Assembly (NCBI GenBank): GCA_947172415.1
Contig: OX359195.1
Coordinates: 1,488,001 to 1,552,000, forward strand
Source: Chondrosia reniformis
Lineage: Eukaryota > Porifera > Demospongiae > Chondrillida > Chondrillidae
Direction: 5' to 3'
Length of the DNA stretch: 64,000 nt
Shown here: positions 1-64,000 of the stretch, piece after piece
How positions within the stretch are numbered: position 1 is the stretch's first letter
Layout: each line of letters starts with the position of its first letter
The notes under the pieces: model-generated
What the model was told of the DNA's origin: nothing
What the model saw: the letters and a program-made list of their open reading frames with translations, nothing else
Databases searched by the model: none
Program-made: the position numbers and the translations under genes

Positions 1-547
1 ATTGATGTTTGACTGATTATACTTGTGGTTTGATTATCACTTTGATTATTCATGTACTGCCACAAGACCAAATCTTAGGTTTAATATATTACAATTAATG
101 TGTAGAAAGGAAATTGTATCTAACTCACTTGAAACTCACCTGCAGGCCAATGGTAGGGAGAAAGGCTATCCAAAATGAGCAAATGTCATGACTTCCTTTT
201 GAAAGAAACCCATGTAGTAATTTTGGGAGAAGACCAAAGGAATTTGTGTTGATCTGTAATAATATGCAGTCCCTTTTAACTTTAGTGGCTATTATTATGT
301 ATACATTAATTCTTCTGTATAGATTTCCTCTGCATAACAATGCACGTGCACTAATTGTAAGTTGCACATGCTATATATATGGGTGTTTCAGATTAGGTGA
401 GAGATCTACAGTAATTGTAAATGCATAATATTGTATTCACATGCATATATATTATTTTCATTTCATCATAATCAATTGCAATTATATATATACTTATAAG
501 TACAAAACAATTTCAGTAACATGCACATGTATACTATATCATTAGCA
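1..547. other. Spacer downstream of deaminase-like gene A; SINE edge and start of duplication unit 1
   Basis: The first ~50 bases match, in reverse orientation, the flank of the tRNA-like SINE near 41105-41165, so the window opens inside a repeat. From about position 51 the sequence is copied at 4990-5350, which marks the left side of the tandem segmental duplication. Short open frames here differ between the two copies by frameshifts, so I do not call a gene. Confidence 0.5.
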
Positions 548-1666
548 CTAATATATGTATCTAGATAAAGTAATAGCTTGTGTTGTGTTTACGATCCTTT
601 CAAATTTATCCATATTCCTACTTTCATACCAAAATGTCCAAGCTGGTTTGTAATTTTGAATGATCCTTTTACAAACAAAGCAAGGAGACAGATTGCATGC
701 AGAATAGATGGTAATATGCCCTTGTGGAATACCATTGTTATGTAAAGCTGGAAGTATGTCATATACCAAGTTATCTTCAGCACAGTATTGGTTTGATGTG
801 CTATAGTAACCTCTGTAAAGACTGTTACAATAACCAGATGTATTTACTACTTCCAGTATGGTATACTCAGAGTCAAAATGTCTTCCTGTTATTGTTGAAT
901 TCTTTGGGATACATCTTTGTATTCCTTGGAGACATTGGTCGGAAATACTGAATGGCCACGGTATAATGAGAAATGACACAAGGGCACATCTTCTTGTTTC
1001 CTTGCGGAAGTCATACTGGCTCCTGTTTGCTATGTAGAATTCCTTCAGACACCTCTTAAATCCTATATACGTACATCACCAGATCCATATATGTACATAT
1101 GAATTAGGTCAATATTCAATGTACATATGAATTAGGTCAAGATTCAATATATGTCCTCTTTACCTTTGGTTTTCCATGATTTGCTGTACACTATTGGAAG
1201 AGCTTCATTTCCTGTGAAGACACCAGTTCTCTGGACCACCCTACCGCTAGATCTCTCAACAGCTACATCTGTGGTGGGGATGTTTTATTGAGGCCACGAT
1301 AATTTAAAGACCTTGCTTAATGACCAGGGAATTAACACCATTTTCTATGAAACTTGGTTGACATCAGTATAAGTAAAAAATACTTAGAATAGACTGATAT
1401 AAATAATATAATGATATAATATAAAACAATAATAATAATAATATACAATAGCATATTATTATTATATTATTTATATCAGTCTATACAATAGCATAAATAT
1501 TTATGGAGAGAAATTTGCATGAAATCTAGCAGTCCATTCGGAGTGGGTACATGCATACGTACATACTTTCATGAGTAATGTCTTCTCTCCCGTAACTTAT
1601 AGAAGAAGCTAGCACTATAACCACAGCAAGTACAGAAAGTGCTAGTAGACCAACCAGCAGATCCAT
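548..1666 (-). CDS. Membrane-anchored/secreted deaminase-like protein, copy A
   Basis: Three exons read in one frame: 1666-1567, 1268-1164 and 1062-548, giving 239 residues. Phases agree (1, 1), and donors and acceptors are GT/AG. Residues 3-21 are a hydrophobic helix (signal peptide or signal anchor). Exon 3 carries CAE at about 162-164 and PCxxC at about 195-199, after a predicted beta strand reading ITIYSACN. The 30-residue gap between Glu and the PC motif is as in cytidine deaminases, where Cys/His-x-Glu plus PCxxC bind zinc and shuttle protons. I infer a zinc-dependent deaminase fold, possibly AID/APOBEC-like or toxin-type; substrate unknown. Copy B at 6302-8900 is a close paralogue. Both lie downstream of A1CF-like exons. 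The remainder of the protein is unrecognised. Zn ligands and Glu are intact here. Confidence 0.65.
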
Positions 1667-1898
1667 ACTGGTTAGAAAGTGGTTAAAATTTTCCCTTTAA
1701 TTCAATCTGCAACTTCTGAAGCTGACAATTCCGACTCTAGTATAGAAAAAGCCTACTCGTATATACGTGCAGTGTATCAGTTAGAGATATACGTACTATA
1801 CGCACATGAATCCATCAGGTTCAGATGGATATACCATGCGAATAAATTAACGACTGCAAAGAAGCAGCTGCATCACTTGAACTATATACATGCATGTA

Positions 1899-2662
1899 TC
1901 AGGGAGTACGGTAGTACTCCCTATGTAGGGATGACACGTTTTTTTCGTTTTCCCCATACATTGGTATAGGAGCGAAATCCCGAAATAGGCCGAAAATCGA
2001 CAAAACAAGGCTATGTATAGCTAAATATACAATATACATACTCTAAATAGACCTTAAAAGCAAGCGAATATGTCCCGCTGGCGAAATAATAAACTTTAAA
2101 AATTCCCATTTTCGTCTTCTTCATATTCTTCTTCTTCTTCTTCTTCTTATTCTTCGTCAGCCATAACTAAAAAACTATATAAGCTTTTGGACTAATTGTT
2201 ACACGAAACTACTGCAAATTTTCCGAGCTGTATTCTTTTGTAGAAGCGAGAGCGATAACGCTATTATTGAGCATGGCGGTTTTCATGACCCTAGAGTCAA
2301 GGCCTCAATAAAGTCGCCATTTTAATGACGTCATAATCAGTCGAAGATTGCGAAACCAAAATGATTTTAATTATACGAATCTAATTCCTAGCCCATGCTC
2401 CATAAAAAGTACAGAAACTAGAAATATTAAAAATTTTCTACAAAAATAGTGAAGATGTAGGGATGGTATAAAAAGTAGAGAAACAAGAAAGGGATGTTAC
2501 ACAGTGAAGCATTAGCTATACATGAATCCTACAAGCAAGGGTGTTGTATGATTCATGCACAGCTAATGCTTCACTGTGTAACATCCCTTTCTTGTTTCTC
2601 TACTTTTTATACCATCCCTACATCTTCACTATTTTTGTAGAAAATTTTTAATATTTCTAGTT
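1899..2662. mobile_element. Insertion of ~760 bp in unit 1, absent from unit 2
   Basis: Aligning the two duplication units, flank catgcatgta is followed directly by the ttacnttgatcag flank in unit 2 (about 9118-9130), while unit 1 has about 760 extra bases. The insert holds no long open frame and ends in a 100-bp-arm inverted repeat. This is best explained as a non-autonomous transposon or nested insertion that arrived after the duplication. Exact ends and target duplication were not fixed by eye. Confidence 0.55.
2418..2660. repeat. Near-perfect hairpin with ~100-bp arms
   Basis: Bases 2418-2517 are the reverse complement of 2561-2660, separated by a ~43-base loop. The arms begin with ctagaaatattaaaaatttt. 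Typical of a MITE or fold-back element. Confidence 0.85.
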
Positions 2663-3354
2663 GTTACTTTGATCAGTAATAAAAGTATATTTAGTATATA
2701 CGTAAGCGCAAGCGGTCGTCAACGTGATCAGTTGTTGTATTATATCTAGTTAACGATTAATTACCCGAATGATTCAGTAAATCCTTCAGCATGTACGTAA
2801 AGCGTTCAGCACTGGCCACCCTTCTATATGGACAAATAGAGATAGTTTGGGTTCTGCTTCTGGAAAATGTCCTTCAGGTATATAACTCAACCGATCTTAG
2901 CACATACAGTATATACGTATATAACACAAATACGAAGAAGTGACTAGACACAATATTCACTCACAGGAATTACACAAGAGAGCTGCATGCATACAAATAT
3001 CACACTTTCTTCCAAGTTAACTATTCTTCGTCTAGTATACAGTTAACGTACTATAAACGAAGTTTCCAAGAAATCTAGGGGAATTCCTGCAGGAAATAGG
3101 ATACCGTTCACGTGCACAGATTTCCCAATCAAAAACTATCAAGCAAGTGCTTACAGAGTTTATATAATAAAAGTTTGTAAAGAAACAAAAGGCTTGTTAG
3201 TTTGCAAATAACAAAACAGTTAATTTGTCAAATTAAAACACTAATACAGATTCATTGCAATTATTTATAATATATTATTTTAGTCATTTCCAGCATATTG
3301 TAGTCTTGAAATGGTTAGATTGTAAAGTCGTCCAGAGTTGTCAAGCGGCTCCTG

Positions 3355-4595
3355 TTATAAGCCAATGGCACTCCCCGGTCCCTTTGGGGTCCAGATGCCA
3401 GCACCGTTGATAGGATGATGGTAGGATCCACTTCCTGGTTGGTAGGTGGATTGGTAAAACGGAGGAACCGGAGCTGCACTGTCCCAGATCTTTGGAACTT
3501 TAGCAACTGATGCTGTTGAAACTTCAAACATAAAAATACAAGGAAGGCCTATAGTTACAACTCTGTTAATACTCTTATTCATATACAATTAAGAGGAGCT
3601 GGCAATTTTCCTATTTTGGCATATTATATATTATATTTGATGCAATGTAACTACTGAAATTTTTATACTATATACAATAGTCAGATAAAGTGAACAGTGA
3701 TGATAACCATATATAACTCATGATCACGGGTATACAATTTTTTATCCTAATCCAAAACTCCCTAAAGGCCTTATATATATGTAAGAATTTAAAATGGTGC
3801 TTTATAGATTACTCATAAATATGTACATAACGTACGATAGAATAAAAATTCATTGCTAGATTTGGTTTTATATACATAAAAATTAATCAGTTTTCTTTTC
3901 GTTAACAGAGTATGCATACAATATATAAATATGCATAATAGATGCATACATACGAGGAATTTGTGTGGATGGAATGTCCATTGCCATATATTGGAGCAAG
4001 ATGGAGGGAGGAAGGTAGGTTCTGTTCCTCCTAGCCTGCCTGTGCAGCAATAGAGTATCCTTGTCAATTGGCTTGGCCAATGTTATCTCTACTTCTGTGC
4101 CATCAATTTCCTCTTCTGTGTGAACATACATGATGCATGTGAACTAACATATGCAGATTTATATAGATACATTACCTATATATAATAAATACTAGGATGC
4201 ATTCTTTTAGGGCCACTAAAATATTGTGATCACTCTGTAGAGTCATCCTTCCATATACGTATTAGTAGCTAGCAAACAATAAACTACATATACGTAAGCT
4301 GCTTTCTCAAAAAGTTAAAGGGTATATGTAGGAGGGCAGAGTGGCAATTAGAAACCCTGATAGTATTTTTATATATATACACAGTACATGTCACTCTGTA
4401 TAATATAGTATGTGTATGTATGTAGTCATTACCATTCATCAACTCAATTGACTTTAAAGCACCTTCTCTTTCGCTGAAGTGAATAAAGGCGTAGTCTCTG
4501 ATCTTCTTCACTCTTTCCACTGGCGCTATCCCGGAAAAGATTTCTTCCAGATGACTTTCGGTTGTACTCAGCATCAAATTTCTCACATAGATCAC
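3355..4595 (-). pseudogene. Partial A1CF-like paralogue (RRM3 and C-terminal tail only)
   Basis: This is the unit-1 copy of the 3' end of the A1CF-like gene at 9808-14701. It retains the RRM3 exon (about 4594-4433), the next exon (4115-3954) and the terminal exon (3521-3355), which is almost identical to 9974-9808. It lacks RRM1/RRM2, the RG-rich exon, both dsRBD exons and the minisatellite. The acceptor of the RRM3 exon has shifted by one base (AAAG against AAGG). The middle exon is 46 bases shorter than its counterpart, and that difference makes its phase-1 end fit the phase-1 terminal exon, so a short in-frame RRM3+tail product is conceivable. No 5' start exon is visible. I regard it as a truncated duplicate, expression unknown. 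Confidence 0.7.
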
Positions 4596-5174
4596 TTTAA
4601 CCTATATTGTACAAAAGTACAGAGTAGAAACGGAAAATTAAATTAATTACATAAATTAATTAAAAAAATTAGATATCTATAACTGTTATGTGGAGAATTA
4701 AACATTAAATATTCCGACTATCAAAAAATTGGCAAATGTTTACACTCAATAAATAATATGTATATACATTGATATATAATGTGGAGTTTAATATATACTT
4801 AAAACCTACATTATACTAAATTTCAATTTTCGTTGTAGATAGCTCCAATAAACTTATCTATTATAATGAACGCAACTAAAATTACTCCCTATTAATGCAA
4901 TACATGTATATATATGTACGTAATATACGTATGTTCAGAAAAAATAGGTATATATGCTGAAGTACAGATCTGTTGTATATTAGACTTTGGTTACTCTTAC
5001 ATGTACTGCCACAAGACCAAATCTCAGGTTTCATATAATATTTTATAAATAATGTGTTAAAAGGAAGTAGCATCTAACTCACTTGAAACTCATCTGCAGG
5101 TCAATGGAGAAAGACTATCCAAAATGAGCTCTTGCAAATGAAGAAATTCAATGCTAGCCCTTTATATAGCTGCG

Positions 5175-5209
<35 letters not shown>

Positions 5210-6301
5210 TTTGTTCATCTTGATATGAAGCACTACAAATGTCATGACTTCCTTTTGAAAGAAACCCATCTAGCAGTAATTTTGGGAGAAGACCAAAGGA
5301 ATTTGTGTTGATCTGCAATCCTTTTTAACTTTAGTGGCTATTATTATATATACATACATTAATTCTTCCGTATAACTATAACTATAAGATTTCCTAGGCA
5401 TGGTATATAACCATGTATAACAATGCATGTGCATTACATGTACTAATTGTAAGTTGCACATGGTATGAGTATAGTGGACATATACGTACATGTATATATA
5501 CACAATATATATTACAGAAGAAGAAATAGACTTAGGTAATACAGACTCAGTATATGGACAGATACCAGGAAATATTGTACTGTAGAATTTCAAATAATAG
5601 GAAGCATTGTACTGTAGAATATCAAAAAACAGAAAGTAGGATATTAGAGAGATATATAGTTGTTTATGATCTAGCTACTTAGTTTTGGGGTAAGTCTCTT
5701 TAACATTTCTGAAGCTTGCCTGCTCATATGGCATACCATATAGTAGCCTTACATTGACACCTGACTGCCAGACACTGATTTACTAGATATAGTGTATTAC
5801 TATATAGTAAGTTGTGCTGCTATACATATATAATAGTGACTATATTAGTGTATACCAATGCCTATTGTACTGTAACTGCTTTATGCACATATATACTTTT
5901 AATATCATGTGATAGAGGTGTGATGCAATGTCATGTGGTGTATATATCAGGTTTACTGAAGAGCTGCTACATTTTTATGTCTGTCATTTTTGCTGCTAAT
6001 AGAATCATATTGACTATCCAATTTGCTATTGACAGCACTATTTATATAGTTTATTAGTCTATATGTCTATCAACCTTATTACAATGCTATTCTCAAAGGT
6101 TGTCAGCTGTATGGGTGTTTCAGCTTATATAGTCTCGCATAGCCCAGACTGCTATTTCGCCTTTATATTTACTTCATGATGTCACACGGTCAGTGAATTC
6201 GAAATATCAGATGAGGTGAGATACCTATAATGTAAATGTATACACAGGTATATAATAAGTTATACTGCATTTGATGAAGTATACATCTATATTATTTTCA
6301 T
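4596..6301. other. Spacer at the junction of the two duplication units
   Basis: No supported gene. 4596-4830 matches 13380-13610 (intron before the RRM3 exon in the intact gene). From about 4990 the sequence restarts with homology to position 51 onward, so the duplication breakpoint falls near 4830-4990. A (TA)n tract lies at 5180-5205. The remainder is AT-rich sequence without convincing exons. Confidence 0.5.
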
Positions 6302-8900
6302 TCAATTGCAATTATACATATAAGTACGTAACCATTTCAGTAATATGTATACGTCATTAAAAAAAGGAGATAAAGTAATCGCTTGTGTTGTGTCAAGGAT
6401 CCTTTTAAATTCATCCATATCCACGCTTTCATACCAAGGTATCCAAGTTAGTTTGTAGTTTTGAATGATCCCTTGACAAACAATGCAAGGAAACAAATTG
6501 CAGGCGGAAATGATGGTGATACGCCCTTGTGGAATACCACAGCTATGTAAAGCTGGAAGTATGTCATGTACCAAGTTATATTCAGCACAGTATTGGTTCG
6601 ATGTCCTATAGAAACCTCTGTAATTACTGTAATAATATCCAGATGTATTTACTACTTCCAGTATGGTACAATATGAGTCAAAATGTCTTCCTGTTATTGT
6701 TGAATTCATTGGGATACATCTTTGAATTCCTTGGAGACATTGGTCGGAAATACTGAATGGCCACGGTATAATGAGAAATGACACAAGGGCACATCTTCTT
6801 GTTTCCTTGCGGAAGTCATACTGGCTCCTGTTTGCTATGTAGAATTCCTTCAGACACATCTCAAATCCTACATCACAAGATCCATATACGTATGTATGTA
6901 TTAATTAGGTCAAGATTCAATATATGGCCTCTTTACCTTTGTGTTGCCATGATTTGCTATACACTTTTGGAAGAGCTTGGGTGAAGATACCAGCTGCAGT
7001 TCTCTGGACATCCCTACTGTTATATCTGCCAGTAGCTACATCTGTGATGGGGATGTTTTATGGAGGCAATAATAATTTAACAACCTTGCTTAATGAACAG
7101 GCATGAATAATGCATTAGCACCATTTTCTATGAAACTTGGCATAAGGCTAAGGTCAATTTACAGGGGGAAAATGCTTCATTAGTGGTATGAGTGATACAA
7201 AAATCATAAGCCTATAATACACACAGGGGAAAGTGTCCCTGGGCCACTTTTTAAGAGTGAAAAAAAGAAAAACATATATACCTGGCAAGGCAGTTATACA
7301 CAAGTCACAAGGGGATAGTTATAGTTTATGAGTATATTAGTAAGAACAGCATAATAGAATGGGTGACTGGACAGTAAGTACATGTAATCATGTTTAGTTT
7401 TGACACCAGGTTGGTGCTTCATGGGCCATGAATAGTTTTGGAGCGCTGCATAGATTGCAGATTTAGCAACTTCAGCAATGTATTCCTCGTGTCATGTTGT
7501 AGTGGAACTAGGAGCAAATTCTTTAAAACTGATGGATATATAGTGTCGGGATTGTGGTGGCCTAAGCTTCCAATTTCCATTGTTGTCAGAGAAAGGAATA
7601 ACCCAGTTTGTAGGAGATCTGTCATCATAGCTAGGTAGGTTTGTTTGATCGCTAAGAAGGACATGCATCCATAGCCTGTCAGGCACCTTAACCTGTGTGT
7701 TGTCAGGTCTGTTATATAATTAGCCTGTTTAAATTCTTTGTTCAGCTCCTTAACCTTGTCCTCAAAATGCAAAAAGCTGATACACTTCTATATATGTGTC
7801 TGAAGTGGTAGCCATAGGTATATGGATGAGAGTATTCTTCGAAGTCATTGTCATTGATAAATTCAAATCGATTTAATTTGATGGAATATTTCATTTAGAA
7901 TGTTGAAAGTTCAATTAATGCCCACATTTTAAACTAATTACTACCTAGCTTCTATACAGAGTGTAAACTGTTTATTGACTTGCCCTCAGGTCTGTGGTCA
8001 GTAGTAGCTTACACCCCAGAAGCTAGGTAGTAACTATAGCTATAGTACTTACAGCATCAGCTTTGAAGCTTTAAAACATTCATAACTAATTAAGCAGTGC
8101 GAGTATGATATGAAAATATATATTCATCTAGAATACTTCAGTATCCAAGCTATTTGAATCAGCAATGGCCATATGAGTGTTTTAACTTGTTACTCACATG
8201 TGCTTTGAAATACATTTTTAGGAGCTTGTGTGTTCTTCTCATATACATGTTCATCTGTATCAAATATATACATGCATATTTATGTATATATAATCTCTTG
8301 GAAATCTCCAAATTATGTATGTACATATGAACTAGGTTAAGATTCAATATATGGCCTCTTTACCTTTGTGTTGCCATGATTTGCTATACACTTTTGGAAG
8401 AGCTTCATTTCTGGTGAAGACATCAGTTCTCTGGACCACCCTACCACTAGATCTCTCAGCAGCTACATCTGTATTGGGGATGTTTTATTGAGGCCACAAA
8501 AATTTAAAGACCTTGCATCAGGCCATGAATAATGACTAATAACACCATTTTCTATGAAACTTGGTTGACATCAGTATAAGTAAAAAAATACGTAGAATAG
8601 ACTGAAATAAATAATATAATAATATAATATAAAATATAAAACTTAATGATTAGGCATGAATAATGCATTAACACCATTTTCTATGAAACTTGGTTGACAT
8701 CAGTATAAGGAAAATACTTAGAATAGACTGATATAATATTTATGGTGAGAGATATTTGCATGAAATTTAGCAGTCCATTTGAAGAATATATACATACCTT
8801 CATGAGTACTGTCTTCTCTCCCGTAACTTTTACAGCAAGCTAATACTACTATAACCACAGCAAGTACAGAAAGTGCTAGTAGACCCATCAGCAGATCCAT
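6302..8900 (-). CDS. Membrane-anchored/secreted deaminase-like protein, copy B
   Basis: Exons 8900-8798, 8468-8364 and 6867-6302 join in frame (phases 1, 1) to give 257 residues. The N-terminus (3-23) is a strong hydrophobic segment. The next exon is basic and Ser-rich. Exon 3 has CAE at 163-165 and PCxxC at 196-200, preceded by strand RITIISAC, the order expected for a zinc deaminase catalytic core (Cys and two Cys as zinc ligands, Glu as proton shuttle). Compared with copy A the upstream HFDSE becomes HFDSY, so that Glu is unlikely to be catalytic, while CAE and PCxxC are kept in both. A second version of exon 2 sits at 7041-6937 with the same phases. The gene follows the A1CF-like gene by about 0.9 kb on the same strand. 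Deaminase assignment is from motif and spacing only; substrate unknown. Confidence 0.66.
6937..7041 (-). other. Duplicate of exon 2 inside deaminase-like gene B
   Basis: This 105-base segment has an AG acceptor and a GGTAAAG donor, starts and ends in phase 1, is open in the coding frame, and aligns residue by residue with exon 2 at 8364-8468, ending in the same SKSWQHK. It could be an alternative, mutually exclusive, or additional exon (product 292 residues if both are included). It diverges more in its first half. Confidence 0.55.
7395..7775 (-). pseudogene. Decayed coding segment of unknown family inside the deaminase-B intron
   Basis: The minus strand reads like protein in stages: a charged segment from about 7768 (MHFEDKVKELNKEF), then after a frameshift near 7690 a segment rich in W/P/N (DRLWMHVLL, NWVIPFSDNNGNWKL, HYISISFKEFAP), then an in-frame TGA at about 7490, then HEEYIAEVAKSAIYAALQ continuing in the same frame. 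The composition is unlike intron DNA. I do not recognise the domain. One frameshift and one stop suggest a relic gene or a retrotransposed or transferred fragment. Confidence 0.45.
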
Positions 8901-9807
8901 ACTGGTTGGAGAGTGGTTAAAATTTTCCCTTTAATTTAACCGGCACCTTCTGAAGCTGACAATTCCGACTCTCTAGAGTATAAAAGGAGGCTACACGTAT
9001 ATTCACGCGAGGAGTCACTACGCACGTGGGTCCGTCAGGTTCAGATGGATATACCATGCGAATTAATCAACGACTGCAAAGAAGCAGCCATATCACTTGA
9101 ACTATATACATGCATGTATTATTACGTTGATCAGTAATAAAAGTATATTTAGTATATACGTAAGTGCAAGCGGTCGTCAACGTGATCAGTTGCTGTATTA
9201 TATCTAGTTAACGATCAATTACCCGAATGATTCACGATCAGTAAATCCTTCAGCACTGGTCACCCTTCTATATGGACAAATAGAGATATTTTGGTTTCTG
9301 ATTCTGGAAAATGTCCTTCAGCTAAATATATATACATAATTCAACTGACAGTCATCTTAGCAAGTACATAACACAAATAATAAAGTCAAGTGAGATTAAA
9401 AACACAATATTTACTCACAAGAATTACACAAGAGAGCTGCATGCATACAAATATCACTTTCTTCCAAGTTAAAAATTCTTCGTCTAGTATAGTTAACGTA
9501 CTATAAAACGAAGTTTCCAAGAAATCTAGGGGAATTCCAGGAAATAGGATAGGCTACCGTTCACGTGCACAGATTTCCCAATCAAAAACTATCAAGCAAG
9601 TGCTTACAGAGTTTATATAATAAAAGTTTGTAAAGAAACAAAAGGCTTGTTAGTTTGCAAATAACAAAACAGTTAATTTGTCAAATTAAAACACTAATAC
9701 AGATTCATTGCAATTATTCATAATATATTATTTTAGTCATTTCCAGCATATTGTAGTCTTGAAACGGTTAGATTGTAAAGTCGTCCAGAGTTGTCAAGCG
9801 GCTCCTG
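8901..9807. promoter_or_regulatory. Spacer between deaminase-like gene B and the A1CF-like gene
   Basis: No gene. This is the 5' flank of the deaminase copy B and also the 3' flank of the A1CF-like gene. It is strongly conserved with 1667-1895 plus 2665-3354 in unit 1, which means any promoter of the deaminase genes was duplicated with them. No clear TATA box was chosen. Confidence 0.4.
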
Positions 9808-12800
9808 TTATAAGCCAATGGCACTCCCCGGTCCCTTTGGGGTCCAGATGCCAGCACCGTTGATAGGATGATGGTAGGATCCACTTCCTGGTTGGTAGGT
9901 GGATTGGTAAAACGGAGGAACCGGAGCTGCACTGTCCCAGATCTTTGGAACTTTAGCAACTGATGCCGTTGAAACTTCAAACATAAAAATACAAGGAAGG
10001 CCTATAGTTACAACTCTGTTAATACTCTTATTCATATACAATTAAGAGGAGCTGGCAATTTTCCTATTTTGGCATATTATATATTATATTTGATGCAATG
10101 TAACTACTGAAATTTTTATACTATATACAATAGTCAGATAAAGTGAACAGTGATGATAACCATATATAACTCATGATGACGGGTATATAATTCTTTTATC
10201 CTAATCCAAAACTCCCTAAAGGCCTTATATATATGTAAGAATTTAAAATGGTGTTTTATAGATTACTCATAAATACGTACATAACGTACGATAGAATATA
10301 AATCCATTGCTACATTGTTACAATGATAAGCAGGATTGTGAGCTTTCCATAGCAGAACAAAACAATTAAGATTATTTACATAAGTGTCTCAAGACATTAT
10401 ATCCTCATCCAAAGCTACCTATAGGCCTTATACTGAAAGCTCACAATTCCGCTTACTATAAATACGTATATAATTTGAAACAGACACTCACCTCCTTCCA
10501 GTGGACATCCGATCTGTGACATCACATAAGAAGCTGCTGTTTGTTTGGCATCTTCAATGGTCCTACTCAACTTGTTTGACTGAAACTGAAGGTTCAAACC
10601 AGACACAACCACCTGAGGAAAGACTTGCACAGTTTAAGTACCCGTGTATAAATATTAAAATATGCTCTTTTCTAAGAGGTCATAATTAATTATACATTGA
10701 AGATATGGGGCAGCCATCTTTTTGGCTATCCCACCACAGAGTACGAAGGTATGTACTACTGTCATGAGTTTAATGTGCCTAATTCTGTGACATACTTTGT
10801 AGTAGTACAGTGGTCCTTCTCCTTGTGACGAACATGTGGCAGCAGTGTGCAGGGAATAAATGGGAATTCCCCAGTGGTTTTTGAGGCAAACTTCCTCCAA
10901 CAACTGAACAGGACTCCTGGTAACTTTGGAGGAGTGTCCATGAATATGAGAAGGAATACTCAGATGTGTACCTCCTCCCTCTTGAGATTGATATCCATAT
11001 TCCACATGGCCACACTATAGAAATTCATTCAAGTTCTGCCAATCAGTATGTAGGGATCACAGGAAATGCCACTCTAGAACCAATTGAGACACTCACCACC
11101 CTGGCACAGACACACTCACCACCCTGGCACGGACACTCACCACCTTGGCACAGACACTCACCACCCTGGCACAGACACACTCACCACCCTGGCACAGACA
11201 CACTCACCACCCTGGCACAGACACACTCACCACCCTGGCACAGACACACTCACCACCCTGGCACAGACACACTCACCACCATGGCACAGACACACTCACC
11301 ACCCTGGCACAGACACACTCACCACCCTGGCACAGACACACTCACCACCCTGGCACAGACACACTCACCACCCTGGCACAGACACACTCACCACCCTGGC
11401 ACAGACACTCACCACCCTGGCACAGACACACTCACCACCCTGGCACAGACACTCACCACCCTGGCACAGACACACTGGCACAGACACCTACCACCCTGGC
11501 ACAGACACATTCACCACCCTGGCACAGACACTCACCACCCTGGCACAGACACACTCACCACCCTGGCACAGACACCTACCACCCTGGCACAGACACATTC
11601 ACCACCCTGGCACAGACACACTCACCACCCTGGCACAGACACACTCACCACCCTGGCACAGACACACTCACCACCCTGGCACAGACACTCACCACCCTGG
11701 CACAGACACACTCACCACCCTGGCACAGACACTCACCACCCTGGCACAGACACCTACCACCCTGGCACAGACACATTCACCACCCTGGCACAGACACTCA
11801 CCACCCTGGCACAGACACACTCACCACCCTGGCACAGACACCTACCACCCTGGCACAGACACATTCACCACCCTGGCACAGACACTCACCACCCTGGCAC
11901 AGACACACTCACCACCTTGGCACAGACACACTCACCACCCTGGCACAGACACTCGCCACCCTGGCACAGACACCTACCACCCTGGCACAGACACCTACCA
12001 CCCTGGCACAGACACACTCACCACCCTGGCACAGACACTCGCCACCCTGGCACAGACACCTACCACCCTGGCACAGACACCTACCACCCTGGCACAGACA
12101 CTCGCCACCCTGGCACAGACACACCCACCCTGGCACAGACACTCACCACCTTGGCACAGACACTCGCCACCCTGGCACAGACACACCCACCCTGGCACAG
12201 AACACTCACCACCTTGGCACAGACACTCACCACCCTGGCACAGACACTTGCCTCGTATCTGGTCTGTCCTTGTCCATTTCCACATCCAGCTTGACGGCAA
12301 CCCGGAGAAGATATTACTGGAAAGAATGGTCTATTTGGGCGGACACGAGAGTAACTTCTTCCCCTACCACGCGATGGCATGAATCCTCGGGGTTCATTCC
12401 TAATTGAAGATAAATACATGTTTCAAATAACTTGTAATTATAGAAAAGAGATTTCAGCTATAAATGTTTCTTTAAGGAATACGGCAGAAGGTCAAATTGC
12501 CAAGCTAAAAACATTTAACTATAGGCTACCCCAAATTTCCCTTGGGATACTTTTAAAAGAAAAATTGATTTGATTTGGTTTTATATACATAAAAATTAAT
12601 CAGTTTTCCTTTCGTTAACAGAGTATGCATACAATATTTATATAAATATGCATAATAGATGCATACATACGAGGTATTTGTGTGGATGGAATGTCCATTG
12701 CCATATATTGGAGCAAGATGGAGGGAACTATAGTCGATGGGAAGGTAGGCAATGGGAGCCAGGGAGGAGTGGGGGAGGTAGGTTCTGTTCCTCCTAGCCT

Positions 12801-14701
12801 GCCTGTGCAGCAATAGAGTATCCTTGTCAACTGGCTTGGCCAATGTTATCTCTACTTCTGTGCCATCAATTTCCTTTTCTGTGTGAACATACATGATGCA
12901 GCAGCACGTGAACTAACATATGCAGATTTATATAGATACATTACCTATATATAATATATACTAGGATGCATGCATTCTTTTAGGGCCACTAAAAATATTG
13001 TGATCACTTTGTAGAGTCATCCTTCCATATACGTATTAGTAGCTAGCAAACAATAAACTACATATACGTAAGCTGCTTTCTCAAAAAGTTAAAGGGTATA
13101 TGTAGGGGGGCAGAGGGGCAATTAGAAACCCTGATAGTATTTATATATATATACATAGTACATGTCACTCTGTATAATATTATAGTATGTGTATGTATGT
13201 ATGTAGTTATTACCATTCATCAACTCAATTGACTTTAGAGCTCCTTCTCTTTCGCTGAAGTGAATAAAGGCATAGTCTCTGATCTTCTTCACTCTTTCCA
13301 CTGGCGCTATCCCGGAAAAGATTTCTTCCAGATGACTTTCGGTTGTACTCAACATCAAATTTCTCACATAGATCACCTTAACCTATATTGTACAAAAGTA
13401 CAGAGTAGAAACTGAAAATTAAATTATTAAATACATGCATTAATTAAAAATTTAGAAATCTATATCTCTTATATGGAGAATCAAACATATATTTGACTAT
13501 CAAGAAATGGGTAAATGTTTACAATCAATAAATAATATGTATATACATTGATATATATTATGGAGTTTAATATAATAATTAAAACCTATATTATGCTAAA
13601 TTTCTTATGCATATTGTCGTACTGCCTAGTCAACTGTATCTCCATGCATCCACCATTTTTAATTAATTACTAATTAAAGTTGATGGGTTCCACCTTTAGA
13701 TTAAAGAAGTGTATATACATTTAAATAGAATATTTGAATCTTACGGAAGACATCACTGAATCCTCCACTTCTATTTCCGGTTCCGCCCAGTCCACTGCTA
13801 CACTGTGCCCCCACATGTGGATACGCCCAGATATGAGCTTCTTGCGGGCCATCGCTGCAGACCTGTGAGAGTCGTATTCCACAAAGGCAAAGCCACGATT
13901 CTTAGATTTGTCACTTGCACTCGGGTAGACAATGACATCTCTCACACCCTCTGTGACTTTCTTGATCTCTTCCATGATGTCGCTTCGGACAACTCTCTTT
14001 GGAATTCCGCCGATGAAGAGCCTGCAGTTGTCAATGGACATACACACACCCAGCAGGCGGCCTTTCCTTATTTCATAGTTGTTGAACAGTTTGACAGACT
14101 TTTTTGAGTCTATCTGGTTGGTGTATACGACGAAAGCGTATCCGCGATTAAACCCGCTAAAATCCACCATCAGTCTCATTTCGTAGATCTTTCCTGCTCC
14201 TTCAAAGACTGGTACCAACTCATCCTCGAAGCAATCGCGAGGAATCTTACCCACAAATACTTCGCAACCGCGCTGCGGAGACGCACCGGACCAGTCCGGC
14301 GGAGGGCCGTAGCGCCGCTGTCCGTTTTGCTGGACAATTGGGTATCCCGTCCTCTGCATCAACCTTGTGATGGGGGGAACATCCTTCTCCTTTGCGGTAC
14401 CGTCTTCCTTTTGAGTGTGATATTCTAAATCTTCCACATCCTCCCTTTTCTCTTCTCTCTCCTCTTCCTCCTCTAGTTGGTAATTGGTTTCTTCGTGAAG
14501 AGTTTGCAATGTTGGCTCTTCGGCTTCCTTTGTATCAGCAGGCGAGAAGATGCCGCTGTCTGAACAAACATCAGTTTGGGCATTATTAATAGGCGATGAA
14601 GTGAAGCTCGGTTGTATGGAGAGGGTCGCTCCATCCTCCTCCTTGCTGCCTGCTTTGGAGCTGCTACTCGGAGACTTGGAAGGACTACTATCAGAATCCA
14701 T
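9808..14701 (-). CDS. A1CF/RBM46/RBM47-like RNA-binding protein
   Basis: Seven exons with consistent phases: 14701-13745, 13376-13214, 12878-12671, 12399-12252, 11014-10796, 10612-10492 and 9974-9808, for 660 residues. Residues 1-110 are acidic and disordered. The block with [16 protein letters not shown] and PRDCFEDEL starts RRM1 (about 146-222). RRM2 (226-307) has [10 protein letters not shown] and RGFAFVEY and ends [11 protein letters not shown]3 (320-395) has [20 protein letters not shown] and [10 protein letters not shown]. An RG-containing linker (443-492) precedes a DND1-type dsRBD (about 515-603; [13 protein letters not shown], then [12 protein letters not shown]). In vertebrates this family binds AU-rich RNA and A1CF/RBM47 assist APOBEC1 C-to-U editing. 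The fourth intron uses a GC donor. The A1CF, RBM46 and RBM47 lineages cannot be separated by eye. The start is the first Met after stops in frame. Confidence 0.9.
11085..12250. repeat. Minisatellite of 21-23-bp units in an A1CF-like intron
   Basis: About 50 copies of a unit containing caccaccctggcacagacac, alternating mainly between 21 and 23 bases, with small variants (ttggcac, cattcacc, ctcgcc). It fills nearly the whole 1.2-kb intron between the RG exon and the dsRBD exon and abuts the 5' splice site. It is open in several frames only because of its unit composition. Confidence 0.95.
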
Positions 14702-14934
14702 TTCAGTTCAGTAATGAATGTCCAATCGTCAATCATAAGAAATCGGCTCGAATCAACTAGGGCTTAAATAACATGATCTACAGCTATTGAGCTACAATAC
14801 AAATGCAAGTAAACAAGCATTATAAAAAGACGGTATATAAGCTCTGTGAATAAACGCATTTCCGGTAAAACTGGAACGTATGTTAACGTAAAATCGAATG
14901 GGTGGAGGATTTGAGGCGTGTAGAATCAATAAAT
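14702..14934. promoter_or_regulatory. Divergent promoter region, 233 bp
   Basis: The start codons of the A1CF-like gene (minus) and the coiled-coil gene (plus) are only 233 bases apart, so they probably share a bidirectional promoter. A TATA-like tataaaaaga occurs at about 14821 in plus orientation. Confidence 0.5.
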
Positions 14935-17900
14935 ATGAGCAAGGCTGCCAAAGCATTAAGACGGTGAGTTTGGTACCGTGAATGTGCCCAGTAGAGGTCT
15001 AGAATGTTCTATACACAGTCAGCATATCTCTAAAAAGACAATTTTTACACTTAACCTCAAAAAACCCTCGTCATATGGTTTTTAGATTTAACATTTAGCC
15101 ACAATCTCTCTCTTCTGTTGTTGAGACTAGTACGTTTCTATGACTACGCGAATCCAGTGAATGTTTCAATTTTGTGCTCATCCTATGGCCTATGCGATCT
15201 TAATCTATAGCTCAGTACAGTCATAGATCCATCTCTACCGAACGTTGCATCATTCTCCTAATATTTGATTGTTATCCCTTGAGTTTAATTTTTGGATAAC
15301 ACTGTTTTAGCTGTCAATTCTTAATATACACCAATTCACAACTGTATACTTGGAAAGTCCGTTCCTATGTGTTGATTGTTACGGTTCTGCCACGTCTCAA
15401 CTGTTTACCTTTGAAATGATTCTTTGTGTTCGCTTATATTCTTAGCAAATGACTCTTCAACAAGATCTATGACTGAGAGGGTTACTGGATTAAATGCTAG
15501 GATGATAATACTGATTAGCAAACTGTACATCATTCTCAGTCATAGATCTTGTTGAAGTATCAGCTATCATAAATGTCGAATGTGCATAGTGTATCTCTAG
15601 ATTAATTGGTCAATCAATTATTATTAATTTGGCTATTTCTTCTGTATAAACTGTCCATACTTGATGTAATCAAAATTGAAAATGGTTTTGCACTAATTTG
15701 ATTAGAAGGGAGCAGATACGTACGTCTTTGTATCACCTCCTGTTTGTTAGGAGTGGTGTTCGTATCAAGAGCCTTGCAGCAGGACACACTGCCTTAAATA
15801 TTGTAATATCAGACTTGAGTAGCTTGAGACAGAGAATGAAAGACTCCGTCAGTGCCCAGGAAGTTGGTAAGATTCCCAAACTGGAACAAGTGTTTATAAA
15901 TTTATATATACATACATATGTATAAATGTGTATAAATGTGTAGAGATTAATCTTCAGTTGAGCAATCAGCAACAAGAATTCAATTAATAGAGTAGAATTT
16001 TTGTTGCTGATTGCTCAACTGAAGATTAATCTCTACAATATAAACGCAACTGGAAATACTCCTTACCGCAGTATAAATGTGTATATATTTAAGTACATGT
16101 AATGTATTGCAGTTAAATTGCACTGCTCATGTGTGTGAAAGTGCTACATACATATAAGGAAACTCTTTAAAGATCTCTGTGTGGCTAGGTGTATTCATGA
16201 TTCAGAATCTGGAACTGCACTAGCCAAGGGATGGAGGGACAAGCGACATCTGTCCCAATCCCTTGGCTAGTGCAGTTCCAGATTCTGAAGTATAAGGAAA
16301 CTATTAATGTTTTTATGTAAATAGGATTTACCATGTATACATTGTAATGTTTTATTTATTTGCTGTTCAAAGACATTTTACAAATATCATATTCTAGTTG
16401 CTTATTAAATCACATATCTCCCAGCAGAATGCTTTATTTTGAGACACTTCCAATGTCATGACCTACAAAGCTACGTACGTATGTAGTATGTAGTGATTCC
16501 AGAGTGGTCTTTATGTATTAACAGTATTCAAGTATCTTATCCATCATAAAAAATATACTTATGTCTTAGTAATTAGGGTACCTTGTATTATGTTAGTAAT
16601 TTGTGTATTCATTGCCAGGTCAAAATAATTGTTTATTTAAAAATTGCTTTGGTAGTTTGCCTGTACTCCAGTATTGTTCCTACTGGCTCAATAGCAGTCT
16701 TTTAATGGAGTGCTAAGGTGATAGATACATAAGTGATTCTACCTTCTGAACAACAAGTAGTCGTAGTGATGGTCTTGTTAGACAGTGTAGTGACAGTCTT
16801 GTTAGACAGTGTAGTGACAGTCTTGCTAGACAGTGTAGTGACAGTCTTGCTAGACAGTGTGATGGTCTCGTTAGTCAGTGTGGTGATGGTCTTGCTAGAC
16901 AGTGTGGTGATGGTCTTGCTAGACAGTGTAGTGACGGTCTTGTTAGACAGTGTAGTGACGGTCTTGTTAGACAGTGTAGTGATGGTCTTGCTAGACATTG
17001 TAGTGGTCTTGTTAGACAGTGTAGTGATGGTCTTGCTAGACAGTGTAGTGATGGTCTTGCTAGACAGTGTAGTGACAGTCTTGCTAGACAGTGTAGTGAT
17101 GGTCTTGTTAGACAGTGTAGTGATGGTCTTGCTAGACAGTGTAGTGATGGTCTTGTTAGACAGTGTAGTGGTCTTGTTAGACAGTGTAGTGGTCTTGTTA
17201 GACAGTGTAGTGATGGTCTTGTTAGACAGTGTAGTGGTCTTGTTAGACAGTGTAGTGATGGTCTTGCTAGACAGTGTAGTAAACCATTCCTTTGAGGACT
17301 TGTGAATTTAGATGGTGTAAATTAGATGCTACACATGACAACCAAAACAAACTTTATCACTTTATACTTGATCCTTTAGTCAAGTAATCACTACCTGTCC
17401 CTTATATGTTTACTCCTTCTTGTCTTCTTCTACAATATTCATTTCAGGAGACCAGCTGTCCAAATGATATTCATAGTCTTGTAGTACATCTTAAGTCTCT
17501 TATATCAAGATTATCTATTCTGCTATATACATATGCTTGACATAGACATGATTGTACCAATGCTCCCTTTAACATAAGTTGTTTGTGCTTTTATTTTACA
17601 TTTATATTCAACTTCCAATGTATTGTTTCCTAATACGTATGTAGCTTTTCCTAAAACTAGAGCTGAGAGTAGAAGTAAGGAGTGTTTCAACAATAGCTGG
17701 AATTTTGGCAATTTTTTAACCTGTAAATGTACATTAGTGGATATCCTGTAGGTACATGTTTAGGCAGAACTTGTGTCACATTTGTTGTTCTTTGCGTCTC
17801 TTTATAGCACTAGAGAGTGTTGACAAATGGGCTCAGGCAGACGAGCTACCAGCTCTGCAGGTTTGTATAAAGTGTTTGCTGTCACATGATGTCACATGAT

Positions 17901-20900
17901 GTCACAAAATGTCACTGCCTCAATTCTGTGGCCTTTGTGTTTTTACTTTTTGTGCTAGCTTAAAGATAGTCTAAGAAATGTCTTTGCCAATCAATCCACC
18001 ACTGGGAAGTTACCATAGATCTACTGTTTGTACTGATTTATTGTAATTCGGGAAATATTCATGTTGAAATATTTTCACGGTCTAAGCCTAACATGCACTT
18101 CTTTTGCACGAATGAAAGAAAGAGAGAATATTTCGTGCGATATATTTTGACAACGAAAATTTCTCGAATTACGGTAGTTAGTTATTAGTTACGTATATAC
18201 ATATCCTTTGAATTATTTAGTGAAGTAGAATCTTTTGTTATCATATAAAGTGTTGAACTATATGAGGAACCTACAGATGTCAACTGTTTATATTTCTTGG
18301 AGATGTTTAACTTCTTTCAGTTTAAACTTATGCAGTTGCCATGACAACTTGCAGTCATGCATGTCCTACATGAGATGGTTGGGTAGGGAGAGATAGCTTA
18401 TCTTGTGTTGTTGACACTTTAAGATATCCTCTCCAACCACAGGAATTTTTCCATTCCTCCAATTGTGATAGAGCCAGTAGCCACTCCCACTTATCCAGTA
18501 GCCACTCCTACTCTCCTACCAGGGGTCCAACATATATGTAGTCCCTTTTCTGAGTGGAACTTGCATGTGATATTTAATGTTTAATGAATGTCCAAAGAAC
18601 TGGCTAGACTAGGTAGGTCATTCTAGTGACCTTTTGACCTCTTTGCATCCCATTATCTGCAAGCATGCAAATATGTGTATAGTAAGATGTGTGGTTGATT
18701 AACTGAATGGCTGTACCTAGTGCTCCAACATATATTGTAAGCTTACAAAGGACCCTCATTTAGTTACATCTAGAAACAATAGAGTTGACTTAATTAGATA
18801 TCAGATACAAAAACTAATTTCTCTAATGTGTATGAACGTGTAACAACTGGTTGTACGTAGCTCATTTAAAATGGCTGACATTTCCACATTAGTTTTTTGA
18901 GTTCTACTTTTGTTCAATAGCCTATTCCAACACTCTAGTAAGTGATTGAAAGGGAAAATAATATTTCTCTTAGTACATACATACGTAGATCTGCCTTCCT
19001 TTGCAATAATTGTATATATGTAACAATTATTTAATAGGACTTTGAACCATTCTATTGGTTTCTTGGCTGTATTCCAGTGATTATCATTAGTACTGTAAAC
19101 ACAACATTTTCTTGTGTAATAAAATATTGCAGTGAGCTTGCAGTACCTTTACAGATGAGATATTTGTACATAAATCCTTTCATACTGTACGTGCATTTAA
19201 GGCAAAGATATTTATACCAGAAATCTTCAAATTATAATAGTTGTGGTTGCACTTTGTGACAGCTCACATAACATGTATGTTGGTGCATTTTGTTATCTTT
19301 TCATTTGTTTCGCAGTGTAATGGTATCCCTGAATATAGCGAAAATATTTCCACAGCGAAAAATTTTCATTTACAGCAATCATAGTCTTTTCACAGGCTTG
19401 TGTAATTGACTCCATTTTAGATGTTAGGATGTTGATCCTCTTTGAGTGGTTGTTGTCATGCCTTGATTTTTGACTTCAAGAGGTTAATGGATTTTACACA
19501 CAAAAATAGACCACCCGCATTGTATTGTTGCTGTGGGCATGTTTCAGATTAGCTGGTTCACCAAAGAATTCTACTGTAAAACCCTAATATTAGCGCGCCA
19601 CTAATGTTAGCGAAATTAGCAATGCGATATCATTCGCTAACATTTATGGTCGCTAAAATGTTTATTATTACGCATGTGCAGTAGTGTGGAGCAAGTATTT
19701 ACAACAAAACGCTAAATTTATTGGACACTAATAAGTCATATACAGTAAAATACTAAATATAATGATGCGCTAATATTAAGGGTTTTACAGTACATTACTG
19801 TATAGCTGGCGGGTGGTGCGTCTTGTATCTTTGCAGGATGTGATGCATCAGGTGTTTGAGTTGAATCAGATGTGGACTGAGACACAAGGAGAACTTATCA
19901 GTAAGTTTACATATTGTACATACATATATCAGGAATTGAATGTGTGTGTCTAAATATAAAGGAGTGTTTGCCTGAACATTGATTGACACCTCAGTAATTC
20001 TGTATACTAATCCATACACCCTAAGCATTCTTTTAACCACAATGTTTTACTTATTCTAGCAATTTGGATAAATTACAATCGCATTTGATTGCCAATATAG
20101 GTAACAGTAGTATCAATAAGGGGAAATATGACCTCATTTTGGATAGGATATTTGGATAGGATATTTGGAGGCTGAGTTGATTGGTTAATGAACAGGAACT
20201 GTAAACATAGTTGTGTGGTTTGCTGGCTTACGTATTTAATGTATGTGAATGACCCATATTGTCCTGGTTCAGATTGCTCCTTCGATAAACTTCCAGGGAC
20301 CAATTTAGCTTTTGTGTGACTTGAAAGCCATGGAGATACTATTCATTGAGCTGCCCACCGCAGTATTGTTTCTCACACTCCTTGATAACTTCCAGCAGTT
20401 GACATGAAAAATCTAAGATACCATTTTCCTACATGCTATATGCCTATTCTGTAAAAGAGCCTATAAGGAACTAAACCTGAAGAGAGCTTTGGATGAAGAT
20501 ACAGGAGTCTTTTCTTCCTTCTTTTCCCTTCTTTCATCTTCTTCTCCACTGGGTCAGACAGCTGTTTCTGGGAATTCCACCCTTCATCAGTGATCCTGGG
20601 AGTCTTTGTCTTTTTCTTTATCTTGATCTTCTGTGAATCCTTGGCCCTTTGCATAGGCAAAACATGTCCTGTGAATTGCTAACATGTTGTAGCATATGTA
20701 TATGTGTTCTTTTTATATGGTTTGCAGCACAGATGAAGGAATATAAAAGAGTATATGAACATATATTGGAAATGGAAAAGAAGCTAGACCACGCAAAGAA
20801 AACATTAGTAGGTTGCTAAGCAACAGAATGCAAACTGACTAATCCTTTAATTGTGAATGTGTTTAATAATAATGGAAGACATCCCATAGAGAAACAATCT

Positions 20901-23900
20901 CCTCTTTCCTGCCTACTATTGTACTCCCCAGTCTGGTAAGATTTGATTATCTTGGTCTTTGTAGTGTGTTATTGTGTGGTAGCGCTATTAGGCCCTGGTG
21001 TTTTATATTTATTGTTCAACAGTTGACCAATTAAGCATACATGTGAAGAACATGTGTAACTCATACTTTATAGTAAAAAGTTGAAAACAAAGATCAATTG
21101 ACCACTAGTCTCCTTCACTTTGCTGTCTGAGTCAAATTATTAGTTCGTGCAAGTACATTAAAGGGTCCTCACTATTTGAGCACCTAGAACTTGCTAAATA
21201 GACTACGAAGTGAAGTGTGGGCCCCAACACTAGAATGTGTACTAAAACACTAGTATGTGAACTACGTATATCACTTGAGTGTATATTCGTATGTATTGGG
21301 TTTCTGAGATATATTTGTACATTTATCTTAATCTAGTCTCAATGGGAAGATAAGGAGAAGAAACTTCAGAAAGAATTATCAAAAAATCCAAAAGTACGCA
21401 TCATTGTAAACTATATTAGAACTCTAATTACGTAATCTATAGAGTCTCCAAATACCACCAAAGTGGAAGCTGATAGTTGATCCAGTATGGATACTGATAT
21501 CTTATAAGTGTAGCAGCTGATATTATGACATGCATATTGTAGAAACTTTCATTGTAGTATTGTTCTGCAGCAATGTTTTGCACTCAAGAGTAAGTATTTA
21601 TCTTTGAGATGGTTCATCTTTTAGTCTTTTGAGCTTATGGAGACACTCAAAAGACTAAAGATAACCCATCTTTAAGATAAATTTGGTGCATTTAGAAGAA
21701 GGCTCTATCATGTAAAATATATGTACACACGTACATATGTACATTCCAACACCTGCCTAAATAACTAGTGTTTCTGATGGTTGTTATAAACTGTAAGATA
21801 TTTTTCATTGATAAATTATGTGATCACTACTTCAATACATCACTTTTTAGTTTGGGGAAACCCCTTAATCAATGAAATATACTGGATATACTATATATTA
21901 CACTTTATATTGTGCTTGTACGTATGTACATACCTATATGTGAATATCAGACACTTTGTATGTATTGACTATCTAACATACTGTCAGATATACACATTAA
22001 TATTAATGAGTAGGAATTTAAATAGAATAATTGTGTTTATATACATAGGTATTATGCAATGTACGTACCCATGTATTGTATCCAATTGTAGGATATAGCT
22101 GAGGTTCAGCAGAAACTGGAACATGCTACCAATCAGAAGGAATTCTGTGTGGTAGATGGTAAGGTCTGATCTAACCAAACTTGCGTTATATGTACAGTGA
22201 GTAGTTCAAGATGCCCAAATTTCTGTGTTTTGAAATGTTTCTGATGCTCAAATGTATATCATATAAATGCAACAAATATCCCTTACTATTTCATTTAAGT
22301 ATCTCTACAGAAATGTAAGCTAATGCTGTAAGTTTTCTGAGTGTAACAACAAAGTGTTGATTTTGACTCTAATTCTGATTTACGTACTTCTACTCAGTGA
22401 GATGTTTAGAATATGAGTTGAAAGTGGTCAAGATGATGTCCGTCAAGGCTGGCTTGTTAGATTTGTCACAGACAATGACAGCAGTTGGTGAACGTATGGC
22501 TTTCATTGGCAAAGCGCAACATGTACGTATATAGACACACCCTCACACCCTCACAACATGTACGTATATAGACACACCCTCACACCCTCACAACATGTAC
22601 GTATATAGACACCTTTAAAACATGTGTATACATAAATTTAGTAGTAGTAAATCACTCGGTTTCACTGCTAACTCAGCTGCAGTCGCTGTCTGTCTGTGTG
22701 TGATATCTGGAAGCCCGCCCATCACTGACACCTCTGGTCAGGATTATCTATTAACTATATACCCAATCAATTAGTAGAACTGCAGTGTCTAGCTCTGTGT
22801 TATATGTACCCTCCCATCTCTAGTTCTGTGTTATATGTACCCTCCCATCTCTAGCTCTGTGTTATATGTACCCTCCCATCTCTAGCTCTGTGTTATATGT
22901 ACCCTCCCATCTCTAGCTCTGTGTTATATGTACCCTCCCATCTCTAGCTCTGTGTTATATGTACCCTCCCATCTCTAGCTCTGTGTTATATGTACCCTCC
23001 CATCTCCAGCTCTGTGTTATATGTACCCTCCCATCTCCAGCTCTGTGTTATATGTACCCTCCCATCTCTAGCTCTGTGTTATATGTACCCTCCCATCTCT
23101 AGCTCTGTGTTATATGTACCCTCCCATCTCTAGCTCTGTGTTATATGTACCCTCCCATCTCTAGCTCTGTGTTATATGTACCCTCCCATCTCCAGCTCTG
23201 TGTTATATGTACCCTCCCATCTCTAGCTCTGTGTTATATGTACCCTCCCATCTCTAGCTCTGTGTTATATGTACCCTCCCATCTCTAGCTCTGTGTTATA
23301 TGTACCCTCCCATCTCTAGCTCTGTGTTATATGTACCCTCCCATCTCTAGCTCTTTTATAAATAGCTACCCATTGATAAATCCAAAGTTTGGAGGTAAAT
23401 CCTTTTCAGTCCAGTGGCTTTTTGAAAGTCTTTATGATGCAACCATCAACTTGTAGTACATTGCATAACACCCGGTTAACAAGTGTAAAAGTGTTAATTA
23501 CTTTGGGAACCAGATGACCTCTGACCTCTGTAGATATCTAATTTTAATCCAATTTCACTATAACCTTGATGAGTGTGATTCAGTGGCAGAATAATTCAAG
23601 TTTAATTGTAATGAGCACATTAATATTTATCTAATTTCTGAGTATTTTTTAAGAGTACAATACTTTAGGTCTAGTTTATATAGTTGAGCTGTCTTTTATT
23701 AAAATGTGTGTATATATCATTGCGAACTAAAGGAATCATTAACTACTACTGTGAGCAATAGCTGATATTCCTATATCATTCTTGTGCTAGGATTTGGCAG
23801 CTCTAATACCTGAAACATCAGAAAGGAGTGAAACATTACCTACATATACAGGTATCTTGTTACCTAACAATGTATTAATATAAATTATATGCAGGAATGC

Positions 23901-24958
23901 ATGTATATATACTTTTATTAGTGCTACCATTGAATTTAGAGTACTATGTATATACATTAATCATTTTCCTGGAGCCTATCGCAGCAGGGATACTTTCAAT
24001 TTGAAAATTACGAGACATTTGAAAGACATTTGCACTTTTCTGTCCCCTTCCCAAACAGGTGCAAGAGACAGTTCAAGGATCTTGTTTGACACCAAATCAA
24101 AGTTAAGAACGTTATTACCTCCAACATACCGAGGCGGTGAGTGTAAAGGTCAACTTTTATATCTGAGCAGATCAATGAATGACATTTGGCCTTCGTTCTT
24201 AAGTCAATACTGGTACATTCATGCATACTGTACGTACTGTATGTAGCAGCTCACTTAGTTGTTATTGCTACGAGAATTTTGGACAATTTTTGTGAATATT
24301 TGTTTTCTTAAATTTTGATAACTCTGTTAAGTGTGTTACATAAAGTTATTGTATGGCCTTTAATCTCCATTAGCTCTTCTTTTTTAAACATGTTGTCCTT
24401 GACACTGGTATGCTAATATGTGTCTATGTAGTCCCAATTGTTACCCAGAAGACAGTGATTAAAAATGGTCGCTTTGAAAATTGTCATGATATGCGAATGA
24501 CAACATACGTACGTATCTCATATCTTCCAGAAAGAAGTGTTTTTTTAAATCAATAAATCAAAATCTTTAGTGTTGCACATTGCTTACCTATTGGTACAGT
24601 TTTTGTGAACCTGTGCTCACAAAGAATGATAACAAACTCACACAAACTGTGTATACTAAATGCCTCTGATTGGCCTGAAGGTCAGCAATTAGAAAGATTT
24701 TGGTTGACGACAGCTATTTACTGTAACATTTGAATTACGTACGTAAGTAAGGATTTTCAATCACCTAATAAAGCTATGTATTTTTGATCCCTGTTATATG
24801 TAGCTACATCTCAGCAGCCACCTTCGTATTCAAGTGTGACCAGATCGGAGTCGTTTGGCACAGGAATAAAGAGATACAATTCTGCACCCACTAAAGTCAA
24901 AGTGTCATCTTCCTACTCTACGGTAGAGGATCCAAATGATAGCTTTGAATCAGACTAA
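14935..24958 (+). CDS. Coiled-coil, BAR/Pil1-Lsp1-like protein
   Basis: Eleven exons join without a frame break: 14935-14963, 15751-15866, 17808-17860, 19837-19900, 20728-20807, 21337-21393, 22092-22158, 22398-22522, 23791-23851, 24059-24136 and 24804-24958 (294 residues). An optional short exon near 21443 was not used. The protein starts MSKAAKALRR, then helical segments with heptad-like charge (VYEHILEMEKKLDHAKK; WEDKEKKLQKEL; IAEVQQKLEHATNQKEF; LEYELKVVKMMSVKAGLLDL), then a Ser/Pro/Tyr-rich tail (PPTYRG, QPPSYSSV). Segment order, a helix pair followed by a long amphipathic helix and IGKAQHDL, recalls fungal eisosome Pil1/Lsp1 BAR-like proteins, but this is inference by eye. AATAAA at 25068-25073 is the likely polyadenylation signal. 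Introns contain several hairpins and two minisatellites. Confidence 0.75.
15456..15556. repeat. Inverted repeat, 22-bp arms
   Basis: ttcaacaagatctatgactg at 15456 is mirrored by its reverse complement ending at 15556. It lies in the first intron of the coiled-coil gene. Confidence 0.8.
15941..16035. repeat. Hairpin, ~38-bp arms
   Basis: tagagattaatcttcagttg is mirrored at the right end with a short loop, giving a foldback element immediately after exon 2. Confidence 0.85.
16201..16289. repeat. Hairpin, ~30-bp arms
   Basis: ttcagaatctggaactgcac and the following bases are mirrored by the right arm ending in agattctgaa. The loop is about 29 bases. Confidence 0.85.
16757..17280. repeat. Minisatellite, 21/24-bp units
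   Basis: More than 20 copies of a unit containing gtcttgttagacagtgtagt followed by gatg, gacg, gacag or nothing. Intronic. The resulting 190-residue open frame of VVTVLLDS repeats has no gene support. Confidence 0.95.
19572..19792. mobile_element. MITE-like element with ~20-bp terminal inverted repeats
   Basis: tactgtaaaaccctaatatt at the left is mirrored by taatattaagggttttacag at the right. No coding capacity. Intronic. Confidence 0.7.
20405..20690 (+). repeat. Dispersed ~270-bp repeat, copy 1
   Basis: Shares long near-identical sequence (for example ggagtcttttcttccttctt and ttccacccttcatcagtgat) with 42518-42790, 52634-52915 and, inverted, 40383-40690. No open frame is conserved, so it is a non-coding mobile or SINE/MITE-type repeat. 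Confidence 0.8.
21597..21682. repeat. Hairpin in intron
   Basis: tatctttgagatggttcatc with tttagtcttttgag is mirrored by ctcaaaagactaaa and gatgggttatct orientation sequence in the right arm. Arms are about 35 bases, imperfect. Confidence 0.65.
22518..22620. repeat. 37-bp tandem repeat spanning a splice donor
   Basis: The last bases of exon 9 (caacat) plus the GTACGT donor and downstream acaccctcacaccctca occur nearly three times in tandem, so the 5' splice site is present in three copies. Confidence 0.8.
22785..23352. repeat. Minisatellite, 31-bp units
   Basis: About 18 nearly identical copies of a 31-base unit containing agctctgtgttatatgtacc followed by ctcccatctct. Only single-base variants (ctct/ctcc) distinguish copies. 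It lies in the intron after exon 9 of the coiled-coil gene. Confidence 0.95.
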
Positions 24959-26979
24959 GTTTTCCAACAAAGTGTGTAGAATTTTGTGTTACGTGTACTG
25001 TATGTGCCATATTTGTCCAGATAGAGAATAGGGTCTGTATTTCATTCCTCTATTTGAGCCAGACTTCAATAAAATGTTTGTTCATGTCAATCTTCCTGGT
25101 ACCCTTTTCTAACTCTGTTCTCCACGGACTTCAAGCCAAAGGAGACACCGTAAGACTTGCTTTAATATTGCTACTGTAGCAGAAAATAGCTGGGTTATTC
25201 TTAAATAGGATCAGAGGTAGGATCACTCAAAACAGAGACACACTGGGTCAAGGTGCTAATGTTTGATTAACCCTGGTCTCAATACAGTATATACAAGTAA
25301 ATAGAAAGCAATTACAAAATTGATGTTAGAAATAGGAATGGCAGTGTTCACTAATGGCTGCAAATAACTGAATATAACTGAAAATCACTTCATTGATGAT
25401 TTATGAGGTGTTGCTTGCTAATACATTGGATAGGGCGGCCATATTTTGGCCATTCCTACCGTACTCTCTGATATACGAATATCTGTGCAATGTTTATATG
25501 TAAGACCTTTAGCTCAAAGTGTATATCTTTTCTGAAGAACAAGCCCGGTAACACACCTTAACTGTCAGCTAGTGTGTACATATTTTTCTTGAATGTTACA
25601 TTGATGATATAAATGTCTTACTTATACCTTTTGTAGGCAGTGAATCTAATAATTCGACAAAGGAAGGAAGGACATTTAATAATTTTAACTTTATAGTCAG
25701 TGCATGTTATAATTATATTGTGTTTGAAATATGTATGTGCTATTGTGATTATAATCATTTGTATTATTGTACTTCCTTTATAATAATATATAAGCAGTTT
25801 AGCCATGCCTTTAATAGCCCATTTTATAATTTCCAATTGTAATGGTCTAATCCTAAATGGTCTCCATCAGTAAAACTATATGAGAAACAGGTATATACAT
25901 ATGTAGGTTTAAAATCTGATATATATGAAGTTTATTGAGCAACAGCAACATTAAATCTTGGAATAGAATGTTTCAACCTGTAGGTCTTCATCAGCAATAT
26001 GAAAAATCTGTATGTATATACGTATGTACCCCATAATTATAAACCAGATAAATCATTTCCATAGAATCACTAATTTCACCAATCCACCTATACTATTTTA
26101 TATCTTTGTTATCTATCAATTGTTACATAATATGTGTTCCCTTATAAGTGTGTCTGTATATTTATAGTTCCACTAAGTTAAATTAGCTAGATGAATATTC
26201 CATTTTCCCATAGAAATAGTTGATATCCAAGTACATCATTATGAATATAATTAAGTCTTGGAACATCATCATGAATATAATTATATAAGTCTTGGATGAT
26301 ATCCTGAGGCACAATCTATACATACGTATACCATGCTCGTGCATTTAATATAGGTAAATTGGGAGCACCACCTTTTTGAGCACTATTACTAAAATGTCAC
26401 GAGTAATGATTACATAATAGATGTCACTTTGCCTTAACAAGTGTATGTGACAGATGAAGTATTCTTATTGTAACTCAAAAGATCATGAAAGACGCCTATC
26501 CAAGTAGTTACAGAAAAGAAAACTAACTACCTATGATGGCTATAGATAGCTGGTATATTTTTTATCCATGATTGCACGTATACAGAACCATAGACTTATG
26601 CATAATATATATGCACGTACGTAGTACTGAACTTGAAATTGTATATTACATATATAATAGCTACATACATACGTAGCATACATCGAAGTACAGCATGCAG
26701 AGCTATATACGACAGGTGCATGTAGAGCTATACAGAACTGGTTCATGCAAGTGACAGTTATTGTTTGAATAACGTCAAACCATTGATTTACTGCAACTAT
26801 TTTTGCCAATATAATACGAAATTTAAAAAGAGTACAAGAAAGGAAAAGATGCCTTTGTAAGATCTGAACTTAGTTGGAGATGTAGAGCAATACATTACAC
26901 ATAGACAGTAAACACTATGAGAGCATTAACTTGTCCTAAATCAATCTTATCTTCTGTTTACCGTCTGTACAGCCAGCCC
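24959..26979. other. Intergenic region between two convergent genes
   Basis: Holds the 3' UTR and AATAAA (25068) of the coiled-coil gene, AT-rich sequence, and a half-copy at 25930-26000 of the foldback element seen complete at 51628-51900 (gtaggtcttcatcagcaata). No exon-like frames. Confidence 0.6.
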
Positions 26980-29900
26980 TTAAGTGCTGTCTTCCCTCGG
27001 TTGCTGGTCCTGAGGGACATAGGGAAGCTCGTCAGCCAGGGCAGCAAAGACTTCGGCCATCTTGGACCAGGAGGAGTGGGGAATGTTGATGTGAGCTCTA
27101 CCCTGCTGATTGACCTCAAGGAAATAAGAGGAAATCATTAAATACCCATTTATCATCTCCATGGGGACCACCAGCAATATTGTAGGGAGTAATGCTGGCA
27201 GTATGTTCAAATTTTCTTACTAGTTTTTGAGTGTTTGTATATAATATGTAATAGCAATTACGAAACTCTCTAAACATTGAATGTTTCAGCTACGTATATA
27301 AGTTCTAACGGAGAGAGTGGCGGTCAACTTCAACCAAAGAAAATGGAATCATGAATGTCTAGCCTAGGACAGCGGTAGAAGACTCTTGTATCCTCCTCCA
27401 AAGCTCTCACTAGGTTGAGTCACCTATAGGAGGTCTCTTACTGTAGAATAGATGTGGTACGTAGGAAAGTGGTCTTACTTATGAGACTCTCCCTATGTAG
27501 GACACAGAGGACACACCCAACACTGAACAAGACTAGTTCCACCTACTCCATCTGTCCCATCATTAACTTTTAATTGGTTGGTTCATCTTTCGAATTTGTC
27601 TAGAGATGGTTTCGACCAAGAGGGTCAAAAAGATTGATACTAACTTTAGACGCTCAAAAAGTTCAAAAGATGATCCACTCAAGAGATAAGGTTTGATGCA
27701 GTTTAGGGAAACCTTATTCTATTATTATCCCACCATTCCCTCCCACTCTAAATACACCTACCTCAGCCAGTTTGATGAAGACTCCTCTTTGGTTTTGATT
27801 GACATCAAAATAGAATTTCTTCCCTCCCGCTCTGACTTCACGTGAGTTTGGAAGGTTATCTATAAAGGCAGGTTCCGGTCCTCTAGGTGGGATAGCTCTT
27901 TCTTTGTCTCCATGCTCATCAAGCAGTGAACTTAGGGCATCACGAAAGTCCTGTAGAACCACAGCATGCAGTTACTGCTCATATTAGGTTCATATAGATA
28001 CGTATGTCCGTATCTACGTAAGTGATCACTGTAACTCGGAAAAGTTTTATAATTTTAAATGTTTTGTGGGCTGGGACATCATACGTACGTATATCAGTTG
28101 AATAACTGGTTGTTTGAGCCAACCACAGAACATTTTAATAATGAAAATTTCTCCAGCTAAGATGTCTTCACATTTGTATTGTACATGCTGGCTTAATAGT
28201 AAGAAGATACAAATACTATGTACATACATCTAGATAATAGAATAAGGATCTCTTCTAACTGCGTTGAACTTATCCTTTAGATGGTACATTTTTCATCTCT
28301 TTGAGGGTCTAAAAACATAGTTTGGCTTTATAAATTGACCAAAAGATTTCTAAAGCCAAACTATGTTTTTATATGCTCAAAGAGTCGAAAGATGTACCAT
28401 CTAAAAGATATACTAGGAATAATTGGGCAAAATTCCATACTTCCCACACAAATGATGGAATTACCTAAATGTGTAAAGTATGTATGTTGCTTACGTACCT
28501 TCAAACTGTCGCTTGGCAAACAAGGTATGTACACATAGTATTTATTGGGGCCAGAGGCTTGAGTCAGCTTGACAAATCTTCCATCTTGGTTCTGGCGGAG
28601 GTCACAGTAGTAAACACGACGATTGGCTCTGAATGTAACCCTAAGAGGAAGTGAAGAAATTAAGAAAAGATTTCACCAGCTATGGGGTGGAATTATTGAT
28701 GATATTGTCAAGATGCATGTATAGGACCAGTGGCTACATTCTGGGTGGGAGTGGCTGCATGTCAGGTGGGAGTGGCTGCATGTCAGGTGTGAGTGGCTGC
28801 ATGTCAGGTGGGAGTGGCTGCATGTCAGGTGTGAGTGGCTGCATGTCAGGTGGGAGTGGCTGCATGTCAGGTGGGAGTGGCTGCATGTCAGGTGGGAGTG
28901 GCTGCATGTCAGGTGGGAGTGGCTGCATGTCAGGTGGGAGTGGCTGCATGTCAGGTGGGAGTGGCTGCATGTCAGGTGGGAGTGGCTGCATGTCAGGTGG
29001 GAGTGGCTGCATGTCAGGTGGGAGTGGCTGCATGTCAGGTGGGAGTGGCTGCATGTCAGGTGGGAGTGGCTGAACAAAACTGTGTCTTTAGACGCTCTAA
29101 AAGTCGAAAGATGATCCTTTTAAAAGATAAGTTAGACACAGTTAGATTACTAATACTGTAGGTATGCATTTCCACAGTAGATGCATTACGTTTCAATAGT
29201 TTCCTGTTCCTCCAGGTCCACTGGAATATCCCCCATTGATTCAGTAGTCTCTACAAACTTGCTCAGAACATCCCTCAATTCAACAGCCTTCCCCAGGTTG
29301 TAGGTCAGCCGTCCTACTCCACCAGTTTGGGTCTAATATTGATAGAGGACTGGTAAACCATCTATTTCAGGGCTGCATGCAGAACTTGGGGCCAGGGGGG
29401 GAATTTTTTTTTCAAAATTTAGGGCGGGGGGGGCAATGGTATATACGTAATATTAACTTCCCAAAAGTCTAGGGGGGGGGGAAATCAAATTCTAGCCAAC
29501 CCCCTACCCCTCTATGCAGCCCTGTATTTAATATGTAGGTATGTACAGTGCAAAATAACTTTCACCTAAAGCATGAAATGAAGAAGCCATTATATTTCAT
29601 AACCAAATACCGTATGGACCTAAATTTTGGCGGGACTAAACTTTCACAGTTTTTGTGGACTGGCAGCCATCCGCGAAAGCTTAGTCCCACGAAAACTTTA
29701 ACCTATATAGAGCTTTAAAAGTGCAAGCGAATTACCAGGAACATCCATTTTAGAACGTGATGACGTCATAGTTCGCAATATGGCTACCGCGAGTGAGGAA
29801 GCATCTGCGAAAATAAAAATGCGAAAACCGAAAACCACAAAGTTTAGTCCCACGAAAATTTAGGTCCATACTGTATTTTATCATATTTTTGGCCCAATTT

Positions 29901-30662
29901 CCAAAGCAGGGAAGTATGCGTGTCTTAAAAAGGATCTGATTACTAAGAAAGCTCCATGGAAACACTCAATGAACTGTGGCATGCAAATGGAGAAATAAGC
30001 AAGCTTGTAGGCAGCTACATAGGTATAGGTCAAATTCCAGCAATAACCACATACCAAAGTCTTCCATCCAAGTGATAAAGCAGTACCATGAGTGTTTAAT
30101 GGACGTTTGAGATCACTCACCTGTTTTTAAAGGCTGCACCCTATATATATGTATTACGTGTGCAGCCAACCAGCATACACAAACACACACACACACACAA
30201 GGAAAATAGACTTTCCGGAGCAGCATTCAACTGATACTAAATACAAAAAGTACAATGCTCGTATTCTTCTCTCACGACCTGCACACGCTGTCTTAAGACA
30301 CACTAAATTATTGAGCGAAAAAAAAAGCGAATAGACGGAAACGCAGACTAAGAGACTGGAACGAAAGATGGGCGGGGGTTGGCCGCTGCCCTTTAACTTA
30401 CTTCTTACCTCAACAATTTTCACAAATTTTCCTTGATCATTTACTTTAATGTCAATGAAATACTTCTTCTCGCCGATCTTCAACTCCTTCGAGCCCAGCT
30501 CTTCATCATCTTAAGAACAAAAGAAAATGGCGGAAAATAAGTTGAATGTGTACGTCCATCATTTAAATGAATTTGTTGTCGACTGACTTTGGTCAGGTTT
30601 CCTTTGAGGCCTTCTTCTTGGTGGACCTCTCCTTCTTCCACCTCTTCCACGCTGTCTGCCAT
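26980..30662 (-). CDS. Pur-alpha/Pur-beta family nucleic-acid-binding protein
   Basis: Six exons in frame: 30662-30588, 30498-30409, 29332-29190, 28640-28499, 27950-27762 and 27114-26980 (257 residues). After a short acidic N-terminus come PUR repeats. Repeat I has GEKKYFIDIKVNDQGKFVKI, then TGGVGRLTYNLGKAVELRDVL. Repeat II has RRVYYCDLRQNQDGRFVKL and DFRDALSSLLDEHG. Repeat III has GGKKFYFDVNQNQRGVFIKLAE and VNQQGRAHINIPHSSW. PURA/PURB bind purine-rich single-stranded DNA and RNA and act in transcription and mRNA transport. It is shorter than human PURA because the Gly-rich N-terminus and Gln-rich tail are missing. The acceptor of exon 2 (AG at 30500-30499) was chosen because it keeps phase 0. 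The gene diverges from the FN3 gene 502 bp away. Confidence 0.93.
28271..28410. repeat. Hairpin, ~55-bp imperfect arms
   Basis: tatccttttagatggtacat and the following aaacatagtttggct are mirrored on the right by agccaaactatgttt and gatgtaccatctaaaagata. Intron of the PUR gene. Confidence 0.8.
28741..29070. repeat. 21-bp minisatellite, ~16 copies
   Basis: Unit ggtgggagtggctgcatgtc plus a, almost perfectly conserved apart from a few ggtgtgag variants. The unit length is a multiple of three, so all frames stay open on both strands. Intronic, not coding. Confidence 0.95.
29366..29525. repeat. G-rich foldback-like element
   Basis: Begins ggctgcatgcagaacttggg and ends ctatgcagccctg, with two runs of eight or more G. 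A reversed relative occurs at about 36488-36640 (ttctgcatgcagccctt). Confidence 0.6.
29609..29876. mobile_element. MITE-like element with ~33-bp terminal inverted repeats
   Basis: Left end taccgtatggacctaaattt is mirrored at the right end by aaatttaggtccatactgta. The inner arms carry gggactaaac/gtttagtccc. Located in a PUR gene intron. Confidence 0.75.
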
Positions 30663-31164
30663 CCATTCTAGTCAACGCCTTCTTTCACACAGCCCTCCTT
30701 CAGTGCTTCGCTCAGTCCACACGTGGCTCAATTACGTCATCCGCGTGATTTATAGAAATATCCCAACTCTTACCCCTCCCCAATATGTCTGCCAGGATAA
30801 GGGTCTGGAAACGAGACAAGTTACCAACAAGATATTAATCACAGACTGAGATATACGACTTATTAGACTATGATTACTATCTGCTGGGATAAAGGGTCTG
30901 GAAACGAGACAAGCAAGTGGCTTCCACCACCCTAAGATGGTAATCACTGATATACGACTTATTATACTATGATTTAATTAAGGTAATCAAAATTCCAGTC
31001 ACTGTTTCGATTGTATATGGTTTCATTCTCTTCTGGCTCGTAGATCACTATATTGACCGCAATTCACTTCAAGATTGTTTCCCATTTCTATCAAGATATT
31101 TTATCATTGCAGTGTTATAAGCACGTAGAGTGTAACAAGTATAATTCAATCGGAAGACATCAAG
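30663..31164. promoter_or_regulatory. Divergent promoter region between PUR and FN3 genes
   Basis: A 502-bp gap separates two divergent start codons. A 26-base phrase beginning gggtctggaaacgagacaag occurs twice (about 30801 and 30894) together with gatatacgacttattanact (twice), a local direct duplication that could carry regulatory sites. No TATA box chosen. Confidence 0.45.
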
Positions 31165-33733
31165 ATGATTTGCAAGGTGAAAGCTATTACAGTGTTCACT
31201 GTCACTATCTTGTCAGTCAGTTGTCACTCGTTATCCGCAGCGACTAATAGTAAGCTAGCTACATTTTGCTATTTAATCGTATTATATAGCCCATCAAAGA
31301 ACACAAGTTCTTGTGTACTACAGTGTAACCAGTGGCGGATCTAGGGTGGTGCCTGGGTTAGCCCAGACAAGCTTCTATTTTTTTCTTAAGAATTACCATT
31401 ATTACTAGCACAAAAACGATTTTAACTAATCATACATTAGAAATGGTAGTCAGTTTCAGCTTCATACGATGTACTTAGACTATGCAGTAGTCTAAAACGT
31501 TCTATTACTCTCTTCCTTTCTTCATGGTGAACGCCATCTTTCTTTGACGTCTTGCGCAATCTAATTGCTTCCTGTGCACCACCCAAAATAAGTTTCTGGA
31601 TCCGCCACTGGTAACCTCTCAATAACGGACAAGTTGGTGCAAAGGGACTTGTCCACTATTCGGAGGTACTGGGAGGTTTTCATAATAAAAGCTTTATATC
31701 TGTATACAATGCTATCTGAAACGGGTTTAGCCGTACGTAAGATTTGTAACTATTATCCAATGCAACTATAGCTTGTTAATATTTTGAATGAAAATACTAG
31801 CTGTGTATATAGAGATATTAATATTAATAACAGTAGCAGCAGTTGTGAGTTAAATTACTCACTAATCTGGATACCCCTCTAAACCGAACTTTAAAGTAGT
31901 TGGCTCCAAGGGGGGACCTATCTGCATGGTTTAGAAAGGTTTCACTGTAATATAATAAAGGGCCTTTTATGTTCAGACAATGTCATGTGAATTAAACTGA
32001 TTAGTATTATATTACATATTATATATGTAGATACATGCATAGCTAATATATACGTATCCTATATATAGCTCTCTATATACATACATTTATTTGTTTATCT
32101 ATATGTTTAGGTGTGGGTGCTCCATCTGATCTAAAGGTTTTAGAAGAGCATATAAGAAGCAACTCTCTGACGGTCTTATTTACTCCATCACCTTCACAAG
32201 AGTGTGTCTATCAGAGAGTAACTCTAACTTCTCTTATGCAAGAGGTAGACTCAGTTGTTGAAATTAGGTTGGGATGCAAAGCAAGGCAGGTGGTGGAGTT
32301 TGGTTGCTATATTTAGCTGCAATACCATGTACAATTGCTATAGCCTCTTAATTCTGGACCTATTGGCTTCTTTACTTTCACAGGGAATTTTTAACATGAT
32401 GATAATATCACAATTTCTTGTTTTAGAACATATAGACAGGTTTTGATTGACCTCACTTATAATTATATTTCTTTATAATTTATATATGTAGAACTACAAA
32501 ATATATACGTACTCACATGCAATTCTCTGCTGTATATGACCATGGATTATATAACGTTTATTCCTATGCATACATATATAATATATACATAAAATGAATA
32601 ATATTATATGTTCCAATGATTGCACCTTACCCTTAATACAGGCTATATAGGCCAAATTCGGAATAATCACTGTATATATACGGTCTGATACCACACATAC
32701 ATATAATATAAAATATACTTCATTTCACTACAGAATATCAGCACTGTATGGTCTGATACCGCATACTGAATACCTTGTAGAGGTGAAGGCTTTTGACAAG
32801 AATAATGATTCTTCAGCTCCTGTGATTACTAAAACCAAAACAAAACCAGATGGTAAGATGGTGCTAGATCTATAGACAAATTACATATTGATCCAGAGGA
32901 AGATAGTAAAAAAATTAATATTGATCATATAATTGATGTTTGCATGTTTTCTAATATGTATGAATGGACCGTGATTTTATAATACAGTGCATGTAGTCCA
33001 CATAATTCATATCCAGTTCATTCGAAATTTTGCATAATTAGAAGAATCCGTATATTCCCTGTATTTCAGCAATAATAAATTTCGAACAGACAATTTCGTT
33101 TAGTTCGAAAAATAGCTTTTGTTTCACCTTAATTTCTAGAATGAAAAGAGGCACAATTCAAATATTCGCCTAATTCAAATTTTTGATATATAATGAATTC
33201 TGAGATTTGAATTATGTGGACTACACTGTAATGCACTTACATATTTTCATCATGTAATTTGAAATATATAATACCCATATATTTATTATATATCTTTATT
33301 ATTATTTTTATTATTATTATTAATATTACTTGTTGCACGTACAGAATGCATTATACACTTGAAAGTTAAAGTTGCAATTGATAATTCAAACATACGTATA
33401 AGCCTCATGATCATACGTATGTATATAGTTCCAATAGGTCCTCCTCAAGACTTACATTTGGAAAGTATTGGAATTGACTGGGCAAAGATTTCATGGACTC
33501 CACCCCTTTTTAAGTACAGGGGTCACGAGAGGGGAATTACAGGCTATGACATACTGTTAGATGATACAATTATTGAGGACACTATTGATCTCTCGTACAC
33601 ATTCACCAATTTGAAACCCAAAACAGAGTATGTTGTCATGGTATTACCAAAAAACAAAGTAGGATCAAGTAACCAATCAAATGCAGGAAGGATGGTCATA
33701 GAAACTAAATCATACTCACATAAAGAACTGTAG
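31165..33733 (+). CDS. Secreted protein with two fibronectin type III domains
   Basis: Four exons: 31165-31249, 32111-32267, 32734-32852 and 33438-33733 (218 residues; phases 1, 2, 1). Residues 1-25 form a signal peptide (hydrophobic ITVFTVTILSVSC, small residues before the mature start). The first FN3 domain runs from about GAPSDLKVLEE to HTEYLVEVKAFD. The second begins GPPQDLHLESIGIDWAKISW and has TEYVVMVLP near the end, with the Trp and Tyr core residues expected for FN3. No transmembrane segment follows, so it is likely secreted, possibly a matrix or binding protein. Partner unknown. Confidence 0.85.
31330..31611. mobile_element. MITE with cagtggcgga terminal repeats
   Basis: Left end cagtggcggatctagg and right end ggatccgccactg are inverted repeats, flanked on both sides by gtaac, a likely 5-bp target duplication. 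It sits in the first intron of the FN3 gene. Confidence 0.8.
32984..33231. mobile_element. MITE-like element with ~25-bp inverted ends
   Basis: Left end cagtgcatgtagtccacata and following attcatat are mirrored by attatgtggactacactg on the right. Interior includes further inverted matches around ttcgaa. Intronic. Confidence 0.7.
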
Positions 33734-34338
33734 TTTTATGTACTCTAATTTGTCAACTTTACTATATATGTATTGATATTACTATGTTATCTATTAATTC
33801 ATGCAGTTTTTAATTGATGATATTTAGCATAGAAGGCAACATGCATGTATGTATATGCATCAATAATACATACAGTGATTAATATGCACTGTATGTAATT
33901 TTGTATATAGGAATTACTAAGTAGGAAGGCTGGCAAATGGATGGATGGATATATGGATGGATGGATGGATGGGATGGATGGATGGATGGACGGATCGATG
34001 CATATATATGGATGGTAAACTTCCATAATTTTTAGATTGTACTACATACTTTTGCATTACGTATACGTATATATACTCTGTATAATATAGATACTATATA
34101 TATCAATATTATATATAAATTTAGAAAAGATAGTATAATTATAATTTAACTTGCAATAATTATTGCATTTTGCGATTGATCATTTATATAATTAGGAATT
34201 ATGGCCCCAGAATATCATATGTGCATTGCTTAAGGGTTAACTTTACATTACACTTACTACAAGATTACAGACGAAACAATAATTAATGTTGTTAATTATA
34301 ACTTGAAAATCATTAATTATTTACATGTAAAGTTTTAG
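33734..34338. other. Gap between convergent genes
   Basis: 3' flanks of the FN3 gene and the large Rab gene. It contains a (GGAT)n microsatellite at 33940-34000 and AT-rich sequence, and nothing gene-like. Confidence 0.6.
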
Positions 34339-37300
34339 TTAACTGCAGCATCCAGATGAGCCCTTAATAATCTTGTTCTCCGGTTGCTGCCCCCGTGGGC
34401 GGGCTGTCACTGTAGAAGCAGCTGTAGGATACTTTCCAGAGTCCTCTGCTGCAATGATTTGACTGCAGGTGAGAATGTTGAGTAAAATAATCACACACAA
34501 GTGAGATAGAAGACACTTTATAGTAAGTATAGGAGGGAAACATGAGGGAGGCATTGTTGGGGCAATTGTATCTCTAGAGCAATGGTGGTCATAACCAGCT
34601 GCCTGTTTCCCAGCAATTGCTTCTTTTGTGTTCATGATGTTAAGGATGATTATACTTATTTATGCTACAATTATCACTTCAATTAGTCAGTTACATAAGC
34701 ATACGTATGTAATATATATGTCTATGAGGATATATGTTTCAATAACCTGCACTTTGTATATATCTAAAGCAACTCACTCCAGTAATGTATAAAAACCATT
34801 TCCAACGTTCTCTCCACTCTTACAACTCATTTCAATGTATTCAGCCTTATAGACTCCAGCAATAGTAGTTCCTGAATTGTATTCCACAATCCTATTGGCT
34901 TTAAGGTCTGTTTTGTTTCCGACAATCAAGAGGGGAGGTACTTCCCCCATTGTGTCACTGATGGAAGTCACCCACTCACGAATGTTGCTGAAAGATGGTT
35001 CGTATGTTACATCATACATAACAATAATTCCATGAGCTCCCTGAAAATAGCTTCTTGTCAGAGATCTGAATCTAAAGTATAGAAAACACATCACATATAT
35101 TGAAGCTCAATAACATGTAATGTTTCTAAGGTGATCAGAGTATGACCTGTGAGTATCAATTATCACCTTATATACGTATCATGTAGGGCGGCCATGTTTT
35201 TCAACCATTCCTACTTAGAGAACATTACCATACTCTCTGCCTTACCTTTCTTGTCCTGCAGTATCCCAAAACTTAACAGCCACTACTTTATTGTTATAAT
35301 GAACCTTTACCAGCTTAAAGTCTACACCTATTAAATAAATATAGAATAGATACAACATTAATATACGTAGCAACACATGCAAACAAGTTATGTAAACAGT
35401 ATATATATATAGCACAGCCTAGCTATAGATTATAAAATCCTCACGATGCAGCTCTCAAATATATAAGTTTAAATGTTATATATACACTGCACTTAATATT
35501 TCTGTACATACCTAGCTACGTATATAGACATTTGTGTGAATGGGAACTACTTTGCAGTTAGTTTAAGAGGAAAAACACGAGGGAATCATTGTTGCAGCTA
35601 TTGCAGCTCAGTGGCAGAGCACTGGTGTTTAACAATTGCTTCTTCATGATGTTTGCATTGAGAATGATTACTTATATATAGTTTGATTATTCATAAATGG
35701 TATATGTAATAGTTATACAATGTTACTTTACGCTTTATCGATGCATGAGACCCGAGGGTGCAAAGTGACATTGTATAACTGTTATGCACTCCATCCCTAG
35801 GCTTTTCGAAAGCTTTTAGGCATTTATATATATACTAAGTTATCGGCGGGATATCTTATGGTATAACTATAATAAGAGGCCAAAGTGTCTCTTATTATAG
35901 TGTTATACAATGGTTGTGGAATATACTTTGCCTTGGTTGCTCCAGCAACGGAGTGCATATATATATAAATACAGTGGACTGTCGCTTATCCGGACCCAAC
36001 GGGACCGGACCATGTCCGGATAACTGAAACGACCGGATATCTGAAGCAAAAGAAACGCCGCCTGGATTGAGATTTTCAAGCGTTTCCTTTTCAAGGAGAC
36101 ATCGCTACAGCTAGCCATTGTCGTAAACTCATATACGCTATTAAACAATGGATGTTAGTTAGAAACGGAATCTAAGGCTGGATAATCCGAGCGGCCGGAT
36201 ACTCGAGGTCCGGATAAGCGAGGGTCCACTGTACTCTATATAAACATATGTAGACATGGTATGCAGTGCCACACATATTTCACAGACCTAGAGTTGCAGT
36301 GTAGTTCTGACAGAAAGTGTCTGTACTAAGTCTGTGTAGCAGACATGTCTTCCCAACTCCAGAGCTGCCTACAATAATTACTTTGTATGTTCTATTCACC
36401 AGAACACTAGGGTCTGATATGAGGTCAATCTAAAAACAAATAAATAAAAAAATCCTTTTATTTTTGTTTATTACACAGATAAACAATTCCCCATTCTAGG
36501 ATTGATTTGCCCCCTTTAGACTTTGTGAACCCTCTAAACTGTTTGGACACCCTCATACCATTGCCCCCCCGTCCTCTTAATTTTGGAAAAAAAATTGCCC
36601 CCTCTGGCTTCAAGTTCTGCATGCAGCCCTTGCCTGTCTAGCCGAGCGGAGAAAAAAGTCTAACTGTATCCTCATCCAAAGCACCGTAGGCTAGCTTCCC
36701 GTTATTAGGAAAGAGCATCAAACCAATTGTAACATATGTACATTAAACCGAAATCATAGACTACTAAAACCCAGACAGTGTTTAAAGGCCTTGAACCCAC
36801 AAATTGATCTGATCATAGCAGATGCTTTACCCACTTTTCTGTGTGAATCCCTCAGCTGAACAGGAGGTGGAATAATCTTTGGCTCGTCTCCCTCTGGAGG
36901 TTGCCTCTCTTCTGTTTCAAAGCTAACTATCCTTGCCTTCTTGGGAGAACTTTTTGAAGACTTTTTTAATGAGGATCTTAAGGGAGGCTCTTCATTCCCA
37001 AATGCAAGTTTGTTTGGAGGTGAGGGTTGACCTGTTTCAGCCTCCATTGAATAATCCATTTCACCATTTTTTTCTACCTTTGATGCGGTACCAGTAGATT
37101 CTGGTTTTCTGTCTTTTCGACTCATACTTAAGCTTGGCCTCTCAGTCATGGAGAGAACCCTAGATCCTCTTGTCAATCTTGGTTCTAATGTAAAGTCATC
37201 ATCTTCTTTATTCACAGTTACCTTGCACTCGGCAGCTTGTAAAAGATTGAAGTTTTTGATGTCAACATTTTCACTTGCTGAAGGCAGTGGAGATTTCTCC

Positions 37301-40300
37301 CGTATATTTTCATGGGAAGGTGATGAAGGTAGCTCTTCATTTGTACCAATTGGAGGAGTGTTTTCCTTCTTTTCTAATGATTCTCTTCTCCCATCTACCC
37401 GACTAAGTGGAGCTACTGATCCTTGGAGCAAATCAACAGCTTGTGAGTTGTCCAATTCTTTCCTTTGTGAAGATTCTGTGACTTTAAGGTCTGCCGAGGG
37501 CTGGGTGACAGTCACAGGAGGGGAGATTTGAGTCACATTAGTGATGAGATCCATGTTACCAACCATACTGCTCCCTTCAGATTTCTCTGAAATTTTTGAA
37601 TCTTTAGAAAGGCCATGGTCTAGCAATTGGACGGGGTCACTTCCGATATTAGTCTCATTTTCAGGTCTGGTATTTTCTGCTTTTCTTGAAAGTCTTCTTA
37701 GATCTGGTCTCTTTCCTCCAGATATGGTTCTTGCACTTCTACGGATTGCTACTGGCTCTAAATCATCTTCTGTTGACTCTATTTTCTCCTCAGCAGATTC
37801 CACTTCTTTTAGAGATGAAGTTTCTTTGATTTCTTCTGTTAGTGTGTTTTCACTTTCAGATAATCTCTTCTTATTGACATTGAAAGTCTTTATGTCAATT
37901 TCAGCAGTGGGACTAGGCAGTGGTGAGGTAGGGTTGGAAGAAACATTAGCCTCTAAAGGATCCGGAGGAAATAGACCCGAATTAAGGGTGTCGGTGGAGC
38001 TTGTTTTCTGGTCCGATGCAGTATCTAAACAGTTTCCTCCATTTGTTTCCAACAAGTCCTCCTCATTTTTTGGCTGGGATTCTTTAGATACCGTATCCAT
38101 GGTAACATTGATGGGCTGTGGGGCACTTTTGTCAGGAATGTCATTGGTGTCAGAGAGTAATTGGCCAGGCTGGTCACTTTGTGTTGGTGGAAGTTGTGTT
38201 TCCGTTTCAGTCAAGTCTCCCATACTTTGTAGGTTCGGTGTATCTAAACCATTTCCTTGAGTACTTTTCAAAGGTTGAGTGGTGACTAGCACTTCAACCT
38301 CAGTGTTGGCAGGAGAGGATGTTGTAGTCGTATCCCTACCATTAGGATTATTCTGTGCAAGAGACACCTCTTCTTGCCCATTTTCAAGGAGGGGAGAATT
38401 GATTGGAATCGCTTCTGGATGATCACTACTCCTTTCTGCTTTCCCAGTCTCCTTCTGTTCTTTTAGAGCCTGGGCATTTTGTGGTCCGGCTACCTCTTGC
38501 AGCAAGTTAGTTTCCTCGCCTTCTTCAGACACAGATATTTCTCTGTCTTCATCAATTTGTATTTCCAGGTGCGGATCAATTGCTTCAACACCTTCCAAGC
38601 TTGCTTCACCAACATGAACACGTGAATCTTCTCCTGGGTGTAAGGTACATTCTTCATAGTTTGGTGCCAATTTGCTGTTCTCTACAAGGTCTTTAGGACT
38701 GCTTAAGGTACTTTCTTTTGAGGACATCACTCTTGGCTCATTTTGTTCATTCATTTTTTCTTTTGCTTCACTTCCTGTAACATGCTCTCTCTCAGTTATG
38801 TCCATGGGTTCTTCCTTCGGTGAGTCAATTGGTTTTTCCATTTTCTGATTAGGGCTAAGGGCATCATTTACACTACTACTGCTACCCAAAATTATGGGTG
38901 AATCTGCTTTGGGTTGATTAAATTTTCTAGTCTTTGCTCTTGGTCTAATTGATTCCTTTGGATGATTACCCTCAAATTCAAATGATTCTCTTTCTTCAGG
39001 TTTCTTCTCATCTGGTTCACCTGAGGATGGAGGTCTCTTCAGTGGCTGTCCCCTTACTTTGGGGATGGGCATAGGCGTCACTGCTGGAGTGGAGGCAAAG
39101 GGTATGGGGTCTGGTGCTGGAGTGGGCGTGTCTGGAGCTGGGGTGGACGTGTCTGGAGCTGGGGTGGGCCTGTCTGGAGCTGAAGTGGGCCTGTCTGGAG
39201 CTGGGGTGAGCCTGTCCGTAGCTGAAGTGGGCATGTCTGGAGCTGAAGTGGGCATGTCTGGAGCTGAAGTGGGCCTGTCTGGAGCTGAAGTGGGCATGTC
39301 TGGAGCTGAAGTGGGCCTGTCTGGAGCTGAAGTGGGCCTGTCTAGGGCTGAAGTGGGCTTGTCTGGGGCCGGGGTGGGTGTGTCTGGTTTCATTGTGGTT
39401 TCCGTTACAGCCTTCTCAGGTGCAGGAGAATCCATTTCAGATTCAAATTTTGCACTTGGGAGTAAATCTGTATTAGTTTCCATTTCATAGGTTAATTTGA
39501 CGAAGTTATCAGAATCACTCTTTTCTTTGACATTCTAAAGAGTATAATGTAATATAATTACATATGTCCATATACATGTTATATGTATGCATTACATAAT
39601 ATATACGTATATTTCAAAAATAAATATTATTATAATGTTCAGTAAAAATAGCTGAAAAATTAAGGTCAAAAAGTGTTTAAAATAGCGAACTCACACACTC
39701 CAATAACCAAATGCATACTAGACAAATATTACAAATCTTTAAAGTCAATAAAACCAAAATAGTTGTTTAGAGTTTTCAGTAGGAACCCACTTGTTAATTT
39801 AACAATCTATACAATTATCTCAGCAATTCAAAAGCTACATTTAAATTTATAATACTTTTCAAAACCTTGAAAAGCTAAGAAAAGCCATGATTTATAATTA
39901 GTTGCCAAATATTTAGTTTCTTGAACAAGACATTCATATATGTATACATTATAAATTGAAATACAACAGCATATACTTGAAAGAAAAATATTTCCTCAAA
40001 TATTAACATTTAAAATGCTACATTACGCACCTCTGCTAGGGTTGGTTTTGATGAAGGTCTTGAAGGCTGTGGCTGGTCAGATGTTTCTTCAAAATTCTGT
40101 GGTACATCAGTTGCTGGTTCCACTGACCCTGAAAGAGAGTGCCGATCAGGACTCACTTCTTCATGATCATCTTTGGACTGCAGGTATCTTCTCCTTCTTG
40201 CATCACTAACAAGTCTTGAACCCCTTCTGATTGGCTGAAATTGGTCTTCCTCCTCCTTACTACATGTCATATTTAAAGACAAAAAGTGATGTAATTTGAT

Positions 40301-42964
40301 GGGGCATGACAGGACTGTACTACTGTATATGTGTCTAAAGAGTACAAGACTGCAATTTTTAGGCACATATTGATTTAATATCATCTATATACTAGTCCGT
40401 ACACCTTAAGCTTAATACATTTTCCATTGTACGTATATCAAACATACATTCAAGGATTGCCAAGGATTCACAGAAGATCAAGATAAAGAAAAGACAAAGA
40501 CTCCCAGGATCACTGATGAATAGTGGAATTCCCAGAAACGGCTGTCTGACCCAGTGGAGAAGAAGATGAAAGAAGGAAAAAGAAGGAAGAAAAGACTCCT
40601 GTATCCTCATCCAAAATTAAGCTCTCTTCAGGTTTAGTTCCCCTATAGGCTCTTTTACAGAATAGGCATATAGCATGTAGGAAAATGGTATCTTAGATTT
40701 TTCATACATAAAAAATATGTATATGAATGTTTTCATACAGATACTTACAATGGCTGTAGGTTTTCTTCTTGTGACACAGATGGTTCTTTGTTACCAGTTT
40801 CCTCTCTCACTCTGGCTGAAGGTCGACGTCCATGGATTGCTGTCCTACGTCTGTGAAAGCGTCCCTCATCCTCATCTTCTGCAACACTAGTGCTGTTACC
40901 TTTTATGTCAGATGATGACAAGGACTATAGGGAAAATAAAATGCAATATATATATATTAATCAATCATAGGGTTTATAAATAACTATTTGTACTGATGCA
41001 TGTATATGATCATATAGACGTCAGATCAACCACTCTCTAAATGTATATTATACACATGTCCATATTGTTCATTTAACCAGCTATAGCTTTGTATTCTCCA
41101 ATGGCAGTCACATGATTGATCGAAGTGATAATCAAACCACAAGTATAATCAGTCAAACATCAATAGGAGGGAAAAACATAAAAGAAGCACTTGCTGGGAA
41201 TCGAACCCAGGACAGCTGGTTATGACCACCAGTTGTTCTGCCACTGAGCAATGTAATACTTGCGTATGTGTATTTTTATAAGTACTGCATCAATTGACTG
41301 TTATTGGAGAACATTTAACATTAAAAGGTGAATAATCCCAGGTCATATTTCACCAAATGACCAGTTCCTTAGATGGAAGACCGAAGTCATATCAAATTAA
41401 ATTTACTTATCGCCAAATCCTTTGTATAAGCAAAGTGCAGTTAATATTTTGAAATTGCTTGACTGATTTTTCCAAGTGTGTGAGATATAAATAGAACACC
41501 ATATTAGCACTTTAGTAGGATTCAATAGCTTAAAAATTAAATTTAATAATATAAACAACACATCTTATATAATAATGTTGAAATTATTGGCTATTAATAT
41601 TAGGATGAATAGTAATCTATAAATATATACGTAAATAATTCATATGCCCCCAGGGAAGGACCTAGAAACGGAATGGGGCATATTACCATAAATTTCAAGG
41701 TATAAAACTCATTATCATCATTGAACACTGGATATTACCTCTACCCACTCATGTCTTCCGAGGAGCACAATGAAACAGTGCGACTATGGCTAGACCATCT
41801 TTTTGAGTGGCTAGGGGGAGACACTGGTTCCATCAAGCGATTGTTCAAACTTCAGTTCCGCCCATAAGCTCATTGCGCTCCTCAGGAGACATGAGTGGAC
41901 AGGGGTAATATCCAGAGTTCAATGATGATATCGATGATTCAGCTTTAGATCTTAAAGTTCCCCTATTTTTTCATAAATTCGTTATAAATTATATATATAC
42001 ACATATAAACACATTGGCCATGTGGCCTATTACGTAACAGTTATTACTAATAGTCTGATGACAAAGTAGTATTTTCAATTGTCTTGAGTACCTAAGAGGT
42101 CACGTTTGAATGAGTTTTTCCTCAAATTGAGGATCAAACAGTGTCAATTCAAGTCGGTCTAATTTGAAAATGCTTAAACTGTAAATATAACAATTAACAA
42201 CTAATGTAGGAAGAGGCAGGTCGTGCATCACACAACACTATAAGTATAGTACAACCAGTTTGGGTTTTTACAAGTGAGAACACATTGAAAATAAAAATAA
42301 AAAGGAGCAAGCAAACCATAACCTCTCATAATATACACATACCTATGTACACACACTTGAAAGGGGTAGTTAATTGCACTAAGCTTATGCAAAGTTTATG
42401 AAAGTTACTTACCATCCAAGGGAACTTTTCTAACTTAGAAACCACAAAATGAGTGTATTTGTGTGTGTATGTGTTGTGTATTAGTTTTCCAACATGTGAG
42501 TCCCTTATGGTTATGTATATGAAAAATCTAAGATACCATTTTCCTACATGCTATTCTGTAGAAGAGTCTATAGGGGAATTAAACCTGAAGAGAGCTTTGG
42601 ATGAAGATACAGGAGTCTTTTCTTCCTTCTTTTCCTTTCTTTCATCTTCTTCTCCACTGGGTCAGACAGCCGTTTCTGGGAATTCCACCCTTCATCAGTG
42701 ATCCTGGGAGTCTTTGTCTTTTTCTTTATCTTTATCTTGATCTTCTGTGAATCCTTGGCTCTCTATATGCTAAATCTAGGGGCCTTATATATATACACTA
42801 TATGTACGTTTACAAACCTCTCCAGTTTCCTTATTCTTTAGATCAGATTCAATCTCATCATTTGATTCCTCTAACTGCGGTCTAACTCTCCTTGGAGGAC
42901 CCATCTTTGGCCTTTCCCTGGATAGCAAAACAGTGGACCTTTGACGGGATCTACCCTCTGCCAT
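34339..42964 (-). CDS. Giant Rab GTPase with long disordered N-terminus
   Basis: Eight exons in frame: 42964-42818, 40924-40749, 40259-40031, 39534-36835, 36429-36288, 35327-35246, 35071-34778 and 34462-34339 (1297 residues). Residues 1-1084 are low-complexity, rich in Ser/Pro/Glu with basic patches (PPRRVRPQ, RRRTAIHGRR, RRSARTISGGKRPDLRRLSRK) and a 7-residue SAPDRPT-type tandem repeat at about 236-320. The Rab domain has P-loop GSSGVGKT (1105), WDTAGQER (1152), GNKTD (about 1210) and SCKSG (about 1241). It ends GCCS, a double-Cys prenylation site, so it should be a membrane-bound trafficking GTPase. Unlike RASEF/Rab44/CRACR2A no EF-hand is visible. One 2.7-kb exon encodes 900 residues. Head-to-head with the RASEF-like gene. 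The donor of that exon (GTGGGT) was picked by phase. Confidence 0.88.
35705..35796. repeat. Imperfect hairpin in a Rab intron
   Basis: gtaatagttatacaatgtta at the left is mirrored by gacattgtataactgttatg at the right. Confidence 0.65.
35972..36231. mobile_element. pogo/Tigger-type MITE
   Basis: Ends cagtggactgtcgcttatcc and ggataagcgagggtccactg are inverted repeats flanked by TA on both sides, as in Tc1/mariner-pogo (Tigger) elements whose ends read CAGTNGAnnnTCGnTTATCCG. No transposase is encoded. Intron of the large Rab gene. Confidence 0.8.
40383..40690 (-). repeat. Dispersed ~270-bp repeat, copy 2 (inverted)
   Basis: Reverse complement of the repeat at 20405-20690, including aatccttggc-type and cctataggctcttttacag ends. 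Intronic in the large Rab gene. Confidence 0.8.
41097..41265 (-). repeat. tRNA-derived SINE
   Basis: The minus strand has an A-box-like TTGCTCAGTGGCAGAAC and a B-box GGTTCGATTCC about 35 bases apart, the layout of a tRNA promoter, but the acceptor stem does not pair and the anticodon loop is not standard. The flank resembles positions 1-50. Related fragments lie at 34480-34625 and 35560-35690. Confidence 0.7.
41713..41930. mobile_element. MITE-like inverted repeat element
   Basis: atcatcattgaacactggat plus attacct and acccactcatgtctt are mirrored by agacatgagtggac, gggtaatatccagagttcaa and tgatgat on the right. About 55-bp imperfect arms. Intronic. Confidence 0.7.
42518..42790 (+). repeat. 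Dispersed ~270-bp repeat, copy 3
   Basis: Near-identical to 20405-20690 and 52634-52915, in plus orientation within the first intron of the large Rab gene. Confidence 0.8.
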
Positions 42965-43961
42965 TTTGCTACAGAAAACAATACCTCTATATCCACTAAC
43001 TCTTTCAGAGAAAAATAGCTTGATCTGGAACATGTGACAGTATCTTCTTAGTAAAGAAGATACCAGATGCCATAATCTTTTGTAGTAAAATATACTTGGT
43101 ACCCAAAGTCCAACACCACAATTCAGGTACAAATATATATAGGACTATATGTAAGTAGCTTCCTATTTGGAAGTGAAGCTTGCTTCCTTTGCACTGTACA
43201 GTAAGAGGAATAGTAATTTTAAATCTATTATATTAACAACTAAAAACAAACTCACAGATACACAATCAAGAGAAGAATTTGTAAGTCCAACTATTCTTTA
43301 CAATAAATTTTGCTGAACTAAAGGTATAAATCAAAAAGACAACTTTACAACTCTCCTTTGGCTTTCACGTAAATGGCTGTAGTGTAGTAACCAACGTTTA
43401 TATGGCTTCAATGAATAACATACAGTAAGTACTATAATATGTATAACAATAGTATATTGAAAGTGTTGTGAATTCAGAGAGGTATATTCACAATTTAATG
43501 AAATATAGAGCAACACAAAATGTGATTAGAGCATTCAGGGAACTCCAATAAGACAAACCGGATGTGGTCAGTGGGTGCTCAGGGTCCGGGATTTACAGAT
43601 TTTCTGAGGGGCCTGGGACTTTTCCGAGCTGGGCGGCCAACTATTAAAACTGGCGACTGATCTACACACAGCTTTAAAATATACACTTCCTCCTTGCTCG
43701 AGCTGCAAAGATTTGTAATATGAACCGGAGATTTATTACGTGCAATTTACTCTGACACAGAATATAAAGGGATTGATTTCATAGTTATAAATTTAAGCTG
43801 TACATCTTTTATGAGTATACATGTTAAAATAGTACATATTACGTATTACTGACAGATTCAGTGTCAGAGTAAATTGCACTTAAATAAATTGTTAAATCGT
43901 ACGCTTACGTTCATCCTGAAGGCAGTGGAATTGCGTAACCATTTCGGATATAGAAAACAAA
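42965..43961. promoter_or_regulatory. Head-to-head spacer between two large Rab genes
   Basis: About 1 kb separates the divergent start codons. An inverted pair around aatttactctgacac (43745) and gtcagagtaaattgcactta (43862) frames a GC-richer core at 43560-43660. Likely contains both promoters; no core element identified. Confidence 0.45.
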
Positions 43962-46900
43962 ATGGCGACGGCAAATAAACTGGAAAGGCGTCCCTCCGTA
44001 AAATGGTTGTTTTCTCAGCTAGACAAGAGCAAAAGTGGCAAGCTAACAAAGAAGGACCTAGAGGAATTCTTGGGCGATGAGAAGCAAGCCAACGATGCGT
44101 TTCTAGTTCTCGATCGAGACGGGGATGGTGTTATTAATTCGACAGACTTCGAGGAAGGTTTCGTAGAGTACCTGCAAAGCCGTAAAAGTGAATCTGAACA
44201 TGATGACAGAGAGAACTCAGCGAATGCAAGCGAAAATGAAGTCTTGTTAAAAGAAGAACTATTTGAATATGATCCTGACCTTGAAAACTCCCTTTCGAAG
44301 GAATTTTCTTGCAGTCTAGATCATTTCGAAGACGGGTTAGTGCATGTGATGCGGTAAATCTTTTAATTCCATAAAGTATCGAATAATGTGTATCCCTATA
44401 TGTGTCTGAATGGCTAGCGCAATGGTTTCTCTATTGAAATTGTGCTGTGTTTCTGAATTACTCTCATCACTCTTGCATCCGTAACAACGATTGTTTATTA
44501 ATCACCTACACATTTATAAGTTTGCGGCATCGTAAACGGAAGACTCTGTTTCCAAGCCATTGATCAGTAGTCTGCTTATTTGATTTGATGCTAGTGAAGC
44601 GAAAATCCTTTCTAAAGACACTAAAGGTATTTTTTTGTATTGGTGGAATTATCACTTTAACTGAAGTTCTAACCGCAACGAGAAATTTACATTGGAGCAA
44701 CATTGGATATATATAGCATTAGTGGAGAGGTGTGGATACGTACATATAAAAAATTTCAGCTACGCTACGCGCGATCTTCGAATATTCGTTATTATAATAT
44801 ACCAGGACAATTATTAAGGTGTGTGTATTATGTATCATATAGTGTGTATAGTCTGGATTTGCCACTGATTGTAACAATTGAGCGAATATTTCGTCTATGT
44901 AAGTAGGATTTCATCTTCAATGATGAAGCTAAGCTGGATGACTCGTGCACCTCGTATATATAGATCGAAGGGTAGAATCGCGGTAAAATTTGATGTAGAA
45001 TAGCTTTCCAGAAAGACGTATAACAGACCTATTATAACAGACCGATTAATTTACTAGATTTAGATCTTATGTAAAATTCTATATAATGGTCGTATGCATG
45101 TGCTTGCATATCTCTTTGACTTAGAATTATTGTGAATGCATGCATTTCCCAAGATTTCTCAGTTTTTGATATTTTCTGCTCAAATTTATTTTGTGAATGC
45201 AAAATCATTATTTGGTCATGGAAGATTAATAATGAAGAACTGCCATAATAGAGTCTGAGAACAAATTGAGAAATCATACATTCTAAGACTTACATTATAT
45301 ATTGTTTCTCAGTACTCCATAAGTGGAATGTAATGAGTTTTATTAATTAATATTCACTCATCAATGTTGTATGTTGGTATGTTGGTGTATGTATATTATA
45401 TACCCATGCAGTAATTAAAAGCCTCTTTAGTTATATAGCTCCATATTATATAATACAGATATATATGTATAGCATCAATATTAACTGAAATAGTATACAT
45501 TATAAGACCAAATACACATCAATTTAGAGCATATAGTGAATGTATTATATATATGAATATAATATTGAAATTAAAATTTAAAGTTTAAATAATTGTTTGA
45601 TGGAATATATATGTACCATAGACACTACTAAATATGTGTTCTATAAGATTTTTACCTTAACAACTAAATAAATCAAGATTTTATATATGCTGCAGTACCT
45701 ATTATTCAACAATTATGTATATATTGAGTGGGTGGGCTAATTGATTGATTGAGTATATCGTTATATGAATCTATGTATACTTTTTAGGAAATTAAAATTA
45801 CTAAATATTTGGAAAAGACTGGGAGAAACTAGACCAGAATTGAAGAGTGACTTTGAACGGCTTGTCTGTGATATCGGCAATCAGTTACATGGAGTAAAAA
45901 CAACTGCAAAGTAAATAACACATTTCAATCTACATTCAACGATATATATAGTTACCCATGCAGGCTACATACGTCTATGTATTTAATGTATACGTCTATG
46001 TACAGTTGCTATGGTTACTATTATGTTTGTAGAAAGCATCAAGAAGAAACTGAAAAACAGGTTTTACAACTTGACAGAGAACTAGAAGAAGCCATTGAAG
46101 AGACAGAAATAAGAGTTAGAACCAAAGTAAGATGATAACCATTCAAATGCCAAAGGACTAAGTTAGCAAAGTTAATAAGCACCGTTATGTGGCTCAATAG
46201 ACAAGAATGTTAGTTAGGATTGTATACATTGGCCATGAATTGTATATTATTCTTTATATAGAGCTTCCATGCTTTGAAGGCAAAGGAAGAGCAGTATAAT
46301 AAGCATCTAAAACAACAAAGTAAAGAAATGGAGACCTTGCAAGCAAAGATGGCTGAAGTAAGCCACAAATATGTGATCATTCCGCATATTGTAGAAAAAG
46401 ATAGAAGGACTCGGAAGACTAATATCACAAAAGTAGTAAATAGTGCAACAAAGTAAAGAACTATATATAGTTATTCATTTTTGGGTTATGCCACTTTCTG
46501 TGTTTATTAGTGCAAACTGAAATGATAGAATTGGTATAGAATTAGCATGGTTAGGTAAAAATATAGTTTATTAGACTGTTTTAATTCAGATGAAAGGAAC
46601 TAGTTCATTTCACACAATGCAGTATAGAAGCATAACCACAATTTAGCAAATTTAGTGTCCTTTGAAAAGTGAAGGTGATAAGTGAAACAGACATCCTCTA
46701 TGGACTAGTTTGATAACAGTTTACTATAAATTTGTAGTATAAAGAAGTTGTTTGTTTCTTAGTTTCTTTGGAGTGCTACGGTTTCTGTGACTGTAAAGCC
46801 ACAAATTGATAGTTAGTACTTATGTGTTTTGTAGTTGGAATTGGAAGTTAATTCAGGTGTTTCATTGAAGCAGAAAGTTTCAGAATTACAAAAGGTATTT

Positions 46901-46991
46901 AAAATTATATATCACTTACAATAGCAATAAAAATCATGTTAATGGGATACATACATAAGTTCTATGTAGTTATGTATATTGATCAAACCCC

Positions 46992-47025
<34 letters not shown>

Positions 47026-50000
47026 TATCCTATATGAATGTGTACTTGTATAAGGTAATTATTTGGAACGCGGGGTAACTTGGAACCAACCTTTTAGACC
47101 TAGTTGAACACAGAGGCCTATAACATACTTCAGAAAGAACACTTGCTTGCCTAAAATAGGCTGCACCAACAGCACCTATCTTACTGTTAGAAGGTAAAGG
47201 AAAGCTTTGTACCAAGATATCCTGTTGTTTCAAACTACCCCATTATACCTTACATATACCTTAATAATAAAAGAAATAATAATAGCATGTAAGTTTACAA
47301 ATCTATTCCATAGGATAACACTGAGTTGGAGGACATTATGAGAGGAAGACTAACAGCTGAAACCAAATCTGAGTCAACTTTGGGGACTTCTAACGGAAAT
47401 CAACGTCGTAAAGACAGTGTTCCTTTTGCAGAACTTCCACCTGGAGTAGTGGCCGCAGCAAGGTATATACATGTGCCATGAATATTTTAAAAGTGTAAAA
47501 TTGCATGCATTAAAGGTTCATTATGAAGTATATATGCACTTTCTTGTTTTGAGTTAATTTGCACAATACCTGTGCAATATGTACTATGGAAAAGCACTGG
47601 AGTATAATAGTCCAAACTTATATAAAGTACTTGCTTACAAACATAGCTTCTACGTTTTGGGTGCATCATCCCTACTTCGATGTTATGATCCACCAAATAC
47701 ATAATAAAGTGATGTGTATGGATATTAAAATTTAAATTTATGTGTGACACTTCTGTAGTCTTATGACATGATCATGAGTAGTGGCTTGTTTTGCTACTTT
47801 TACCAGATATCACTGTTGCAAGTACTGCCATCCCTTAACTGTATTTTTAAATTTTTATTTAAATATTTTTTGAATTTGTTGTATATTGCCCAGACCTGAG
47901 GTTGAGCGATTCCAGCAGGATTTCAAGTTCAGCAGATCAGGATGGACTAGGACCAATGTCTCATCTCCTTCGAGAAGGGCCTGCTACAAGTCCAACAGTA
48001 ACAGCTTCCACAGTTCAGAGGAGGATGGGAGTGAGACTCACAGCAGTAGTCGCGAGACCACACCCCTTCAGGTCCACCAAGAAAGAGGAGGAGAGCGGAG
48101 GAGGGTAAGTTAAGAATACTTGCTGTTATGTATCTAACTACAGTGAAACTTTAATTATCCAAACTAATTGAGGAATCACATGTTCAGAAAATGGTGATAG
48201 CCATTTTACAATTCTGCCTGTCACGATGTTTCGGATATATTTGACATTAACCATTGTACTTGCAGTATGCATCCATACATATGTATGTATGTGCATGGGT
48301 ATTTTTAAGCCATGTGTATATATAATTATTGATATTATGTATATCTTCTATGTATGTATATATATATATATAATTATATAGTCTAAAAAATATTATACGT
48401 ATGAATTACATTATTCTAGTCTTGCTCTCCAATACTTGGAGATGATATTGTGAAATTTTCCGATATAAGAAGAAGGAAGTCGTCTCCTGAAGCTCTTGAG
48501 ATATCCAAACTCCTACAGAAACTGTCAAACAGCAACTCATCCAGTAGGGGGAATTCCAGAGAAAAGACAGATGATGATTTATCTATCTCCAGGGAATCAG
48601 TTTCAGCTGATCAATCTGATGTTAACAGCGTCGGGCAGACTGAGTCAAGAAGGTTATCGAAACCTTCTAAAGCTTGTTCAGCCCCCTCAAGATATAGTGG
48701 CCAACAGGAATATCCCATAATAACTGTGGACGGAGAGCTAGTTAGTGAATCACTAAGTACAAGAAGTATAAAGAGAATGAATAATGTTACTTCTTCCGAG
48801 GCTAGTGCATGCATGGCATTATTACATATGATATGTATGGTTAAGCTGGTAGTAGTAATGTTTCTATTATTAATGTGAAATGTGCCATTTTATTTTACTA
48901 AAAGGTAAAAGTATTACACCCGTAAAGTAGTGAAAACGTATTGAGTTTTGAATGAGAATACAATTTCAATAACTGTTTTACCTTTTTCTACGGACCAAGA
49001 CTACAGTTTCATCCTATATCTGTTATTGTTTTTAATAGTTTAATTAATGAACTCTATCAATGTACGTATAGAATAGTATGTATATGTATTCAGATTGCAA
49101 ATTGATCTTTGCTTTTTGCTTTCCTTGTTTTCTCATTCGGTAGGTCTCTTTTGAGCACAGTGGAATGAATTCCCAGGGGTTTTCCCCAGCAAAACATTCT
49201 CATCAAACCAATGAGTCTAAGAGTGATGGGTCCAGTAAAAGGGCTCAAAGACGACAAGGCCACCATCAACTGCCTTCAAACTTTAGACGAATCCCCCCAA
49301 TGGATGGGGCTTCCCCTAATTATGCACACTCAGTATACAGTGGCCAAATGACAGAACTCTATCCAAAGGTATAATTACATATACGTAGGCCAATATTATA
49401 TACACTTAGCCCTTAGAGCTAAGGACTTAGAGAAAAAGAGAAAACATAGACTCCGAGGTCGATAACGAAGGGTAAAATGTCCAGTAGCAACAGTCATGGC
49501 CCAATGGAAGAAAGATGAAGTTTGGTATAAATGTATCCTCATCCAAAGTTCTATGGGTTTTCCCTGAGTAATAAATTTAGATTATATATATATATATACA
49601 TTAACCCCTATAGAACACTAAATACTAAGTTCTACATATTCACAATATTTACGTATAACCAATTTATTCTGAAATGGAATACTGCGTGGAATGCTGTCCC
49701 TGATTCTTGCACTTAATTATATAGCTTTCACTAAAATTTCACTGAAATTTAGATCTCCCCTGTATTATTTATAAGAGCCTCTCTTGCGATGCACATGAAT
49801 CATAAAAGAACAAAAGATTCCCAGGGTCACTGATGAAGGTTGGATTTCCTAGAAACAGCTCTCTGGCCCAGTGGAGCAGAAGAGAAGTAGAAGGAGAAAC
49901 TCTTGTATCCTTATCCAAAACTCTCACTAGGTTGAGTTCCCTATAGGCCTTTACTTTAAAGTAGATTTATATTGGAAAGGGTGAATTATTCATGACTCAT

Positions 50001-52391
50001 ACGTATATACGTACCTGCTACATACTGTATATTGTGTTTATATAGGTTAATCTTATTGAACAGCTGACAGAGACTCCAGATTATGCATTTAAACTGCTTA
50101 TCATTGGAAATTCTGGGGTTGGCAAGACATCCTTTCTAATTCGGTTGACAGAAAACACATTTTCCCTAAACTATGCATTCACTGTTGGTAAGGGAGGTCT
50201 TTACAATATGCTGTACAGAAGTAATGTATTATATTTGCATATATACCCCATTGCCATGGCAACAGGTTAATAATTGGAGCATTATATGCTGATCACGGAT
50301 GATATAGAGTGGGTAAAGTTTATATATACAGATAGTACACCAATCACTATATATAGCAAAATCTTACGCATTTCTTAGCCATATATGTGTGTCCTGGACT
50401 GCCTTAATGTCATAGTAATGGAATATATAAAACCCATATAGGCTCAGATTTCCTGCTGAAATATAATTGGTTGACCTAGGATTCTCTGGTATTATTTAAT
50501 TATAGTCCTCGTCTCTGGGCTGTATCTATTACATTATTACGTATATATATAGTGGATAACTATCCATCCATCTTAATTAGACCCTTTTATATAGCAAAAT
50601 GTTATTCTTTCCATTGCTCTATATACTTGTATGTTTCACCATATGCAGGTGTTGATTTCAAAAATATTCATGCTAGGATTGATCAGAAAGTTTTGGCATT
50701 AAAAGTATGGGATACTGCAGGCCAAGAAAGGTATTATATTATATATATTATGTACGTATGTAGGTACAGACATTTCATATACATATATATATAAACAATA
50801 AAACTGAAAGAAAAAGATGCATGATGTATATATGTATATTATACATATATATAATACAATCAAGTTCAGATTCAGTTTCTGATTACTTTAAATTTGATTG
50901 TAAATTGAAATTAGTTACAATCCATATTACTGTGTAAACAAGATGATTAATTATAAACTTAAATTACTTGAGAAATCTTTATTAAAGCAAAACAAGAGCA
51001 CTAAATGCTTCAAGCTTTTGTACTCTTTAGAATATGCATATACGTAACTTATATAACAAGTTTACTTCATTACAAAGTAAGTTTCCGTATAGTATCTATA
51101 CATAATAAATCTTTATTCCTTAGGTTTAAAGCTGTAACACAGAGTTACTACAATGGAGCTGATGGTGTAATTCTAATGTATGATGTTACTCAAGAGTTGT
51201 CCTTTCTTTCTATCAGAGAGTGGATTGACTGCATTAAGGAGACAACAGGATCAGTTCCACCATCTTTACTGTTGCTAGGCAACAAATTGGATAAAGTGAA
51301 AATGTCAAGTAGTAGGGGGGTTAGTTTTGAATCTGGTGAAACTATGGCAAAGATATTTGGAGCCCAATTCCTGGAAGTCAGTGCTTGCACTGGACAGAAC
51401 ATAGCTGAAGCTTTCTTTACCATTGCAAGGTCAGCTACTAGTGCAATTGATAAAGTATATATTAGACAGATTAGATAGTCGAGGTATTACGTACTTAGTC
51501 TCAGCTCCATCTCGGCTTTATATTATATTATATTTTGGCTATAGTCTATGCCTCTTGGGTTATATATAGATATATATTACATGTAATACGTACAATAGGT
51601 CATACGTATATTGAATTCTATAGCTAAGAGAATAAAGTCTTATTGAGCATCAGCAACATGAATTTACTAATTCTGGATGTTACAACCCGGAGGTCTTCAT
51701 CAGCAATATATGATATGTACATATATTGCTGATGAAGAATGTTGTTAATTAGTTTGTGGGATTAAATATAATATACACATGTATATACTAGTTTGTAGAA
51801 GGTTGACAATGTGTTGTTATATTGCTGATGAAGACCTCCGGGTTGTAACATCCAAAATTAGTAAATTCATGTTGCTGACACTCAATAAGACTTTATTCTC
51901 ATAATGATCGCAAAGCACTCCTTATTCCTTCAATAGCTAACTACATTAAACTTACGTATATCCTTGAGTTGTTCCAACTCTCAAACTTTGGAATATAGAG
52001 ATGTACAGTTTGTTTTATCTTTACAATATAATTTTAACACTTTTGTTGCAGTTAAGTTAATTTTAGGTTTTTACGGGTTTTTTCTCAGCAGATATTATAA
52101 TGTAATTTCCTGAAAACCATATTAGTGGTAATTAGTGATTCTGAAAGGAAAAGGCATAAATGTCCCTTTACAAGAAATATGATTGAGATATGCATCAAGA
52201 TATATATTTAATTATACAAGGGTTAAAAAGCCATAGTGTATATGTAGTAAGTGCTTTACTTATATACTTCTTTTAGATTGCTTGTGAAGAACAAAACTAC
52301 CAGTTCCCTAACCCGTTCTGATCACAAAGTTGATGTTGTAACTTTATCACCAAGCCCACAATCACAGTCAAAGTGCTGCTTGAGAAATTAA
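43962..52391 (+). CDS. RASEF/Rab45-like EF-hand, coiled-coil Rab GTPase
   Basis: Exons: 43962-44353, 45788-45910, 46033-46126, 46262-46357, 46835-46894, 47314-47462, 47894-48104, 48420 to an uncertain end (48740-48848), 49144-49368, 50046-50187, 50649-50730, 51124-51429 and 52277-52391; about 771-807 residues. Two EF-hand loops occur at about 21-32 ([12 protein letters not shown]) and 51-62 ([12 protein letters not shown]). Exons 2-5 encode a coiled coil, followed by a Ser-rich linker. The Rab domain has [21 protein letters not shown] and SACTG, and ends KCCLRN, a double-Cys lipidation motif placed as in Rabs. This order, EF-hands then coiled coil then Rab, defines RASEF. G-domain exons of 142 and 82 bases equal those of the neighbouring large Rab. 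AATAAA at 52585. The linker exon's donor is the uncertain point. Confidence 0.9.
47040..47240. repeat. Dispersed repeat shared with 56215-56390
   Basis: Both copies carry ggaacgcggggtaacttgga, agacctagttgaacacagag and cagaaagaacacttgcttgc. No frame is conserved. The copy here is intronic in the RASEF-like gene. Confidence 0.75.
51628..51900. mobile_element. Foldback element with ~80-bp inverted arms
   Basis: gagaataaagtcttattgag at the left end is mirrored by tcaataagactttattctc at the right. Inner arms share gcagcaacatgaatttac and ggaggtcttcatcagcaata. Half copies at 25930-26000 and 63598-63640 show it is a dispersed family. Located in the last intron of the RASEF-like gene. Confidence 0.85.
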
Positions 52392-52633
52392 TATAATAGC
52401 CTCTTATTGGCAGTGTGGTTGTGTATATATATATACTTGATCATGAATTTCCTATAAACTGAATTTACAATGCATTATATTGTCTAGATTAATTATAATT
52501 ATATTGCTCAATTTTGAGTGAGTTTATGTGCATGGGTATTTTTGTTAATTTCCCTTATAATTTTTGACTATTATTATGATAATCAATAAATATATATGTA
52601 TAGCTAAATTGTGGTGACCTTTTGAAATAGGCT

Positions 52634-52915
52634 ACATGAAAATCTAAGATACCATTTTCCTACATGCTATATGCCTATTCTGTAAAAGAGCCTATAGGGG
52701 AACTAAACCTGAAGAGTCTGAGAGCTTTGGATGAGGATACAGGAGTCTTTTCTTCCTTCTTTTCCCTTCTTTCATCTTCTTCTCCACTCGGTCAGACAGC
52801 CGTTTCTGGGAATTCCACCCTTCATCAGTGATCCTGGGAGTCTTTGTCTTTTTCTTTATCTTGATCTTCTGTGAATCCTTGGCTCTCTATGCTAAAATCT
52901 AGGGGCCTTATATAT
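52634..52915 (+). repeat. Dispersed ~270-bp repeat, copy 4
   Basis: Same consensus as 20405-20690 and 42518-42790, with intact ends catgaaaatctaagatacca and ctctctatgctaaaatctag. Confidence 0.8.
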
Positions 52916-53339
52916 TTTTATGCCAAATGTTAAATATATACCTGGCTGTTCAAAGAGTTTCATGCAAATAGGTTTAAGGCATGAAACCTGACATTTAATC
53001 CTTTGTGAGAAAGGCCTGTGTAGGAAAAGTTTAGATTTAATGCATATGGGGATTGCTAACACCTTGCAATTGGTGCATGTGGTTAAGAAAACCCAAAATC
53101 AGGTGTGTTACATGTCAGGCCTAAAGGGAATTAAGCAGGAACTAACAGCCTGCATGTTTATAATTATATATTTTGAGTTTGAAAGTGGTTGAAATTATGA
53201 TACAACTATCTAAGCCTCTCCATTTCTGAACATGAGTATTTCAAGATGACTCAAGAACGTGTATATATAAAATAGTAAAGAATAATAGAGCATTTAGTGT
53301 ACTTATATATATTAGTCTATAGTGAACCTAGTTATAGTA

Positions 53340-53620
53340 GAAATAGAGAAGTTAGAAACCTTATTTCTAATTAAGATAAGAGGAGGCACAGCTAGACTGA
53401 GAGTAGAAGAGGGTAGATGTTCTAGAATAGACAGGAGTGAACGTCTGTGTCAGCACTGTGAACCACAGGAAGTATATAGAAGGCAGTAACCACTTCATTC
53501 TTAGGTGTGAAAAGATTAGTAATTTAGCTTGTTTGAGGAGTTAAGAGAGAGGGTTGCTAAATTTAATAATAAACTAGATAGTGAAAAGCTGATCATGATA
53601 GTGGCATCGACTGAGGCTTG
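53340..53620 (+). pseudogene. LINE retrotransposon 3' fragment
   Basis: A broken plus-strand frame reads RGGTARLRVEEGRCSRIDRS, then ERLCQHC, then NHFILRCE after a frame change. This matches the Cys/His-containing C-terminal end of non-LTR reverse transcriptase ORF2 proteins (C-x2-C ... H-x4-C). No intact ORF remains. Confidence 0.6.
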
Positions 53621-54402
53621 CCCTGTGTATATTTCACTTATATTTTATTACTTTCTTATTACTTCTGTGCATACACCTACATTATCTACACTACCCACAT
53701 CATCCCACTCTGAAAATCACCCTTCACCCTTTATTTCACTAGTACTTGAACTAAATAATGCACCACCTCCGAACTCGGTGCTTGTGTATGTGACTGTTTG
53801 GGAAGTGCGGCCTGGTAGCCTTAAGTGGTGAGGGCTTAATGCGCCCAGGTAGTCGGGCTATGTACCTGGGCAGACAGCCTGGTAGCTTTAAGTGGCGATG
53901 GTTTATATGTGTCCAGGTATAGCCCTGTCCCCCTTAACCAGAACTGGTTGGTATTTATCTACACCTTAATGTATGTATATACATGCATGGGCACTTTAAT
54001 ATATAATAATATATAATTATAATAAAAATATATATGTATATAAATGTATGAGATGATATTGATCCACAGTTTTTTATTGCTTCCAACTTGTATGCCCTAT
54101 ATAGTAACGGCATGCAGTCATGGATTATGGGGCTGAAGTATGGGGGTTATATAGGTCACCGATTTTCATTTTGATAGCAATTTTGTTAAGGGTGGAAACG
54201 TAGGTTTCATATATTCGCTGATGTCACTGTCGCAGTGTAAGCTAAGCTGAAGGCATTCCTACGGAAGGTAGCGTTAGGTAGCGCAGTTTGTGTGACGTGG
54301 AGAATGTAGCTCACACGCGTACGTGGCCTAAAATATGAAAATTGTTACCCGAAGAAACGACACCATCTTGGGCTCTGCACAGGTTCATTACATTCCATCG
54401 TA

Positions 54403-55467
54403 ATGACAACCCTAGCTGGAAAAAAGTTTAGGCTGTTGTTGACCTTAATTGTTCTTAGCATTTCTCTACTATTTTTTGTGGAACTATTCAGCGGAAAGCG
54501 TTCAATTTTGACCAGAAGTATTCCTGTTCAACTGAGGAAGGATCACTCGCTAAACACTCCAGTTCAACTGAAGAAGGATCACTCGCTAAACACTCATAAT
54601 GACATATTTAATTCGGTCAAGAAATTGTTACTCTTTGTCGGGTGGCCACGAAGTTGTCACAGTTTTGTGGGAAGCATACTGGATGGTCATCCTCATATAC
54701 TTGTAGCTGATGAATACTTTCTGATGACCAAACTCCGTAAAGGCCGATTACCAATTCAAAGAGATGTTATATTCAAAGCACTATACAATAGTTCTACTAG
54801 TTCAATCAAGAAGCGTGGGAGTAGAAGAGCAAAAACAGAACGCCAAAAAGGCTATCCTCTTATATTTGAAGACTTGATGCAAGGTCAATTTGAGGACCAC
54901 ATTGATATTATTGGAGACAAAGGTGGCGCCCACGTGTCAATGCTCCTTAAAAGCAAAACTTACAATATTAGTAAGACATTTGGGATACTAAGAAAGCGGT
55001 TGAGGGTTGACATCTATGTGATAAGAGTAGTACGAAATCCCTATGACAATATAGCAAGTGACTCTGTATACAAATATGGTTTAAAAGAAAAACTTAAAGA
55101 AATGAGAAGCTTAGTAAATAAATCATTGCTTGAAGTTCCAAAAACAGCATTAAGTAGATCTGCAGTGGAGTATTTTCAGCTTTATTTTGCAAGTGAAAAG
55201 GTGGATGCTGCAGCAGATAAGACAATTGATGTACTTTGTAGTGATCTCATAGACAATCCAAGAGAAGAAATAACAAAACTCTGTGAATTTTTGGGGGTTC
55301 AATGTTCAGAGGATTACATCAGTAAATGTGCATCACATGTATTCACTGAAGAATCTCATACAAGTAAACTAATTAATTGGCCACCAGAGGTGAAGGAATC
55401 AATTCAACATAAACTGGATTCCATTCCATTATTCAAAGCTTACAATTACAAGCTTCTGAATCTTTAA
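54403..55467 (+). CDS. Golgi-type sulfotransferase, type II membrane protein
   Basis: A single-exon gene of 354 residues. Residues 9-29 are a transmembrane signal anchor after a short basic cytoplasmic tail. An imprecise 13-residue duplication follows (VQLRKDHSLNT, VQLKKDHSLNT). The 5'-phosphosulfate-binding loop is VGWPRSCHSFVGSILDGHP (79-97), and the 3'-phosphate-binding strand-helix is VIRVVRNPYDNIASDS (206-221), with Arg211 and Ser219 in the expected places. It should transfer sulfate from PAPS to a glycan or protein in the Golgi lumen. Acceptor unknown. The C-terminal half has LCEFLGV as in other sulfotransferases. AATAAA at 55547. No intron, unlike its neighbours. Confidence 0.85.
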   Translation: MTTLAGKKFRLLLTLIVLSISLLFFVELFSGKRSILTRSIPVQLRKDHSLNTPVQLKKDHSLNTHNDIFNSVKKLLLFVGWPRSCHSFVGSILDGHPHILVADEYFLMTKLRKGRLPIQRDVIFKALYNSSTSSIKKRGSRRAKTERQKGYPLIFEDLMQGQFEDHIDIIGDKGGAHVSMLLKSKTYNISKTFGILRKRLRVDIYVIRVVRNPYDNIASDSVYKYGLKEKLKEMRSLVNKSLLEVPKTALSRSAVEYFQLYFASEKVDAAADKTIDVLCSDLIDNPREEITKLCEFLGVQCSEDYISKCASHVFTEESHTSKLINWPPEVKESIQHKLDSIPLFKAYNYKLLNL

Positions 55468-58109
55468 TTGTTATCCATGACTTTCATTCAATCAATTTTC
55501 CACCTTAATATGTACAGACCTCTCCACCAACTTTCTATATACAACCAATAAATTGATACATGAAATATTGTATGTAAAATTTATACGTACAGACTAAATG
55601 TATTGTCTAGGCCTGTTTTTAATGATAGATAGCAAATTTTCTATACTGTATATACAATGTGAAATTTATATCTTCCAGCTAACCATAGGCCTTATATAAT
55701 TATTCTCTTGTTATGTGCATGCATAGCTAGTGCTAGTATACATATAGTTAGAGTAACAGTTAACTCACTATAACGATACCTTTTAGATTAATTAGTAGCT
55801 AGTGTATTCAACAGGTATATATGAATTCTCTTGATACATAAACTAATTAATTATTTATTAATTAATATTGTAATTGTATATTGTCATCCAAAGCTCTCAC
55901 TTATAGGTTCCCTATAGGCTTTTACTGTAAAAGCATGATGTGTTAGATTATTGATATTGATTGTGTTCTAAGTCAAATATTTATGAATGAAATTGAGTTT
56001 TGAACCCTTTTTTTAGAATGCAGAGAAGTTTTAAAATTATATATATACCACTGACAATTGCAATAAAAAGTGATTTATATTATGTAATATGAAGTACATA
56101 TTAATGGGATACATAAGTTGCATAATAATTTAATATTGACCAAATTAACCACTGCATGCATGTATGTATATAATATGAGTATATATGTATACAGTATGTA
56201 CAATATTGATAAGGTATTTAAAGTGGCCATGGGGCTATTTGGAACGCGGGGTAACTTGGAACCAACCTTTTAGACCTAGTTGAACACAGAGGCCTATAGC
56301 ATACTTCAGAAAGAACACTTGCTTGCCTAAAATCAGCTGCACCAACAGTGCCTATCATACTGTTAGAAGGTACACAGGATCAAATATCAGGTTTCAGAAG
56401 GCATGAAACCTATTTGAAACTCTTTTGAACTGCCAGGTTTCAAAAGGTATGAAAGTATGTATAAACTCAGAAAGGGGGCTGTTAAAACTTGAAACCCTTG
56501 AAATTAATCTGCATGTTAGCACATTCTTGAGCACCCTTTGAAACCTGGCTGTTCAAGAAGTTTCAAATAGATTTCACACCATATGAAACCTGTAATTTGA
56601 TCCTGTGGCGATGGCCAGGTACAAGTGGAATGTAGACATATGCATACATGATAATTAAACAATTTCAATTGGTATATAGGCCACAACATGTAGAAGACAG
56701 CATGCTTCGTATACAGCAAAATGTTTCAAATCCTGTTTACCAAATTCAAATACTGCATATTGATTAGTATTATGGAATCTTTCACCTTCTCTTCCTTCAC
56801 AAGTGTCCAATAACTTAATTCTACATAATCACTATAATTTGATAATGTGTTTAGGACTATTCATTACTATTTACTATATTTGAACTACGTATATATAGGT
56901 AATTGTTGGAGTATGACCAAACAGATATATATATATATAAACTGGAGGTGAAATCTTTTCTTGAAAAATATTCTTTGAACAAGAGTTTCTAACAATATTA
57001 ATATCAATTTGAATATAACAGGACTCGACTGCCATTTTAAAATCAAATTTCGTATTCACATCCGATCCTGTAGTCCATTCATTGCACATTTCTCTTCTGC
57101 TTAGATTGTGGTATCAATTTACACTGGATCATTCGAGCTTGCAATGCCCAATGAATGTGGCATTAGAATTGAAACTGCATGCATGCTTTATGGTTAATGT
57201 CAAACTAGATTAAGTTTGTGGATGTAGTCTTTGCTAAGATATACATGTATGCCTCTGCCACGCGAGTATTATTTGAGAATATTATGGCCGGCAGATTTAT
57301 TTAATTATTTAACTAATTGTTTGGATTTTGTTAAAAGGCTAACAGAGTCCTATATATGAGTTGATATGTGTTCTGAACTTGAGACCTCAGGAGGCTAAGA
57401 CAAGAATTACATCAAAAATGGATATCTTGCCAAATGTCTATGTCACACTGAGATCTGACTAACCTGCCAAATTTTTCTATAAAAGCTCAAGCAATAATTA
57501 TCTTGCTCAAAGGGATCGTACAGTTTCATAGCCAAATAGCAAGGCAAACTGGTCTATATATAGAATAGAGAGAACCTGTTAAGCATGTACTATACACCTC
57601 CCCTAACTGAATTACAGTAGCTGGGAGTTACTAGTTACTAGGGACTGGTAGACATGCTAAATCTGGTGGTATCATTGAACAAATGTAATCCAGGAACTTT
57701 ACAGTTGTTATACTAACTGTAAATTCTATACCATGTCAATTTTCCCTAATTAATCCAACACTTTCTTTCACTACCTGAATGGGTTAAGCCAATAAATTTA
57801 ATATTAAGCACTCCTTATTAGTTGAATATACATCATCCTCAAAAGGTATATATATATATGTTTCATTCACAGCATAAGACATTGAGAATTAAATTATATA
57901 AATATATAGTCTATAGCAAGTTGTAAAAAGAATCTCTGCCTCCTTAATTATCATATTAAAAAGGTTTAGAGTGTACTTTACGCTAATGTACTTTCGTGCA
58001 TACGTATATATCTGATAGATAGCTAAATCCTTGTGCAACATGCAATTTTGCACCTTCCGTATATATATGACTGCTTCATGTAGAAATTTGTAAGTATATA
58101 ATAGACATG

Positions 58110-60140
58110 CAGAACTTAACCCGGCCTATTCAATTGTTATTGGTTTTCGACTATAATTCAATCATGGCTATTCGGTGAAGCAAATCATAAAATGTACAAT
58201 GACCCCATGAATAGAGTACTTAATTAATAAACAAGCTATCAGTATCTAAGTGAACCTCTAATTGTTTCAGCAGTAATCATGCACAAGGTCTTGCAATTAA
58301 GCGCATGAATGGACATATGAATCGGCATATTTCATGCACAACACAGGACAACGTCACATTATAATTGTGGATACCTAGGTAAATTCTCGTGCAATTACTC
58401 AATCAATTTGTGAATCCAAAATGGCCGTTGCTCAACGTATTTCAATTGCCTAGATTGAGACTTTGGCGCTGTACATGCCATATAGATTACACTCATTGGT
58501 ATGTCATCTTGTTTAGAGAATCAGACAAACTATATAGCAATTTTAAATGAAGGCTTTAATGTTTTTCTTTTTCTTTTAAATTATAATATTATTATTGCTT
58601 TACTTTAAACTAAACTTAATTGGAACAAGGATCATTATGAAACCCAAGCAGCTAGTTACACTTCAACATGAACAAACAGACACCTGGCTCCAGGGTATAA
58701 ACAGAGACAAGGAGCTCTCCAGTTGAGTATTGCTGCATTTCTAGTTTGGCTGAAAAACATTAGCTGAGAGCTATGGACTAAAGCCAAACTGTATAAAAAC
58801 AAGTTTGGGATTCCTTTGGTTAACCTAACATTACAATCCCTCAAGACACAAAAATTAAAAACTATAGCTCATGTTATGGAAAAAAATGAAACTCACAGTA
58901 GTATGAACCTGGGAATAAACATGCTGAAAATGTACTATTATTAATTGGCCTTCATGGACTGATAGACAACTATAAGAACTATATTCTTATCATTCTTGTC
59001 AGACCTGAGGAAAACATGCCTGGCATTCAAGAACAAACGTTCATACAACCAACAAAGTACAAATTACCATGGTTACATCTAAATAATAAGATTGCCATAG
59101 CAACAGCTGCAATTCAATTCAGGCTGCAAGTTAACAATTAAACATTAACTTAGCTGGTAGAAGCTGGTAACACTTTATTTCACTCTCTTTTCCCACCTCA
59201 ATGAGTTAAGCCAATAACTTTAATAATTGCACTCAGTCCTCCTTGTTTTTTAATTGGAAATGTTGCAAGGAAACTGACATTTGACTTTCATGACAATTCT
59301 ATAAATAGATAAATACAGCAAATCAAATATAGGCTGCATAATAAGGCACAATAAGACATATTTTGTCTAATCAAAATTTAATGTTAGTTCGTATAAAATT
59401 ATAAGTACAAATTACATTTTGAACAGTCTCACCATAGATCTTATATACTTAGTTACGTAAGTATATAAGATCTATGGTCTCACCAATTTACATGAGGTAA
59501 AAATGCTGATTAATACGTATGCTAATCATAACATTATAACTTAAAAAGAAAAAGAAACATTATAGACTTCATTTAAAGAAGATAACCTACCAATGTGTGT
59601 AGTTTAGGCATGGACAACGTACGCCAAAGTACCTACGTATTGCAATTTGAGCACCGGCCATTTTGGATTGAGCAATAGGATTTAGCTGCGTATGCACATA
59701 ATAAGATAACTCAAACCTTTAAAATTCTGAATGCATGAAACATGTCGATATATGCGCTAGCAAGAGCTTGTGTAGAGCTATATGTTTAAAATAAAAAAAA
59801 TACTATTCATGGGGTCACTGAACATTTTATGATTTGCTTCGCCGAATAGCCATGATTGATTTCGAGTCTAATCTCATGTACAATAACTACTTAATTCTCA
59901 ACGTCCTGTGTTATGAATGAACATGTCGCTTGACATGTCAATTCATACGTTCGCAAGAGTTTGTGCATATGTTTAAAATGAAAATTAATTACTGCTGAAA
60001 GAGGTTCATTAGAGGTTCATTGAGATATTGATAGCTTGTTTATTAATTATAATCAAAGGGTCACTGGACATGCTAAGATTTGCTTCGCTGAATAGCCATG
60101 CATGTTCTCGAGTCTAAACTCAGCAACAATAACAACTTGC
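58110..60140. repeat. Large diverged inverted repeat
   Basis: Phrases at 58130-58480 (ggctattcggtgaagcaaat, ccaaaatggccgttgctcaa, gactttggcg) recur in reverse complement at 59600-59890 (atttgcttcgccgaatagcc, caccggccattttgg, cgccaaagt). Part of the right arm is itself repeated at 60070-60105 (tttgcttcgctgaatagcca). About 1.1 kb lies between the arms. Confidence 0.6.
59430..59479. repeat. Perfect short hairpin
   Basis: accatagatcttatatactt and its reverse complement aagtatataagatctatggt flank a palindromic agttacgt core. Could be a foldback remnant. Confidence 0.8.
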
Positions 60141-60662
60141 TGAATAGGCCGGGACATGTACTACATATCATCTATTGTTCTCGAACATGATCTCGAAAGC
60201 AATAAACAAAATTTTGCTTCCACAATTTTCCGCCAAGTTCATGATATTTCCCGCCGACAATTTCTTATAAATAGGCAAGGAAAATTTCAGTCTTTGGCCT
60301 CTGGACTATCAACTCTGGAGGTCTACTTTGGTGTGGATCGATGCGAAAACCGTGGTAGGAGCACGACCATGGTACCATGCGACAAAGGGTCATCGGTGTT
60401 CGTATAGTGGGGTGGTCTCTCTACCTATGGGTTAGTGCCTGGAGATGTATCTCACTATTAATCCTGCTTGTGTGTTAAATTGGTACTTGCGGATTCTCAC
60501 TATACGACCCGTACCTGGAGGAGCGTGGGTCCAGTGCCACTACGTAGTCGGTCAGGAACCCCTGTTGTAGGCTGCAGCTTCAGGTTGGTTTGCATGGAAG
60601 GCATTTGCATTTGGATTTGCATGCATGCATTCAGTTTTCCTATCCATGCATCTATGCAGTAT

Positions 60663-62129
60663 TTAGTTACTAGATAGTGGCCTTTTCCGTTGTGTGCACA
60701 CAAAGAGCAGAAAGATGAGGTAACTGGCTATAGGAACATTGAAGAGGAGCAACAAAATGTTGTACATATATGAGCTGACAGTGGACTGATGTGCTCCAGT
60801 TTGTTTGGGGATACCAGACAACCTCTCCTTGTCTCTCCTGTCTTCTGGTGGACACTGACTGTCATCTTCCTCAACAGTGTACCTCACAGGTAGAATGAGC
60901 TCTTGATCTGACAGGCTACTGAAAAATCTCACTGTCACATTTGAAAACTCTTTTATATGGTGACCAACTAGAGAGACCTTAAATGACGAGGAACCTTGTT
61001 TTTCTACTGAAACTAAACTTGGATCTGAACTGGAAACCTGGTCAGACAAGAGAGAACATTAAATAAATGGAGAAGTGATCAGGAAGTCGGTTGACTTACT
61101 CTTATTCCAGTTAAATGTTCTTCCACTCCTTCAAGGTTGATCACCAAATCTCTAGTTATTGAATTTAAATTAATGTAGGAATGACTAAGTCCGAAGGCTG
61201 GCACAAAAGGTATTGAAACTATGTTTGAGTTTACTGAATATACGGGACAGATTTCAGGATCAAAGCATCCAGCTTTCACCTGAAGATCCAGACGAAGACT
61301 ATCCATTCTTGCAATGTCAGACTGCCTCAGGCTGTCCTCAGCTGGTCTCAGCAGACAGTAGCTCCTTCCTGTGATGTCATTGAAATAAGGGTCAGCCCTC
61401 AGGAAGCTGTTCACAGGAAGTGAGCTACCAGTGGAGGAAGTGAAGGACAAGTGACACCTGAATGGAACCTGTTGTATGTACTTGGCACTCTGTGAATGGA
61501 CACCTGCGTGAGGAACATGAGACAGTTACTGTCAGTAAGAGTAATGCTATGAGAATATATAGTGTGAAATAAGCCTCTTGTAATAGTAATGTGAATACCA
61601 CTTTTAAAGTACTGAAAATATAGTACGTACGTCTCACATGATCTTAATATATAATATTTTGTTGCTGTACAACATCAGAGCGGGTACCTTGAAGGTTGCC
61701 TTGGGAACCAGCCATATCTCCTTAGGTGTCAGGCTCCGAGGAGAAAAGACCTGGATTTCCTGTGGTACACTTGTGATGATTCTTCCAGAGGAGACAGTTT
61801 CAGATTCTTGGTAACTGTAAGCACATATGTATATACATATATCATGTGATGCAATGTCATGGAATGTATAAATCAAGCATTTTTACTATTGTCTATCCAT
61901 TCACTGCTAACAGAGTCATATTGACTATCCAATTATTAATAATTAACTCACTAAATACATATATACAAACCAGACTTATATGACATTGCATATATGTAAA
62001 CATAGTTAGCATCATACATTGTTTATAGTCCTACCCAGCCTAGAAATCTGGTGAACAACTGAGATCTTACACTTTTGTAATGTCAGCATTTGGATGCACT
62101 CTAAATATCTGCGGCAGTGGAGGAGAAGC
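60663..62129 (-). CDS. NUP210: Nuclear pore membrane glycoprotein NUP210 (gp210) homologue, C-terminal part
   Basis: Four last exons in frame: 62129-62071, 61814-61688, 61489-61100 and 61037-60663 (about 317 residues visible). The protein continues upstream outside the window. The segment with VSIPFVPAFGLSHSYINLNS, TRDLVINLEGVEEHL and IRVSQ/EKQGSSSFKVSL matches the last luminal Ig-like region of NUP210. LPVRYTV precedes a Ser/Pro-rich stretch, then one transmembrane helix (YNILLLLFNVPIASYLIFLL) and a short basic tail, the gp210 topology at the pore membrane. The acceptor at 61490 and the donor after 62071 were chosen by phase. The next exon upstream is not found between 62130 and 64000, so a secreted-protein gene on the other strand lies in that intron, or the gene is broken. 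Confidence 0.75.
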
Positions 62130-62405
62130 CTTAGGTAAGAATTCTCTTCTTTACTTTCAATTTCAATCGTGTCCACTTACCTCATCTCTATACACACACC
62201 TACCTTACCTACATACACTTTAAATTGCATTCTTTTGACACAGTTTAACTGATACCATTAAACCAATTACAACTGGTTATGACCACTTATCCGGTTCCAT
62301 TTCCTATAAAAGCAGCTTCATCACTGTAGCTGCAACTCAACCAATCACTAACTGTTAGAGAAGCAAGCTCCTAAATCTCATCAGACAACTCAAAGGATCC
62401 AAAAG
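62130..62405 (+). promoter_or_regulatory. Promoter of the secreted Cys-rich protein gene
   Basis: A TATA box (tataaaagc) at 62305 lies 101 bases before the ATG, with accaatcac sequence (CCAAT-like) at about 62339. A compact promoter fits a single-exon gene. Confidence 0.6.
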
Positions 62406-63467
62406 ATGAATTCTGCTAAATGGAATTGGATTCTCCTTACTATACTGGCCTGTCACTTCATACTCACAAGTACAGCTGACACTCACTGCTCACTCAATGA
62501 TGACTCTACCAGTATGGCATCTTGGCAGTCATTCTTCTCTTTATTTGCAAAAGCATCTTATGACAAGTGTCACAGCTCTTCAAGTGCTAATCTTGGAAAC
62601 CTTACCAGCACCATTGTCAAACTGCTTGATGAAATAAAACAGCTGATTGGAGAAGAAAGAACAGAATGCCAAAAGAAGATTGAAGAGCTCAACAGTTCCT
62701 TGTGTGAGAAGATAGACCAACTGATGGATCACATAACCTCAGACTGTCCTCCTCCTGAAGAAGAGGAAATAACACTTTGTAACATTACTAGTAGTGACTG
62801 GAGAAGAGTGGCCTACATCAATATGACTGATCCAGAAGCAGAGTGTCCAAGTGGTCTTAATGAGGTCTCTAACAGCGACACAGGACAGAGAGCTTGTGGA
62901 AGGAGTGTTGATGGAAGTGGTCTCCGTCTAGAATCTCCTGGAGGATGCTCTTCAGTGACCTTTCCTGTGAATACTACTTACTCTCATGTATGTGGTTATG
63001 CAAGAGGTTACCAGTACTATTCAATGGATGGATTATTTAGTTCACCAATAAGGACTATAGATGATGCATATGTTGATGGCCTCTCCATCACCCATGGCAA
63101 CCCAAGGAAGCATCTTTGGACACTGGCAGTTGGTTTTAGTGAACTTCATACTACTAATTTGGAAGTAAGGTGTCCGAGAGATTTAGATCCATTTGACTTC
63201 ACTAGAGTACCTGTCTTTGTTGGTAATAATTTTTATTGTGAAACTGGCTTTCCACATACAACGATTGAGGCAAGGATTGCTTGGGAGGACCCTCTGTGGG
63301 ATGGACAGGGGTGTGTCGCAAGTACTGCACAGTCTTGTACAAGATATGGCTGGTTTCATCGTGACATTGCACCAAGTAAAGAAGACATAGAAGTCAGGTG
63401 GTGTGCTGATCAAGTAAGGAGTGATGAAGACTTCTACACTGACCTTTTGGAGATCTGGGTCCTTTGA
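62406..63467 (+). CDS. Secreted Cys-rich protein of a sponge/cnidarian-type extracellular domain family
   Basis: Single exon, 353 residues. Residues 1-24 are a signal peptide (WILLTILACHFILTSTADT). Residues about 60-115 are helical and probably coiled coil (IVKLLDEIKQLIGEERTECQ, SLCEKIDQLMDHI). The C-terminal ~225 residues are a conserved Cys/Trp domain: DWRRVAYINMTDP, ECPSG, RACGR, VCGYARGYQYY, YVDGLSITHG, RKHLWTLAVG, CETG, DPLWDGQGC, then VRWCADQ with DEDFYTDLLEIWVL at the end. I recall this as an uncharacterised extracellular, possibly lectin-like, domain abundant in sponges and cnidarians. Ligand unknown. Several NxS/T glycosylation sites. Oligomerisation by the coiled coil is inferred. 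Confidence 0.8.
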   Translation: MNSAKWNWILLTILACHFILTSTADTHCSLNDDSTSMASWQSFFSLFAKASYDKCHSSSSANLGNLTSTIVKLLDEIKQLIGEERTECQKKIEELNSSLCEKIDQLMDHITSDCPPPEEEEITLCNITSSDWRRVAYINMTDPEAECPSGLNEVSNSDTGQRACGRSVDGSGLRLESPGGCSSVTFPVNTTYSHVCGYARGYQYYSMDGLFSSPIRTIDDAYVDGLSITHGNPRKHLWTLAVGFSELHTTNLEVRCPRDLDPFDFTRVPVFVGNNFYCETGFPHTTIEARIAWEDPLWDGQGCVASTAQSCTRYGWFHRDIAPSKEDIEVRWCADQVRSDEDFYTDLLEIWVL

Positions 63468-64000
63468 AATACAACAGTCAACATAGCTAGGAAAGGCAAA
63501 CTGTAGTGTGATAGTTACTAAACATTTCATAGTAAATTGATCAATCTCAACATTAATCATACTTAAATGTACATGGCTATATGTATATACATACTCATAA
63601 TTGCTGATGAAGACCTACGGGTCAGAATTCTTAAAATACAGATAGCAAACAGTAGTCCGATATGAAGTTTAAACTACCCATAGCCATGCAACTACCCTTT
63701 GAAAGGAGTTTTAAATTTCTTTTAATTTATCAAATCGCTATAGGTGTTATTAATAGTAATTCATTTCGAAGTACGTACATATCACATGTGAGTGCAGATA
63801 AGAGCATACACTAATGTAAAGCAAATAGAAAATAAACTTACTACAGTACATCAGCATAAAACTACATTTCAGATTTGGATATGTACTTACACCAAAACAC
63901 AAAAACCAGGCAATTATTGCACAAACATTCAAAGGTACATTAACTTTATAGGATCATGCCATTGCAATAGCCATAAAACATCATTACAGAAATTGAGGCT
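63468..64000. other. 3' flank of the secreted-protein gene
   Basis: AT-rich, no exon recognised on either strand, including no NUP210 exon on the minus strand. A half copy of the foldback family (attgctgatgaagacctacg) is at 63600-63620. Confidence 0.55.

Follow-up and report, generated by a model that had tools for sequence, protein, structure and literature searches.

Two divergent CAE-type deaminase-like genes beside one intact A1CF-type gene in the sponge Chondrosia reniformis

In mammals, A1CF and RBM47 are cofactors of the deaminase APOBEC1. A1CF itself is dispensable according to the available text of PMC5340909, in which the efficiency of C-to-U editing is unchanged in A1cf-null mice. 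The SNADs, secreted novel AID/APOBEC-like deaminases, are described as carrying a signal peptide or a predicted secretion sequence, and one of them, SNAD4, is known from sponges (available portions of PMC11004436 and PMC8201067). Replacement of the HxE part of the active-site motif by CxE is described in the available portion of PMC3482391 for deaminase toxins of Wolbachia that belong to the Helix-4 division. No description of linkage between a deaminase gene and an A1CF-type gene was found in the literature searched, which covered titles and abstract openings, and the words deaminase, APOBEC and cytidine are all absent from a paper on sponge immunity (PMC8242945).

We analyzed a 64,000-nucleotide stretch of the C. 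reniformis genome (contig OX359195.1, positions 1,488,001 to 1,552,000), hereafter the window. An A1CF/RBM46-type gene starts at position 14701 and is followed downstream, on the same minus strand, by a deaminase-like gene, termed D2, which lies about 0.9 kb from the A1CF-type stop. A second deaminase-like gene, D1, is located in the distal copy of a segmental tandem duplication (Table 1). This arrangement, in which a complete A1CF-type gene precedes, on one strand, a gene whose product contains CAE-x30-PCxxC, had been proposed in the initial annotation and is confirmed by the gene models, the profile searches and the motif.

Table 1. Coordinates of the genes, duplicated segments and repeats at the locus
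Feature	Position	Strand	Remarks
A1CF-type exon 1	13745..14701	-	start codon, RRM1, RRM2; outside duplicated block
A1CF-type exon 2	13214..13382	-	RRM3
A1CF-type exon 3	12671..12878	-	gene model
A1CF-type exon 4	12296..12399	-	arginine/glycine-rich; 3' end provisional because it runs into the adjoining intronic minisatellite
A1CF-type exon 5	10796..10916	-	dsRBD, first half
A1CF-type exon 6	10492..10612	-	dsRBD, second half
A1CF-type last exon	9808..9974	-	gene model
D2 exon 1	8798..8900	-	start codon; hydrophobic stretch, either signal peptide or anchor; GT donor
D2 exon 2a	8364..8468	-	phase 1-1; AG/GT borders; 95/105 bases identical to D1 exon 2
Dispersed repeat	7160..8300		between D2 exons 2a and 2b; 35 genome matches including its own place
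D2 exon 2b	6937..7041	-	diverged second version of exon 2, same border type; 82/105 bases identical to 2a
D2 exon 3	6302..6867	-	deaminase-like domain; CAE 6589-6581, PCxxC 6490-6476
Proximal copy of duplication	4984..13604		right edge inside A1CF-type intron 1
Distal copy of duplication	39..4824
A1CF-type piece, exon 2 copy	4433..4601	-	in duplicate
A1CF-type piece, exon 3 copy	3954..4115	-	in duplicate; out of frame, with 46 bp fewer than the intact exon
A1CF-type piece, last-exon copy	3355..3521	-	in duplicate
761-bp repeat	1900..2660		upstream of D1; absent from other copy
D1 exon 1	1567..1666	-	start codon and hydrophobic segment
D1 exon 2	1164..1268	-	gene model
D1 exon 3	548..1062	-	deaminase-like domain; CAE 784-776, PCxxC 685-671

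The model of the neighboring gene matched the hnRNP R/Q family profile TIGR01648 with 526 bits (cut-off 317.85) and the DND1-type double-stranded RNA-binding profile DND1_DSRM with 48.5 bits (cut-off 25.7), and three RRM stretches were located by profile search. It thus has the RRMs and the C-terminal DND1-type dsRBD that characterize the A1CF/RBM46/DND1-type proteins. The best matches among PDB sequences were hnRNP Q (6kor, two RRMs) and DND1 (7q4l), with RRM3 matching best to 2cpd, annotated as APOBEC-1 stimulating protein. In a search of the C. reniformis genome alone (117,379,552 bases, 15 contigs) at E-values up to 0.001, eight matches fell at the gene's own locus and one weak match fell on C6 (E 4.4e-5, 31% identity), so that no second member of the family was seen. 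Compared with A1CF, RBM46, RBM47, DND1 and hnRNP R/Q, this is an ordinary animal gene, unusual only in its broken copy and its intronic minisatellite. The minisatellite (11041-12260) consists of 21-23-bp units with repeated donor-like sites and lies beside exon 4; the window also holds tandem arrays at 16718-17236 (21-24-bp units, at least 16 copies) and at 22633-23500 (31-bp units, at least 20 register copies).

The D1 and D2 genes were modeled from splice borders rather than from transcripts, each with three exons and with introns that are all GT-AG and in phase 1; the predicted products have 239 residues for D1, the C-terminus of which is the shorter, and 257 residues for D2. Between its exons 1 and 3, D2 contains both exon 2a and exon 2b, which are 78% identical and both in phase 1-1; judged from these borders, they could be alternative exons, and either alternative or tandem use would preserve the frame. 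Of the matches to the dispersed repeat between them, the other 34 are partial (68-92% identity). All seven genome matches to the D2 query, at E-values up to 1, fall within the D1 and D2 genes.

To place D1 and D2 among the deaminases, we combined motif and profile searches. Both proteins carry the motif of the zinc-dependent deaminase superfamily ([HC]xE and PCxxC at suitable spacing), with CAE and PCxxC exactly 30 residues apart. A looser pattern, [CH]AE-x20-45-PCx2-4C, occurred twice in the open frames of the six-frame translated window, once in D1 and once in D2; none of 300 triplet shuffles of the window contained it. The motif residues are kept, while the exon 3 proteins of D1 and D2 are 80% identical. 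The AID/APOBEC motif HxE-xn-PCxxC, as defined in the available text of PMC8201067, is absent from both proteins, in which the first part of the motif is CAE.

Four Pfam deaminase families matched around the zinc site of D1 or D2, every one of them below its cut-off. The best was PF14424 (Toxin-deaminase, the BURPS668_1122 family), which reached 18.1 bits over 45 residues of D1 exon 3 against a cut-off of 29.6 (E 0.0031 for the whole exon, 0.083 for the core, 0.0064 for the full protein) and gave no match to D2. PF00383 (dCMP_cyt_deam_1) matched D2 (E 0.18 for exon 3, 0.10 for the core), and the D1 core matched NAD1 (E 0.069, 13.7 bits) and SNAD4 (PF18750; E 0.09, 13.3 bits), for both of which the cut-off is 27. 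These were the only AID/APOBEC profiles listed, on the D1 core only; none of the AID/APOBEC profiles, SNAD and NAD included, reached its cut-off on either protein. No Pfam profile at all did so at the curated cut-offs, no NCBIfam profile matched, and the top Pfam match of the D2 core was Bfc, a non-deaminase (E 0.078). Against 177,635 PDB sequences, at E-values up to 10, a profile built from both cores (A2) had a sole match, the cytidine deaminase 1r5t (E 0.43), in which the CAE and PCxVC motifs align in register, whereas D1 alone matched only an unrelated membrane-protein subunit of NADH-quinone reductase (E 0.53 and 0.58). As a control, ten shuffled cores were searched. None matched a deaminase family, but two matched other cysteine-rich families (E 0.009 and 0.017) better than the cores match deaminases; therefore, only the agreement among deaminase families on one site counts, and not any single E-value. 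The proposal that D1 and D2 are deaminase-like is thus supported by the motif and by sub-threshold profiles at the zinc site, as far as sequence can tell, but no family cut-off was passed.

In comparison with the described families, D1 and D2 resemble SNAD4 in their sponge origin, their N-terminal hydrophobic segment and the weak match of the D1 core, and differ from it in the low score and in having CAE, where HxE is described in the available text of PMC8201067 for the AID/APOBEC family generally, not for SNAD4 itself. Toxin-deaminase is the best profile match of a whole exon-3 domain, at the zinc site of D1, but the match is short and absent from D2. The enzyme 1r5t shares the register of the zinc ligand motifs at a poor E-value, and D1 and D2 differ from it in their N-terminal hydrophobic segment and longer N-terminal region.

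AlphaFold, supplied with a two-sequence alignment, gave low-confidence models of D2 (pLDDT 57.2, pTM 0.58) and D1 (pLDDT 43.2, pTM 0.47), and no deaminase was among the Foldseek and VIA matches listed for them. In the low-confidence D1 model, CAE opens a helix (residues 94-108) and PCxxC opens another (129-134), with a strand in between; in that of D2, PCxxC sits in a strand. With both models of such low confidence, the deaminase fold is putative and inferred from weak sequence matches.

The N-terminal segment of both proteins (residues 3-21) is strongly hydrophobic, with a Kyte-Doolittle mean of 3.06 in D2 and 2.92 in D1. A second, weaker hydrophobic window (mean 1.93) begins at residue 186 in the D2 core. 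Three sequons are common to the two proteins, which contain 13 (D2) and 9 (D1) cysteines. The segment suggests that D1 and D2 enter the secretory route, with a signal peptide or an anchor alike possible, and it argues against contact with an RNA-binding cofactor located in the nucleus or cytoplasm. The initial annotation had likewise taken a membrane anchor on the deaminase to speak against a simple nuclear partnership. Comparison of exon 3 between D1 and D2 gave a dN of 0.097 and a dS of 0.129 (ratio 0.75). Over residues 65-166 the ratio was 0.84, and 33 of the 43 changes were nonsynonymous, compared to a mean of 31.6 under neutral simulation, in which 867 of 5000 simulated sequences stayed free of stops. 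Given this neutral-like ratio and the share of stop-free simulations, the constraint on D1 and D2 is weak.

The initial annotation had further described a block duplicated with deaminase and A1CF-type exons together. The duplication is real, with seven aligned pieces joining the two copies, but the A1CF-type gene is copied only in part and the copy looks broken. Since the edge of the duplication lies in intron 1, exon 1 was left uncopied; the distal piece retains exons 2, 3 and the last exon, without the start codon and RRM1-2. Alignment of the two copies showed no distal counterpart of 10316-12554, which spans exons 4-6 and includes the dsRBD exons. The 46-bp difference in the length of exon 3 is no multiple of three. 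The last exon differs between the copies at 1 of 168 bases, and in the RRM3 exon a comparison over 51 codons gave four synonymous and zero nonsynonymous differences. Because the distal A1CF-type copy lacks the start exon, RRM1-2 and the dsRBD, and its exon 3 is out of frame, the A1CF-type gene is intact only once, beside two deaminase-like genes, and there is no duplicated pair.

Within the duplicated block, the two copies are more similar near A1CF than near the deaminase gene, non-coding stretches included. Per 100 aligned bases, they are identical at 83-99% in 3838-4824, 75-100% in 2661-3862, 65-92.5% in 1119-1899 and 77-98% in 476-1326; the 32-51% obtained in 39-475 is an artefact of a global alignment forced over unequal lengths, local pieces there being 81% and 85% identical. 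Gene conversion may have preserved the similarity near A1CF, or the deaminase side may evolve faster. The 761-bp repeat has at one end a 119-nt inverted repeat (2416-2534 and 2544-2662, 97% complementary), and with 40 of the 1135 first-look candidates scored it has at least 42 near-full-length places in the genome, its own included, at 97-100% identity. Its appearance is that of a MITE-like element that has multiplied recently.

These observations bear on how the two kinds of genes are related. A linked editing pair, in which the deaminase and the A1CF-type protein act jointly on RNA and are kept and duplicated as a unit, would be in line with their proximity on one strand, with the duplicated block, with the cofactor role of mammalian A1CF and RBM47, and with the silent changes in the RRM3 copy and the single base difference in the last-exon copy. 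However, this idea loses its main support, as only one A1CF-type gene is intact and the other copy, 5'-truncated, internally deleted and shifted in frame, is a passenger piece that forms no second pair. The hydrophobic N-termini of D1 and D2, the sub-threshold AID/APOBEC scores and the unchanged editing efficiency in A1cf-null mice also stand against it. The data thus give no support to the suggestion that the linked genes form an early editing or immune pair, and we regard joint action as highly improbable. Equally improbable is an ancient functional neighborhood, in which the A1CF family would have partnered a membrane-linked CAE-type deaminase of an unrelated clade before APOBEC1 arose. The other option raised initially, chance linkage, is favored: the pairing is most likely an ordinary neighborhood copied along by accident.

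The properties of D1 and D2 themselves allow further readings. It is unlikely that neither is an active deaminase, each being a pseudo-enzyme or a different cysteine-rich or zinc fold whose motif merely resembles that of deaminases, and which may already be in decay. The missed cut-offs, the comparable E-values of shuffled cores with other cysteine-rich families, the poor models whose listed fold matches include no deaminase, the near-neutral substitution pattern and the shortened D1 C-terminus would all fit such proteins, whereas the convergence of four deaminase families and a PDB cytidine deaminase on one site, the absence of deaminase matches among shuffled cores, and the retention of the motif residues in both diverged copies speak for a deaminase. 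Less likely still is a membrane-anchored deaminase that faces the cytosol and acts from the membrane surface against viruses or mobile elements; its hydrophobic stretch (19 residues, mean hydropathy about 3) is as long as in a signal anchor, but the shared sequons and many cysteines fit a lumenal domain better, if weakly.

We consider it probable, on the whole, that D1 and D2 are paralogous secretory deaminase-fold proteins next to an independent A1CF-type gene, with the partial A1CF copy as a passenger. Most likely, they are divergent, SNAD-like in kind, assignable to no known family at threshold, and near A1CF by chance. According to this explanation, D1 and D2 would be paralogues that change quickly and have a zinc-dependent deaminase fold; their N-terminal segment would direct them into the secretory route, and they are predicted to be secreted or membrane-tethered. 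The analogy with the SNADs suggests that their probable substrates are cytosine-type bases, in nucleosides or in nucleic acids, deaminated either within the lumen or extracellularly, and perhaps of microbial origin. The A1CF/RBM46-type neighbor would act as an independent mRNA-binding regulator. The tandem duplication, with its edge in intron 1, would have copied the deaminase gene whole and the A1CF-type gene in part, leaving the distal piece as a presumably decaying passenger.

The A1CF linkage would matter only if it is present in other sponges. The remaining interest lies in the sponge's CAE-type deaminase-like family, which is divergent and probably secretory. Should D1 and D2 indeed be deaminases, this would be an animal deaminase lineage with CAE replacing HAE, routed to the secretory pathway and unrecognized at threshold by the profile libraries used, and it would add to the case for repeated uptake or re-use of toxin-like deaminases by animals.
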